Source: a virus. Taken from it: a stretch of 49,110 bases of DNA. Positions 1 to 49,110 of the stretch are shown piece by piece. The notes under the pieces are model-generated. The model was given only the letters and a program-made list of their open reading frames with translations. It was not told the origin of the DNA and did not search any database. A program made the position numbers and the translations under genes. Every line of letters starts with the position of its first letter. The stretch's first letter is position 1. Where the stretch lies: positions 1 through 49,110 of the IMG/VR virus record IMGVR_UViG_3300025941_000005; one strand, given 5' to 3'.

Positions 1-127
1 CCGCACAGGCTCAAACGTATAGCCAAGCTGTGGCGGGCAATGAAATAGTGACGGCCGGCCAATGCTGGATTGTCACCCTCGGCGGAACTACGACGGTGAA
101 GCTCCAGGCTTCAATCGGTGGAACGGC
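1..127. repeat. Left copy of 127-bp terminal direct repeat
   Basis: Identical to the last 127 bases of the window (48984-49110). The spike reading frame runs through the joined ends without a break, so the molecule is circular or terminally redundant. A repeat of exactly 127 bp is also what a de Bruijn assembler with k=127 leaves on a circular contig, so it is probably an assembly overlap rather than a biological terminal repeat. Confidence 0.95.
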
Positions 128-182
128 TGCGGGTACCTGCCTGATCACCCACACCACCATTAACGCGGTTAAGGTCGCGTGA
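1..182 (+). CDS. C-terminal end of tail spike (continues from the right end)
   Basis: Partial gene: the 3' end of the spike that starts at 46526. The first full codon is at position 3 and the TGA stop is at 180-182. Joining the two ends (48984 equals position 1) gives one open frame of 879 residues. This piece forms the extreme C-terminus, a beta-rich segment ending in 'INAVKVA'. Its stop lies 2 bp from the end of the convergent gene at 185-457, leaving no room for a terminator between them. Confidence 0.9.
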   Translation, partial: AQAQTYSQAVAGNEIVTAGQCWIVTLGGTTTVKLQASIGGTAAGTCLITHTTINAVKVA

Positions 183-184
183 CG

Positions 185-457
185 CTATGCTGCATTCCTT
201 TTGGCGGCATGGAAGGCGGCCCAACGTTTCCGGGTGGCTTCTGCAATCCGCTTTCGACCAGCCACACTCATTTTGCGTTTCTTGCGGGGTGTAGCTGCCA
301 ATTCGGGGACTGGCTTCAGTTTCGGCGGGCGACCGATCCGGGGGACACGCGCCACGGGCACATCAGTAACTTTTATTGCCGCGATCATTCTATCGACTTC
401 GGCTAGTTTGCCCTCATACCCAAGTCTGGCAGCTTGCAGTATTTCCAATTGAGTCAT
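185..457 (-). CDS. Small basic protein with AT-hook-like motif
   Basis: A 90-residue protein of unknown function. It has a short helical N-terminus, an AT-hook-like 'RIGRPPKLKP' near residue 40, and a very basic C-terminal helix containing 'RKKRKMSVAGRKRIAEATRK'. That helix type recurs in small hypothetical proteins of soil bacteria and their phages, and suggests nucleic-acid binding (inference). It is transcribed leftward, tail to tail with the spike gene, from the 160-bp intergenic region at 458-617. Codon use matches its neighbours. Nucleoid-like or regulatory function is possible but unproven. Confidence 0.7.
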   Translation of the reverse strand: MTQLEILQAARLGYEGKLAEVDRMIAAIKVTDVPVARVPRIGRPPKLKPVPELAATPRKKRKMSVAGRKRIAEATRKRWAAFHAAKRNAA

Positions 458-513
458 ATATGAAGATTCTAAGATTTAACCTTCAACTGGTCAAATACTC
501 CGTGGCTTTGTTT

Positions 514-574
514 AGGCATAGGGCGAGAGCCTGCGAGTTGCGCGCGAGGGAGCGAAGGCTCTCCCTATCTGCCT
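514..574. promoter_or_regulatory. Long bulged inverted repeat between divergent genes
   Basis: Arms aggca-taggg-cg-agagcc (514-531) and ggctct-cccta-tc-tgcct (557-574) form a 16-bp stem with one 2-nt bulge on each side and a 25-nt loop. No T-tract follows, so a simple terminator is unlikely. It lies between the divergent genes at 185-457 and 618-1172 and could be an operator, an RNA leader structure or a relic of the duplicated segment at 554-612. Confidence 0.6.
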
Positions 575-612
575 ATCGGGAGCAACGGAGTACCACTGCG
601 GATTCCAGGTTG
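554..612 (-). pseudogene. Decayed partial copy of the gene at 20667-20972
   Basis: These 59 bases align without gaps to 20894-20952 with 14 mismatches (about 76% identity). On the minus strand the intact gene reads 'NQESAVPLRESLDADRESLQ'. The same frame here reads 'NLESAVVLRCSR', a stop codon, then 'ADRESLR', and stays open to an LTS-stop near 485. It looks like a broken duplicate upstream of the acetyltransferase gene. The rest of 458-617 holds only the inverted repeat and presumably divergent promoters that I could not place. Confidence 0.5.
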
Positions 613-617
613 AATCA

Positions 618-1172
618 ATGAATATTCGAGTTGAATCACCCTTTCCATTTGAAGCTCTACCACGTGTTTATCGCTGGTATCAGACCTTCCGTGAAAAGAT
701 CGCTGATGACTTCGCACCAAAGACGCTCGATGAATTCATCCAGTCCCAGTTAATGAAGTGGGACCAACAGCAATCCTGGGCAATCTATGGCGACGGTGAG
801 TTAGGCGGACTGATCACCTTCGAGCGGCTTTCACCCTGGCTCGGCACTGCACATGTGCTGCTGAAACCGGAGTTCCACGGTAAGGGAATAGCGGTCAAGG
901 CCTGCAGGCAAGCGGTAAGTGAGATGTTCGCCTTGGGACTCGGCAAGCTCGAATTCCGGGTACTGGCCGGCAACCTCGCGGTAGGTTCGCTGGTCGTGAA
1001 TATCGGCGCCAAACGAGAGGGAACACTTGAAGCGCAAACCCTCACCAATGGACAGCCGCGGGACGTTTGGATTTACGGATTAACGAAACAGAGTTTTGAA
1101 GGATCACATCATGTCAATGCTATTTGCCCCGAGCGAACAGAAGAGCACAACGACCGGGCAGCAACAGTCTAG
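618..1172 (+). CDS. GNAT-family N-acetyltransferase
   Basis: A 184-residue protein with the GNAT fold pattern: an N-terminal helix pair, the strand 'WAIYGDGELGGLITFE' near residue 55, then the acetyl-CoA loop 'FHGKGIAVKA' near residue 87 (matching the Q/R-x-x-G-x-G/A motif), and 'EFRVLAGNLAV' further on. RimJ-like enzymes acetylate protein N-termini or small molecules using acetyl-CoA; the substrate here is unknown. It opens the ejection-protein block. The last 20 codons overlap the next gene's start at 1111 in another frame, so the natural fold probably ends near 'WIYGLTKQ'. Cytoplasmic; a virion protein or host protein could be the target. Confidence 0.75.
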   Translation: MNIRVESPFPFEALPRVYRWYQTFREKIADDFAPKTLDEFIQSQLMKWDQQQSWAIYGDGELGGLITFERLSPWLGTAHVLLKPEFHGKGIAVKACRQAVSEMFALGLGKLEFRVLAGNLAVGSLVVNIGAKREGTLEAQTLTNGQPRDVWIYGLTKQSFEGSHHVNAICPERTEEHNDRAATV

Positions 1173-1707
1173 CGGCACCACGTCCGGCAGCACGAGCACC
1201 CAGGCGACTCTCACGCCTGAAATGCAACAGCTCATGCAGCAGCTTTTGGGGTACTCCAATAAGTCGATGACCGACCCGATGGGGGCAATGGCGCCGATGC
1301 GGAATGCGGGCCTGCAGAATATCAATGCCAGCTACGCGAATGTACCGGGTCAAATCTCTTCACAGATGGCCAGCCGCGGCTATGGCAGCTCAGGAGCAAT
1401 GGGCGATGCGATGTTGAAAACGAATCTCGCCCGTGCAGGCGCACAATCCGGCTTTGAAGGCCAGCTTGCACAGATGGGCCAGCAACAGCAGCAGTACGGC
1501 TCAGGCCTCGCGCAACAGCTTCTCAATTCCATGAAGGGCACGACCACCACGGCGGACGGCACCACCTCATCGAGCGGCACCAATTCAGGGACGGAGACAA
1601 AGCCCGGCCCGTCGATCTTCGGCACCATCATGGGGCTCGCTGGAACTGTAGGCGGAATGGCAGCGTCTGGCGGCAGCTCGATCGCCGGCAGTTTGCTCGG
1701 CCTCTAA
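1111..1707 (+). CDS. Gln/Gly-rich probable internal virion protein
   Basis: A 198-residue protein. The ATG at 1111 is chosen because GAAGGA at 1098-1103 sits 7 nt upstream; a TTG five codons earlier is less likely. It has a Ser/Thr/Gln-rich start, a helical middle with 'EMQQLMQQLLGYS' and 'QLAQMGQQQQQYGSG', and a glycine-rich hydrophobic tail ('TIMGLAGTVGGMAASGG'). No enzyme motif is visible. Position before the giant polyvalent gene and after the tail spike, together with the composition, resembles the small ejection proteins of P22-like phages; that role is inferred. Confidence 0.65.
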   Translation: MSMLFAPSEQKSTTTGQQQSSGTTSGSTSTQATLTPEMQQLMQQLLGYSNKSMTDPMGAMAPMRNAGLQNINASYANVPGQISSQMASRGYGSSGAMGDAMLKTNLARAGAQSGFEGQLAQMGQQQQQYGSGLAQQLLNSMKGTTTTADGTTSSSGTNSGTETKPGPSIFGTIMGLAGTVGGMAASGGSSIAGSLLGL

Positions 1708-1721
1708 AAAGGACTCAACCA

Positions 1722-2906
1722 ATGGCTATCAGCAGCTTTTCCAATCCTATTCCCGATCTGGTTCAAGGCCTGTTACAAGGGCATGCGCTCGGTTTGCAGA
1801 TGCACAACCAGAAGCAGGCGGACCAGAAGTTTAAGACGGACCAGGCATTGCGCCAGCAGAACATGTCCATGCAGGACATTTTTAACCAGCAGGCGCTAGG
1901 AGAGATGGGGCGGCCAGTGAGCCCTATGGGCACGGTCACAAGCCCGGGTGTTCAGTCGATGTCCACCGGAGTACCAATCGCTGGACTGGATACCCAGGCG
2001 GGGAATCCGGACTACACCCGGAAGGCGGACGCCTCCCGCACGGTGAAGTACACCACCGCGCAGGGCAATAAGATGTCAACCGAACTCTACACGCCAGAGG
2101 AACAGGACCAGGCGGCGGCGAATAAGTCCCAACTCCTCAAGCGCGCGAATTCAACTACGTTGCGGCTCTCTCCGGAAGACCAGGCGAAGTACGGGCTTCC
2201 CGCGGACTTTCCGATTCCTAATGATCACGTCGCGCAGTATCTCAATTCGCGCGTAACGAACGACACCCGGCAGGGAATAGCGGACAGCAACAACCAAACG
2301 AAGGTAGACACCAACGCCCGCACCAATGACACCCGCGAGAACAACAACGCGAACACCAACAGCACCCGCCAGGACATTGCGGCGACGAACAATATCACCA
2401 AATCCGATATCGCAGCAGGGGTACAGACCGGCGCAAATTCGCGCAACGACAACACCAACGCCACGCGCGTGCAAGTTGGAGCGGGGAACAACGCGGCTAC
2501 CCTCGGATCGGCCAACATTCGGGCAGCGGGCACGGGCAACGGACGAACAGGGCAACCGACACCAGGGCAAGCCGGCGTACAGAATCGTTTCGATCAGAAG
2601 CGGCAGGATCTCGCACAGAAAACGATTTCAACTATTCAGGCCAAAGAGAACGCACTCCACGCGCAACGGCTCCAGATCGGCCAGACCCTTGGGGCGATGA
2701 AGCCCGCCGACCAGGAGGCAGCCAAGGCCAAACTGAATACGCTTGGCTTCCAGATCGGCGCCTACCAGACCCAGAAGGCCAAAGCGGCCGGCGCGGCAAC
2801 TCCGCCCCAGGACATTCAATCGAAGATTCCCGAAGGCCAGCAGGCTACGGGACCAGACGGCCACACCTGGATGAAGAAGGACGGCATTACCTATTTCGTG
2901 AAATAA
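1722..2906 (+). CDS. Probable internal/ejection protein, Asn/Gln/Thr-rich
   Basis: A 394-residue protein starting 14 bp after the previous gene. The first 60 residues are helical and Gln-rich. Residues about 175-270 are a polar Asn/Thr/Asp/Arg run with repeated 'NDTR' and 'NSTRQ' units ('TRQGIADSNNQTKVDTN'), and 280-345 are a predicted coiled coil ('RQDLAQKTISTIQAKENAL'). The C-terminal 'EGQQATGPDGHTWMKKDGI' resembles a small beta hairpin common in phage structural proteins. No catalytic motif. It sits directly before the giant gene (1 bp gap), so it is likely a partner or scaffold in the ejectosome (inference). Confidence 0.6.
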   Translation: MAISSFSNPIPDLVQGLLQGHALGLQMHNQKQADQKFKTDQALRQQNMSMQDIFNQQALGEMGRPVSPMGTVTSPGVQSMSTGVPIAGLDTQAGNPDYTRKADASRTVKYTTAQGNKMSTELYTPEEQDQAAANKSQLLKRANSTTLRLSPEDQAKYGLPADFPIPNDHVAQYLNSRVTNDTRQGIADSNNQTKVDTNARTNDTRENNNANTNSTRQDIAATNNITKSDIAAGVQTGANSRNDNTNATRVQVGAGNNAATLGSANIRAAGTGNGRTGQPTPGQAGVQNRFDQKRQDLAQKTISTIQAKENALHAQRLQIGQTLGAMKPADQEAAKAKLNTLGFQIGAYQTQKAKAAGAATPPQDIQSKIPEGQQATGPDGHTWMKKDGITYFVK

Positions 2907-2907
2907 C

Positions 2908-5900
2908 ATGGGCGACCTCGGGCACGGCTGGAAAATCAGCGGCGTCGATCAGACAGACGCCACAGCTCCGCCCCCAGTCGATTTAGGGAAGGGGTGGAAG
3001 ATCGGCACGGCAGCCGCGGCGCCAACCACGCCAGCACCGGCGGCAGCTCCACCACCCGTTCCCGATACGAGAACCGGCCCGCAGATTCAAGCTGAAGAAC
3101 TCGACCCGCGTACCAACCTCCCCCGCACGGCAACGCCTCAGCTCCTCTCAACTCAGCGCACAGTAGCGGCACCTCCCCAGGTAGACGACCGCTCGGACGC
3201 CCGCAAATTCCTCGAGGACCCACTGATCAGTTCGAGCGATATCGACCGGGCAATCCCTCACAACCTGGCGGACGAAGCCGCGCACCCGATTCTGACGGCA
3301 CCGTTTGGAATAGCTCGAGGACTCCTCAAGGGCGCGGCCGGAATGACAAGCCCCTTGAATGCGGGAATCGTGGCAGCGACCGGAGGCCTCGGGATGGCGG
3401 CGGAAGCGACTACGGCGGCGACTGCTCAAGCTGCCCGTGTGGCTCAGTCCGGATTATCTGCCATCTTCGCGACCCAGGCCGGCAAAGCGGTATGGGACCA
3501 GGCGCCCGAAGTGGCACGTCTTTGGAAGGCGGGCGATACTCAAGGCGCGTTAGAAGCTGGCGGGCAGACCCTCATCAATGCCGCAATGGCGGCCGGCGCC
3601 GTGACGCATGCCGCGGGCTCATTAAGGCGAGCTGCCGAAATCGGCAAGATTGCCCGAAGCCTGCAGTCCGATCTAAACGCCCGGCAGCCAGCCGAACCCC
3701 CTCAACGGCCCGCCGGATACCTCCAGGCGCCACCGGAACCGGCAGCACCACCGGCAGAGCCCAGACCGGCCGCGGCACTACCGCCGGCACCCGACGCCGC
3801 TAAAGGCTGGAAGGTCGGCGCCGATGTGTTCGACCATGACCCGGTAGGAGAAGCTCAAGAAAAGTGGATCCGCTCTCAGGAGCTGGCGGAGATTGCCAGA
3901 CGCAACCCGCCGGCAGAGCCCCAGGTAGCAGCGGAAGCACAGCCACAACCGCCAGAACCTCAGCCACAACAGCCAGTTACCGTACCCGTTCCGCAACAAC
4001 AGACTGTAGCTGAAAAGCCACAACAGGCCAACACGCTAACGCCCCAGGGTGTACCCACAGAAGGTACACCCGCACCCGAAGATACGGCACTCCTCGACGC
4101 GATCGCAGGCAAGCCTTTTGCGAAGCTCTCGCCAGCCGAAAAGGAACTGACCCGAACGATCGCGGCACGTTTGAATCAGCCGGTACCGGAAGCTCACCAG
4201 GAGACGCCTGCCGAACCCGGGCAGGGATGGCGCGCACCTCGGCCGGAAGAAGCGGCACCTGCGGCACCATCACCACCGGCAGAGCGCGCACAACCCGCCC
4301 AGCAATTCGGCGCAGACTCGAAAGCCCGTCCTGCCGCTACTGCCGAACCTGCCGCTATCGACCTGGGAAGAGGCTGGAGCATGGCGCCGGCGGAATCCCG
4401 CCCGGCGGTACCGGAACCGAAGGCGGAGGCCCCGGCGGCGCAGCAGCTCACACCACCCGAAGACCGCAAGCCCGGGTGGGTCGGTAACGTTCACCCCTCG
4501 GAATTGACGGTAGATGCTCCCCGCTTCCAGTTCAAGCAGGACGTGGGACAGGGCGGAGTCTCGGACAAGCTGAAGGATGCTCGAGCCTACAATCCCGAAT
4601 TGGGCGGCATGCTGGCCGTTTGGAAAGATCCGGCGGACGGCAAAACGTACGTGGTCAATGGACACCACCGCCTCGACTTGGCGAACCGCCTGGACGCGCC
4701 CGCGGTATCAGTCCGGTACCTCGATGCTGCCAACGCGCAGGAAGCCCGCCTAAAGGGCGCCGTTATCAATATCTCGGAAGACCAGGGCACCTCACTCGAT
4801 GCGGCTAAAGTCTTCCGTGACTCCGGTAAGTCCATCGCACAGTTGCAGGATGACGGCCTCACCATCAAGGGCAAGATTGCGAGCGAAGGTCTTTCCCTCT
4901 CGAAACTCGATCCGGCGATCTTCCGCGATGTGATCAACGGCGATTTGAAGCCGGCCCGCGGCGCCGTATTGGGCAACCTGGCGAACCATGCGGACCAGGC
5001 GAACATTTACGCCGCGATGCAGGCCCGCGAAAAGACGGGCGACGGCATGACGGACGCCCAGGTCGCGGAACTGATCCGGATGAACGATCGGGCGCCCAAG
5101 GTTGTCGAGAAGGCCTCGGACAAGGCCCAGGCCAGCATGTTTGGGGACGAAGAGGATATCGTCCGCTCGCTCTTACCTGAGAAGGCAATCGTCTCCGAAT
5201 ACGTCCGGAAGCAGTTGGGCGCCGAAAAGAAACTATTCGGCCTGGTAGGCTCGCAGGCGGCAGCCGATAAGTTAGGAGCAGCCGGCAACGTCATCAAAGC
5301 GGGCGACAACGCCAAAGTAGCCGAAGAGGCAAACCAGGGGATAGTACTTTACGACAAGTTGAGCACGCACGCGGGCCCGATCGATGCGATTCTTGATCAG
5401 GCTGCGCAACGTCTCGCAGCAGGAGAAACCAGTGGAGCAGTCAAGCAAGACACCTATCGCCAAATCCGAGAACACCTCACCGGAGAAGTCGCCAAACTCA
5501 CGGGAGTTCGGAAAGTCGATATCGGCGGAGCTGAAGGACTGGGTAAAGAACGGCCATTGCAAGCTGGCCCCGGGCAACGAAATCAACTGGACGCCCCAGG
5601 AGTTAGCAGAGATGACGCCCGAGCAGCGGAAGCGCTGCCAGCCGAAGTAAAGGCACCCGAGCCACCCGCCAAGCCCCTCCAGGCGGCCGTAGAGAAGCAT
5701 GCGGCCGTAGTGGCTGACAGTAAAGCCAAGCTCACACCAGCCGAACATAACGCGCGTGCGGCAGAACTGCGAGCGGCAGCAGCCAAGCCCAAAATCACCG
5801 TTCACCCCGACTACGTGGCGCAGGCGGAAGAGTCCCGCAAGGCCCGCGACGAGTTCCACCGGCAGAACGAAGCGGAAGAGCGAAAGCAGGAACTGGCGGA

Positions 5901-8900
5901 CGAGCTCGAGAAGGCACGCGCGGAAAACGAGCGTCTCAAGACCGCCGGCAAACCCAAGAGTTTAGTTTCCGCTTCACTCCGCAAGACTGCCGACGCGATG
6001 GCGGCCCAGATCGAAGCCAAACGTAACCCCGCGATCGCGCAGCAGAACGTGACGCGGCGCCGTTCGGATATTGCGGCCGGCATGGCGCGCGAAGCGGACG
6101 GGCTCGAAGTCATTCAGGCGAAATTGAACGGCCTGGCGGACGCCCACGACGCCGGCACGATACCCAAGAGCCTCGCTAACGTCCGCACCCGGGCACTGGT
6201 CGAAGACCTCAACACCACGCGCGAGAAATTCCCGCACCCGTTCATTCATCAGGCGCAAATTCGGGACCTCGAAAAGCTGCAGGGCAAACCGGGCACCAAG
6301 GCGGCGCTCGACATCTTGCACAGGAACCAGCGCGACTCAGAGGGCGGCGCCCGCATCACGAGCCTCGAAGACATCGGCAAGGTTCGCGAGCTGGCGGAGA
6401 AGGCGGAGAAGGCCGGCATCTCGGCTGGCAAATATGCAAAGGCGGAACTGGCGAGCGCTTCCAGACTGTACGGCGCCGGCATCACTCCCGAGAAGTGGAC
6501 GCAAGCGAAAGCGGACCTCGCCAGCATCGGCAAGGTGAAGCCCGCGGTAGCGGCAATAGAACGGCAAATTAAAGACGCTGAACGCGCACTAATCGGGCAG
6601 AAAATTGCCGGCTACTTCCCAACACCTCAGCCCGTAGTGGGGCAAATGCTCGAAGCGGCGGACATCAAGCCCGGCATGAGTGTGCTCGAGCCCTCGGCCG
6701 GCAAGGGCAATATTGCCGACCGGATCCGCACCGATTCGCCCGACTCGAAGCTCTCCGTCATCGAACGTAACGGCGACCTCCGCGGAGTGCTCGAGCTGAA
6801 AAAGCACAACCTGGTGGGCGATGACTTCCTGGAACACAACCCCGGGCGTGATGCGGAATTGCGGGCAGACCTCGGCGTGAGTCAAGAAGTACTCGACTCC
6901 TACAACCCCGCGGCCGGCATCAAGAAACTCGGCAACAACTGGATGTACACGACCGTCCAGGGGAACGATAGCCCGCTCTACGACTCCAAGCACGAAGCGG
7001 TGGAAGCGGCCGGCCGGCACAAAGAGCTGAAGCAGGCACAGCAGGAGAACCCCACTGGCTACCGTGATCTCAGCTCAGTGAAGGCAAGGCAACACCTCGC
7101 GCTGATTAAGAAGTACCAAGACCAGGGCATGAGCGAAATGGAAGCGGGCGCCCGGGCAGTTCGCGAAGTTCCAGAGGCAGCGGAAGGCACCTACGACCGG
7201 ATCGTGATGAATCCGCCGTTTGAAAACGGGCAGGATGTTGACCACGTACAGCACGCCTATAAATTGCTGAAGCCCGGCGGCCGTATCGTCTCGATCATGG
7301 GCGAGCATCCATTTTTCGCCAATGACAAAAAGTCCGTAGCATTCCGTGAGTGGCTCGAAGCGCATGGCGGCACTGATGAGAAGCTGCCGGCCGGATCCTT
7401 TGAAGCCTCGGAGCGGTCAACCGGGGTAGCGGCGCGCATGGTAACGATCGACAAGCCGGCGCTCGAAGCCGATTCCTCCCGTGTACCGATGCTTTCGGGT
7501 AACCGGAACGAGGCCTACATCCCGGGGCAGTCGACGGATTATCACTCTCAAAATATGGTGTTCGAGCCTCACGAACTCGACGGGACGGACCAGAAGCGCG
7601 TGGTAGCCCTGGTAACCAACCAGAGCGGCATGGAGTACGTTCAGCGGTTGGCCGGCAGGCCGCGGGACCAGGGCGGGCTCGAACACATAGCTACTCACCT
7701 CTCCCCTCAACATGCGGCCACGGTGGCGAATCTGGCAAAAATCGTAAACCCGAGTTCTGCCTCGCGGCAACTCGCTGCGGCGGCGCGGGAGGCTGCAAAG
7801 GCTGGCAAGTCTCTCGTGATCGTGGTGGACCACGCGAGTATTCCGGAAGAGCTCAGAACGACTGCGCTCAACGAGGAACTGGACCATCGCATTCAGTCCG
7901 AACTCCGCGGCGGAGCAGCCAGACAGCACCTCAGCGAGCAGGCTTCTAAGCGGCTCACCGAAAGCACGACTCGCGGCCAGCAGGCAACCACGTCACTGGG
8001 CCACTACGGATTCACCACACACGGCGAGGCGGCCTCGGAAATCGGAGTACGCCTCATGCGTCCAGGCCGGTACCGCGAATTGAACCTCACATTACCGGAA
8101 GCCCGTTCCCTGGGCGCCGATTATGTGCGAACGTTAAGGAAGGAGTATGGAAGTGTCCCACCAAGAGAAATCGCCCGCCGGGTCTTTGACGCACTCCGCA
8201 GCCCAGATCGACGAGGCGGAAGACAATCTGACGCGCTGCCTGGAAGCGTACGACCAGAAGGGGGAAGAGGGCCTGCAGGCGGAATTAAGCCGGATTCATC
8301 CATCGCCCGGCGCCCAACTGAGAAGGGAGCAGTACACAAGCGGCCCGTTCGCGGGGAGTTACTACCAGAGACTAGTGCCCAAGAACCGGGACTCTTCGAC
8401 GCCGACACCGAACGACAGTCGCAAGTAGACACGAAGCGCGGGGAAGACAAGCTCCTCGGCGATCAACTCACCGCACAGATTAAATCAGGCCTCGCAGCAA
8501 AACCCACGAAATTGAAGCCGGCGGAGAACCGCGGCTTATTTGAAGAGGAACGACCCGAACAGGGCGGCCTGTTCGATAGCTTTAGACTCCCCCGCAAACC
8601 CCCGCCCGCAGGACTGAGCGCTAAAGACAAGGAATCCGGCGAGAACGCGCGTTACTGGTTTACCAGCAGGCGCGACTTGTGGGGCGCCCGCGTTAACCAG
8701 GTGCTTGAAAATCTGCGAAAGGTGGTACCCGATCCGATCGACCAGGAAGCTATCGCCATCTATCGCGATTTCAAGAGCAGGCCTGGGGAACTGGCGCAAT
8801 GGCTCGCCGGCACGCACGCGGCATATGGCGAAGTGGAACGGGTCGACCACGCCCGCGAGAATATCGAGAAGCTCCGTAAGCCAATTGAACGGGCCATGAA

Positions 8901-10797
8901 CCCGACCGACGCGATGAAGGAAGCCGACCACGCGCTAACGAAGATGGCGGCGGCCTCACTGGCGGAAGGGCAGCGGTTGGGCTTCATTGACAAGCACGTC
9001 AAGCCCGAAGAGTACGTAACGCACCTGCTCGAGCGGGAGATGGAAGAGAAAGACCCCAGTTTCATGGAGCAGGCGGGCAGGGCGCTCGGCAACAAGATCG
9101 GGACAAACTTCCCGTACAACCAGCAACGCAATTTCCCCACGCTCTTAGATGCAGCGGCCAACAACTACAGACCGCGGACGTTGAACGCCTTCACTGCCTT
9201 TCAGACCTACGGCGATAAATTTGCGACGGCTCGAGCCACGCACATGCTCAAACAGCAGTTGCTCGACTCGAAAATGGCTATCTATGGCTCACCAGGAGAC
9301 AAGAACGTACCGCATGGCTGGAAAGAGATCGCCCCGCACGCGCAGCTATTCCGCAACCTGATCGGTTATTCCGATGCGGAAGGGAATCCCAAGGCGGCCC
9401 AGGAGACGCTGTACACGGCGCCTGTGATTGAGGCGGCATTGCGGCCTATCACGGATCCGGACTACACCAGCAAGATTGCAGGCTTCCGTAAGCTCCGCAT
9501 GTTCCAGGCGTACACCAAAGCCGCACAGCTCGGCCTGTCTTTCTTCCATGCTGTCTCGCTGAATTACGGCGCACTGGCAGGCCAGGGATTCCGCGGCTAT
9601 ATCAAGGCTTTGAAGTCTATCGGCCTCGGGCCCGAAATGCACGAAATGGAACGGGAGCTGATTAAACAGGGCGGCACCACCGGCATACAGGGCAAGATTT
9701 ACGAATCGTATAGCTCTGTCGAACCCACGTCATTACCCACCGCAGCGCAGAAAATCGCGAGTTTACCGGGCGTGCGGCATCTCGACCAGGCGGCGCGCCA
9801 TATTTCGGAATTCACTTTCAACAAAGTCCAGCGGCCTTACAAAATCGTCCACTACGCGCTTGAAAAGGCGGCCTGGATCGCAAAGCACCCGCACGCTACA
9901 CCGGCCGAAGAGAATACAGCCCTCCGCTCGATCGCGAAAACGGTCAATGCGCTCTATGGCGGGATCCACTGGGAAAACATAGGGGTGAATAAAACCACCC
10001 TCGAGGTTGGACGTGCGGCCGTACTTGCACCCGATTGGACGTACAGCAACTACCTGCTCGCGCAATACGCCTTTGAAGGCGGCCCGAAAGCTGCCTGGAG
10101 TCAGGTAGCGAAAGCGGTGGGACTGGGCGACAAGGTACCGCCCGAATGGGAAGGCCCACCGGCCGGCGACATGGCACGCAAGTATTGGGTGCGGTCGATG
10201 CTCTTCGGAATTGCGGCCACCCAGGCGGCCTCGCTCTTAATTTCAGGCCACTACTCCGACCGTCCAACCCAGGTGTACTTGGGAGACAAGGACGGCAAGC
10301 GCATCTATCAAAACATGTTTTTCAAGGGTGCCGCGGGCGATGTGACGAACCTCGGCTACAACATCAAGGACTATGGCATCGTGCTCGGCCCCAGCCGCAC
10401 AGTCGGCAACAAGGTGGCGCCGGTGTGGCGTACGCTCGATGACCTGCGATTGAACAAGGATTTCCTGGGGCGGACGCTTGTACCCAAGGGCATGAACATG
10501 GCGGCGGGATCACTCCGCGGTATTGGCTACGCCGCAAAGGGCATGGCGCCGGTACCGTGGAGCGTATCGAACATGGGCACGATGATGCTCGAGCACGAAA
10601 AGTACAAACTGCCGCTCGAGGCCCTGACGACTTTATTCGCCGGCACGCCACCGTCACACGTGGCAGAGAAGAAGGGCGCGGACAAGGACACGCTCGGATT
10701 CTGGGACCAGTTGATCACGGGCAAAGTCCATGCGACCGCGCCCCGCGGCTCACCCGAAGAAAAACTTAGGCGCGAACAAAAGCGTTTGATGAAGTAG
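2908..10797 (+). CDS. Giant polyvalent protein: ParB-like + N6-adenine methyltransferase
   Basis: 2,629 residues. Order: short 'GxGWK' motifs at 6-10 and 29-32; Ala/Gly-rich hydrophobic helices 115-230; Pro/Glu/Gln linker to about 510, with more GWK motifs; ParB/sulfiredoxin-like domain 520-700 with 'VVNGHHRLDLANR'; charged coiled coils 920-1200; an N6-adenine methyltransferase with motif I 'LEPSAGKGN' (E1261) and motif IV 'NPPF' (1435-1438), separated by an insertion of about 165 residues; a segment with 'NEELDHRIQSEL' near 1655; a linker; and a long helical C-terminus (1905-2629). The architecture recalls 'large polyvalent proteins' and P1 DarB, which enter the cell with phage DNA and block restriction. 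It lies in the ejection-protein position, so co-injection is plausible. Two other reading frames inside look independently coding (5432-5650, 8147-8428). Confidence 0.85.
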   Translation: MGDLGHGWKISGVDQTDATAPPPVDLGKGWKIGTAAAAPTTPAPAAAPPPVPDTRTGPQIQAEELDPRTNLPRTATPQLLSTQRTVAAPPQVDDRSDARKFLEDPLISSSDIDRAIPHNLADEAAHPILTAPFGIARGLLKGAAGMTSPLNAGIVAATGGLGMAAEATTAATAQAARVAQSGLSAIFATQAGKAVWDQAPEVARLWKAGDTQGALEAGGQTLINAAMAAGAVTHAAGSLRRAAEIGKIARSLQSDLNARQPAEPPQRPAGYLQAPPEPAAPPAEPRPAAALPPAPDAAKGWKVGADVFDHDPVGEAQEKWIRSQELAEIARRNPPAEPQVAAEAQPQPPEPQPQQPVTVPVPQQQTVAEKPQQANTLTPQGVPTEGTPAPEDTALLDAIAGKPFAKLSPAEKELTRTIAARLNQPVPEAHQETPAEPGQGWRAPRPEEAAPAAPSPPAERAQPAQQFGADSKARPAATAEPAAIDLGRGWSMAPAESRPAVPEPKAEAPAAQQLTPPEDRKPGWVGNVHPSELTVDAPRFQFKQDVGQGGVSDKLKDARAYNPELGGMLAVWKDPADGKTYVVNGHHRLDLANRLDAPAVSVRYLDAANAQEARLKGAVINISEDQGTSLDAAKVFRDSGKSIAQLQDDGLTIKGKIASEGLSLSKLDPAIFRDVINGDLKPARGAVLGNLANHADQANIYAAMQAREKTGDGMTDAQVAELIRMNDRAPKVVEKASDKAQASMFGDEEDIVRSLLPEKAIVSEYVRKQLGAEKKLFGLVGSQAAADKLGAAGNVIKAGDNAKVAEEANQGIVLYDKLSTHAGPIDAILDQAAQRLAAGETSGAVKQDTYRQIREHLTGEVAKLTGVRKVDIGGAEGLGKERPLQAGPGQRNQLDAPGVSRDDARAAEALPAEVKAPEPPAKPLQAAVEKHAAVVADSKAKLTPAEHNARAAELRAAAAKPKITVHPDYVAQAEESRKARDEFHRQNEAEERKQELADELEKARAENERLKTAGKPKSLVSASLRKTADAMAAQIEAKRNPAIAQQNVTRRRSDIAAGMAREADGLEVIQAKLNGLADAHDAGTIPKSLANVRTRALVEDLNTTREKFPHPFIHQAQIRDLEKLQGKPGTKAALDILHRNQRDSEGGARITSLEDIGKVRELAEKAEKAGISAGKYAKAELASASRLYGAGITPEKWTQAKADLASIGKVKPAVAAIERQIKDAERALIGQKIAGYFPTPQPVVGQMLEAADIKPGMSVLEPSAGKGNIADRIRTDSPDSKLSVIERNGDLRGVLELKKHNLVGDDFLEHNPGRDAELRADLGVSQEVLDSYNPAAGIKKLGNNWMYTTVQGNDSPLYDSKHEAVEAAGRHKELKQAQQENPTGYRDLSSVKARQHLALIKKYQDQGMSEMEAGARAVREVPEAAEGTYDRIVMNPPFENGQDVDHVQHAYKLLKPGGRIVSIMGEHPFFANDKKSVAFREWLEAHGGTDEKLPAGSFEASERSTGVAARMVTIDKPALEADSSRVPMLSGNRNEAYIPGQSTDYHSQNMVFEPHELDGTDQKRVVALVTNQSGMEYVQRLAGRPRDQGGLEHIATHLSPQHAATVANLAKIVNPSSASRQLAAAAREAAKAGKSLVIVVDHASIPEELRTTALNEELDHRIQSELRGGAARQHLSEQASKRLTESTTRGQQATTSLGHYGFTTHGEAASEIGVRLMRPGRYRELNLTLPEARSLGADYVRTLRKEYGSVPPREIARRVFDALRSPDRRGGRQSDALPGSVRPEGGRGPAGGIKPDSSIARRPTEKGAVHKRPVRGELLPETSAQEPGLFDADTERQSQVDTKRGEDKLLGDQLTAQIKSGLAAKPTKLKPAENRGLFEEERPEQGGLFDSFRLPRKPPPAGLSAKDKESGENARYWFTSRRDLWGARVNQVLENLRKVVPDPIDQEAIAIYRDFKSRPGELAQWLAGTHAAYGEVERVDHARENIEKLRKPIERAMNPTDAMKEADHALTKMAAASLAEGQRLGFIDKHVKPEEYVTHLLEREMEEKDPSFMEQAGRALGNKIGTNFPYNQQRNFPTLLDAAANNYRPRTLNAFTAFQTYGDKFATARATHMLKQQLLDSKMAIYGSPGDKNVPHGWKEIAPHAQLFRNLIGYSDAEGNPKAAQETLYTAPVIEAALRPITDPDYTSKIAGFRKLRMFQAYTKAAQLGLSFFHAVSLNYGALAGQGFRGYIKALKSIGLGPEMHEMERELIKQGGTTGIQGKIYESYSSVEPTSLPTAAQKIASLPGVRHLDQAARHISEFTFNKVQRPYKIVHYALEKAAWIAKHPHATPAEENTALRSIAKTVNALYGGIHWENIGVNKTTLEVGRAAVLAPDWTYSNYLLAQYAFEGGPKAAWSQVAKAVGLGDKVPPEWEGPPAGDMARKYWVRSMLFGIAATQAASLLISGHYSDRPTQVYLGDKDGKRIYQNMFFKGAAGDVTNLGYNIKDYGIVLGPSRTVGNKVAPVWRTLDDLRLNKDFLGRTLVPKGMNMAAGSLRGIGYAAKGMAPVPWSVSNMGTMMLEHEKYKLPLEALTTLFAGTPPSHVAEKKGADKDTLGFWDQLITGKVHATAPRGSPEEKLRREQKRLMK
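5432..5650 (+). CDS. Overprinted small gene inside the giant gene (+1 frame)
   Basis: A 72-residue protein read one base ahead of the giant frame. GTG at 5432 is preceded by AGGAG (5421-5425) with 6-nt spacing; an ATG at 5384 in the same frame lacks such a site. About 58 of its 72 codons end in G or C (near 80%), as in the phage's confirmed genes, while the giant frame over the same bases drops to roughly 46%. The product is polar at the N-terminus and ends in 'AELKDWVKNGHCKLAPGNE' and 'WTPQELAEMTPEQRKR', which reads like a real helical protein. Function unknown; overlapping internal phage genes are often lysis or anti-host factors, but nothing here shows that. Confidence 0.55.
   Translation: MEQSSKTPIAKSENTSPEKSPNSREFGKSISAELKDWVKNGHCKLAPGNEINWTPQELAEMTPEQRKRCQPK
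8147..8428 (+). CDS. Second overprinted small gene inside the giant gene (+1 frame)
   Basis: A 93-residue acidic, helical protein. The ATG at 8147 follows AAGGAAGGAG (8136-8145); its first half is spaced properly for initiation. About 75% of codons end in G or C in this frame. The giant frame here is an Arg/Pro/Gly-rich linker with many A-ending codons, the signature of a frame constrained by another. It contains 'IDEAEDNLTRCLEAYDQKG' and 'QYTSGPFAGSYYQRLVPK'. Function unknown. The giant protein continues open on both sides, so this is not a simple frameshift error that would truncate it. Confidence 0.55.
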   Translation: MEVSHQEKSPAGSLTHSAAQIDEAEDNLTRCLEAYDQKGEEGLQAELSRIHPSPGAQLRREQYTSGPFAGSYYQRLVPKNRDSSTPTPNDSRK

Positions 10798-11073
10798 TTA
10801 AACGGCGCCTAACGCCTGTTTCGCGTCCGCGTCCGAGATAACCTGACTCGTCGTACACTCCACTACGTCCGCCCACTTGGCGAGCGTACCGTGAAGCAAT
10901 TTCGGGTCGCCCGTCTCGAGCAGCACATACCCCGTACCTTCTCCCACCACATGCCAGGAATTCACAACCGTGATTCCGGCCGGCATGGCATGACCGGACT
11001 TCAGAAATTGCGCGATGGATTTCTTGTGGTCCTTCGTTCCCCACTTCACTAAATATTGAGCGGCGGCAGGCAT
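10798..11073 (-). CDS. DUF3303-like small protein
   Basis: A 91-residue alpha/beta protein. The pattern 'LVKWGTKDHKKSIAQFLKSG', then 'PAGITVVNSWHVVGEGTGY' and 'LLETGDPKLLHGTLAKWAD', fits the DUF3303 family of small ferredoxin-like-fold proteins (recalled, not searched); their function is unknown. AAAAGGAG lies 6 nt before the ATG. Its stop codon abuts the giant gene's stop with no base between, a tail-to-tail arrangement. It is the last gene of the leftward block that starts near 14899. Such proteins are usually bacterial, so it may be acquired cargo. Confidence 0.75.
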   Translation of the reverse strand: MPAAAQYLVKWGTKDHKKSIAQFLKSGHAMPAGITVVNSWHVVGEGTGYVLLETGDPKLLHGTLAKWADVVECTTSQVISDADAKQALGAV

Positions 11074-11315
11074 AGCGACTCCTTTTCAAAATGGGACGCG
11101 ATCGCCAAACCGTCTTGGCAGAACCGCGCCCCATTGTTGAGACAACTTCCAGTCCGTGCTGATTTCCTCGGCGTCAGCTCACCGGCCCGCTGCTGCACTT
11201 TATCCCCAGCGAGGTAGGATACTCCCAGGAGTCAACCACCCAGGAGTTTCCGCCTTCTTCGCAGTTGGCGGATTCTTCTACGCTGGCAAGTATTACTCCT
11301 GCACAGCCAGCCGAT
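11074..11315. other. Intergenic stretch with an open minus-strand frame lacking a start
   Basis: 242 bp between two leftward genes. A minus-strand frame overlapping the end of the 11316-11774 gene stays open for about 50 codons and looks protein-like ('ILASVEESANCEEGGNSW', ending 'KCSSGPVS'), but has no start codon with a ribosome site. It may be a frameshifted extension of the upstream gene or a decayed gene. The DUF3303 gene's ribosome site is at its left edge. Confidence 0.35.
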
Positions 11316-11774
11316 TCAACCTCGAATCTTGCGGGCGAGTGCCTGTGCCTGTGCCGGCGGGATCTCGGTTGCTACCGGGGTATTGCTTGCGATCGCGGCC
11401 GTCAGGGTCGCGTTATTCGCATCAAGCGCGGTCTGCAGGTCGGTTACCGCCGACAATTGCGCTGGAGTGGCGCCAGCGGCTTGCGCGGCGGCAATTGCGG
11501 CGGCGAGTTGGGCCGAAAATCCGCTGATCATCGCGGCGCCTGAAGCGATCACGGTCGTATTGCTGGCCACGGTCGTGGTCAAAGATGTCAATTCGTCATC
11601 GAGTTGTGCCATGTCGTGTTGCTCCTGGAGTGCGGCCGCATCGAGTTTTTGCTCAATACGATCGAGTTGGGTTTTTTGGAATAAGGCTTGCGCCAAAACG
11701 GCCAGAATCGACTGTACAAACTGGACGTCTGAAGCGTTTGCGGGATCAAGCGTGAAGCTCACACCGATACTCAA
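11316..11774 (-). CDS. Helical coiled-coil protein, unknown function
   Basis: A 152-residue protein. It starts 'MSIGVSFTLDPANASDVQ', followed by helices with 'FQKTQLDRIEQKLDAAALQ' and 'QHDMAQLDDELTSLTTTVA', then an Ala/Thr-rich amphipathic stretch 'AQLAAAIAAAQAAGATPAQ'. This is like trimeric coiled-coil small proteins often seen in phages of soil bacteria. No signal peptide or catalytic motif. Possible roles are a structural fibre or a chaperone; undetermined. Ribosome site AAAGGAG is rather far upstream of the ATG. Confidence 0.65.
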   Translation of the reverse strand: MSIGVSFTLDPANASDVQFVQSILAVLAQALFQKTQLDRIEQKLDAAALQEQHDMAQLDDELTSLTTTVASNTTVIASGAAMISGFSAQLAAAIAAAQAAGATPAQLSAVTDLQTALDANNATLTAAIASNTPVATEIPPAQAQALARKIRG

Positions 11775-11807
11775 AGTGGGCTCCTTTAGCGCATCAGTCT
11801 CGCACGA

Positions 11808-11990
11808 TTACAGGCGCTTGGATTTACGTTTTTTGTAGGCTTTTTGGCTACTTAAATGGCGGCGGGTTTTCTCGCACTTCGGGCATCGTTTGGAGCTTCG
11901 GGGGTTTAGGGTTTGGTAGAGCTGTCCACACTTGCAGGTTACGGTTGAGGGTTTGCCTTGGCCTGGCCAGTTGTCATGGACGAGGGGCAC
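11808..11990 (-). CDS. Small zinc-ribbon basic protein
   Basis: 60 residues with 'TCKCGQLYQTL' and 'KRCPKCEKTRRH', a four-cysteine zinc-ribbon pattern, followed by the Lys/Arg-rich tail 'QKAYKKRKSKRL'. Zinc ribbons with basic tails usually bind nucleic acid or ribosomal components; the target is not visible. It sits in the leftward operon between the coiled-coil gene and a 70-residue gene. Confidence 0.7.
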   Translation of the reverse strand: MPLVHDNWPGQGKPSTVTCKCGQLYQTLNPRSSKRCPKCEKTRRHLSSQKAYKKRKSKRL

Positions 11991-12002
11991 GGCAGTTTCT
12001 TT

Positions 12003-12215
12003 TCACCTGGGCTCGCGGAATTCGTCCGGGATGACGTAGGGGATATATTCGTCGTTCGTGCGGTTCATCCGATTGACGAATGCAATGATTTGGTAGAACA
12101 TCGCTTCGTCTTCGACCTTCGATCCGGCGACGTAGCCGAGTATCACCATCAGTTGGTTGTAGTCCTCGGTTGCCATATCGAGGATGACGCGCTCGCCTTC
12201 TCTTGCAAATGTCAT
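12003..12215 (-). CDS. Small acidic protein, unknown function
   Basis: 70 residues, no recognised family. It is mixed alpha/beta ('GERVILDMATEDYNQLMVIL') and ends in a charged helix and 'IPDEFREPR'. Its ATG overlaps the stop of the upstream gene (ATGA at 12212-12215), so it is translationally coupled. An early-expressed accessory role is likely from position only. Confidence 0.7.
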   Translation of the reverse strand: MTFAREGERVILDMATEDYNQLMVILGYVAGSKVEDEAMFYQIIAFVNRMNRTNDEYIPYVIPDEFREPR

Positions 12216-12406
12216 CGGGTTGCACCTTTCAAGTACTCGCGTACGCTCTCCTTGTCTAATAGGCCCGCCTCGCGCTTTTCAATGGCGGCAATGTACGGCT
12301 CCAGAAATTCCAGGATGTCCAGCTCGCGCGTGGTCAGGCGGCGCGTTTTGGAAGCGGCTTCCAGGAGGGTAAAGCGGCGGCAGAGTGTGAACTCAATGGC
12401 GGTCAC
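12212..12406 (-). CDS. Small helical protein, unknown function
   Basis: 64 residues. The GTG at 12406 is chosen over a longer upstream extension because GGAGG lies 6 nt before it and because it overlaps the upstream gene's end in GTGA fashion. The sequence is helical and charged ('LEAASKTRRLTTRELDILEF', 'KREAGLLDKESVREYLKGA'). No family recognised. Confidence 0.7.
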   Translation of the reverse strand: MTAIEFTLCRRFTLLEAASKTRRLTTRELDILEFLEPYIAAIEKREAGLLDKESVREYLKGATR

Positions 12407-12672
12407 CCCTGACCTCCGCCGAGAAATTTGCGCAGAGCTTTGCGCCGTTTGTCCGGGTCTGGGATATGTTCCGAGCCAACCACTGTAATGTCCTCGCCGT
12501 TCGATTTGAGAAACCGGGTGACGGCCTCTTCCGCACACGCTATTTCTGCCACGGTAGGTTTTCGGATGTAGTTGAAATCCACCGCTGTACGATCGCCAAT
12601 GGTCGTAATCGTGGCCATTGCGAAATTAGGCTTTCCGCCGTGGCGAGTGTCGATTGAAATCGCGAGCGTCAT
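12403..12672 (-). CDS. Small alpha/beta protein, unknown function
   Basis: 89 residues beginning 'MTLAISIDTRHGGKPNFAMA'. The N-terminal half is beta-rich and the C-terminal half helical ('EEAVTRFLKSNGEDITVVGS'), ending in a basic 'DKRRKALRKFLGGGQG'. It overlaps its upstream neighbour by 4 bases, so translation is coupled. No family or catalytic motif recognised. Confidence 0.7.
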   Translation of the reverse strand: MTLAISIDTRHGGKPNFAMATITTIGDRTAVDFNYIRKPTVAEIACAEEAVTRFLKSNGEDITVVGSEHIPDPDKRRKALRKFLGGGQG

Positions 12673-12842
12673 CGCTGCTTTCTCCTCTCTTCGCGAATGC
12701 GAGCGTTCGTCTTCCGCCGTTCCTCATCGCGGGCAGCCTGGCGGAATTCAAAACCATGCAGGCGATCGCGGACCAACTCCCGAATCTGACGGCTTCTGAT
12801 TCTGGGCATCCTGAAAAGTTCAAGCTGTTTTCTGGCTCTCAT
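12669..12842 (-). CDS. Very basic small helical protein
   Basis: 57 residues. The ATG at 12842 has GGAGG just upstream and overlaps the preceding gene by 4 bases; a longer reading begins without a ribosome site. About a third of residues are Arg or Lys ('IRSRQIRELVRDRLHGFEF', 'RDEERRKTNARIREERRKQR'). The composition suggests nucleic-acid contact (inference). Confidence 0.65.
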   Translation of the reverse strand: MRARKQLELFRMPRIRSRQIRELVRDRLHGFEFRQAARDEERRKTNARIREERRKQR

Positions 12843-13048
12843 GACGCCTCCGGAAGGTGTCCATCCTCGGATCGGACGGCTATTCCCGCGGTACCTCGGC
12901 TTGCACAAAGCGGGGAGGCTTTTGCATGGGCATCGAGCACCTGGGGCCAGGTCACGTCTGAGGTATCCGCTACTTCGTGGGTAATTTCGCCGTGAGATTT
13001 ACACCTCGCACAGCGCCAGTAGAGTATGGGGTGATAGGTCAGGGTCAC
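12839..13048 (-). CDS. Small CxxC protein, unknown function
   Basis: 69 residues. GTG at 13048 overlaps the TGA of the initiator-like gene (GTGA) and has AAGGAG 7 nt upstream. Contains 'YWRCARCKSHGEITHE', a half zinc-knuckle with possible His ligands, and a helix 'DVTWPQVLDAHAKASP'. No family recognised. Confidence 0.65.
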   Translation of the reverse strand: MTLTYHPILYWRCARCKSHGEITHEVADTSDVTWPQVLDAHAKASPLCASRGTAGIAVRSEDGHLPEAS

Positions 13049-14247
13049 GAGCCTGCTCCTTTCGTCTTGGCCTCGATCACACCTTTCGCCCACTCGATCG
13101 TTTCGGTATCGAAACCAGCATCGGGATTCGCGAGGACGGCTTTCGCATCCTGAATGGCCTTCTCTTCTTTGGTGGGTTTGGGGGCGGGTGCGGAGTCGCG
13201 GAATTCCTTCAACTTCTTCGGAACGATACTGATCAACACGGCCGGGGGATTCTTCTGTGTTTGCAGGTTGATCTTAGGAGCGATCGCGGCGGCTATCGCT
13301 GCTACCTCCTCGACCGTGCAATCCGGGACCAGCTTCCGGCAGTCATCCAGGATCTTTTGAGCGGCGTCTTTTCGGACCCATCCGATTCCGGCGGCCTTCA
13401 GTTTTTCAACAACAACAACATGCCCTTTGACCGCTGGCGGAGGCGGCCCCCCTGTCTGTTGTTTTAAAGGTCTGAACACACTAAAGGAGGGCTCGCCGTT
13501 TTCCACCTGTACGGATGTCGCCGGACAACTCTGTACAGATGTCTCATCGCCACACATCTGTACAAATGTGGGTTCGGCCAGCAGCTTCAATTCGAGTTGC
13601 ACTGAAGGTTGATGCGCGTTCTTCCGTGGCTTCTTCGTGGCCCCGTTTTCGGCTGGCTTGCTGGATATGCCGACTGCCGAGAATATGTTATTCTCGACTC
13701 GTTCATCCATGACCCGAGCGGCAGCCATCACGTCGGAAAAGAACTTCGGTTTCCAGCTTAAATACTCCCCGTATTTAGCCTCAAGCCAGGACCTTTTTTC
13801 GTCGGGCAGCTTTTCAATAGAATCAATGAGTTGAGTGGGCCAACACATCTGTACAGATGTGTTCCCTTTGGCCTTCGGCGGCTTCTTTTCGCGGGGTTGG
13901 TGAGCTAACGGGATATCCGCGCACTGCCAGATCCTCTTTCCCTTTTCCACCCGGCAAAGCCCGGCGGCAGCGGCGGCCGCCAGTTCGTTTCTTGCGGTGG
14001 GAATCGTCCATCCGGTGTCCTTCGCCAGCTTCTCGACGTAGACGCTGTTCCCCTTTTTGTCCACGCAGAACGGCGAACCGGGGATCCGCTCCGACGTGTG
14101 GGCTTTGACCCAGGCGGCCACGACCAAGATGGCTTCTTTGCCCCGGTTCAGAACGAATAGATTTTGGTCAGGCGCCTCCGGATTCCAGTTCCCCGTGGGC
14201 GAGCCCATTTCTTTCATGAGCTTTGTGTTGCGATCTTCGCCGCTCAT
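13045..14247 (-). CDS. Probable replication initiator, winged-helix N-terminus
   Basis: 400 residues. Residues about 60-105 hold a winged helix-turn-helix ('YVEKLAKDTGWTIPTARNEL', 'AGLCRVEKGKRIW'), as in phage O-type initiators and plasmid Rep proteins. A helical middle and Pro/Lys linkers follow; the C-terminus is helical ('KKLKAAGIGWVRKDAAQKIL'). The gene carries four palindromic sites that read as 'TSVQ' or 'FVQ' in the protein, an arrangement like lambda's origin inside the O gene. No primase, helicase or polymerase was seen in the genome, so it would recruit host replication enzymes. Largest gene of the leftward block, coupled on both sides by 4-bp overlaps. A transcription-factor role is the alternative. 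Confidence 0.65.
   Translation of the reverse strand: MSGEDRNTKLMKEMGSPTGNWNPEAPDQNLFVLNRGKEAILVVAAWVKAHTSERIPGSPFCVDKKGNSVYVEKLAKDTGWTIPTARNELAAAAAAGLCRVEKGKRIWQCADIPLAHQPREKKPPKAKGNTSVQMCWPTQLIDSIEKLPDEKRSWLEAKYGEYLSWKPKFFSDVMAAARVMDERVENNIFSAVGISSKPAENGATKKPRKNAHQPSVQLELKLLAEPTFVQMCGDETSVQSCPATSVQVENGEPSFSVFRPLKQQTGGPPPPAVKGHVVVVEKLKAAGIGWVRKDAAQKILDDCRKLVPDCTVEEVAAIAAAIAPKINLQTQKNPPAVLISIVPKKLKEFRDSAPAPKPTKEEKAIQDAKAVLANPDAGFDTETIEWAKGVIEAKTKGAGS
13503..13572. repeat. Three clustered palindromic sites (candidate iterons/origin)
   Basis: Sites share CTGTAC followed by (a/g/c)(g/a)AT and are centred near 13510, 13534 and 13561 (spacing 24 and 27 bp). The third reads catctgtacaaatgtg, close to a dyad acatctgtacagatgt. 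They lie inside the initiator-like gene. Repeated near-dyads at about 2.5-turn spacing are typical of initiator or repressor binding arrays. Confidence 0.6.
13842..13863. repeat. Perfect 22-bp palindrome, fourth copy of the site
   Basis: Arms aacacatctgt and acagatgtgtt are exact reverse complements with no spacer. It is the best copy of the motif at 13503-13572, about 290 bp away in the same gene. Likely a strong binding site for a dimeric protein, possibly the product of the gene that contains it. Confidence 0.7.
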
Positions 14248-14657
14248 CGGACGCCTCCGACTTGCGCTAGGTCACGGGGAGCTTCAACGGTTATCCAGTG
14301 ATTTGCGCAGTACACCACGCCGTCATCCGGTTCGCGTCGATGCAAATCGCAGCAGGGAACGCCACAAGGGGCGGGGCGGCTTACCTTCAACCGGCTCGGG
14401 TTGCTCACCACGAGAATTCGGCCGGGAATCCAAATCACGCTCTGGGTTTGTTGGTGGAGAACGCTGACAACTTCCGTCAGCGAGCAGCCGTATTTTCCTG
14501 GAACCGCCTTGGAGTTCTGAAGCCGGTTGAGTTGATCCATCCATCGGACGTGCACCCTATCGCCGACCACAACCTGATCGACGGTGATCCAGATAGGTTG
14601 GGGAACGAGCCACGTGCAGGTGCTTTCGGCCTCGCGTGAGCAGTAGCCGCAGTTCAT
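14244..14657 (-). CDS. Cysteine-rich protein, unknown function
   Basis: 137 residues with 'MNCGYCSREAESTCTW' at the start and 'CGVPCCDLHRREPDD', 'VVYCANHW' near the end; paired Cys/His clusters suggest one or two zinc sites. The middle is beta-rich ('IWITVDQVVVGDRVHVRWMD'). Ends in ATGA overlap with the initiator gene, so it is expressed with it. No family recognised; a nucleic-acid-binding or adaptor role is possible. Confidence 0.65.
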   Translation of the reverse strand: MNCGYCSREAESTCTWLVPQPIWITVDQVVVGDRVHVRWMDQLNRLQNSKAVPGKYGCSLTEVVSVLHQQTQSVIWIPGRILVVSNPSRLKVSRPAPCGVPCCDLHRREPDDGVVYCANHWITVEAPRDLAQVGGVR

Positions 14658-14899
14658 CGGGCACCCGCTTTCTGCTGCAGTGCGGAGCCTACAATCGAGA
14701 ACAGCGTTTCACCAGATTTTACGGACCAAATCCACACGTCCGATCCGGTCTTGTCGTGATACCCCTTTGCCTGGGCTTTCAACTCTTCAAGGTCGGTACC
14801 GATTCCGATCTCCTTTATCTTTCCGTCTGGCAGCTTCGTTCTCACGCTATAGCGCGTGTGCTCTCTGGGGGAGCGTTCCTGCTTCTTCGCCTTAGCCAT
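14654..14899 (-). CDS. Small basic protein, unknown function
   Basis: 81 residues from ATG 14899: 'MAKAKKQERSPREHTRYSVR', then a beta-hairpin-like 'TKLPDGKIKEIGIGTDLEEL' and 'GSDVWIWSVKSGETLFSIVG'. The frame stays open far upstream, antisense to the integrase, but that extension is a shadow; an ATG at about 15013 in the same frame cannot be excluded as start. First gene of the leftward replication block. Confidence 0.6.
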   Translation of the reverse strand: MAKAKKQERSPREHTRYSVRTKLPDGKIKEIGIGTDLEELKAQAKGYHDKTGSDVWIWSVKSGETLFSIVGSALQQKAGAR

Positions 14900-15190
14900 A
14901 CCGCCAACCGTCTTTCTGTCACGCAGTTTTGATTTGGAGGGAAACGCGGAAGGCCCGTATACTTGAGGGGTAGTCAGGTTCCCAAATCTGATTGCCCGCT
15001 CCGGGTGGTTCATGCTCTCGGAATTGCGCTCCGATCCGGCAAGAAGAGTGCGCAATTGCGAGGTAAAAACTTCCGGCGGTGGTCTGCCAGGGCGTATGCA
15101 AGCTGAGGCGTTACAATCAGCTTTTGTAAGACAACGCCTATACTCCAACGACAACCTTGAATTCCATTCCAGACGGTCTAAAGTCGTCCG
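14900..15190. promoter_or_regulatory. Divergent regulatory region before integrase
   Basis: About 290 bp between a leftward gene and the rightward integrase. Contains two inverted repeats: aattgcgc / gcgcaatt (15022-15029 and 15050-15057) and ttacaa / ttgtaa (15111-15116 and 15124-15129). TATACT hexamers occur at about 14960 and 15138. These could be integrase arm sites, operators or promoters; I cannot tell which. Confidence 0.4.
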
Positions 15191-16132
15191 ATGGAGATCA
15201 AGCCCACTCAGTCGCTGGAGCTTCTCCTCGCGGCCGAACAAACCAAACTGCAGCGCGCGTTGCTGTCTAAGAACACTCAAACTGGGTACGCGTATGACTG
15301 GTCGCTCTTCACCAGATTCTGCGCCCGCGTGAACCGTGAACCCTTGCCGGCCACGGTCGAAACCCTCTCGCTCTATCTCACCGACCAGCTCACCGAAGGG
15401 AAGAAAATCTCTACCGCCGTCCGCCGTACGTCCGCTATCACCCACATGCACCGGACCAGTGGACTCGACACACCTGTTACCGGCGAGATTCGCGTCCTGC
15501 TGAAGGGAGCCAAGCGGATCAGGGGAGAGCAACCGCGCGAAATGCGGCCTCTGGCAATCGAGGACCTGCGTAAGATATCCCGCATCCTCAGCAAGCGCGC
15601 CACGGCCATCGACTGCCGCAACAGGGCAATACTGGTGCTCGGGTTCGCTTCGGCGTTGCGGCGGGAATCGCTGGCAGCGCTCGAACTCTCGGACGTCGAG
15701 TATTGCGACCAGGGCCTGGTGCTGAAGATCCGGAGAGAGAAGCAGGACCAGGAAGGGCGCGGCCGGTATATCGGCCTGCCGTTCGGGAAGCGTGCGGCCA
15801 CGTGTCCAGTGCGCAGCCTGGCGGCCTGGATGAAGCACCGCGGTACCGAACCCGGCGCGCTCTTCACCCACATACCCTGCGACGGGCGCCCGATCAGCGG
15901 CGAAACCATCGGACGAATGGTGAAGACCTCCGTGGAATTGATCGGCCTCGACTCCCGCGAGTATTGCGGGCACAGCTTGAGGAGTGGATTCATCACCGCC
16001 GCCGGCGAGGCGGGAATTCCGCTGCTGGTCATCGGCGCGCACAGCGGGCACCGATCGCTGAGCACGTTGAAACGCTATTTCCGCAGAACTGAGATATGGA
16101 AAGAGAATCCTTCGGGTTTGCTGGACCTCTGA
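15191..16132 (+). CDS. int: Tyrosine recombinase / integrase
   Basis: 313 residues. N-terminal SAM-like core-binding helices (residues 10-100, 'TQTGYAYDWSLFTRFCARV'), then the catalytic domain with Arg157 in 'ASALRRESLAALELSDV', His261-x-x-Arg264 in 'GHSLRSGF', His287 in 'HSGHRS' and nucleophile Tyr296 in 'TLKRYFRR'. All signature residues are present and the length is normal, so it should be active. It would integrate the circular genome into the host chromosome, with the attachment site probably in one of the flanking non-coding stretches. ATG at 15191 lacks a strong ribosome site. A XerC/D-like resolvase role is possible. Confidence 0.93.
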   Translation: MEIKPTQSLELLLAAEQTKLQRALLSKNTQTGYAYDWSLFTRFCARVNREPLPATVETLSLYLTDQLTEGKKISTAVRRTSAITHMHRTSGLDTPVTGEIRVLLKGAKRIRGEQPREMRPLAIEDLRKISRILSKRATAIDCRNRAILVLGFASALRRESLAALELSDVEYCDQGLVLKIRREKQDQEGRGRYIGLPFGKRAATCPVRSLAAWMKHRGTEPGALFTHIPCDGRPISGETIGRMVKTSVELIGLDSREYCGHSLRSGFITAAGEAGIPLLVIGAHSGHRSLSTLKRYFRRTEIWKENPSGLLDL

Positions 16133-16187
16133 AGGCCCGCCGGCTTGGAATTGTCGGGGTAGCGTCTTCACTCCGTTGAAAGAGTGC

Positions 16188-16244
16188 TGAAATCCGGTCG
16201 GGGTCAACCAATGGCTGGGAGCCACTGCACCCGACCGGACTTCA
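16188..16244. other. Two-level hairpin downstream of integrase
   Basis: Outer stem tccggtcggg (16193-16202) with cccgaccgga (16230-16239), extendable past one mismatch; inner stem tggct / agcca (16212-16216, 16220-16224). No T-tract. Could be an attachment-site dyad or an RNA structure. Confidence 0.45.
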
Positions 16245-16523
16245 ATCCATCGCCAGGCCAGCTTGCAAACCGACCGAGCGACTACAGGATACCTTACCGC
16301 ACCCGGTAGTCCGCATCGGGTAATGTACTGCTTGAAAAATAAAGAGAATATCTTGTACGCTGTGGAGGTTTGCACGGGCGTGCCCATTTCTGCCCACCCC
16401 TCGCGCAGTAAAACGGCTCTTTCACACGTTGTTTCTCTTGGCGGAGTTGTGTGGGGAGCTGTTGACCGGGGGGGCTAGAGCTTGATAAATTTGTACCGAT
16501 AAACTCGAACATTTGATTGTCAA

Positions 16524-16561
16524 AAAGGGGTGCTGGAGGGTGGAACCGCGGCACCCCCTTT
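16524..16561. terminator. Bidirectional rho-independent terminator
   Basis: Stem ggggtgc (16527-16533) with gcacccc (16551-16557), 17-nt loop. On the minus strand it is followed directly by TTTTTG, a good terminator for the leftward operon; on the plus strand by a CTTTCTATTTCCTTTT tract, ending the integrase transcript. Confidence 0.7.
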
Positions 16562-16697
16562 CTATTTCCTTTTCACAATTTCAGAGCCTTCGTACTCCAG
16601 GCGTACCAGTCCCTTTGCCTGAGCCAAAATTCTGCACACGGTTGTAAACTAAAGCGGGCTCGCCTGTTGTTCGTCACTGTTCAGCACAGCGGCCCAA

Positions 16698-16767
16698 CCG
16701 CCAGGCCGATTGATTAGCCAACCGTGTTCCATCCACGGTGTCCGGTTTGGCGTCAATCGGTCGGCGG
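16698..16767. ncRNA. Nested triple stem, candidate structured RNA or att/ori element
   Basis: Outer stem: ccgcc plus ggccgattga (16698-16713, one bulged A) pairs with tcaatcggtc plus ggcgg (16753-16767). Inner stems: gccaa/ttggc (16717-16721, 16747-16751) and accgtg/cacggt (16721-16726, 16734-16739), loop ttccatc. It is not a tRNA cloverleaf. Whether it works as RNA or DNA is unknown. Confidence 0.5.
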
Positions 16768-16958
16768 CCTAGGCCCCGTTAGGAAACTTTGATTTCTATA
16801 GAAGAGTACCAGTCAAACCTATAGGACAGTGACATGATAAGCCCGGCGGCAATTCGAGCACAACGGTAAGAAATGCGGATTAGCGTTTTCCCGAAGAAGC
16901 CAGGGGAATCGTGCCAAATTTGCATGGTTCCTTTGGCACGTTTCGCCGCTGAATTGCG

Positions 16959-17171
16959 CTATTCCAGGTGACGGCGCTCTTCTTCGGTCTGTGTGACCTG
17001 GGCACTGGTTGACGTGGTGTCACCCGATCCGACAATCTCATCCCTTGGCGCCAGTTCGGCCTCTGCCTGCAGCCAGTCATCGAGGGCCAACCCGTCGATA
17101 CTGCCGCGTGCTTCGTAGAGCTCGTACGCGCGTTCTCGGATCCGATCGTCAGTCATAGGTGTACCGTACAT
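16959..17171 (-). CDS. DUF2934-domain protein
   Basis: 70 residues with the DUF2934 signature 'RIRERAYELYEARGSIDG' followed by 'ALDDWLQAEAELAPRDE' (family recalled, not searched). These proteins are short, usually bacterial, and of unknown function. ATG at 17171 has AAGGA at good distance; a second ATG five codons on is possible. Last gene of the leftward early operon, upstream of the terminator at 16524. Confidence 0.8.
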   Translation of the reverse strand: MYGTPMTDDRIRERAYELYEARGSIDGLALDDWLQAEAELAPRDEIVGSGDTTSTSAQVTQTEEERRHLE

Positions 17172-17198
17172 TGAGGCGTCCTTGCTCCTGCGTGCTGC

Positions 17199-17582
17199 CT
17201 ATCCTGCCCACATCCGCAAATCCCGGGGAACCGCGTGCCTTGTAACCGTTCTCGCGGAACACCCTACAGCCAGTTCGATCTGATTGTTTGAATAGCCTGC
17301 CAGGCACAGCTCGCGGATTTGGCCGTACTTGAATGTCGGTAACCGCCTTCCATCGATAGCCGGGATGCCAGCGACCCGCAAGAATCTAGTTGCGGCGGTA
17401 TGCGAGACTTCGGCCACCTGTGCGCAATACGAAGTCGGGAAGCCTGCCACGGCCAATCTGCCGATGGTCAACAGAGTGGAGTATGGTTTCCGTCCGCCGA
17501 AACATCCCAGGTCGGTTCTGCGCTTCTCAAAGTGCAAGCCATCACGCAACGCTGTTATTACTGCCAGATCAACTGATGGCAC
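17199..17582 (-). CDS. Helix-turn-helix DNA-binding protein
   Basis: 127 residues, GTG start. Two helix-turn-helix units are visible: 'YCAQVAEVSHTAATRFLRVA' near residue 52 and 'QIRELCLAGYSNNQIELAVG' plus 'CSARTVTRH' near residue 88, the latter like resolvase/transposase-type HTHs. Likely a transcription regulator. It overlaps the 3' end of the secreted-protein gene by 25 bp, so expression is coupled. No ligand domain is seen. Confidence 0.7.
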   Translation of the reverse strand: MPSVDLAVITALRDGLHFEKRRTDLGCFGGRKPYSTLLTIGRLAVAGFPTSYCAQVAEVSHTAATRFLRVAGIPAIDGRRLPTFKYGQIRELCLAGYSNNQIELAVGCSARTVTRHAVPRDLRMWAG

Positions 17583-18193
17583 GGCAGACCACCCACCTGT
17601 TTTGGATCCATGCCGGCGCAGGAAGCTACCCCCAGATCCTTGATAGTTTTCCCCGTGGGGTCGACGGTGGGGTCATTCGGCAGTAGAAAATTGATACCGC
17701 CGAAAGCTATTGCCGCGGCGAACTGAGTGCCCACGCCGGCCGCGAATCCGCCACCGCAGGCAATGCCCTGGTTACCATCCGAGGTACACCCGGGGAATGT
17801 TGACGGCGCCGGCGCCACCGTGCCCGATTGCCCGAGACAGAGCCAGGACTCCTGCCACAACTCGTACGCGTAGTAGGTCACGGTCTGAGCGGATGGCAGG
17901 CGGAAGGCGAGCGGCACCAGGCGCGTGAAGGTTGCGGTCATGTGATCGCCGTCCCGCCAGGCTAACGGCGCGATCGCCGGCAGTAGTGCCGTGGAGCTCG
18001 AGTAAGTGCCCACCTCTCCCTGTGGGATGCCTTGCGCCCGAAATGTGGATTGCTGGATGCCGAGCACGCCATTCTGGTAGACCAATACCGGCCCCACTGG
18101 AACCACTGTCAGGGTGTGAGAGCAGCTCGCGGGCGTCTGTCCATACCCATGGGTGCTGGCCAGGCAAAGCAGGGTGATAATTAGGCGGCGCAT
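17558..18193 (-). CDS. Secreted protein with signal peptide
   Basis: 211 residues. N-terminal signal peptide 'MRRLIITLLCLASTHGYGQ' with cleavage after about residue 18, then a beta-rich region 'HTLTVVPVGPVLVYQNGVLG' and a Gly/Cys-rich tail with several cysteines ('PGCTSDGNQGIACGGGF'). No known family. A phage gene exported by the host is usually cargo that alters the lysogen's surface or environment. Its start overlaps the upstream stop by one base. Confidence 0.65.
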   Translation of the reverse strand: MRRLIITLLCLASTHGYGQTPASCSHTLTVVPVGPVLVYQNGVLGIQQSTFRAQGIPQGEVGTYSSSTALLPAIAPLAWRDGDHMTATFTRLVPLAFRLPSAQTVTYYAYELWQESWLCLGQSGTVAPAPSTFPGCTSDGNQGIACGGGFAAGVGTQFAAAIAFGGINFLLPNDPTVDPTGKTIKDLGVASCAGMDPKQVGGLPCHQLIWQ

Positions 18194-18459
18194 CAGCCGC
18201 CAGCTTCTGAGGTCGGAATGAATTGCCAGCAGCCGCTTGCGGGCTCTTTGGCCCAGGTGCTGCGGGTGTCGATGTTCACTCCGTTAGGCCTGAATACGTG
18301 GAGCATCAAAGCCTGTTGGTCTATGACTTCGGTTACGATGGCAGCTCGAGCGACGAGTTCACCACCGGCTTTCAAGGTTCGCGATTCGTAGAAATAAACG
18401 CCTTGACCGACGAAGGGGCGGGGTTCGGCTGCTGAACCTGCACCAGATTTCTGTGGCAT
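18193..18459 (-). CDS. Small protein, unknown function
   Basis: 88 residues. ATG at 18459 is chosen because GGAGG lies 5 nt upstream. Predicted beta-rich ('GQGVYFYESRTLKAGGELVA', 'AAIVTEVIDQQALMLHVFRP'), ending in a Gly/Ala tail. No signal peptide. Head to head with the rightward element that starts at 18509. Confidence 0.65.
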   Translation of the reverse strand: MPQKSGAGSAAEPRPFVGQGVYFYESRTLKAGGELVARAAIVTEVIDQQALMLHVFRPNGVNIDTRSTWAKEPASGCWQFIPTSEAGG

Positions 18460-18508
18460 GAAGGCCTCCAATCTCGGCTCAGTCTACCCCGATTGGGAGG
18501 GTCGAACC

Positions 18509-18560
18509 ATGGCCCGCGCTGGACAGGCCGATGCAAAAACCGTCATCGGCCAGCGCTGGA
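18509..18560 (+). repeat. Left copy of a diverged direct repeat flanking the malectin gene
   Basis: Begins ATGGCCCGCGCT and matches 19355-19405 over about 50 bases (shared blocks also include TGCAAA, ACCGTCA and CCAGCGCT). Both copies start with ATG and encode 'MARA'. The pair brackets the rightward malectin-like gene. Confidence 0.6.
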
Positions 18561-18889
18561 TTGAAATAGCGCTGGCCGCCAACGGTTTCGAGTGGCGGCC
18601 TGTTGAGCGCGGTCCCCGAGAGAGACACTATCGGTATGCGTCTGTTGCTGCTCGCATTTATCCCTCTTCAACTGTTTGCCCAACAAGTCGAAGTGCATAT
18701 CAACTGTGGCGGCCCAGCACTAGGAATCTATTCCGCCGACAAGTACTTCAACGGAGGGAATGCCTACAAGACGGCAATGCCCGTTCCCCTTGGCAAGTCT
18801 GCGCTACTCGAAACAGAACGATACGGCCAGTTCGCCTACAACATTCCCTTTCGCAATGGGCCGGCGGCAATCACCCTGTACTTCATTGA
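18509..18889 (+). CDS. Possible short gene overlapping the malectin gene
   Basis: ATG at 18509 has GGGAGG 8 nt upstream, a strong start. The first 40 codons ('MARAGQADAKTVIGQRWIEI', 'ALAANGFEWRPVER') look coding. Beyond about 18640 the frame runs through the malectin gene in a different register and its composition turns to a shadow, so the true C-terminus is doubtful. It may be a broken gene of which the remainder was displaced by the malectin gene. Confidence 0.35.
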   Translation: MARAGQADAKTVIGQRWIEIALAANGFEWRPVERGPRERHYRYASVAARIYPSSTVCPTSRSAYQLWRPSTRNLFRRQVLQRRECLQDGNARSPWQVCATRNRTIRPVRLQHSLSQWAGGNHPVLH

Positions 18890-19343
18890 AAACTCGCTTG
18901 CCGTGACGGCTGTAGGGCAACGGATATTTTCAGTCACCGTCCAGGGGGCGGTAGCGATTCCAACCCTCGACATCTTCAAGGAAGTGGGCCTGAACGTGGG
19001 GTACACCCGAACACTCACTACGACAGTCACGAACGGGATACTGATGCTGTACTTCTCACCGCTCGGCTACCACCACAATGCTGTCCTCAGTGCGATAGAT
19101 GCGGTAGCCTTACCCATTCTGCCGACTGTACCGCCAGCAGTGATTGGCTTCCGGCCGACTCGCGCGGCGGACCAGTCTTTCATCCTGCCGGCGCGATCGT
19201 TTGCCTGTTACCTGAATGGATTGCGATTGACAGAAGGGGAAGACTACCAGGTGGATTCAACTACGGGAATGGTTACCCCAGTTGTTGGAAGTGCACTAGC
19301 AGGAGGGCAGGGAGTTTTAACGTGCGACTACACGCCCAGGTGA
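18636..19343 (+). CDS. Secreted malectin-like carbohydrate-binding protein
   Basis: 235 residues from ATG 18636, chosen because a signal peptide 'MRLLLLAFIPLQLFAQQ' follows at once. Then a malectin fold: 'VEVHINCGGPALGIYSADKY', 'ALLETERYGQFAYNIPF', 'ITLYFIEN', 'GQRIFSV', 'IPTLDIFKEVG' and 'AVLSAIDAVAL', in the usual malectin order. Malectin domains bind diglucose-type glycans in eukaryotes, and related bacterial domains bind plant or cell-wall sugars. The C-terminal 55 residues are a separate beta domain. It faces against the surrounding leftward operon and is bracketed by a repeat, so it is probably acquired cargo expressed in the lysogen. Confidence 0.75.
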   Translation: MRLLLLAFIPLQLFAQQVEVHINCGGPALGIYSADKYFNGGNAYKTAMPVPLGKSALLETERYGQFAYNIPFRNGPAAITLYFIENSLAVTAVGQRIFSVTVQGAVAIPTLDIFKEVGLNVGYTRTLTTTVTNGILMLYFSPLGYHHNAVLSAIDAVALPILPTVPPAVIGFRPTRAADQSFILPARSFACYLNGLRLTEGEDYQVDSTTGMVTPVVGSALAGGQGVLTCDYTPR

Positions 19344-19354
19344 TACCGTGTGGA

Positions 19355-19405
19355 ATGGCCCGCGCTATTCAGGCGCCTGCAAACACCGTCAGTCGCCAGC
19401 GCTAG
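19355..19405 (+). repeat. Right copy of the repeat flanking the malectin gene
   Basis: Counterpart of 18509-18560. In the same register it reads 'MARAIQAPANTVSRQR' then a stop at 19403-19405, so it is a truncated echo of the gene start at 18509. It overlaps the tail of the leftward gene at 19389. Confidence 0.55.
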
Positions 19406-19613
19406 TGGCAACTTCCTCGAATCCGAGGAAGGGAAGTTCAACAGCCTTGATCCCGTGCAGGGCTATGTAGTGGCGGGACACCAGCCAAGTGCGCCTGCCG
19501 ACCGTCACGGGTTGGTGAGTACCTTTCGCTTCGATCAGCCGTTCCACGATTCGCCGTAAGTCCGGATCGCTGTAGTGCAGGGGCTTTCCGCAGTGGCAAA
19601 GTTCTTCGCTCAT
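19389..19613 (-). CDS. Small CxC protein, unknown function
   Basis: 74 residues starting 'MSEELCHCGKPLHYSDP', a half zinc-binding motif, followed by helix 'DLRRIVERLIEAKG' and a beta hairpin 'VTVGRRTWLVSRHYIALHG'. Couples to the upstream gene through an ATGA overlap. No family recognised. Confidence 0.65.
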   Translation of the reverse strand: MSEELCHCGKPLHYSDPDLRRIVERLIEAKGTHQPVTVGRRTWLVSRHYIALHGIKAVELPFLGFEEVATSAGD

Positions 19614-19861
19614 ACCGGCAGTCCGCCCTCTTTGCGAGCCAGCCGTTTCCCTTCTTCGTCCGATACCAGGGTTAGGGTGATGATGTGGTCTTTCGGGTGA
19701 ACCGCAATGTTAGAGCGCCCGCTTTCCATGAATCGTTCAATATCCTCGCCCGTGATCTCGACTTTCGTCACCCCGAATTTGTACATCAGGATTGCGCAGA
19801 GCTTGTACCATTGCTCCTCGATCTCGTGTACCACGCCGTGGTTTGGGTTGAACGATTTCAT
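19610..19861 (-). CDS. Small alpha/beta protein, unknown function
   Basis: 83 residues: helix 'VHEIEEQWYKLCAILMYKFG', strand 'VTKVEITGEDIERFM', then 'SNIAVHPKDHIITLTLVSDE'. Coupled by 4-bp overlaps on both sides, so it is translated from the early leftward message. No family recognised. Confidence 0.65.
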   Translation of the reverse strand: MKSFNPNHGVVHEIEEQWYKLCAILMYKFGVTKVEITGEDIERFMESGRSNIAVHPKDHIITLTLVSDEEGKRLARKEGGLPV

Positions 19862-20133
19862 ATATCGTGCTCCGGATTGAAACCAAGGCGCATCAATTCC
19901 ACTATCGCGGTGAACCCGTGGGTTTCAAGGCGATCGATGATGCCGTCTATAAGTTCCCTCAAGACCTGGGACGACTGGCCGTTATTTCCGGGGTGACGCA
20001 AGGCCAATTGCAACGCGCCCACCACGCACAGGAGGGAGTGCAAATCTAAATGGATGGGCAGGATGAAATCACGGGAGGCCGTAATTTCCCGCGTCACTCT
20101 GTCCAACAGTTCGTTTTCGGCGCGTTTGGTCAT
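19858..20133 (-). CDS. Helical protein, unknown function
   Basis: 91 residues from ATG 20133, which overlaps the TGA of the 30-residue gene upstream; a TTG at 20157 in the same frame is less likely. Mostly helical ('KRAENELLDRVTREITASRD', 'LHLDLH'-like stretch, 'RELIDGIIDRLETHGFTAIV'). Coupled to both neighbours. No family recognised. Confidence 0.65.
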   Translation of the reverse strand: MTKRAENELLDRVTREITASRDFILPIHLDLHSLLCVVGALQLALRHPGNNGQSSQVLRELIDGIIDRLETHGFTAIVELMRLGFNPEHDI

Positions 20134-20222
20134 ACGAAGTACCTGCGAAAACTCCAAGGCCCTACATGCCGCATTTCGGGAATCTCAACCCTCGCATACC
20201 GATCTGGGTTAACCGTACTCAT
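20130..20222 (-). CDS. 30-residue microprotein
   Basis: Reads MSTVNPDRYARVEIPEMR, then HVGPWSFRRYFV, with ATGA overlaps at both ends (20219-20222 and 20130-20133). The perfect coupling in a chain of overlapping genes is the evidence that it is translated. Polar, with an aromatic/basic end; no function can be assigned. Confidence 0.55.
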   Translation of the reverse strand: MSTVNPDRYARVEIPEMRHVGPWSFRRYFV

Positions 20223-20371
20223 GTTTTTAAAATGGCAACTACTACAGCCATAACAGCCACACTAAAGGCGTACCAAAACCTTCTTCTCCACATTTTTACT
20301 TCAGCATAGGGAGTAAGCCCCTGGGTACGTACTTGGTGAAGGTTCCAACGGACTTCGGTTTCCCAGTTCAT
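20219..20371 (-). CDS. 50-residue single-pass membrane microprotein
   Basis: A polar N-terminal 26 residues ('MNWETEVRWNLHQVRTQGL'), then 'KMWRRRFW' and a membrane span 'YAFSVAVMAVVVAIL' ending in KT. GAAGAG lies 5 nt before ATG 20371 and its TGA overlaps the next ATG. The basic patch before the span predicts the N-terminus stays in the cytoplasm. Candidate early membrane effector or lysis modulator; untested. Confidence 0.6.
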   Translation of the reverse strand: MNWETEVRWNLHQVRTQGLTPYAEVKMWRRRFWYAFSVAVMAVVVAILKT

Positions 20372-20373
20372 TT

Positions 20374-20670
20374 TTACTCTTCCGGTTTAATAACCTGGAA
20401 ATCCCCCGCCAGCTCCCCTGCTCCCATGGTGTCGGGCGAGAGCACTGTATCAGCAGTACGCTCGGGTTTGGTGACATCCAAAACCCGCAGCGTTACCAGG
20501 GATACCAGCCGCGTCATCTCGAAATTCATGGGCGCGTTACAGGCACGCATGGCGTTCACTGCAGCCCTGTTCGCTTCGAACCAAACGTGAGGGTGACGAT
20601 GCGCGCCAACCTGCTGGATACCTTCCAGGATGTTCGCGAGCGCTAGCTGCACTGCTTCGTGGTCCGTCAT
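20374..20670 (-). CDS. Small protein, unknown function
   Basis: 98 residues: helices 'HEAVQLALANILEGIQQVGA' and 'FEANRAAVNAMRACNAPMNF', then 'MTRLVSLVTLRVLDVTKPER' and an acidic end. ATGA overlap with the upstream gene. No signal peptide or family recognised. Confidence 0.65.
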   Translation of the reverse strand: MTDHEAVQLALANILEGIQQVGAHRHPHVWFEANRAAVNAMRACNAPMNFEMTRLVSLVTLRVLDVTKPERTADTVLSPDTMGAGELAGDFQVIKPEE

Positions 20671-20972
20671 GGCTTACGCTCCAGTGCGGCACACAAGTGC
20701 CTTTCCAGGTCTGCCTTTAGCTCCCACCGCAAGATATCGTTCTGCCGAACAATGTCGAGGGCGTGGTAAAGCGCCGCACGCAGCCGTTCGATCTCTTCGA
20801 TGGCCGCACCCAAAAGCCCGTTGATCGCCACATCGCAGCACTGTGTTGCTTTGAGCCGCGCTAAGATGTCTACGCCAACAGTGTGCGCAGATTGAAGGCT
20901 CTCCCGATCTGCATCTAGGGACTCGCGAAGTGGAACTGCTGATTCCTGGTTGCCCTTCAAATCGTTGCCCAT
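20667..20972 (-). CDS. Helical protein with a decayed copy elsewhere
   Basis: 101 residues from ATG 20972, just after the stop of the HNH gene; a longer upstream reading overlaps that gene and is rejected. Amphipathic helices with 'QESAVPLRESLDADRESLQ' and 'AAIEEIERLRAALYHALDIV'. The first segment is duplicated, with a stop codon, at 554-612. Function unknown. Confidence 0.6.
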   Translation of the reverse strand: MGNDLKGNQESAVPLRESLDADRESLQSAHTVGVDILARLKATQCCDVAINGLLGAAIEEIERLRAALYHALDIVRQNDILRWELKADLERHLCAALERKP

Positions 20973-20977
20973 TCGAG

Positions 20978-21310
20978 CTATGCCCCTTTCAAAGTAGACT
21001 CGAAAAGCCCGTTGAATTTCAATATCAGCTTTGTAATATCCAACCCATGCACAGCCGCAAAGTCGAGCGGCCCTAAAGCGTGTAGTGATTCGGCACCCGT
21101 CTGATGGTGCACCAGACAAAGCGGAATCACCTGCAAGTCTGAAGACTTCGTACCCATTCCATGCGAGCCCGTGTGAGCAGCTTCCACCCTCCTAGTCGAT
21201 TCACAAACACAGCAGGCGAACCGTCTCACGAACGCCTTGTACTTCTCATTGCGGACTGGCTTACCTCGTTGGTAACCCTGAACTGATCGAACTCCATAGG
21301 CCGTAATCAT
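20978..21310 (-). CDS. HNH-type nuclease
   Basis: 110 residues from ATG 21310, which overlaps the TGA of the membrane microprotein upstream. Zinc knuckle 'CCVCESTRR' then 'VEAAHTGSHGMGTKSSDLQV', 'IPLCLVHHQTGAESLHAL' give the C-x-x-C, His, and C-x-x-H-H arrangement of HNH folds; this subtype resembles the DUF968/NinG-like phage nucleases that act in recombination. Likely a DNA endonuclease in recombination or replication, or a homing-like enzyme. No intron is evident nearby. Confidence 0.75.
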   Translation of the reverse strand: MITAYGVRSVQGYQRGKPVRNEKYKAFVRRFACCVCESTRRVEAAHTGSHGMGTKSSDLQVIPLCLVHHQTGAESLHALGPLDFAAVHGLDITKLILKFNGLFESTLKGA

Positions 21311-21402
21311 CGGCCATCCAGGAACAGCAAAGCCCCAGCAATAGCCAGAAACCAGACGGCGTACCAAATTCGATCAGGCCAGGAGAGCTTACGGTCCATC
21401 AT
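21307..21402 (-). CDS. 31-residue membrane microprotein
   Basis: 'MMDRKLSWPDRIWYAVWFLA' followed by IAGALLFLDGR. A charged N-terminus and one span. ATGA overlaps with the gene before and the HNH gene after. One of three such tiny membrane genes in this operon. Confidence 0.6.
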   Translation of the reverse strand: MMDRKLSWPDRIWYAVWFLAIAGALLFLDGR

Positions 21403-21632
21403 TCTGTCCGCCTGAGAATGTATTCCACTCCCCGAATACGTGCCCCTGGAATAACCGAGCCATCCCGCAATGCTTTCCTGATCCGCTGGTAATCCGGTTT
21501 CGACACCATCATGCCGGCAGCCGCGATCGCCTTTTCATCGGTGATCTCGACCGCTTCGTACCGGGACACCTGCAGGCCGGTTTCCTCAGCAGCCCGGCAT
21601 ACTGCGGAGTCCTCAGCGTAAGGTGGCATCAT
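21399..21632 (-). CDS. Small protein, unknown function
   Basis: 77 residues. Helical N-terminus 'AVCRAAEETGLQVSRYEAVE', then 'DYQRIRKALRDGSVIPGARI' and 'GVEYILRRTE', which resembles a small DNA-contacting or winged element but with no clear family. Coupled to its neighbours by stop/start overlaps. Confidence 0.6.
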   Translation of the reverse strand: MMPPYAEDSAVCRAAEETGLQVSRYEAVEITDEKAIAAAGMMVSKPDYQRIRKALRDGSVIPGARIRGVEYILRRTE

Positions 21633-22264
21633 CAGGCACCACCTTTACGCTGCAGGCCAATGAAGGCGGAAAGCATTACCGTACGAACCACGGCATTCGG
21701 CACACCCTGGGACTCCGCATGAATGCAGGCCTGAGCGTAAACGTCTATCAAGGCATTCGTCTGATTGAGCAGCGTGACGCCCCAGGGTTGCAATTGCTGA
21801 GCCTGCGGAGCCCGTGATGGCATTGCTACCGGGCCATAGGTTCCAGTCCCCTGTGATTGAACGGGTGGGGCACTGGCGGCCGGCTTACGCTGCTGGGACT
21901 CGTGGATGGAAGCTGCTAGCTGGCGTTCGAGCAATGACGGCGGTTCGTCCTGCATCTCTGCGCGAGCCCGCGACTTTTCACCCTCTGGAGCCAGCCACAC
22001 GTCGATATAACCCTGTTGCGCCTTGCCAGTGGCTTTCTTGCAGATGTAGAATTCTTCCCGGTTGCCGAGCTGCAGGCCGTAAATCTTGTTGGCGATTCCC
22101 AGGGAAAGGTAAGCACTGCGGCCGTCAACCAGCCCGAAGTACACCTGCTTCTCATCACCGAATCGCGAGTCGCAAATCTTGCCCGTGGGGTATTTCAAGG
22201 CGATCCGCTCGGGCACGTTCGGCTGGAGCATGAGTTTCGATGGCGCGTTTCCGTTGTTGTTCAT
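21632..22264 (-). CDS. Possible single-stranded DNA-binding-like protein
   Basis: 210 residues. N-terminal 95 residues are beta-rich ('ERIALKYPTGKICDSRFGDE', 'KQVYFGLVDGRSAYLSLGIA', 'FYICKKATG') and could form an OB fold. A Pro/Gln/Ala linker (105-160) precedes a short helical tail. AGGAGG sits before ATG 22264. The layout of an OB-like core plus disordered linker resembles SSB, and it lies among recombination-type genes, but no SSB motif is clear and I am not sure. Confidence 0.45.
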   Translation of the reverse strand: MNNNGNAPSKLMLQPNVPERIALKYPTGKICDSRFGDEKQVYFGLVDGRSAYLSLGIANKIYGLQLGNREEFYICKKATGKAQQGYIDVWLAPEGEKSRARAEMQDEPPSLLERQLAASIHESQQRKPAASAPPVQSQGTGTYGPVAMPSRAPQAQQLQPWGVTLLNQTNALIDVYAQACIHAESQGVPNAVVRTVMLSAFIGLQRKGGA

Positions 22265-22344
22265 TTACTTTTCCTCCTGGTACAAATCCAAAGTCCGATT
22301 CCGTATGCGAGCAGTTGAAAAACACCCCAAGCGAGGAGCTTCAT
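22261..22344 (-). CDS. 27-residue membrane microprotein
   Basis: 'MKLLAWGVFQLLAYGIGLWI' then CTRRKSK: one span with a basic end. ATGA overlaps at both 22341-22344 and 22261-22264 fix its frame and suggest real translation. Function unknown. Confidence 0.6.
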   Translation of the reverse strand: MKLLAWGVFQLLAYGIGLWICTRRKSK

Positions 22345-22481
22345 TTCGCCCTCATGTAATGCAGCACCAGAAATTCAGGCACCGCGTAGTCGTTGCCGAC
22401 GTGCTTGCGTCTCGCGAAGTAATAAGCGAGCGGCGCGGCATTGCGCTCCAGGTAAAAGTGAAACCGTTGAAGTAACGTCAT
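22341..22481 (-). CDS. 46-residue protein, unknown function
   Basis: Starts 'MTLLQRFHFYLERNAAPLAY' with AAGGAAGG about 6 nt upstream, which decides ATG 22481 over a longer reading. Helical, with aromatic and basic residues ('FARRKHVGNDYAVPEF'). ATG overlaps the stop of the zinc-cluster gene. Confidence 0.6.
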   Translation of the reverse strand: MTLLQRFHFYLERNAAPLAYYFARRKHVGNDYAVPEFLVLHYMRAK

Positions 22482-22876
22482 TACGCGACCTTCCTTTGAG
22501 CTAAGAGCACCGACAGACGCGCCTGAATCCGGACAATTTCCTCTTCCCGCTTCGCATCGGCCTTGACCGCTTCGCCCATGCACTCATCGCAGACGAGGAA
22601 GGCCGCATCTGAAGGTGTGGGGTACAGGTGGTCTGTGGTCGATTCGCAGTTCATGCACTGGGGACCGGCTGCGTTGTACTCCGCATCCTCGATCACTTGC
22701 AACCTCCGCAATTCGACGCATGCCCCGCAGAGCAGGTCGTTACCCGTGCCGATGTTTTCGGCTCCTGGGCACATATCGCACGTGGCATTGCCGCAGTCAT
22801 CGCAGTCGGCAAGGGTTGACCATTCGCGCGAGTCGCAGGTGTCGCAGCAGGTTGTTGTGTGGGGTGAGGTGGGCAT
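22481..22876 (-). CDS. Cysteine-rich zinc-cluster protein, first gene of early operon
   Basis: 131 residues from ATG 22876. Seven or more CxxC-type pairs: 'TTCCDTCDSREWS', 'DCDDCGNATCDMC', 'LLCGACVELRR', 'PQCMNCES', 'VCDECMG', followed by a charged helix. Several zinc sites are likely, typical of RNA-polymerase- or translation-modifying phage proteins; that is inference. No ribosome site is present, and the -10 hexamer lies only 6 nt upstream, so translation is probably leaderless. Confidence 0.75.
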   Translation of the reverse strand: MPTSPHTTTCCDTCDSREWSTLADCDDCGNATCDMCPGAENIGTGNDLLCGACVELRRLQVIEDAEYNAAGPQCMNCESTTDHLYPTPSDAAFLVCDECMGEAVKADAKREEEIVRIQARLSVLLAQRKVA

Positions 22877-22940
22877 GTAATTAGTATATGATGCCCGACT
22901 ATTAAAATACAAGAGAAAAATGGTATATTATGGTTGACCA
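22877..22940. promoter_or_regulatory. Divergent promoters between early operon and rightward genes
   Basis: On the minus strand TATACT (22883-22888) with TTGTAT (22907-22912) 18 nt upstream fits a sigma-70 promoter, with the start codon at the expected +1. On the plus strand TATATT at 22924-22929 with attaaa at 22901-22906 (17-nt spacer) is a weaker candidate for the gene at 22941. Confidence 0.6.
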
Positions 22941-23120
22941 ATGACGATACCGGCAAGTATGGTGTGCAAGTGTCTCCGGTGCGGCCACGAATGGGTGAAG
23001 CGGATAAGCGGTCGCCCGAAGTATTGCTCTGGCTGTAAGGAGTCGAACTGGGATGTACCGGCGGGCAAGCTGCCGCGTGGACGTCCCGTGACAAAGAAGG
23101 CATCAAAGAAGGGAAAGTAA
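22941..23120 (+). CDS. Zinc-ribbon protein
   Basis: 59 residues: 'MVCKCLRCGHEWVKRISGRP' then 'KYCSGCKESNWD' and a basic tail with 'RPVTKKASKKGK'. The CxxC ... CxxC arrangement with a W after it matches small bacterial and phage zinc-ribbon regulators. Opposite strand from the early operon with a shared promoter region, suggesting a control role (inference). Confidence 0.65.
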   Translation: MTIPASMVCKCLRCGHEWVKRISGRPKYCSGCKESNWDVPAGKLPRGRPVTKKASKKGK

Positions 23121-23164
23121 CCGATAAGCCTAATTAGATGCAGGTGAAAAAAGAGGACCAACCC

Positions 23165-23500
23165 ATGCCAGACGCTTTGCTCGACGTTTTCACTCACGAC
23201 CCGGTGGAGGAAAAAATGGAAGCCTACATTCGATCGGAGGAGTTGGCGGCAATAGCGAGATATCGAGACATGCCCCGCGTGGCTTCACCTGAACAAAAGG
23301 TTCGCACCCTGGTCTGGCAAGATTGGGCAGCAATCGCTTTATGGCTGGTCCTGTCAATGGTGTTTGCGCCTTCCTTGATCGCTACCGCCGGGTGGGAATC
23401 GCTCGCGGCAAGGATTATCAGCGGCAGCATAGCGGCACTGGTGTTACCGAGTGGAGTTGTCCCGTTCCTTTACTTGATGGCGAGGGCGAAGGCGAATTGA
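23165..23500 (+). CDS. Membrane protein carrying a motif shared with the giant protein
   Basis: 111 residues from ATG 23165, chosen because AGAGGA lies 7 nt upstream. Residues 7-33 ('DVFTHDPVEEKMEAYIRSE', ending LAAIARY) match the giant protein at 306-332 in 18 of 27 positions. Residues 50-105 hold two hydrophobic spans ('AAIALWLVLSMVFAPSLIA', 'ISGSIAALVLPSGVVPFLYL'). The shared module may bind the same partner. Function otherwise unknown; a membrane-anchored immunity or assembly factor is conceivable. Confidence 0.65.
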   Translation: MPDALLDVFTHDPVEEKMEAYIRSEELAAIARYRDMPRVASPEQKVRTLVWQDWAAIALWLVLSMVFAPSLIATAGWESLAARIISGSIAALVLPSGVVPFLYLMARAKAN

Positions 23501-23558
23501 TTCCTGCCTTAATTGAGTACATTTCACTCTGATATTGCCGCAACATCGAAGTAACGTT

Positions 23559-24188
23559 ATGAAATGTGCGATCTATGCTCGCGTCTCGAAGAAGGAAGGC
23601 CAGGATACCGAGAACCAGCTCCTCGACCTCCGCCGGTATGCGAAGGCGCAGGCCTGGGAGGTCGTTGAATACATCGACCACGACACCGGCAAGCACGCGA
23701 ACCGGGACGCCTTCAAAGAGCTGGTAGCGGATGCCAGCCGGCGGAAGTTCGGGGTAGTCCTCGTGTGGGCACTCGATCGCTTCACCCGTGAGGGAGTGCT
23801 CGAGACGTTCGGCCACGTCCGGAAGCTATCCGACTACGGCGTACAGTTCGAGAGCTACACCGAGCCATTCTTCCGCACCACGGGGCCCGCTGGCGAGCTG
23901 CTGATGGCCGTCCTTGCCTGGGTGGCGAAGCAGGAACGCCAACGCATCAGCGATCGCACCAAGGCCGGGTTGGCCATTGCCCGCTCCAAGGGGAGAGTCG
24001 GCGGCCGGCCGGCCAAAGTCTTCGACCGTGACCGAGCGCGCGCGATGCGCAACCAGATTCCGCCGATGAGCTGGCGGGCGATCGGCCTCGAGTTGGGGGT
24101 GGCACATTCCTCGATTCGGGACGCTCTAAAGCCTGTACGAGAAACGTCTCGCCCAAAACGCAAAAAGCGCGTTGCAGACAAGTCCTGA
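23559..24188 (+). CDS. Serine recombinase (resolvase/invertase family)
   Basis: 209 residues. Catalytic Ser10 in 'YARVSKKEG', Arg8, and the second active-site helix 'WALDRFTREG' (D73, R74, R77) are intact; dimer helix about residues 95-125; C-terminal HTH 'MSWRAIGLELGVAHSSIRDA'. Small resolvase/invertase type, unlike large phage integrases. It would invert or resolve a DNA segment between short sites, or resolve multimers. The frame opens earlier, but ATG 23559 fits the family start. A second recombinase beside the tyrosine integrase is notable. Confidence 0.9.
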   Translation: MKCAIYARVSKKEGQDTENQLLDLRRYAKAQAWEVVEYIDHDTGKHANRDAFKELVADASRRKFGVVLVWALDRFTREGVLETFGHVRKLSDYGVQFESYTEPFFRTTGPAGELLMAVLAWVAKQERQRISDRTKAGLAIARSKGRVGGRPAKVFDRDRARAMRNQIPPMSWRAIGLELGVAHSSIRDALKPVRETSRPKRKKRVADKS

Positions 24189-24427
24189 CGTTTTGGTCCT
24201 GAAGTGTACGGGAGCGATCGTTTATGCACAGCCTGCAACCCCTATCTTTGCTGTGCTTTGCGCGCTAACTGCTCACCCAGCCCATGCGATTCTGGCAGCA
24301 TCATCCCCTCGAAAACGCGCCCCCATTGACGAAATTGGACAACCAAACCGACCCCCCGCAGCCTCATTTGAAACGACCGTTTCACTACGGTATGAGGGGA
24401 TGCTACCCTCTCCAAGAGGAGTAAAAC
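24189..24427. promoter_or_regulatory. Intergenic region with palindrome over a promoter-like motif
   Basis: 239 bp after the recombinase. gaaacg / cgtttc (24370-24375 and 24378-24383) is a dyad with a 2-nt spacer and lies between TTTGAA and TATGAG, 18 nt apart, which could be a repressed promoter for the 24428 gene. AAGAGGAG sits before that gene's ATG. Nothing else recognised. Confidence 0.4.
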
Positions 24428-24631
24428 ATGCCCAAAGGTGTACCAGCCACAGGAGTTAAGCAGTCGGCCGCGTTGAACAAGCCTTTCGCGAAACCCGCGG
24501 CGAACGCAAAATCCGTTTTGATCGATGTCGAACCGAACACCGGCGCCGTAACGATCAACGCGCCCAGCATCGACATGATCGCCCCTGCGCTCGAGAAGCT
24601 CAAAGTCCGGACGGCCGGCGCCGGCGCGTAA
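24428..24631 (+). CDS. Small Ala/Lys-rich protein, unknown function
   Basis: 67 residues: basic Ala/Lys-rich N-terminus ('KPFAKPAANAKS') then 'VLIDVEPNTGAVTINAPSID' and a helix, ending 'RTAGAGA'. AAGAGGAG gives a strong start. Bounded downstream by a stem-loop (24686-24725). No family recognised. Confidence 0.6.
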   Translation: MPKGVPATGVKQSAALNKPFAKPAANAKSVLIDVEPNTGAVTINAPSIDMIAPALEKLKVRTAGAGA

Positions 24632-24685
24632 TTCTGCCGCAAGCATGGTAAAGACCTCGGGGGAGGTTGGCCACACCGGCAGACC

Positions 24686-24725
24686 AACGGAGCGGGCCCG
24701 CGTCCGCGAATTCGTCCGCTCCGTT
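24686..24725. terminator. Stem-loop between convergent genes, likely terminator
   Basis: aacggagcgg (24686-24695) pairs with ccgctccgtt (24716-24725), loop 20 nt, followed on the plus strand by a T-rich stretch ending agttttct. It sits between the rightward gene ending at 24631 and the leftward one ending at 24742, so it can serve both. Confidence 0.6.
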
Positions 24726-24741
24726 TGAACCCTTGAGTTTT

Positions 24742-25056
24742 CTAAAGTGCGACTTTCGATTGCTCACCGGCCAGCCCCAGGGCGATCATGCCCAGGCACC
24801 CCGGCGAGCCACACTCACAAGGCGGCACGTGCAAACCCTCGAGCGATTCGGTATCCCGTGTCAGGCAGGCAGGATGCTCGAGCACCCACAGGACGAGCTG
24901 CAGCCTGTTCACGCGCGCGCGATCGCACATTGAAGTCAGGCGCGAATTCACCGTTGAAACTGCGATCTCCATCGCGCCGGCGATGGCCTTCACATCGAGC
25001 CCACCGAAAACCTTCTTCACGATTTCACGGTCCTGACGGTCAAAAGTGACGGACAT
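24742..25056 (-). CDS. LuxR-type HTH regulator
   Basis: 104 residues. Residues 5-60 form a GerE/LuxR-type HTH ('FDRQDREIVKKVFGGLDVKA', 'IAGAMEIAVSTVNSRLTSM'), then a Cys-rich end 'HVPPCECGSPGCLGMIA' that may bind zinc. No receiver or ligand domain. Divergent from the 25168 gene with a palindrome between them, so it may control that promoter. Confidence 0.75.
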   Translation of the reverse strand: MSVTFDRQDREIVKKVFGGLDVKAIAGAMEIAVSTVNSRLTSMCDRARVNRLQLVLWVLEHPACLTRDTESLEGLHVPPCECGSPGCLGMIALGLAGEQSKVAL

Positions 25057-25167
25057 TGGCCCAAGCCCCTATTTATTCAGACAGTCTCGCCCGATTACTG
25101 GCAAATTGCCAGATTTCAGCAATTGAATTGAACGGAAGCCACGCCACCAGGCCCAGACTATAGGTAT
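25057..25167. promoter_or_regulatory. Divergent promoter region with a 15-bp operator-like palindrome
   Basis: ctggcaa-a-ttgccag (25098-25112) is a perfect odd palindrome between the LuxR-type gene and the rightward 25168 gene. TATAGG (25157-25162) lies just before ATG 25168, suggesting another leaderless start. The palindrome is the natural candidate site for a nearby regulator. Confidence 0.5.
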
Positions 25168-25608
25168 ATGCGCCCCGATCCTCAATCCGCGGCACGTCAG
25201 GCGATTGTGGATGAGTACGGCGAAGTGGACCGAAAAGTAAAACTGTGGACACCCACGGTTAACCCTCACCTCCAGCGGCGCGCCGAATTACAGGCCGTCA
25301 TCGAAAGCTGGTACGAAGACTACGCCCCAGGCCTCGGCGGCATCCAGCAGGGCAAGCAGTATCAGGTAGAGGTGAGCCCCCAACAGTGGCAGCAGAGCCT
25401 GACAGCGGAAACCCAGGCCAAAGCCTTCGCCCTCATTAAACGCGCCAAACTCATCGACCCCTTTACGATCTTCACCACCACTTTGGCGGCCTTAAAGTCG
25501 CACCTCGGCCAAGCCTTCCTCGACTCTCACGTACCCCGAAATCGCACCGGCCGGCGAACCATTACCGTGGTAGCCAAAGCTGAGCCCGTGCTTGCGAAGG
25601 TTGCCTAA
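25168..25608 (+). CDS. Protein of unknown function
   Basis: 146 residues, soluble. Helical start ('QSAARQAIVDEYGEVDRKVK'), central 'AVIESWYEDYAPGLGGI' and beta strand 'KQYQVEVSPQQWQQSLT', then helix 'QAKAFALIKRAKLIDPFTI'. Ends at the next gene's ATG (TAATG). No family recognised; small late genes of this shape are often virion accessories. Confidence 0.6.
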   Translation: MRPDPQSAARQAIVDEYGEVDRKVKLWTPTVNPHLQRRAELQAVIESWYEDYAPGLGGIQQGKQYQVEVSPQQWQQSLTAETQAKAFALIKRAKLIDPFTIFTTTLAALKSHLGQAFLDSHVPRNRTGRRTITVVAKAEPVLAKVA

Positions 25609-25820
25609 TGGAAATGAAACCGGTTGACAGCTCAAATGTGCACTCAGTTGGCTACGATCCGGAATCCCAGACGATGCGGGTAGCCTTCCACAACGGCGCC
25701 ACGCACGACTACAGCGAAGTACCACCCGAAACGCACGCGGCCCTTATGGCCTCCGACTCAGTAGGCGCCCACCTGCACAAGCACGTGAAGAGCGCGCATT
25801 CGTCCGTCCGCATTAAGTAG
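25608..25820 (+). CDS. KTSC-domain protein
   Basis: 70 residues: 'SSNVHSVGYDPESQTMRVAF', 'GATHDYSEVPPETHAALMAS' and 'SVGAHLHKHVKSA' follow the KTSC pattern (S-S at start, G-Y-D, V-x-F, VP, S-x-G). KTSC domains are small beta proteins of unclear function, often fused to or near nucleases, and frequent in phages (recalled). Overlaps the previous stop by one base. Confidence 0.8.
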   Translation: MEMKPVDSSNVHSVGYDPESQTMRVAFHNGATHDYSEVPPETHAALMASDSVGAHLHKHVKSAHSSVRIK

Positions 25821-25870
25821 TTTCCCATCGCTCCAATCTGGGGTGAACCCACCGAGGCACATCGACAGCT

Positions 25871-26161
25871 ATGTCACACAGCAAGTGCGGCACGTTGGTA
25901 TGGAGTTCCGCCGGCGAGGCCTGGACATCAAAGCGCGGCGCCCGGCGTCTCATCGACCGGCAATTAGCGGAACGGCAGCCAGACGGCACCCTTCGGATGT
26001 ACGAATCCGACTACCGTTTCCGTTCAGAGCCTCAATGCACAAGCGGCCCCGATTTGCAGTCTATGTTACGCCCGTTTCCCATCGACAAGCACCTCCAGGA
26101 TGACCGGGCAGTGCTGAAATACTGGCCCGATCAGACGAGTTCCGGAAGCAAGGCCGCGTGA
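25871..26161 (+). CDS. Small basic protein, unknown function
   Basis: 96 residues: 'TLVWSSAGEAWTSKRGARRL', 'IDRQLAERQPDGTLRMYESD', ending 'VLKYWPDQTSSGSKAA'. A second frame from 25843 overlaps most of it but has shadow-like composition. Its stop overlaps the next start in a GTGA. No family recognised. Confidence 0.55.
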   Translation: MSHSKCGTLVWSSAGEAWTSKRGARRLIDRQLAERQPDGTLRMYESDYRFRSEPQCTSGPDLQSMLRPFPIDKHLQDDRAVLKYWPDQTSSGSKAA

Positions 26162-26895
26162 GCATGCCTGATAGCCCCAGACGCAAAAGAGATGGTACGG
26201 GTTTAGGCGTTGACATGCACGGCGGGCCGGTTATCGACCCGACACAAAATGTCCTCGACCTGGTGCATGCGGCGATCAATCGCCAGGACGATCTTCGTCA
26301 AGCGCATGACGAACTCAATGCGAGCGGGGTAGCTCACCACAAGGAGATGGCGGAACTACGGGCGTCTCACTCGCGGGAACTTGCATCCAAGGAGTCCTCC
26401 CGCCTCGACGCAATCCGGCAAGTCGATCAGTTGGCCGTCACCCGCGCAGCGGAACAGACATTGACGGCTGTCAATGCACTGGCATCGAGCCAAGCGCGAG
26501 AGGCTGAAACATTGCGCAACTCGTTGACCTCTACCGCCGCTGCATTGGCAACACAGAACGCCGATACCGTCAAACAGATCAGCGATCGCATTTCTTCACT
26601 GGAGCGATCGAGCTACGAAGGCAAGGGCAAGCAGGCGGTATCCGATCCCATGTTGTCCGAGCTGGTGGTGGAAATGAAGAGCCTGCGGGAATCACGCGCC
26701 ACCGGCACCGGCAAAACGCAAGGCATCAGTGCGGCATGGGCCGTGCTCCTGGGCGTGGTGACGTTGATAGTTGGCCTGATCACCGTAGGGGCATTCGTGT
26801 TCACCCGGCCATCAAGTAGCGCAGCGCAACCGCCCGTGTATGTGGTGGCGCCGAATGGCACGATGTTGCCGTCGCCGCCACCTGTCAGCAAGTAA
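26158..26895 (+). CDS. Coiled-coil single-pass membrane protein
   Basis: 245 residues, GTG start overlapping the previous stop (ATG at 26164 possible). Residues 40-185 are a long coiled coil ('HDELNASGVAHHKEMAELRA', 'QADTVKQ'-like heptads), then a transmembrane span ('AAWAVLLGVVTLIVGLITVG', 198-221) and a Pro-rich tail with 'AQPPVYVVAPNG'. Could be a spanin-like or membrane-anchored late protein; the order before two small hydrophobic genes suits a lysis cassette, but no proof. Confidence 0.65.
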   Translation: MSMPDSPRRKRDGTGLGVDMHGGPVIDPTQNVLDLVHAAINRQDDLRQAHDELNASGVAHHKEMAELRASHSRELASKESSRLDAIRQVDQLAVTRAAEQTLTAVNALASSQAREAETLRNSLTSTAAALATQNADTVKQISDRISSLERSSYEGKGKQAVSDPMLSELVVEMKSLRESRATGTGKTQGISAAWAVLLGVVTLIVGLITVGAFVFTRPSSSAAQPPVYVVAPNGTMLPSPPPVSK

Positions 26896-26914
26896 GAACA
26901 AGAGGTAAATAAAC

Positions 26915-27106
26915 GTGGGACTGATTCAAATCGTTGTCGTTCTAATCGTCGTGGGCGTGTTGCTCTGGCTTGTGCAGACGTACATTCCAATGGCGGCGCC
27001 AATCAAAACCATCATCACGATTGTGGTGATCCTGTTCGTCTGCATTTGGCTGCTGAGTGCTTTCGGCCTGCTATCCGGCGGCCCGTACCTCGGGAGTAGG
27101 CCATGA
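26915..27106 (+). CDS. Two-span small membrane protein, Thivi_2564-like (holin candidate)
   Basis: 63 residues, GTG start with GAGGT 8 nt upstream. Two hydrophobic helices ('IQIVVVLIVVGVLLWLVQTY' and 'IKTIITIVVILFVCIWLLS') joined by 'IPMAAP'. This is the layout of Thivi_2564-family membrane proteins (recalled). A two-span protein of this size just before the terminase genes could be a class II holin, but it has no charged tail typical of holins, so the call is tentative. Confidence 0.7.
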   Translation: MGLIQIVVVLIVVGVLLWLVQTYIPMAAPIKTIITIVVILFVCIWLLSAFGLLSGGPYLGSRP

Positions 27107-27465
27107 ACTGGCTTAAATTGCTATTCCAATTTTTCCCGCTCGTCCTCCAGGGCGTTGTGGCCATCGAAGGCGCCGTCAAAGCACCCGGCGCGACGAAGAA
27201 ACAAATCCTGTTGAACGTCATCACGGCAGGCGCCGGCATCGCGCAGCAGATCCCCCAGGTGGACGTGCAAAAGGTCGGCACCGTCATTGATGCGGTAGTC
27301 GGCGCCCTCAACAAATCGGGCGTGTTCACGAAGGACACGCCGGCAACCGTCCCGGGCCCGGTAGTGATCACGGACAACACCATCAGCGGCGGCGGCACTG
27401 GCACTATTAACTTCCCCGGCACGGGCAGCAGCGCTGGCCCGGTCGTCATCAAACCGTCCGCGTAA
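27103..27465 (+). CDS. Hydrophobic protein, possible holin/membrane virion protein
   Basis: 120 residues. N-terminal hydrophobic helix 'NWLKLLFQFFPLVLQGVVAI', a further amphipathic helix 'KKQILLNVITAGAGIAQQI', then a Gly/Pro/Thr-rich tail. ATG overlaps the previous stop. Second membrane candidate in the supposed lysis cassette; function unproven. Confidence 0.6.
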   Translation: MNWLKLLFQFFPLVLQGVVAIEGAVKAPGATKKQILLNVITAGAGIAQQIPQVDVQKVGTVIDAVVGALNKSGVFTKDTPATVPGPVVITDNTISGGGTGTINFPGTGSSAGPVVIKPSA

Positions 27466-27476
27466 GTTGGTCCCCC

Positions 27477-27668
27477 TTGAGCCCCTGTGGAGTTCCTCTT
27501 CCCCAACCCGATGCAGCGTCACCACCGGATGAACCGGAAGTTCACCAATGGGGCAGCTACGACCCTACGCTGGCCGAAGAGATTGAAGGCTTCCTGGTGA
27601 CACTGCCCGGCTGGTTGATTGAACCCGCTGCAATGACGGAAATCCTCGCACTCCTGCATGCTGCTTGA
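27477..27668 (+). CDS. Small acidic protein, unknown function
   Basis: 63 residues, TTG start. Pro/Asp-rich N-terminus, then 'YDPTLAEEIEGFLVTLPGWL' and 'EPAAMTEILALLHAA'. Its 3' end overlaps the terminase small subunit gene by 11 bp. No family recognised; start uncertain because no strong ribosome site is visible. Confidence 0.55.
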   Translation: MSPCGVPLPQPDAASPPDEPEVHQWGSYDPTLAEEIEGFLVTLPGWLIEPAAMTEILALLHAA

Positions 27669-28146
27669 AGACGAAAACGAAGACGACGACGAACAACCGC
27701 TAGGCCCCGCGGATCCGAGCGTCTGGCCAGGCGTACTACCAAAACAGGCGGCCTTCCTGACCGCCTTGGTAATGTTCGCAGGCCACCGTACGAAGGCAGC
27801 CAGGGCGGCGAAGATCTCGCGAGCGCTCACGTATCACTGGCAGGATACCGACGCTACTTTCAAATTGTTGCTGGAACGCGCACAGCGGCAGGCCTTCGGC
27901 ACTCTCGAAGACGAGATGATCCGGCGCGCCCATGACGGCATCAGCCACGGCATTTATTACCAGGGTGAACGGGTCGCATTCGAGCGGGTTTATTCAGACG
28001 GAATCATGATGATGCTGGCCAGGGCAGGGGATCCGAAGTACCGCAGCTCGGAATTGCAGGTCAAGGGAACAGTGGATCTGAAATTTAAGGGCGAGCTCGC
28101 GGACCTCCTCGACGTGTACCGGCAACTGACGAAGACAGCAGAATGA
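27658..28146 (+). CDS. Terminase small subunit
   Basis: 162 residues. Acidic start, then an HTH 'KQAAFLTALVMFAGHRTKA' plus 'AARAAKISRALTYHWQD', then helical oligomerisation region ('FGTLEDEMIRRAHDGI') and a C-terminal helix. TerS recognises phage DNA and loads it onto the large subunit. Lies directly before TerL with ATGA overlap, the standard order. Confidence 0.8.
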   Translation: MLLEDENEDDDEQPLGPADPSVWPGVLPKQAAFLTALVMFAGHRTKAARAAKISRALTYHWQDTDATFKLLLERAQRQAFGTLEDEMIRRAHDGISHGIYYQGERVAFERVYSDGIMMMLARAGDPKYRSSELQVKGTVDLKFKGELADLLDVYRQLTKTAE

Positions 28147-29864
28147 CCCCCACGCTCACCAGCTACGAGGCAGAGCAGCTTATCCGGGGATTCTCGGACC
28201 ATGCGAAGTTCTGCCAGCACCTGCAAATCCGCAATAAAGACGGGGTGACCGTCCCCTATCGCAATTCTCCGGCAGGGGCGAAATTGAACCGGGCAATTCG
28301 TAAGCAGGAACTCGCCGGCGACCCCGTGCGCGTGGTCATGCTGAAAGCGGGCCAGGTCTGGGCCTCGAGCAGTGCGGCAACCGAACTATTCCGCAGGATT
28401 CCATTCTTTCCCGGCCGGCGCGCACTCGTCTTGGCCGACAGCGACCAGCACGCGGACCTTGTTTTCGAGTATTACCAGCAGTACATCCGCTCCTATGCGG
28501 ACAACCCGTACGGCTCGGAACTGAATTCAGCCATCGAACTACCCGACCTGATCAAGGACACGGAGCGGCACATCCGCTGGTCTAACGAGAGTTCCATCCT
28601 GGTCGGCACCGCCTACAATGCCGACATCGGCCGAAGTGCACCGTACAACTGGGCGCACCTCTCGGAAGCAGCTTTCTACCGCAACATGGGCACGCTCATG
28701 ACCGGCTTAATGCAGAGAATCCCGAACTCTGCGGATTCAGGCGTGATCATCGAATCCACAGCCAACGGCACCGGCGGAGACTTTTACGACCTGTGCCAGC
28801 GCTCGATGGATCCACGGCGCGCCACTGGCTGGGCATTCGTATTCTTCGGCTGGTGGGAACACCCCGAGTACCGCATGCCGACACCGGCAGGCTTCAAAAT
28901 CACGCGCGATGAACTGGCGGAAGTCCAAAAGTACAACCTCCATATCGATCAGATCGCATGGCGCCGGCGGCAGATCGATACCGCGTGCGAGGGCAAGATT
29001 GAGCGCTTCCGCCAGGAGTTTCCCGGCAACCCGCAGGAAGCCTTCCAGGCGTCTGGCCGAACCATCTTCGACATGGTGGCAGTCGGCAGAATGCGCACGA
29101 TCCAGGACGGCATGCGCGGGAAGTTGCAGGTGGTCGACATCGGCACCGAGAAGCGCGTACAGTTCCAGCAGTCGGAAGACGGCCGCGGCGAACTCGTCAT
29201 CTACCAACTGCCCCGTAAGGGCGGGCACTATGTAATCGGCATCGACCACGCGGAAGGAATCGACCCCAAAGCGAAATCCGCCGGCAGCTCGGATCCAGAC
29301 TACTGCTCGGCCACAGTCCTCGATGCGGACACCGGCGAAGAAGTCGCCAAGTTAAAAGAGCGATACGAACCGCACCCGTGGGCGCAGGCCTGTTACCTCC
29401 TGGGCAAGTTCTACCGCTGGGCATTCCTCGCACCCGAACAGAAAGCAGTGGGCAAAGCGATGATCGGGCAACTGCTGGCCCTGCAGTACCCACAGGAATT
29501 GATTTACAGCAAGCAGCGGGATCCAAGTGACCGCAGGACGCCACTCTTGCAGGAACTGGGATTCGACACAAATTCGGTTTTCAGGCCCGTGCTGATTTCA
29601 GGCCTCGACCAGGCCTTGCGCGAGTCCGCAATACAGGTGCACGACCCCGAGACGCTGCAGCAGCTTCGCGAATTCGTGCGCAAGCCGAACGGCAGGGAAG
29701 AAGGCACCAGCCACGATGATGATGTCTTCGGCCTCGCGCTGGCTGTAGAGGGATTGCCATATGCGCGTCGTGCTTTCCTCTACAGGGAATCCCGATCCAA
29801 AGAAGACACCCAGTGGAAGCCCCAACGCTACGGGCAGCAGGTAAAAGAACTCGATGACGACTAA
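28143..29864 (+). CDS. Terminase large subunit
   Basis: 573 residues. ATPase domain: Walker A region 'VVMLKAGQVWASSSAATELF' (K68-S76), Walker B/catalytic 'AHLSEAAFY' (171-179), coupling motif 'IIESTANGTGG' (202-212). RNase-H-like nuclease: 'YVIGIDHAEG' (D368), 'SDPDYCSATVLD' and 'HDDDVFGLAL' near the end, giving the expected acidic triad. It packages DNA into proheads and cuts it. Unusual point: Walker A is KAGQVWASS, where relatives usually show KxRQxGxS, so R is replaced by G and the core G by W. Followed at once by a regulator gene. Confidence 0.9.
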   Translation: MTPTLTSYEAEQLIRGFSDHAKFCQHLQIRNKDGVTVPYRNSPAGAKLNRAIRKQELAGDPVRVVMLKAGQVWASSSAATELFRRIPFFPGRRALVLADSDQHADLVFEYYQQYIRSYADNPYGSELNSAIELPDLIKDTERHIRWSNESSILVGTAYNADIGRSAPYNWAHLSEAAFYRNMGTLMTGLMQRIPNSADSGVIIESTANGTGGDFYDLCQRSMDPRRATGWAFVFFGWWEHPEYRMPTPAGFKITRDELAEVQKYNLHIDQIAWRRRQIDTACEGKIERFRQEFPGNPQEAFQASGRTIFDMVAVGRMRTIQDGMRGKLQVVDIGTEKRVQFQQSEDGRGELVIYQLPRKGGHYVIGIDHAEGIDPKAKSAGSSDPDYCSATVLDADTGEEVAKLKERYEPHPWAQACYLLGKFYRWAFLAPEQKAVGKAMIGQLLALQYPQELIYSKQRDPSDRRTPLLQELGFDTNSVFRPVLISGLDQALRESAIQVHDPETLQQLREFVRKPNGREEGTSHDDDVFGLALAVEGLPYARRAFLYRESRSKEDTQWKPQRYGQQVKELDDD

Positions 29865-30258
29865 TCGGGCAAGCCATATCACGCCTGAGAGCATCCGCCA
29901 GCAGAAACCCGGCCACTTCCCAGGCGAAGTGCGGCCCTACCATCGAGCCCTCGGCGTCAAGCTGTACAACGAGCCCCCAACCCTGCTCGGTAAGCCCTTG
30001 TGCCGCAGAGAGCGCGATGTTCTAGCGGCCCTCGGTGAAGGACTGTCCAATAAAGCCATCGGCTACCAACTGGGGATCGCGGAGGGCACCGTCAAGATGC
30101 ACCTGTGGCGTGCGGCTCGAAAGACCGGCTACAGCACACGAATCGAACTCGCCTTGTCTGGCGTGCGGCGGGAAAACGCACTCCTCAAATGGGCACTCAT
30201 GACGCGGCTTCGCGAGGAAGCGCAAACCCGGGGAAGGTTTGAGCCTTCGTATGACTAA
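29854..30258 (+). CDS. LuxR-type HTH regulator between terminase and portal
   Basis: 134 residues. Residues 48-100 are a GerE/LuxR HTH ('CRRERDVLAALGEGLSNKAI', 'GYQLGIAEGTVKMHLWRAAR'), with a charged helical C-terminus. No receiver domain. Starts within the last codons of TerL. A transcription factor in the packaging module may time late expression or sit there as a cargo regulator. Confidence 0.8.
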   Translation: MTTNRASHITPESIRQQKPGHFPGEVRPYHRALGVKLYNEPPTLLGKPLCRRERDVLAALGEGLSNKAIGYQLGIAEGTVKMHLWRAARKTGYSTRIELALSGVRRENALLKWALMTRLREEAQTRGRFEPSYD

Positions 30259-30619
30259 AGCCCTGACGTACGACGAGTGCCAATCCATCAGCGATTTGTG
30301 GCACGGCGAACCAGTGGACGAGGCGGACCTCGCGCCCATCCTGTGCAAACTCGACTTGCGCGATCGCAAAGAGCTAAGACTGTGGGCAAGCCCGCTGACG
30401 AATCGTGACCTCGACCGGCTGTTACACCGCGAAGTCGCCCCACTCGATATGTCGTATGAGGGGCAGGTCTACCGTTTCAAAGTCGGCCTGATCAAGGATG
30501 CGGTGAAGGCTTGCGGCGGTAACAGGGCGCATGCGGCCGTGTCGCTGAACCTGGCGCGCAATACGGTCTTCAAAGTTTTGCGGCTCGATTCGCGGGCCCG
30601 TATGGCTAATCATGGCTGA
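30251..30619 (+). CDS. Fis-type HTH protein
   Basis: 122 residues from ATG 30251. Unknown N-terminal part, then C-terminal 'IKDAVKACGGNRAHAAVSLN' and 'LARNTVFKVLRLDSRAR', a clear Fis/NtrC-like HTH. Likely a DNA-binding regulator or recombination helper. It overlaps the previous gene by 8 bp, so the pair is expressed together. Confidence 0.75.
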   Translation: MTKALTYDECQSISDLWHGEPVDEADLAPILCKLDLRDRKELRLWASPLTNRDLDRLLHREVAPLDMSYEGQVYRFKVGLIKDAVKACGGNRAHAAVSLNLARNTVFKVLRLDSRARMANHG

Positions 30620-30785
30620 CCACGACGGCAATTGTTCAAACCCGTATCACCCCGACCCCGCAAAGTGCTGCGAAGCCTGCATCTTCGGCACTGGCGAGCA
30701 TGCGGACTGGTGTACGTACGTGCTGACAAGAGAAATGCTCGAGGAAGGTTTAGCGGAATTCCAAAAGATGGGCACCCGTGGATAA
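30612..30785 (+). CDS. 57-residue Cys/His-rich protein
   Basis: Reads 'MADHDGNCSNPYHPDPAKCC', 'EACIFGTGEHADWCTYVLTR' and a helical end. Five cysteines and two histidines suggest a small zinc site. Overlaps the previous stop and the portal GTG by 8 bp on either side. Confidence 0.6.
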   Translation: MADHDGNCSNPYHPDPAKCCEACIFGTGEHADWCTYVLTREMLEEGLAEFQKMGTRG

Positions 30786-32976
30786 ATCGTTTCAGATCAA
30801 ATTGAGCGATGCCGAAAAGCAAAAGCTCATCGCGCGTATTGAGCAGGACTTTCAAAACGCCAAAGCCTCACACATGCGCTGGAGCGAACGTTGCGCGTCA
30901 TGGATGAAGAAGTGGGAAGCCCGCGTTAGTCCATCCTCCATTGGTGACGAGGACAAACCGAACCAGGTTGTACCGCTTGTGCAGTGGCAGACCTTCAACA
31001 AGCTCGCCCGCGACTTGCAGGCCCTGTTAGGCGACAACGCAGAGATTACCGCACGTGCGACGGGCCCATCGGACAAGGGCAAGGTGGCAAAGATCGGCAG
31101 GTGGATGACCTCGCGCCTGTTCGATCAGATGGAAATTACGAATCCGCTTTGTGAATTCGAGTTCCGCCGAATTCTCAACGGCTGGAGTGCAGCCTATCGC
31201 CCCTGGTACAAACGCGAATTCGACACCCTGGTAAACGGCAAGCGTAAGAGAGTCTGCGACTACGAAGGCCCCGGCTTTTTCCCGCTCGAGCCTGATGACC
31301 TGGTGGTACCGGCTGAGCGCGGAGTGAAGAGCCTGCAAGATTTCAGCTTCATCATACGGCGCGTACCTGTGACCGTAGACGATCTGCAGCATGGAGACGG
31401 CACGCTCTACCAGGGCACCTCAGACCCCGAATTCGTAAAGAAGGCTATCGACTGGGCGCAGACCGGCCAGAACGATTACACGATGTCGTCCGACCCCGTG
31501 CGCACCGAACGCGAACGCTCGGAAGGTGTGGACTACGACAGCTATACGTTAGGGCGGCGCATCATCTGGACCTGGGAATGGTACGGCAAATGGCGGATGC
31601 TCAAAGGCGGCGATGCGGAGGAGAACGAACTCGGCAAGCGCGACCAGTACGAGAGTGACATCGTAATCCGCTTCATTCCCGGCATGCGCGAAATCATCGG
31701 CTGCCAGGACTTGCTCGAGCTGTACCCGAAGATGAGGAACCGCAGACCCTTTGTGGAATCGACCCTCATCAAGGACGGCACGTACAGACCCAAGGGATTC
31801 GGCGCACTCCTGGGAGATCTCGAGGACGATGCCACCGCGAACTCGCGCCTATTCGCTTCTGCCGGCGAGCTGAGCGTCTGGCCCATCATTTTCTACAAGC
31901 CCGGCGGCGGCATGAAGCCCGGCAACTTCCGGCTGAGTCCCGGCGATGCGATCCCGACCGAAGATCCGGCGAGCGTCAACGTGATCAAGTTGAATCCAAA
32001 CCTTGATTTCACGATCGCGAGACAGCAAGACATCCTTTCGGTCGCTGAGCGCGTCACCGGCATCACCGACCAGTCGCTAGGCCGTGCAATCGATCGACCG
32101 AGCGCCCCCAAGACCGCAACCGGCCAGCTCGCACTGATCGAAGAAGGAAACGTACGCGCCTATCTGGATGCCACGATTCTACGCGAGGACATGGAGCACA
32201 TAGTCGGAGAAATCTGGGAATTAGACGTTGATATGGTGCCGAACACCGAGCCCGGCCTCTTCTTCAGAGTCACCGAAGAGCAGGCGGACGGCCTGTTTGA
32301 TGTGCGGCAAGGCGGCGCCTACATGACGCCCAAGGAATTCGGCGGCCGCTACGACTTCAAGCTCAAATTTGCGACCACGGTATACGCCCGCCAGGCGAAA
32401 AAGCAGGAGTTTCTAGCCTTCTATCAGGCGGCCGTCATGAACCCGCTTTGCATGCAAAACCCCAAGGCACTCTGGACGCTCTTGAACATGCTGGCGAAGC
32501 AATTCGACATCGAATTCTCGGATGTGATCCCGAAACCGGCAGACCTCGACCAGCCGAAAACGCCCGAGCAGGAATGGGTGGAAATGCTCGAAGGCCAGGA
32601 AGTCGAACCGAACCCGATGGACGACGACGCGGCCCATATCCAGGCGCATATCAAGCAGCTCGAAGACGAGCGCAAGGACCCCGATCGCGACGTGCAAGCC
32701 ATCGGCCTCAATGTGAAACACGTACTGGCGCATCAGCAACAGATGCGGACGAAACAGTTAATGCAGGCCATGACTTCGCAGCTTGTACAGCAGATCACTC
32801 CGCCCCCGGGCCAGCAGCAGGCCCAGCAGCTCGCCCAACACGTTGGACTGATGCAGCAGGCGTACGGCGGCGCCCCACCTCCGCCACAGCAACAGGGCGC
32901 ACCCGGCGACGTGCCCCCACCTGATCAGGCATTCGGCGCGCAGGCGGCACAGCAACCCGTTGAAGGCCAGATGTGA
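30778..32976 (+). CDS. Portal protein
   Basis: 732 residues. Helical N-terminus with charged heptads, a central portal-type fold ('WEWYGKWRMLKGGDAEENEL', 'RPFVESTLIKDGTYRPKGFG'), crown helices and a Gln/Pro-rich C-terminus ('QQMRTKQLMQAMTSQLVQ'). Length and place after the terminase genes match P22-like portals, the dodecamer through which DNA enters and leaves. GTG start. The long Gln/Pro/Ala tail (650-732) is likely flexible barrel or disordered. Confidence 0.85.
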   Translation: MDKSFQIKLSDAEKQKLIARIEQDFQNAKASHMRWSERCASWMKKWEARVSPSSIGDEDKPNQVVPLVQWQTFNKLARDLQALLGDNAEITARATGPSDKGKVAKIGRWMTSRLFDQMEITNPLCEFEFRRILNGWSAAYRPWYKREFDTLVNGKRKRVCDYEGPGFFPLEPDDLVVPAERGVKSLQDFSFIIRRVPVTVDDLQHGDGTLYQGTSDPEFVKKAIDWAQTGQNDYTMSSDPVRTERERSEGVDYDSYTLGRRIIWTWEWYGKWRMLKGGDAEENELGKRDQYESDIVIRFIPGMREIIGCQDLLELYPKMRNRRPFVESTLIKDGTYRPKGFGALLGDLEDDATANSRLFASAGELSVWPIIFYKPGGGMKPGNFRLSPGDAIPTEDPASVNVIKLNPNLDFTIARQQDILSVAERVTGITDQSLGRAIDRPSAPKTATGQLALIEEGNVRAYLDATILREDMEHIVGEIWELDVDMVPNTEPGLFFRVTEEQADGLFDVRQGGAYMTPKEFGGRYDFKLKFATTVYARQAKKQEFLAFYQAAVMNPLCMQNPKALWTLLNMLAKQFDIEFSDVIPKPADLDQPKTPEQEWVEMLEGQEVEPNPMDDDAAHIQAHIKQLEDERKDPDRDVQAIGLNVKHVLAHQQQMRTKQLMQAMTSQLVQQITPPPGQQQAQQLAQHVGLMQQAYGGAPPPPQQQGAPGDVPPPDQAFGAQAAQQPVEGQM

Positions 32977-33203
32977 CCGACCCCGACAGCGCAGAACTCG
33001 ACGCCATCAAGGAACTGAAAGACTCCCCCGGCTATGCCCTGGTAGTGGAGCGAATCAACGAAGAGCTGCACCGCAAACGGCTAATTCTTGAAATGTTGGG
33101 CCCTGAGCAACACTTCGCCCGCACGCAAGGTTACATCGAAGCGCTTCGTATGGTGCTCACGATCCCCGAAATATTAGCGAACGAATTGAAGGAACAAAAA
33201 TAA
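32973..33203 (+). CDS. Small helical protein after portal
   Basis: 76 residues, fully helical: 'SAELDAIKELKDSPGYALVV' and 'ERINEELHRKRLILEMLGPE', then 'FARTQGYIEALRMVLTIPEI'. ATGA overlap with the portal stop. Position suits a portal chaperone or scaffold aid; unproven. Confidence 0.7.
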   Translation: MTDPDSAELDAIKELKDSPGYALVVERINEELHRKRLILEMLGPEQHFARTQGYIEALRMVLTIPEILANELKEQK

Positions 33204-33742
33204 TGGAAACGATTCAGCAGAACCTGCAACCGATCCCCACGCCCGTAGGCGGCACCATCGAGAACCCCGGCACCAGCCGCGGCGATGCAACCCAAAACCT
33301 CCAAGCCAATGCAGAGTACATGTGCGCGCAACTGAATGCGAAGCTCGTTGCGGCACTCGACGCCCGCGACGAATCGTATAACATCATGCTGCGATCAGGC
33401 AGCTTTCCGAAGCTCGGCCCGCCTCCCGTTGGTGATCGCTCGTGGGTGGTTGTGCCTGCCGATGGCTCACCCGATGGAATGCCCGGCTACGACCAGGTGG
33501 GACCGCCGGTAATCTCGACAATCGAGATCCTCAAGGGCAATAACGCCTTGGTTGGTAAGCAGAACGCTACCCCCGACGTTACCGACATCGGTATCGAGTT
33601 CTCGCCCGGCTGGTTCAATGTAGGCCCGACCGACTCGCGCCCGAACGGCTTTGAAGTCACGCTACCCGGTCCCAAGGGAAATATCATCACACTCCGCAAG
33701 ATGATCGTCCCGTGGGGCGGCAAGTACGAACAGGTGGCCTAA
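33203..33742 (+). CDS. Structural protein, unknown role
   Basis: 179 residues. N-terminus helical and polar, then a beta-rich body ('SWVVVPADGSPDGMPGYDQ', 'VTDIGIEFSPGWFNVGPTDS') ending 'LRKMIVPWGGKYEQVA'. Lies between portal and scaffold; probably a head or connector component (inference). Coupled to neighbours by overlapping stop and start codons. Confidence 0.65.
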   Translation: METIQQNLQPIPTPVGGTIENPGTSRGDATQNLQANAEYMCAQLNAKLVAALDARDESYNIMLRSGSFPKLGPPPVGDRSWVVVPADGSPDGMPGYDQVGPPVISTIEILKGNNALVGKQNATPDVTDIGIEFSPGWFNVGPTDSRPNGFEVTLPGPKGNIITLRKMIVPWGGKYEQVA

Positions 33743-33987
33743 TGTTTATGTCCCCTGATGCTCCACGCTTTGGGCACGAACCCGAACCGCCGGCAGAGAA
33801 GCCAATTCCTATCGTGCACGACCCCACCGCTGGTATGGAACCCGACCCAGGCGGCGACACCCCGGCATACGACCACGGCGAACCGGCACCCGAGCTAACC
33901 CGCGTCAACCGCGTTTCAGGCCACGAAGTAGCGGACAAACTTCGCCAGGAGCGCAGAGTAAAGCGCCTGGAAGAAAAAGGATACTGA
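33742..33987 (+). CDS. Acidic linker-type small protein
   Basis: 81 residues starting at ATG 33742, which overlaps the stop before it. Pro/Glu-rich disordered body, then a charged helix ('VSGHEVADKLRQERRVKRLE'). Likely an intrinsically disordered head accessory; no family recognised. Confidence 0.6.
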   Translation: MFMSPDAPRFGHEPEPPAEKPIPIVHDPTAGMEPDPGGDTPAYDHGEPAPELTRVNRVSGHEVADKLRQERRVKRLEEKGY

Positions 33988-33989
33988 CG

Positions 33990-34136
33990 ATGTTCACCAA
34001 GAAAGCTCCGCCCTTCGCGAAGGGTGCACCAAAGAAGAAGGGCAAGCCCGCGGCGAAGACGGCCGGCCCGCCTCCCGCGTGGCAAGGTATCGGCAATAAG
34101 ATGCTCGCAGGTAAGCCCGGGCCCGGCGCCTGCTAA
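33990..34136 (+). CDS. 48-residue basic protein
   Basis: Begins MFTKKAPPFAKGAPKKKG and stays Lys/Pro/Gly-rich to 'GKPGPGAC'. The ATG lies two bases after the previous stop and the stop abuts the next start. Very basic, so it may bind DNA or RNA; function unknown. Confidence 0.55.
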   Translation: MFTKKAPPFAKGAPKKKGKPAAKTAGPPPAWQGIGNKMLAGKPGPGAC

Positions 34137-34478
34137 ATGAGCCCGGCCTTTCAGATCGGTGAACAGTGCCACTACTGCCAAAAGTGGCGATGGCCTGCCG
34201 ATATCATCCACCAACCAGGTGGAGTGAAGATCTGCCAACAGTGCGAATGGCGGCACCTCGAAGCGCTCAAAGCACTATCAACCGGCCAGTTCAACGGCTC
34301 CTGTAGTGAATGCGGCAAGTCTCGAGAACAGCTCCGCAGCCCTGACGGGAGAATGGCCATTCATTTTGAAAACGGACTCTACCGCGTGATGTGCGTGAAA
34401 TGCGATCGCGCCTATGTCCGCAAGCGTAAAGACCTGTACGCCGATACCGAATTCGGCCACTCGATCGGATTGAAATGA
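34137..34478 (+). CDS. Double zinc-ribbon protein
   Basis: 113 residues with two CxxC pairs each: 'CHYCQKWRWPADIIHQPGG' and 'CQQCEWRHLEALKALS', then 'CSECGKSREQLRS' and 'VMCVKCDRAYVRKRKDLY'. Two small zinc ribbons suggest a nucleic-acid or protein adaptor, found in phage late genes of soil bacteria. Start follows the prior stop with no gap. Confidence 0.7.
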   Translation: MSPAFQIGEQCHYCQKWRWPADIIHQPGGVKICQQCEWRHLEALKALSTGQFNGSCSECGKSREQLRSPDGRMAIHFENGLYRVMCVKCDRAYVRKRKDLYADTEFGHSIGLK

Positions 34479-34675
34479 CTTACGTATTTCAGCTCGAAAT
34501 ACAGATGGCTCCTGGGCAAGAGGACACGCATGCGGCTCTTACGGCCGTGCTGAGTTCGATAGCTACGGAGTTTGCCGCGCTCAAGAAGCCGGGCCAGGAT
34601 CCGCCATTCCGACTCACCGTAGTCGATCTTGGGCACAACAAACGATACGGCGTAACGGATACAAAGGCCCGCTAA
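34475..34675 (+). CDS. Small protein, unknown function
   Basis: 66 residues with beta-alpha order: 'YVFQLEIQMAPGQEDTHAAL' then 'FRLTVVDLGHNKRYGVT'. ATGA overlap with the zinc-ribbon gene. Nothing recognised. Confidence 0.6.
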   Translation: MTYVFQLEIQMAPGQEDTHAALTAVLSSIATEFAALKKPGQDPPFRLTVVDLGHNKRYGVTDTKAR

Positions 34676-34699
34676 GAGTTCGCCGAATCCAAGGAGAAT

Positions 34700-35509
34700 A
34701 TGGAACCTGATGAAGTGCTCGGCAACGAGCCACCCAACCCCGATGTGCCTGCTAAAGGCCAGGGAAAAGACGAATACGTACCACTCACCCGCACCGAAGC
34801 GGAATCACTCAGACGCGAGCGCGACGAAGCCCGCGAATCTGAACGCTACTGGTCGGCACACGCACGCGGCAACGGCCAACAGCAGCAGGCAGCCGAACCC
34901 GAGGCCGAAGACGGAAGCGAATTCTACGCCGAAGAAACCCCGGCCGATGACGATGACACACCGGAAAAGCTGGTCGATGACTTCGCAGCCACCGGAGTGA
35001 AGGCACTCCAGAAACGTGGCTTCATCACCGCGGCCGACGCGCAACGGCTAGCCGTCGATACGGCCGTCAAAGTCTCGCGTGAAATGATCAACCGCGAGCG
35101 GCAGAAGATGGGCTCGGATACCAAGATCCTGGCGGACTTCCCGGAACTCAAAGACGAGAAATCCGACCTCTACAAGGAAACGGCCAAGCACTATCAGGAA
35201 GCCGTGGCGATGGATCCGAGCGCGGTAAAGAGCCCGGCAGCCCTCTATCTGGCAGCCAAAACCGCACGCGCCACATTGAAAGCCAAAGCCGCACCCAGGC
35301 GCGACGATGACGACGACAGGCCCGAACCGGAAAGCGATCGCAGAGCACGCGCCAACTCCCAGGACGGCAGGGCAAAGCACAGGGCGGAAGTCGAAGACGA
35401 TGACATGCTCGGCTCGGAAGCCCGCTCGATCGTGAAGTCGATGGGCATTACAGAGGCAGAATTCAAGGCCTCGCGTAAAGAGACAGCAGGCGCAGGAAGG
35501 CGACGATGA
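34700..35509 (+). CDS. Scaffolding-type protein
   Basis: 269 residues, highly charged. Acidic N-terminus with 'SERYWSAHARGNGQQQQAAE', a central helical region ('EKLVDDFAATGVKALQKRG') and coiled helices, then a basic C-terminus ending 'EFKASRKETAGAGRRR'. No catalytic motif. Sequence style and its place before the capsid genes fit a head scaffold whose basic tail binds the capsid interior. AAGGAG directly upstream of the ATG. Confidence 0.7.
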   Translation: MEPDEVLGNEPPNPDVPAKGQGKDEYVPLTRTEAESLRRERDEARESERYWSAHARGNGQQQQAAEPEAEDGSEFYAEETPADDDDTPEKLVDDFAATGVKALQKRGFITAADAQRLAVDTAVKVSREMINRERQKMGSDTKILADFPELKDEKSDLYKETAKHYQEAVAMDPSAVKSPAALYLAAKTARATLKAKAAPRRDDDDDRPEPESDRRARANSQDGRAKHRAEVEDDDMLGSEARSIVKSMGITEAEFKASRKETAGAGRRR

Positions 35510-36126
35510 AAAACGAAGAGAAACGCGCACGGCAGGAAGCGGCCGGCATTCCGGAGTCACCAGGAAATCGCAGTCCCGAAGAGATCCCGACCGGCGAGAC
35601 TCGTATTCTCCAGGCGCATATCAACGGCGTGCTAGTGGCAGACCTCAACCTACCCGGGCATGTGCTCGCGGCACTGGACTGGAATCTGACCGATGAAGGC
35701 ATTGTCGAGTTCAACTCTCGCCCCAACGTGCGCGAGGCCTCTGGCGTAACGCTCGGACAGGATGAATTCGGCAAGGCGCTCGAGCAACGGCGCGACGAAG
35801 TAAAAGAGCGCGACTTCCCCGCGTATGAAGCCCGCGACCCGCTCAAGGAAGTAGCCGACCGCTACACCACACCGGGCATGCGTCCGAAGTTCTTATCAGG
35901 CGCCCGGGTGAAGGAAGGCGGCGGTACTGGAGACTATGAAGTCGTGAAGTACCCGGAAGGCCACAAGAAGGCCGGCGATGCGGTCATGGTCAAGGGCATG
36001 GTGCTCGGACAGATGCCGGAAGCTCGAGCAGTGGCACGCGGCAAGCACTACCGGGACCGCGGCAACCAGCTTTTAGCGCAGATTGAACAGGCGCATAAAG
36101 CCGAAGGCGGAGTAGTAGACCGCTAA
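35506..36126 (+). CDS. Head protein, unknown role
   Basis: 206 residues. Helical start ('KNEEKRARQEAAGIPES'), beta strand 'RILQAHINGVLVADLNLPGH', then 'GTGDYEVVKYPEGHKKAGDA' and a helical end ('YRDRGNQLLAQIEQAHKAEG'). ATGA overlap with the scaffold gene, so both are coupled. Could be a second scaffold or a protease-like head factor; no active-site motif was found. Confidence 0.6.
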   Translation: MKNEEKRARQEAAGIPESPGNRSPEEIPTGETRILQAHINGVLVADLNLPGHVLAALDWNLTDEGIVEFNSRPNVREASGVTLGQDEFGKALEQRRDEVKERDFPAYEARDPLKEVADRYTTPGMRPKFLSGARVKEGGGTGDYEVVKYPEGHKKAGDAVMVKGMVLGQMPEARAVARGKHYRDRGNQLLAQIEQAHKAEGGVVDR

Positions 36127-36339
36127 AGAATTACAGGAGGGGCCAACTCGGGCGACGGCTCGGGAAGGCGGTTAGAAAGTAGCTTACGGCTACCCTCACC
36201 TCGTCATCAGCAGTAACCGACCACGCGAAGCAGGCGCTTCCATCCAACCGTCCCGCAAGGGCACCCGGAAGCGGTTTACCTCACCTGCCATTGTCTTCGC
36301 TCCATGAGGCAACACCAACAACTCTAGGAGTGTTTCACT
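36127..36339. promoter_or_regulatory. Leader region before the capsid genes
   Basis: 213 bp without a gene. AGGAGG near 36135 has no start codon after it. Two stems are visible: gtagc/gctac near 36178-36192 and cgcttcc (36235-36241) with ggaagcg (36267-36273). It may be a structured leader or carry a promoter for the highly expressed capsid genes; no clear -35/-10 pair seen. Confidence 0.4.
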
Positions 36340-36882
36340 ATGGCAAATCCTAACGCGCCCTTTGGCTTTCGGCCAACGATGCGCACACTTAGCGGGGCAG
36401 CCGGAACTCTGGTTCCAGCCCACAAACTAGTTGGCTACGGTACCGCCTTATTCGTAGGCGATGCTGTGACCCACGCAGCCGCGGGCACCAAGCCCAATCT
36501 GTGTATCGATGCGGCAATCACCCCGGGCACAACCCCCGTGCTCGGCGTCAACCTCCAGTGGGGCGCCGTCTCGACCGCGACCGATCACACGATCATCATT
36601 GCGAAAGATGCGGTCTTTATTGTGCAGGGCGATGGCTCAGGCGCTACCTTCCTGGTAGCTGCCAGCCTTCAGAAGACGGCCAACCTCGTACTTACCGCGG
36701 GCAACGCCTCGACCAAAGTCTCCAAGCACTCGCTTTCGGAAACCTCACTGGCCGCGACCAATACCCTCGACCTCAAAGTAAGAGGCCTCTACCAATCCCC
36801 CGATAACGTCCTGGGGCAGTATGCCAAGGTCTTCGTGACCTTCAACAACCTGGTTGAATCCGACCAAAAGGCGGGCATCTAG
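36340..36882 (+). CDS. Head decoration-like protein
   Basis: 180 residues starting 'MANPNAPFGFRP', a start typical of capsid decoration proteins near Mu-type major head proteins. Beta-rich throughout ('TALFVGDAVTHAAAG', 'TIIIAKDAVFIVQGDGSGA'). Ends 2 bp before the capsid gene. AGGAG about 9 nt upstream. Likely stabilises the capsid surface. Confidence 0.7.
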   Translation: MANPNAPFGFRPTMRTLSGAAGTLVPAHKLVGYGTALFVGDAVTHAAAGTKPNLCIDAAITPGTTPVLGVNLQWGAVSTATDHTIIIAKDAVFIVQGDGSGATFLVAASLQKTANLVLTAGNASTKVSKHSLSETSLAATNTLDLKVRGLYQSPDNVLGQYAKVFVTFNNLVESDQKAGI

Positions 36883-36884
36883 CC

Positions 36885-37826
36885 ATGATGATTCGTGGAC
36901 AATTCTCCGATTTCTTTTATGAGACGATGCTCCCCGCGCTCAATGCCAAAATCTGGAAGAGCTTCAACGCTAAGAAGGCGATGGCGAAACAGTTCCTTTC
37001 GAGCGATACCACCACGCGCTCGATCGAGCAGTATTCGTTTATGGCCGGCGTCGGACTGCCGACCCTGGTAGGCGAAGGCGAAGACACCCCGACCGATAAC
37101 TTCGTTCAGGGGTTCAACAAAACGTTCAAGCCCGTGAAATATGGGCTCGGCATTCCCGCCAGCCAGGAGCTGGTAGAAGACGACAAGGTGGGCATCATCG
37201 GCAAACGCTCGGTGAAACTCTCCGATTCGATCTTCCAGGCCCGCGAGATTCAGGCGGCCTCCGTCATCAATAACGGATTCGCCCTGACCGACTCGGCCGG
37301 CAACTCAACCGCACTGCCAGACGGCAAGGCGCTTTTCGCCAGCGATCACCCGCTAGTGAAATCGGGCGGCACGCAAAGCAATATCCTGTCGGTTGCGGCC
37401 GATCTGGACGTAGCGTCTCTGGAACTCGCACTCACCGACTGGGAACTGATCAAGTCGCATGAAGGCTTCCTGCAGATGCTGCCGACCCCGCGCGTATTCA
37501 CCGCTTCTCAGAACCGCTGGAACGTGGCGGAAATCCTGAAGAGCCAGATGCGCTCGGACACAGCAAACAACACGGCCAACGCCTTCAAGTACACCGAGAA
37601 CGGCGGAGTCATCGAGTCCCTCACCTGGGCCTATTTGACCGACCCGGACGCCTGGGGCCTTATCGGGCCTCCGGACGAAACCGAACTGCTCTGGCTCGAC
37701 CGCAAGGCGCCTTACACCAAGGCGGACTACGTGGAAAAAAATGAGACGGGCATTGTTTATATGCGTTACAGGGCCACTTACGGCGCCTACGGTTGGCGTG
37801 CTATATACGCTACTCCTGGCGCATAA
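36885..37826 (+). CDS. Major capsid protein, Mu gpT-like
   Basis: 313 residues. Starts 'MMIRGQFSDFFYETMLPAL' with a charged helix, then 'SFMAGVGLPTLVGEGEDTPT' and 'LFASDHPLVKSG', and a beta-rich end ('WRAIYATPGA'). The layout and phrases match Mu-like gpT capsid subunits with an HK97 fold. Forms the icosahedral shell. Followed by a strong terminator, typical for a highly expressed gene. Confidence 0.85.
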   Translation: MMIRGQFSDFFYETMLPALNAKIWKSFNAKKAMAKQFLSSDTTTRSIEQYSFMAGVGLPTLVGEGEDTPTDNFVQGFNKTFKPVKYGLGIPASQELVEDDKVGIIGKRSVKLSDSIFQAREIQAASVINNGFALTDSAGNSTALPDGKALFASDHPLVKSGGTQSNILSVAADLDVASLELALTDWELIKSHEGFLQMLPTPRVFTASQNRWNVAEILKSQMRSDTANNTANAFKYTENGGVIESLTWAYLTDPDAWGLIGPPDETELLWLDRKAPYTKADYVEKNETGIVYMRYRATYGAYGWRAIYATPGA

Positions 37827-37857
37827 TCGAAAGTCTCACCGTTAGCAAACCTCAACC

Positions 37858-37888
37858 AGGGGGGCTCCCAAAGGGCCTCCCTACTTTT
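37858..37888 (+). terminator. Rho-independent terminator after capsid gene
   Basis: AGGGGGGC (37858-37865) pairs with GCCTCCCT (37875-37882) with one G-T wobble, loop tcccaaagg, then ACTTTT. It would separate the head operon from the tail genes, though read-through is likely because no clear promoter follows. Confidence 0.75.
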
Positions 37889-37954
37889 CCCAACCCACAA
37901 GCTATATCCTGAGCGGCCCAAGGGCAGCCAGCAGACCAAAAGGAAATCATCATC

Positions 37955-38530
37955 ATGGCCGTTCCCACCAATCGCGAATCAACGAGATTTTCAAGCCTTC
38001 TTGTAAAGGCGATGCGTACCGATGCGCAATCCGTCGCCAAAGTACCGGTGACGATCAAAGGAGTAGCAGGACAGACCGCCAACCTGCTCGAGCTCCAGGA
38101 CTCGACCGGCGCCGTCCTCTATCGCATCGACTCGACCGGCCGCGGCGCCATCAACGCGACCTCGAAAACCATCATCGACAGTGCCGCTACCTCACTGGTA
38201 GATGTGGCCTGCGCAGCCTCGGCAATGGTGGGCGGCAATCTCCACTATGTCGTGCGGGCAACCGATGGAACGGACTTCCAGGCGCTCTCGGGATTCGTCA
38301 CCTACTCGGGTGTGAACAAGGCGGCCACCATCACCGGCACCGTTACCGAACTCGCGACCAACCAGGCGAAGACCGTCTCGGCCGGCACCCTCACCCTGGC
38401 CTGGACGATCGTAGCCGGCGCGAACAAGCTCACCATCAAGGTGCAACCCACGGGCTCTTTAACCGAGACTACGCCCTATGACATCACCTTCACCATTTCG
38501 CCAATCGTCGGCGCAGTAACGGTGCTCTAA
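37955..38530 (+). CDS. Structural protein with Ig-like beta domain
   Basis: 191 residues. A polar start, then beta-rich 'VPVTIKGVAGQTANLLELQ' and repeated Thr/Ala-rich strands ('NKAATITGTVTELATNQAKT') typical of Ig-like phage head or tail decorations. Good AAAGGAAA ribosome site. Begins the tail-side block downstream of the capsid terminator. Confidence 0.6.
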   Translation: MAVPTNRESTRFSSLLVKAMRTDAQSVAKVPVTIKGVAGQTANLLELQDSTGAVLYRIDSTGRGAINATSKTIIDSAATSLVDVACAASAMVGGNLHYVVRATDGTDFQALSGFVTYSGVNKAATITGTVTELATNQAKTVSAGTLTLAWTIVAGANKLTIKVQPTGSLTETTPYDITFTISPIVGAVTVL

Positions 38531-38899
38531 ATGGCGCGCAACAAATCGGTAGCAACAGTCACCATCGCCAACGGCGCCTCCCTCTCAGGCGCCATCGCGC
38601 TCGGGGATAAGGTGCTCTGTGCCATTCTCATGCCGGCGGCATGGACAGCCGCGGCGCTCAGCTTCCAGGCGTCAGACGACAACGGTACAACCTTTGGCGA
38701 CATGTTCGACGACGGCGGAGTGGAAATCAGCATTCCGACCGCGGGCGCCGTGGCAGGCCAGCGCATCTCGGTTGACCCTTCCATGTTCGCCGGCGTTGAC
38801 GTGCTGAAGGTACGCTCGGGCCTCACTGCGGCGGCCGTGAATCAGGGCGCGGCGCGTGTGGTCACTCTCATCTCAAGGAAATTCTATGCGCTGGATTAA
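38531..38899 (+). CDS. Structural beta protein, unknown role
   Basis: 122 residues beginning 'MARNKSVATVTIANGASLSG', then 'LMPAAWTAAALSFQASDDNG', a common beta motif in small phage virion proteins, and 'SVDPSMFAGVDVLKVRSGLT'. Overlaps the next start in another frame. Likely a minor virion protein. Confidence 0.6.
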   Translation: MARNKSVATVTIANGASLSGAIALGDKVLCAILMPAAWTAAALSFQASDDNGTTFGDMFDDGGVEISIPTAGAVAGQRISVDPSMFAGVDVLKVRSGLTAAAVNQGAARVVTLISRKFYALD

Positions 38900-39851
38900 A
38901 GCTGCTCTCCTGCTTATGCTGCTGGTGGTACCGGCCTCGGCGCAATTCGGCAACAATGCCACCAGGCTACGAGGCAAGAACCTTTGCAACCCGCTCGCCC
39001 CAACCGACGGGCAAGCGCTCGTGTGGAATACCACCGGGCAATGCTGGGGTGTAGCCACCAACGGCGGCGCCGTGGGCAAGGCAGCGGCGGCCTCGACCAC
39101 TACCGCGCCTGGCTGGCTCTCCTGGCCGGGTGACGGCTCACTCGGCGCTTCCAACTGTTCGGGCTCGCTGGGCATTGGCGAGTATTACTATTCGTCCTTC
39201 ACAGTCAGCTTGGGCAACACCTGCACGGTGAACGGGTCGAATGTGGGCGGCGCGATCATCCGGGTTACAGGCGCCTGCAGCATTTTAGGCACGCTCACGA
39301 TCGCGGGCTATGTATCCTCGGCAACGGGCGGCGACTGGGGCGCAACGGGTGGCGGCGGAGGATTTGGCGCAGTGAACGGCACCGCGGCGCCGGCTACTCT
39401 CTTCAATAGTTCGACCGTTTCAGTGGGCGGCACCGCAGGTACTTCGGGTGTTTCGGGCGGCGGCGGTAATGCCGTGGCAGTTAACCGGCAATCGCTTTTC
39501 ATCGGAGAAGGTACAGCCTTCCCGCGTGGCGGCGGACCTGGCGGCGCCGGCGGATCTTCGGGCGGAGCGGCAGGCGCAGGCGGCGGCACCATCGTACTGG
39601 TCTGCGGCTCGATCGACTACACCGGCGGCACCATCACGGCCGCGGGCTCGAATGGCGGCGCCGGCGGAGCGAATACGGGCGGAGGTGGCGGAGGTGGCGG
39701 CGGTGTCCTGATCCTGGCAGCCAAAACCATCACAGTGGGCGGCGGTTCGCTGGTAGTCACGGGCGGCTCGGGCGGCGCGATCGGTACCGGAACCTCGACA
39801 GCGGGCGGCGGCGGCCAGAACGGCTGGACGAAAAGTATCGTGATCCCATGA
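38886..39851 (+). CDS. Secreted glycine-rich protein inside the tail block
   Basis: 321 residues from ATG 38886, with AAGGA 6 nt upstream. Signal peptide 'MRWIKAALLLMLLVVPASA' with cleavage near residue 20, then a beta region with 'LCNPLAPTDGQALVWNTTG' and a long Gly/Ala-rich C-terminus ('GGGPGGAGGSSGGAAGAGG'). Resembles glycine-rich exported or virion surface proteins. A signal peptide in the middle of structural genes is odd; it may be exported before lysis or carry a virion-bound membrane sequence. Confidence 0.65.
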   Translation: MRWIKAALLLMLLVVPASAQFGNNATRLRGKNLCNPLAPTDGQALVWNTTGQCWGVATNGGAVGKAAAASTTTAPGWLSWPGDGSLGASNCSGSLGIGEYYYSSFTVSLGNTCTVNGSNVGGAIIRVTGACSILGTLTIAGYVSSATGGDWGATGGGGGFGAVNGTAAPATLFNSSTVSVGGTAGTSGVSGGGGNAVAVNRQSLFIGEGTAFPRGGGPGGAGGSSGGAAGAGGGTIVLVCGSIDYTGGTITAAGSNGGAGGANTGGGGGGGGGVLILAAKTITVGGGSLVVTGGSGGAIGTGTSTAGGGGQNGWTKSIVIP

Positions 39852-40702
39852 CGTATGGCGGCCTGAAACTTCGCCTTACTCAGATGTTCCCCAGCGTGTC
39901 TCTCGACATCGTGGAGGGTTTCTGTAACGACCGCTACCAGGAGATTCTGAGCGAACTACCCTGGTCGAGGCTCACCGTTCAGGCGGTACTCCAGACCGTT
40001 GCACCCTACTCGACGGGCACAGCTTCGGTAGTGCTCGGCTCGGCTTCCATCACAGGAGTAGGAACGACCTGGGCGGCCGGCATGACGCGGCGCCAGTTCC
40101 GCATCACCAGCCGGAACGAGCAGTACACCTTCACCTTCGTCTCGGCCACGACGGCCACGCTCGACCGGCCGTATGAAGGGCCAACCGCTACTCTCGCGGC
40201 TTATTCGATCTCTCAATCCATCTACAGCCTGCCGGCAAATGCCACCATGTTGCAAGAGGACGCCTTTTCCTCCTGGGACTACGGCCCGCTTCGCCGTCTC
40301 ACCAGTCCGCAATTAGGCCAGTTCTACAACAGTACGGGCTCACCGATGGCCTGGGCAAGTTCGATGGACGACGCGAGTACTCCACCGAATATGGAGGTGA
40401 AACTATTCCCCTCTCCCAATCTGGCTATCGGGATTCCCTACGAATACATTGCAGGCGGGCCCGACCTCGCGACCACCACCACGCTCTTGCAAATCTGGAT
40501 GGAACCGGGCGCCCTGGTCGAAGGCATCACAGCCAAGCTCAAGGCCCATTTGAAGGACTACGCCGGCGCGCAATTTCACAGTGTGGAAGCTGCTCGGCTC
40601 TTGAAAGGTATGCGGGCCACAGAGGCGCAAGGCCTCGCACGCTGTGAGCTGACGATGGATCCGTACTTCACAAGGCACCGTAGGTATCGAGGTTGCGGGT
40701 AG
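39848..40702 (+). CDS. Head-to-tail adaptor protein
   Basis: 284 residues. Helical start ('RLTQMFPSVSLDIVEGFCND'), a beta domain near 60-110 ('LGSASITGVGTTWAAGMT', 'YTFTFVSATTATLDRPYEG'), then a helical second half ('LLQIWMEPGALVEGITAKLK'). Its size and shape fit the connector proteins beneath podovirus portals, and similar sequences are common in soil phages. ATGA overlap with the upstream gene. Confidence 0.6.
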   Translation: MTYGGLKLRLTQMFPSVSLDIVEGFCNDRYQEILSELPWSRLTVQAVLQTVAPYSTGTASVVLGSASITGVGTTWAAGMTRRQFRITSRNEQYTFTFVSATTATLDRPYEGPTATLAAYSISQSIYSLPANATMLQEDAFSSWDYGPLRRLTSPQLGQFYNSTGSPMAWASSMDDASTPPNMEVKLFPSPNLAIGIPYEYIAGGPDLATTTTLLQIWMEPGALVEGITAKLKAHLKDYAGAQFHSVEAARLLKGMRATEAQGLARCELTMDPYFTRHRRYRGCG

Positions 40703-40854
40703 TGATTGAGGACGAGTGGGAAGAGGCGATTTACGACCTGTGTTCCTGGGACCTTCCCGGGGATGTGCGGAAGCGCGCCCCACTGCGGAGCGGTCGAGTA
40801 AGACGCGCTCTCTCTAGGCTTTCTTCTTCGACGACGCGGCGGGCTTCTTCATAG
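40702..40854 (+). CDS. Possible short protein, unknown
   Basis: 50 codons from a GTG that overlaps the adaptor stop. The first 30 ('MIEDEWEEAIYDLCSWDLPG', DVRKR) look coding; the rest lies over the leftward basic gene (40814-40897) and reads like its shadow. Confidence is low. Confidence 0.35.
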   Translation: MIEDEWEEAIYDLCSWDLPGDVRKRAPLRSGRVRRALSRLSSSTTRRASS

Positions 40855-40897
40855 GCTTCGCCTTCGCACTCTTCGCGGGTTTCTTAGCTGTAGGCAT
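40814..40897 (-). CDS. 27-residue Lys/Ala-rich basic peptide, antisense in late block
   Basis: Reads 'MPTAKKPAKSAKAKPMKKP' then AASSKKKA, a histone H1-tail-like composition. AAGGAG lies about 11 nt upstream. It runs against all surrounding late genes. Very basic and repetitive, so it could compact DNA or be an accident of the codon bias; experimental support is needed. Confidence 0.45.
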   Translation of the reverse strand: MPTAKKPAKSAKAKPMKKPAASSKKKA

Positions 40898-40923
40898 CGA
40901 ACATCAATCTCCTTGAAGCGAGT

Positions 40924-41085
40924 ATGCCAGATTCACTCCTGATCAACGTAGTAATTTCGGCCGAAATGTCACGGACGGATGACCCGGGCGCGCTCATCGT
41001 CAAGCTCACCCAGGCCTTCCAGGCGGCAGGTATCAAGCAATTGCGGGCGATCAGCTGGGCACCCGTTCGGGAGTTGAAGCCTTGA
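40924..41085 (+). CDS. 53-residue protein, unknown
   Basis: 'MPDSLLINVVISAEMSRTDD' then a helix 'GALIVKLTQAFQAAGIKQL'. Its TGA overlaps the TTG of the next gene (TTGA). Small late gene, probably a tail or adaptor accessory. Confidence 0.6.
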   Translation: MPDSLLINVVISAEMSRTDDPGALIVKLTQAFQAAGIKQLRAISWAPVRELKP

Positions 41086-41762
41086 CCGTTGCTGAAATCA
41101 GCTCGCGTGTAATCACCCGCATCGATGACGATCCCGTAACGCCTATTTCGGTGTCGGCCGCGGAAGTACTCGCAGCCATCAATGAGGGCCAGGAACTCGC
41201 GGCACTGCTCAGCCTCTGTTTGGAAAAGACGGTAGACTTCCCGCTCTCTGGCTGCTGGTACGCGCAACGCTCGAGCCTGACCGATTTCCTGGTACCGCTC
41301 CGAATCACCGTAGCAGGCATCAGGTTGCGGCCGTCAACGTTGGCGGAGCTGGACGCCATGAACCCCGCTTGGCAGGCAACCGCGGGCACGGCGGCGCGAT
41401 ACGCAACCCTTGGGTGCAATCTGCTCGCGGTCACCCCACAGCAGACCGTAACGGCCAGATTTACCTACGCCTATTCGCCGGCGCAACTGCTCGCAGGCGA
41501 TACGCCGGTGATCCCTGCGGCCAACCATCCGGATTTAGTCGAGTACGGCGTCTACAAATGCCGGCTGAAGGAAGGCGCCCAGCAACTGGCTCGAGGCCTC
41601 GGCAACTTCAACACGTTCCTCGACAGCATGCAAAAACTTGGCGACTACACGCGCGCGCGATCGCTGGCGGCTCGCTACGATGTGCAACCGCTCGAGCTGG
41701 CCCTGTTCGATCGCTCCAAGCTGGTTTCCGAAATCATCAAGCGACAGGCAAAACTTTCATGA
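41082..41762 (+). CDS. Tail/adaptor protein, TTG start
   Basis: 226 residues. The TTG at 41082 overlaps the previous stop (TTGA) and the reading agrees with neighbouring codon use. Helical first part ('EISSRVITRIDDDPV'), then 'WYAQRSSLTDFLVPLRITVA' and a helical end. Similar style to the 39848 protein, hence likely part of the same connector stack (inference). Confidence 0.6.
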   Translation: MTVAEISSRVITRIDDDPVTPISVSAAEVLAAINEGQELAALLSLCLEKTVDFPLSGCWYAQRSSLTDFLVPLRITVAGIRLRPSTLAELDAMNPAWQATAGTAARYATLGCNLLAVTPQQTVTARFTYAYSPAQLLAGDTPVIPAANHPDLVEYGVYKCRLKEGAQQLARGLGNFNTFLDSMQKLGDYTRARSLAARYDVQPLELALFDRSKLVSEIIKRQAKLS

Positions 41763-42382
41763 GCGGCGAATTCGACAGCCAGCAGGTGATTACGGAATTG
41801 CTTCCCACCTTGCACGCGGACACACGCGCACACCTCTACTTTTGGAGTGAAGCGGACCTGATCCAGTGGTGCGATGAGGCATTGAAGCGGCTCGCAGACG
41901 AAGCTATGGTCTTCGTAGAGCGCGACACTTCGCAGACGACTGCCGGCGGCACGGCTATCTATCCGCTACCCTCCCGCCAACTCGCCACGATTCATATCTC
42001 CGCTGGAACATCATCCCTGCGGCCGGCAACTGCGATTGAACTGGAAGCCCGCGACCCGGCCTATGCAACCGCCCCGGGCACGCCCGACCATTGGTATCAG
42101 GACACCATCGGGCTCGACTCGGTGGGACTGGCGCCCGTGCCAACCACCGCGGTAGCGCTACCACTCATTTGTGTGGTGTACCCGCTTGATCTGGACGTGG
42201 CGAAGGTCAACACGCTGGTACAGGCGCCGGCGCCGTTGAAAGGTTATCTGGCCTTTGCGGTAATTGCTCGAGCGTACGGCCGCGAATCGGAAACAGAACA
42301 GCCCGACCTGGCGCAGCACGCAACCGCTCGATTGAAGCTCTACGAAGCGGCACTCGTGAAGTACTTCGGGCCCGGTCTTTAA
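41759..42382 (+). CDS. Tail adaptor protein
   Basis: 207 residues from ATG 41759, overlapping the previous stop. Helix 'ADLIQWCDEALKRLADEAMV', then a beta section 'YPLPSRQLATIHISAG' and a helical tail ('QHATARLKLYEAALVKYFG'). Same style as the two proteins before it; three adaptor-like genes in a row suggest a stepwise head-to-nozzle connection. Confidence 0.6.
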   Translation: MSGEFDSQQVITELLPTLHADTRAHLYFWSEADLIQWCDEALKRLADEAMVFVERDTSQTTAGGTAIYPLPSRQLATIHISAGTSSLRPATAIELEARDPAYATAPGTPDHWYQDTIGLDSVGLAPVPTTAVALPLICVVYPLDLDVAKVNTLVQAPAPLKGYLAFAVIARAYGRESETEQPDLAQHATARLKLYEAALVKYFGPGL

Positions 42383-42383
42383 C

Positions 42384-44648
42384 ATGGCGTACAAATTAGA
42401 GCCCTTGCTTGTCCTACCCGGCGGATTAGATTTACTGGCCCCTGGAGACGCGAAGACCCCACAAGGCGATTCGCTCGACCTGGCAGGGTGGTTCGCGGGC
42501 GCACAGGGCAAGCTCGAGCAGGCGCCATCGTTCGGCACATCGCTCACTGTCCCTGGATTCACCTTTATCGACAGCCTTTGCCAAGCGGACGGGCGCGTCT
42601 ATTACGGCGGCGCGGGCACGGTGGCACAGGTAGGCCGCGCCATTGAAGGCGGCTACGACACTACCTATCCGCTCGGCATGATCTCGCTTGCGGGCTTTTG
42701 CTGGATTATGAACCGGGGTACAGGGAAACAGCGGCGCGACAATGGCACAACCCCCTCCGACTGGACGCCCCTTGCTTCGACGGCCGCCCCCACTGTTACC
42801 GACCTGGGCGTGAGTGTCGGCACCGGACCGCCCGTACCAGCAGGCCCGAACGGCGGCGCCGGCGCCAAGCTCCACCTCTACGAAGACAACTACCGCATGA
42901 CGTGGGTTCTCCCCGGCCTGGGCGAAACCAACCCCTCGCCGGCAGTTCTGCTCACGCCCGCAGTGGATCTCAGCACAACGCAGATTGCTCAAGGCGCGGG
43001 CACGGTCCCCGCGGGGGCAACCGGCTGGAATATCTACCGGCAGATTCCCGCATACGGCGGCGCCTCGCTCGACGCGAACACGGCGCCGTACCTCGTGAAC
43101 ATAGACGGCCCGATCGCGTTAGGCGCCACGTTCAACGACACCGGCAACCCGATCGACAATTTAGACGACACGTCACTGCTCAGGTTCGGCCAGATCCTCG
43201 AGGCGGACCACGACGCGGCGCCGGCGGCAAGCATCATCGCGAACCAGGCCTATAACGGCCGCATTGTGGTTGCCAATTCGGCGGCACACCCTAACCGGAT
43301 CTGGTGGACACCGGCCTTACAGCCGGCCTTCTTCCGTGGATCCGGTGACGCCTATGACGGTGATTGGCTGGACGTGGGCACCGATTCAGGGGACGCCATT
43401 CTTGCAATCACCGTACGGGCGGGTATGTGCGTGATCTACCGGCAACACTCGATCTGGCGGCACCTGGGCGACTTCGGCGCGTCGAATGCCGTGCTCGAGC
43501 CCATCGTACCCAACCAGGGCGTTGTGAGCGTGCGGTCTGTAGTCTCGACTTCGGTAGGCGACTACTTCATTGGCAACGATGGAGTGTACAAATTCAATAA
43601 CGACTCCGCGGCCAAAATCTCGTTAAAGGTTGAACCGCTCTTCCGCGATTTGCCTTGTGAGAATTTCACGACCCTCGATCCGGCCTTCCGTAGTCAATTC
43701 GCCATCGGCCACCGCAACGGCCGTATTTGGGTGAGCTGCCCGACTAGCTCAGTCGGCGGTGTAATCCTCATTTACCATATCGAAACCGATCGCTGGTTTT
43801 CTGGTGGATCTGGCATGTATTACTCGTACCTCGACACCGGCACGCAATTGCTGGGTGGGGCGGCAACGTCTTTAGTCCTTCCGCTTGAGAGTGCGTACAA
43901 TTCCAGCGCGGCACTGGGCTATCAGTCAAGCTATCTCGATGCAGACCGGCCCGACCGTGAAAAAACATGGGCGGACCTGGTGCTCGTGCATAACACGCAC
44001 AATTCGGTCCTCACCATCGAGATTCGCACCAACCGCAACGCCACGGCGTACGACTCGTTTACGCTGCCCACCTTCAGCTCGAATGCCTTAACGCGGCAGA
44101 TTTTCCCACTGGTCTATCCGGCGACCTATGGGATAAACGCGCTCAGAGGGTTACCGGTTCGGGCACGTAATCTCTCCGTCAGGATCACAGGCGCCGGCGC
44201 AGCCACCAACCCGGTAACGATCGATACGCCGCTCTTGCTCCATTACTACCTGGAAGCGCGGAAGGGCAGGACGTTCGACTCAGGGATCATCGACCACGGC
44301 TTAGAAGGGGTGGGCACGGTTGACGCGGTGGAGATTGATATTGACAGCACGCCCGGCGTTGTCGGCATGACGATCTCTTCCGACATTCCAGGTGGCGTGA
44401 TGACGATTCGCTCCTCGGGTACGGTGATCATTCCCGCTTCGACAGGGCGCCAGGTGTTGCGGTTCGTGCTCAAAGATTCCGGCGGCAATTTGGCACCGAT
44501 CGACGGGCGAAGGTTTCGCTACCAGCTTCAAGGAAATACCGAATTTCAGGTGTATGGATTCCGCGCCAGGTTGCTGCCCGTTGGTGTGTACGTAGACGGC
44601 AGTCAACTTGATTCGTGGGTCACAGGATCAATAGTTACGGGGGTTTGA
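42384..44648 (+). CDS. Large tail nozzle-like beta protein
   Basis: 754 residues, almost entirely beta strands: repeated motifs such as 'GRIVVANSAAHPNRIWW', 'GDYFIGNDGVYKFNNDSAAK' and 'GRIWVSCPTSSVGGVILI' look like blades of a propeller, as in T7 gp12-type nozzle proteins. The final 150 residues form a smaller beta domain ('VGMTISSDIPGGVMTIRSSG', 'LLPVGVYVDGSQLDSW'), also seen in the two genes that follow. Likely the central hub of the short tail. Confidence 0.7.
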   Translation: MAYKLEPLLVLPGGLDLLAPGDAKTPQGDSLDLAGWFAGAQGKLEQAPSFGTSLTVPGFTFIDSLCQADGRVYYGGAGTVAQVGRAIEGGYDTTYPLGMISLAGFCWIMNRGTGKQRRDNGTTPSDWTPLASTAAPTVTDLGVSVGTGPPVPAGPNGGAGAKLHLYEDNYRMTWVLPGLGETNPSPAVLLTPAVDLSTTQIAQGAGTVPAGATGWNIYRQIPAYGGASLDANTAPYLVNIDGPIALGATFNDTGNPIDNLDDTSLLRFGQILEADHDAAPAASIIANQAYNGRIVVANSAAHPNRIWWTPALQPAFFRGSGDAYDGDWLDVGTDSGDAILAITVRAGMCVIYRQHSIWRHLGDFGASNAVLEPIVPNQGVVSVRSVVSTSVGDYFIGNDGVYKFNNDSAAKISLKVEPLFRDLPCENFTTLDPAFRSQFAIGHRNGRIWVSCPTSSVGGVILIYHIETDRWFSGGSGMYYSYLDTGTQLLGGAATSLVLPLESAYNSSAALGYQSSYLDADRPDREKTWADLVLVHNTHNSVLTIEIRTNRNATAYDSFTLPTFSSNALTRQIFPLVYPATYGINALRGLPVRARNLSVRITGAGAATNPVTIDTPLLLHYYLEARKGRTFDSGIIDHGLEGVGTVDAVEIDIDSTPGVVGMTISSDIPGGVMTIRSSGTVIIPASTGRQVLRFVLKDSGGNLAPIDGRRFRYQLQGNTEFQVYGFRARLLPVGVYVDGSQLDSWVTGSIVTGV

Positions 44649-44649
44649 T

Positions 44650-45027
44650 ATGGCATTTCGTGTCGTTAATGAACTGAAGGAAATCACGCTCGTCTATTCG
44701 AGCAACGGAGTAGCAGCGCTGCAACTGTTTACCGATATGCCGGGCGGAGCGCTGGCTATGCGGCTTCCCACCTCGGCGCCGGCGACGGGTGGAGTCTCGA
44801 TTCCAACCTCGACCAGCAAGCGGGTTACGCTCACGATTCCCTTCGATGGAATCAGGGCGAAGGAATTCTATCCGCAGATTGTCCCAGGCTCAACCACACA
44901 GTTTGAATTGTATAGCGCCGTGATGTACGTGCGACCCATCGGCGTCTATATTGACGGCTCTGCACTCAATGGCGGCGAGGTTTGGCAGACCGTACCGATT
45001 GCACCGGGCGCGGGCGGCGGCGGGTAA
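44650..45027 (+). CDS. Tail protein with the shared beta domain
   Basis: 125 residues: 'AALQLFTDMPGGALAMRLP', 'KRVTLTIPFDGIRAKEFYPQ' and 'VRPIGVYIDGSALNGGEVW' match, in order, the C-terminal domain of the 754-residue tail protein ahead of it, so it is a stand-alone copy. Two bases separate the genes. Probably another ring or fibre-attachment subunit of the tail tip. Confidence 0.65.
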   Translation: MAFRVVNELKEITLVYSSNGVAALQLFTDMPGGALAMRLPTSAPATGGVSIPTSTSKRVTLTIPFDGIRAKEFYPQIVPGSTTQFELYSAVMYVRPIGVYIDGSALNGGEVWQTVPIAPGAGGGG

Positions 45028-45260
45028 CTCTGAGCTTTCAGCCGGGCGGCGATCGCGCGGCGTATGTCGGCCGCGTTCCTGCAGTTTCGTAGGTCTATGC
45101 GGGCGGAAGCGACAGCCCCTATCAGTCCCCGGAGCACAGAGGACCTATCCATGACGGCGCCAGAAGGCTGCGACATTGCCGCGGCTGTTTTCGCGAGCCA
45201 GGCGCTATCGGCTGCCGACAAGCGAACCGAAACCGTACTGAGCTGGTCACCTCGGGGCAT
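44946..45260 (-). CDS. Ribbon-helix-helix-like regulator, antisense in tail block
   Basis: 104 residues: 'STVSVRLSAADSAWLAKTAA' then 'DRSSVLRGLIGAV' resembles the strand and helices of a CopG/Arc-type ribbon-helix-helix. It fills the only gap without a rightward gene (45028-45279), though its end overlaps the neighbour by 82 bp. No good ribosome site before the ATG. A small repressor or antitoxin is possible; the call is tentative. Confidence 0.45.
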   Translation of the reverse strand: MPRGDQLSTVSVRLSAADSAWLAKTAAAMSQPSGAVMDRSSVLRGLIGAVASARIDLRNCRNAADIRRAIAARLKAQSYPPPPAPGAIGTVCQTSPPLSAEPSI

Positions 45261-45279
45261 TGGTCAATTTTAACGAAAC

Positions 45280-46092
45280 ATGGGATTCGAGAAAAACTAT
45301 CTCTTCGGCAAAGTGGACATCGATTTAACCTCGACGGGTTCAGGTGTGTTCACTTTGCAGACCGACATTCCCGGCCGTGCATTGGCGCAGACGTTCAGCT
45401 TCACGATTCCATCGGGCACTCGGCGCCCAGTTTCTTCGCGGCTGCCGGGCACCATGCAGGGTCACTACTGCACCGGGCGATACGTACCCGCGGCTGGTGG
45501 ACAGACGGAACTCTACGGCGTAAGGGTATGGGCCCGGGAGCTGCCAACGGGCCAGTGGGCGTGGTACGTGCTGCCCGTGGTCGAGACGGGGCTCGAATAT
45601 CAGGCCATCAATCTGCCGGTAGAACCAACAGGTACGAGCTATTCCAAGCTCGAGCTGCCAGTGGAACCTACCGGCGAATCCTTTTCCAAGATGAGTCTGC
45701 CGGTAGAACCGACCGAAGAGAGTTTCCAAAAGCTCAGTCTGCCGGTGGAACCCACAGGCGAGAGCTACAGCCCCGTGCAAATTCCGGTGGAACCTACCGG
45801 CGAGACGTATTCCAAAATGGCGCTACCCGTGGAGCCAACCAGCGAGACGTACAGCCCGCTATCGATACCCGTTGAACCCACTGGCGAAACGTACTCGAAA
45901 ATGGCGCTACCCGTTGAACCCACCGAGGAAAGTTTTCAAAAGCTCAGTCTGCCGGTTGAACCGACAGGCGAGACGTACAGCGCGCTTACCGTCCCGATTG
46001 AACCGACCGGCGAATCCTACTCTCAGATCAAGCTGCCAGTGAAGAGTACGCCACCCGTTCCTGAATGGGTTGACGTTGGCGTTGACGAATGA
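45280..46092 (+). CDS. Tail fibre-like protein with 14-residue repeats
   Basis: 270 residues. The N-terminal 100 residues resemble the shared tail beta domain ('VFTLQTDIPGRALAQTFSF'). Residues 112-251 hold ten tandem 14-residue repeats (consensus LPVEPTGESYSKMS) and then a short tail. Such repeats form a stiff beta-strand or polyproline-like stalk. It probably links the tail tip to the spike gene downstream, with repeat number free to vary. Confidence 0.7.
   Translation: MGFEKNYLFGKVDIDLTSTGSGVFTLQTDIPGRALAQTFSFTIPSGTRRPVSSRLPGTMQGHYCTGRYVPAAGGQTELYGVRVWARELPTGQWAWYVLPVVETGLEYQAINLPVEPTGTSYSKLELPVEPTGESFSKMSLPVEPTEESFQKLSLPVEPTGESYSPVQIPVEPTGETYSKMALPVEPTSETYSPLSIPVEPTGETYSKMALPVEPTEESFQKLSLPVEPTGETYSALTVPIEPTGESYSQIKLPVKSTPPVPEWVDVGVDE
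45613..46032 (+). repeat. Ten tandem 42-bp repeats encoding VEPTGE units
   Basis: Ten in-frame units, each 42 bp, from 45613; a degenerate eleventh starts at 46033. Units differ mainly in silent positions and in the last residues (KMS, KLS, PVQ, KMA). Units 5 and 7 encode the same 14 residues, as do units 3 and 8. Repeat-number variation is likely. Confidence 0.85.
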
Positions 46093-46526
46093 ACCTGCCG
46101 ATCTCCCCAATCCGCGGCGTGCCTGATGAACTCCTTCAAGCCCTGAACGATCGTTTCCGCCGGGTGCAAACCTCAGACGGACCGGCCGCCACGGTAGTAA
46201 CGCGCTTCGGAGGCGGCACCGGCACGACCACGATTGTGGCGGGTGACGATTCGATCACGTTCAACGGTCTGCCTGTTTCCTATACGGCGCCTTACACGAT
46301 CACAATCACCGCGGGCACAGCAGCCACACCCACTCATCTAACCTCGGTGGCGCATGGCATGGCCACAGGGGCGCCCATCACAATCTCAGGCGCCACTCTC
46401 ACCTGGGCGGCCCTCAACGACAACTGGGTGGCAACCGTGGTCGATGCCGACCACTTCACCGTAGCTTTCAATGCTCTCGTTCCACTACTCGGAGCGCTCA
46501 CCGGAACTGTAACAGCAGACGTGTAA
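46089..46526 (+). CDS. Small FCCH-like tail protein
   Basis: 145 residues. A short helical start, then beta 'TTIVAGDDSITFNGLPVS' and 'ATPTHLTSVAHGMATGAPIT', followed by 'WVATVVDADHFTVAFNA', the pattern of the small beta domain labelled ubiquitin-activating E1 FCCH in phage spike proteins (recalled). A similar domain occurs inside the spike that follows. Overlaps the spike ATG by one base. Confidence 0.65.
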   Translation: MNLPISPIRGVPDELLQALNDRFRRVQTSDGPAATVVTRFGGGTGTTTIVAGDDSITFNGLPVSYTAPYTITITAGTAATPTHLTSVAHGMATGAPITISGATLTWAALNDNWVATVVDADHFTVAFNALVPLLGALTGTVTADV

Positions 46527-49110
46527 TGCCCAGCGCAAGCCAAAGTACCGCGGACTTCAAAGGCGATCGCCTTTCGGTCAAGATGTTCGGCGCCAAGGGC
46601 GATAACGTCCACGACGATACGCCGGCCTTTGCCGCAGGCATTCGGGCGCTACCGATCGGTGGAACGCTCTATGTTCCCCGCGGCAAGTATCTGTTGAAGG
46701 GCACGGGCTCGGAGCTGATCCTCGTCAACCGGCCGGTGTCCATCGTGGGCGAAGGCTGGATGACGCAGCTTCGGATTGACGCCTCGGTGGGCGCGACTAC
46801 CGATGTCATCCGCGTCTATAACCCAGGCGGCGCCAACGTGGACGCCTTCCTGAATCTGGTTTACAGCGGCTTCTGGATTCGGGCGAACGGCGGAACACCG
46901 GCGCGCCATGCGTTCGTCATCGACGGGTCAACCGCCTATATGGCGCACATGACCATCAGCAATATTCTCTTCGGACCCCTGGGCGGTTGGGGAGTCATGC
47001 TGATCAATCCGAATTACCTGGATCGCTGGTTTACGTCGATCATCGGGCCCGGGAATGTCATCTATGGCGGCATGAGCCTTGTAGGCTGCGGTGATTCCAA
47101 CATCATTGTCTACAACACCATCACAGGAGAAAATACCGGCGTTTACGCGGACCTCGTACCGGGCGCCTCAGAGCTGCTGATTCAGGGCAACAACATCACG
47201 ACGAAGGTAAGCGCGATTCATACGATCCGAGGCAACCGCATTAAGATCCTGTACAACAACATCGAGAATCCGACCGCCAACACCTCGGCCAATCACGCCA
47301 TGATCGATATCGACGGACAACCGGGCGACCCCTCGCTGAACGTCGAAGTCCGCGGCAACTACCTGGGCGCGGATGTGATCCCAAATATCTCCTGTATCCG
47401 GGTCAACTGGGCGGACTATACCAAGATCGACGACAACACTTTTACCTTCACGGGTACTGGTTGGGGTGTAAAGATTGAAGCGAACGCCACCAACACACAG
47501 GTAGGCGACTGCAACCGGCCCGTATCCAGTCCGCTTTCGTGGCTGCAAGACAATGCCACCCTGACGTTGCAGACCTCGAAATATTCCGGCCTGCTCTCGG
47601 GCTCAGGGCAACGCATCGGCAACCGTATCCTGATGACGGGCTTTACCGGCACGTGGGTAAAGCTGAACGGAAGCGATCGGCGGCTACTGCCGGGCAGCTT
47701 GCCACTGGGGACCACGATCAAATTGGCGCTCGATGGAGTGACCGGCCCGATGACCGGAACGCCCACGATCATCACGTACAACGACAATGTGCTTTCACCT
47801 CCCCTGGCAATTACCGCGGGCTCTGTAACGGCTGGGCTGATCACCCTTACCACCGCGGCGCGTCAGATCAACCTGCCCACGGCAACGAATGCAAACCCGG
47901 TCGTATTCACTGCAAACCACGGGATGCTTTCAGGCGACCCGCTCACCATTTCAGGCTTTACGGGCGCCTGGGCGGCCTGCAATGGCACACCGTTAATCAC
48001 GGTGATCAACGCCACGACCTTCGCCCTCAATTCGGTCGATTCATCGGCCTTTGGCCCAATCTCGGGAACCGGAATAGGCACGCTTCCTGGGTGCGGTGTT
48101 TCCTTCTCACAGACGGCGCCTAATGTCGCTTACGGGTATCACACCCTGACGTTGAATGCCTTGGGCGGCGACAACACCGCGATTGGCTATAACTGCCTGT
48201 TCTCGAATTACAGCGGGGCAAGAAATACGGCCGTTGGCTCAGCCGTGATGCAGCTCTCTTTGGGCAGCGACAATACCATCGTGGGTGCGCTCGCGGCGCA
48301 GCTCATGACCAATGGCTCCGGGAATACGGCCGTTGGATCGCAAGCGCTCGGGGCGAATCTCACAGGGAATAGCAACACCGCGGTAGGTACGGGAGCTTTA
48401 CCACTTTGCACGGGCAACACCAACGTGGCAATTGGCGCGCAGTGTGGCGGACATCTAAGTACGGGCGGTAGCAACACTCTGGTAGGCCAGGGTGCGGGAT
48501 TCAATATCAATACCGGAAGCTTTAACGTCTGCATCGGCGTGAGCGCCGGATATGCGACCGGGGGACTTCCGATCACATCCGGCAGTAATAACACCTGCAT
48601 TGGAACGGGCTCGAATGTCCACCAGAATACGGCAGTGTATGAAACGGTGATCGGAGCAACAGCAGTAGGGAATGGCGATCACACCGTTACCCTGGGCACC
48701 GCGGCGGAAGATGTGTATATTCCTAGCCTCGTTTCAGCAGCAACGCTTGGGACCGATGCGGCCGGCAAGATCATTGTAGGCGCCGGCGGCGGTTCGCCCT
48801 CACTATCAACGGCCTCGGCTGCGGCAACCGCCACCCTCACGCTATCGGGCACTGTGACGGATGTCGCAGGAGCAACCGTATCGCTCGCTGCTGGTAAATG
48901 GCTGATCACTGCGATATTTGCATTCTCGACCAACCAGGGTGGTACCGCCGTCGGAGTTCTGAATGTGGGTGGCGTTTTACAGGCCGCACAGGCTCAAACG
49001 TATAGCCAAGCTGTGGCGGGCAATGAAATAGTGACGGCCGGCCAATGCTGGATTGTCACCCTCGGCGGAACTACGACGGTGAAGCTCCAGGCTTCAATCG
49101 GTGGAACGGC
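46526..49110 (+). CDS. Tail spike (right part; ends at position 182)
   Basis: 861 codons here, 879 residues in all when joined with 1-182. Order: 'KMFGAKGDNVHDDTPAF', the start signature of pectate-lyase-like beta helices (residues 20-36); about 300 residues of parallel beta helix; an FCCH-like domain ('FTANHGMLSGDPLTISGFTG', near 460); YadA-like head repeats ('NTAIGYNCLF', 'NTAVGSQALG', 'NTAVGTGALP', 'NVAIGAQCGG') near 553-690; a beta-rich C-terminus. Such proteins bind and often cut surface polysaccharide, so it should set host range. Catalytic residues cannot be assigned by eye. Confidence 0.85.
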   Translation, partial: MPSASQSTADFKGDRLSVKMFGAKGDNVHDDTPAFAAGIRALPIGGTLYVPRGKYLLKGTGSELILVNRPVSIVGEGWMTQLRIDASVGATTDVIRVYNPGGANVDAFLNLVYSGFWIRANGGTPARHAFVIDGSTAYMAHMTISNILFGPLGGWGVMLINPNYLDRWFTSIIGPGNVIYGGMSLVGCGDSNIIVYNTITGENTGVYADLVPGASELLIQGNNITTKVSAIHTIRGNRIKILYNNIENPTANTSANHAMIDIDGQPGDPSLNVEVRGNYLGADVIPNISCIRVNWADYTKIDDNTFTFTGTGWGVKIEANATNTQVGDCNRPVSSPLSWLQDNATLTLQTSKYSGLLSGSGQRIGNRILMTGFTGTWVKLNGSDRRLLPGSLPLGTTIKLALDGVTGPMTGTPTIITYNDNVLSPPLAITAGSVTAGLITLTTAARQINLPTATNANPVVFTANHGMLSGDPLTISGFTGAWAACNGTPLITVINATTFALNSVDSSAFGPISGTGIGTLPGCGVSFSQTAPNVAYGYHTLTLNALGGDNTAIGYNCLFSNYSGARNTAVGSAVMQLSLGSDNTIVGALAAQLMTNGSGNTAVGSQALGANLTGNSNTAVGTGALPLCTGNTNVAIGAQCGGHLSTGGSNTLVGQGAGFNINTGSFNVCIGVSAGYATGGLPITSGSNNTCIGTGSNVHQNTAVYETVIGATAVGNGDHTVTLGTAAEDVYIPSLVSAATLGTDAAGKIIVGAGGGSPSLSTASAAATATLTLSGTVTDVAGATVSLAAGKWLITAIFAFSTNQGGTAVGVLNVGGVLQAAQAQTYSQAVAGNEIVTAGQCWIVTLGGTTTVKLQASIGGT
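48984..49110. repeat. Right copy of 127-bp terminal direct repeat
   Basis: Identical to positions 1-127. Marks the assembly join of a circular 48,983-bp genome. Confidence 0.95.

Follow-up and report, generated by a model that had tools for sequence, protein, structure and literature searches.

Giant phage proteins that are delivered with the virion and carry methyltransferase (MTase) or ParB domains have been published as phage polyvalent proteins (Iyer et al. 2017, PMC5512222), and in the DarB-type proteins the MTase is paired with a SWI2/SNF2 helicase and an LPD36 domain (PMC5512222). The giant protein of the F116 group of phages is structural in phage H66 and has been likened to N4-type injected proteins (PMC5217972). 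P-SCSP1 and uvMED T7-like phages have a giant ParB protein in the gp15/gp16 region, after the tail-tube genes, and the authors of the P-SCSP1 study considered such genes, by their size and position, to be likely internal virion proteins (PMC9860041).

The window, by which we mean the whole stretch of DNA analyzed, is a linear IMG/VR virus record of 49,110 bases. Genes for TerS and TerL lie at 27658-29864, one for a major head protein at 36885-37826, and one for a tail-spike-like protein from 46526 up to the right end; these mark the virus as a tailed phage. Near the tail-spike gene, positions 45280-46092 encode a 270-aa protein with about ten 12-residue repeats (LPVEPTGESYSK), and the product of 23535-24188, an invertase/integrase-type serine recombinase (phrog_125, phrog_95), hints at inversion or lysogeny. 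The giant gene, whose span and length agree with an earlier note on this DNA, is a single frame of 2,629 codons with an ATG start and no internal stops; the motif positions in that note are also exact (NGHHR at aa 584-588, LEPSAGKG from residue 1260, NPPF from residue 1435). The giant gene, its parts, and the three genes upstream are laid out as follows.

618-1172, + strand: GNAT-fold gene (PF13302, phrog_651), first of the upstream virion-type trio
1096-1707, + strand: small gene in gp14-like position; true start probably just inside
1722-2906, + strand: 394-aa gene in gp15-like position, directly before the giant gene
2908-10797, + strand: giant polyvalent protein gene, 2,629 aa (open reading frame check)
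2914-2937, + strand: N-terminal motif copy 1, DLGHGWKI, aa 3-10 (duplication p<0.005 versus shuffles)
2980-3003, + strand: N-terminal motif copy 2, DLGKGWKI, aa 25-32 (duplication p<0.005 versus shuffles)
3799-3816, + strand: weaker later motif copy, AKGWKV, aa ~298-303
4219-4233, + strand: weaker later motif copy, GQGWR, aa ~438-442
4360-4377, + strand: later motif copy, DLGRGW, aa ~485-490, immediately upstream of the ParB domain
4474-5553, + strand: ParB_N-type domain with conserved C-terminal extension, aa ~523-882 (alignment, hhalign)
6325-7557, + strand: predicted gamma-class (TaqI/HsdM-like) N6-adenine MTase with N-terminal helical part, aa ~1140-1550
6844-7188, + strand: putative mobile domain inserted between MTase motifs III and IV, aa ~1313-1427 (homolog comparison)
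7555-8277, + strand: conserved domain, EExDHxxQ ... AxEIGVRL, aa ~1550-1790; possible degenerate metallopeptidase
8608-10794, + strand: putative C-terminal carrier module, possibly LPD38-like by fold, aa ~1901-2629 (57 viral loci)

Both ends of the protein had been described as long and helical. This holds for the C-terminus, which is mostly helical in the AlphaFold model, but not for the N-terminus, which is largely a linker rich in Pro, Ala, Glu, and Gln. A stretch of ~35 residues (DVFxHDPVxExxExxIRSxELAxIAR) at residues 305-341 (3820-3930) recurs in a 120-aa protein with hydrophobic stretches encoded at 23138-23500, and is absent from the remaining loci compared.

The giant gene lies next to virion structural genes, as polyvalent protein genes do, and is the last of a run that resembles the gp13-14-15-16 internal-protein genes of T7, and hence occupies a T7 gp16-type position. 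The earlier note had placed it after two ejection-type genes; the position is borne out, but the genes number three (the GNAT-fold gene and two small ones). The trio is syntenic in relatives: among 51 loci with the C-terminal carrier module, some of which are repeats of one contig, homologs in the same order were found for the GNAT-fold gene at 25, for the 1096-1707 gene at 18, and for the 1722-2906 gene at 10. Unlike T7 gp16, the giant protein lacks a transglycosylase domain, is twice the size, and carries DNA-modifying enzymes; T7 gp16 also has two transmembrane segments, whereas a crude hydropathy test found no strong one in the giant protein (top 19-residue value of 1.3). Packaging in the virion, which the earlier note had raised, is backed by homology: the record of the Pseudomonas phage H66 homolog is annotated 'verified by mass spectrometry', and that of gp43 of Salisaeta phage SSIP-1 is annotated 'structural protein'. 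Based on these homologs, the giant protein is very probably a component of the virion that enters the cell along with the DNA. We consider it likely that the protein is a polyvalent ejection protein at the T7 gp16 position that combines a carrier with exchangeable enzymes, and that its MTase, once injected, would protect the DNA from restriction.

The MTase has the motifs FPTP (residue 1237), LEPSAGKG, and NPPF, and so shows the TP and NPP(Y/F) motifs of the EcoKI/TaqI-like gamma MTases of DarB-type modules. FPT(P), EPSAG, and NPPF are conserved in homologs with 35-47% identity, and 34 diverse homologs show little or no variation in FPT, in NPPF, or in EPSAG, where G/S/A hardly vary. Together with the identities reached by homologs of the ParB domain and of the C-terminal region (below), this conservation greatly exceeds what chance would give. 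Detection of homologs required alignments, as the single giant-protein sequence scanned against viral contigs gave 0 matches; homologs were found in 193 phage records and at 576 candidate places in viral contigs and 356 in bacterial genome contigs (80 kept from each of the latter two sets). A profile search with the family retrieved M.TaqI and HsdM subunits, and HsdM and M.TaqI were also among the best matches in a fold search of the MTase model, the core of which has a pLDDT of ~95 or above. By motifs, profile, and fold, the domain is a predicted, intact N6-adenine enzyme of the TaqI/HsdM (gamma) type, and apparently active. The adenine MTase proposed earlier is thus upheld, also by a structure search of the kind that the earlier note had suggested.

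The distance from motif I to motif IV is 167 residues in the giant protein, compared to a usual spacing of ~50-60 in homologs; the gap between motif I and NPPF is 50-59 residues in 121 of 152 MTase matches, which are not independent of each other. The extra segment, previously given as 165 residues, is real but shorter (~115 residues, 1313-1427), because most homologs already have 50-60 residues there. At least 100 residues fill this loop in 25 of the 152 homologs (from partly redundant contigs), with at least three unrelated kinds of insert. The inserted domain is free-standing in two other giant proteins (loci L232 and L194): it matches a Pontiellaceae MAG protein at 46% identity over ~95 aa, ~900 residues ahead of the MTase of that protein, and an Acidobacteria MAG protein at 38%, downstream of its MTase. 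These free-standing homologs imply that a mobile domain landed in a tolerant loop, and by this comparison the insert is a mobile domain of ~115 aa at an MTase insertion hotspot; it gave zero matches when compared with named phages. About 20 MTase homologs (L023, L024, L064, L072, L092, L176, L222, and others) have an unrelated domain of ~60 aa, of the FTYGDVFRAPDG... type, in the same loop. In alpha-class MTases, such as Dam, the recognition domain sits between motifs III and IV. The insert occupies the equivalent slot and might, tentatively, help in DNA recognition.

An MTase interrupted in this way could be an inactive enzyme retained as a DNA-binding scaffold, given that the 115-aa domain breaks up the fold and that the neighboring 1550-1790 domain looks degenerate. 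Nevertheless, none of the catalytic or SAM motifs is damaged and the modeled core is well formed, and we regard loss of activity as very improbable. The 1550-1790 domain itself is conserved and confidently folded in the model, with the motifs EExDHxxQ and AxEIGVRL; the HExxH motif of zincin-like metallopeptidases is absent from it, and EELDH is found instead. A zincin identity was rejected: there is only a weak register match to HELQH of the H66 protein, the first His is missing, and other comparisons were negative. PDB profile and PDB fold searches with this domain returned nothing convincing.

The ParB-like domain with a GHHR motif near residue 585, likewise pointed out in the earlier note, proved to be related to ParB_N. 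It aligns in a family of 29 sequences (alignment A12) that have VxNGHxR and neighboring residues in common, and its best homolog is 59% identical. The Pfam ParB_N profile (PF02195) does not match the domain directly, and a PDB profile search with it found nothing convincing. The family does match the ParB_N region of SSIP-1 gp43 (hhalign probability of 97.9%, E-value of 3e-13), and gp43 in turn scores 27.7 against PF02195 (cut-off of 26.3). By homology to this PF02195 member, the domain is of the ParB_N type. A DdrB-like ParB (PF18763) was rejected, with 0 of 29 profile matches and an hhalign probability of 0.2% against four PF18763 members; the DdrB type is a separate family that is present on other carrier proteins. 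ParB and MTase occur together in 8 distinct proteins, in either order. In a Nostocales cyanobacterium locus (L187), homologs of the two domains lie in two nearby separate genes (4346-6202 and 8237-11104), which is a further link between ParB and MTase.

Elsewhere, ParB-type domains are nonspecific nickases or nucleotidases (PMC5512222). The domain of the giant protein is likely to bind DNA, nick it, or hydrolyze nucleotide, and it may tether the MTase to phage DNA. The same precedent would fit an MTase and ParB that target host DNA or other targets, marking or nicking the DNA of the host or of competing phages, and do not protect the phage itself. We consider such a function improbable: the domains recur in association with ejection genes, and no methylation-reading nuclease was found linked to them.

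The C-terminal module (aa ~1901-2629) belongs to a family found at 57 viral loci and lies at or near the C-terminus of 41 distinct viral proteins, with identities of up to 57%; the region has no match among named phages. Domains upstream of it comprise ParB, DdrB-ParB, histidine phosphatase, zeta kinase, SLT, FtsK gamma, PBECR1, ART, radical SAM, 2H, helicase, and Acb1-like domains, and two members have a lytic transglycosylase domain, which is also a feature of T7 gp16. Since this region is reused with quite different enzymes in related phages, the giant protein can be classed as a modular entry protein, a broadly known kind, with some unusual details. Close relatives differ in their cargo: L096/L097 have ParB, the 1550-1790 domain, and the carrier without an MTase, and L098 and L100 have ParB and the carrier only. 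The MTase is missing from most carrier relatives, close ones included, and is therefore not essential to the carrier. PDB profile and PDB fold searches with the module found nothing convincing. Foldseek matched the carrier model, which also included the 1550-1790 domain, to viral proteins whose annotation names large polyvalent-protein domains, LPD38 in two cases (best E-value of 8e-15, TM-scores of ~0.3-0.4). The LPD38 profile (PF18857) matched 1 of 35 carrier members (E-value of ~0.01), and hhalign of the carrier against the LPD38 end of a Vibrio phage protein gave 1.6%. We therefore describe the module as possibly LPD38-like, by fold only; sequence profiles do not confirm LPD38. These ~730 residues may be the constant carrier or structural part, responsible for loading into the virion and passage through the portal, with linkers and exchangeable enzymes (here ParB_N and MTase) upstream.

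With ParB_N-type and N6-adenine MTase activities predicted in one polypeptide, the protein combines at least two unrelated activities, as polyvalent proteins do. The possibly new class suggested by the earlier note is therefore not sustained, as proteins of this kind are already published and a mobile domain at a hotspot accounts for the insertion. The tailless Salisaeta icosahedral phage SSIP-1 offers a similar protein in gp43, a single giant annotated as structural with MTase and ParB_N, but gp43 has the reversed order, 2,319 aa, no insertion, and no detected carrier module. The H66/F116 giant has the same MTase subfamily (62% identity in the motif IV part) and is a virion protein by the mass spectrometry noted in its record; it differs in its length (3,787 aa), LPD23 and LPD3 domains, HExxH motifs, and lack of the insertion. 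In Vibrio podophages 41E34.2 and BA3, the same MTase lies in a giant protein behind a run of small coiled-coil genes, and the 41E34.2 giant ends in LPD38; unlike our protein, these giants have canonical LPD38 sequence and HExxH motifs, and no ParB_N was found in them. IMG/VR contig 3300049217_000104 (L102/L025) has ParB, MTase, and the same carrier, with related upstream genes, but neither the insertion nor the 1550-1790 domain. P1 DarB (EcoKI/TaqI-type MTase) and DdrB (ParB-superfamily domain) are virion-carried polyvalent proteins, as the giant protein very probably is, although the ParB family of DdrB differs from its ParB_N type. The comparison with DarB-type proteins made in the earlier note applies to the gamma MTase but not to the rest, as neither a SWI2/SNF2 helicase (no P-loop, no Pfam helicase) nor LPD36 (no Pfam match in pieces of the protein) was found. 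Judged from its sequence, the protein is a variant characterized by ParB_N, a gamma MTase with a nested mobile domain, this carrier, and no helicase.

If the protein enters the cell together with the phage DNA, the MTase may mark the incoming DNA, or else DNA in the producer, and so spare it from cleavage by host restriction; anti-restriction at entry is a plausible, putative role. Several observations weigh against the overall reading of an injected, DNA-protecting protein. The protein lacks a helicase that would carry the MTase along DNA in the way proposed for DarB, the enzyme could act in the producing cell instead of at entry, most carrier relatives lack it, the MTase-bearing virion homologs do not share the C-terminal module by sequence, and there is no strong transmembrane segment. 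An unlikely alternative, that the protein is mainly a structural ejectosome component whose MTase methylates DNA in the producer before packaging and is only incidentally in the virion, would fit an enzyme encoded alongside virion genes, MTase-free carrier relatives, and the lack of an attached helicase or translocase. However, fusion to an ejection protein would be a poor way to methylate producer-cell DNA, and the remaining cargoes (Acb1, PBECR, ART, zeta kinase, transglycosylase) are most sensible in a newly entered cell. We favor an injected MTase.

The N-terminus of the giant protein has a doubled DLGxGWKI motif, with weaker copies further on in the linkers. A duplicated 9-mer within the first 70 residues (P-value of 0.01 or less by shuffling) was found in 24 of 41 carrier proteins versus 5 of 123 windows taken from the interior of these proteins, in a test that was devised only after the motif had been noticed and that took the first ATG as the start of related, and hence not independent, proteins. 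Because of this choice of starts, some negatives are possibly wrong starts. The duplication is also present in 13 of 45 other MTase giants and 6 of 27 other ParB giants, versus 2 of 50 other large open reading frames from the same loci. Positives include L096, L098, L100, L256, L262, L263, L276, L279, L280, L282, L283, L285, L290, and others, and the duplicated sequence is protein-specific (DLGxGWKI, DIFDQxA, LTPDSFM, HGPWEDY, GWSWGT); the H66/F116 giant has a duplicated motif of its own (KPWEEF). In a limited literature search, we found no description of such a motif.

The internal proteins Ip1-3 of T4 have only an N-terminal capsid-targeting leader in common (PMC12373910), and are a precedent for different anti-restriction cargoes behind one common address. 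The duplicated motif is a candidate for the address signal of proteins that are loaded into podovirus-type heads, comparable to T4 capsid targeting in logic and not in sequence. We tentatively propose, as a possibility with the odds against it, a carrier-cargo delivery system in which a constant C-terminal carrier and a duplicated, phage-specific N-terminal motif, acting as a packaging or docking address, bracket exchangeable anti-defense enzymes. This pattern is the part worth follow-up: if it is true, a shared carrier and address would deliver whatever enzyme sits between them at entry. For the giant protein, virion-delivered DNA methylation would be tied to a reusable carrier domain, and phages in which this carrier occurs either with or without the MTase are natural experiments that make the anti-restriction idea directly testable.
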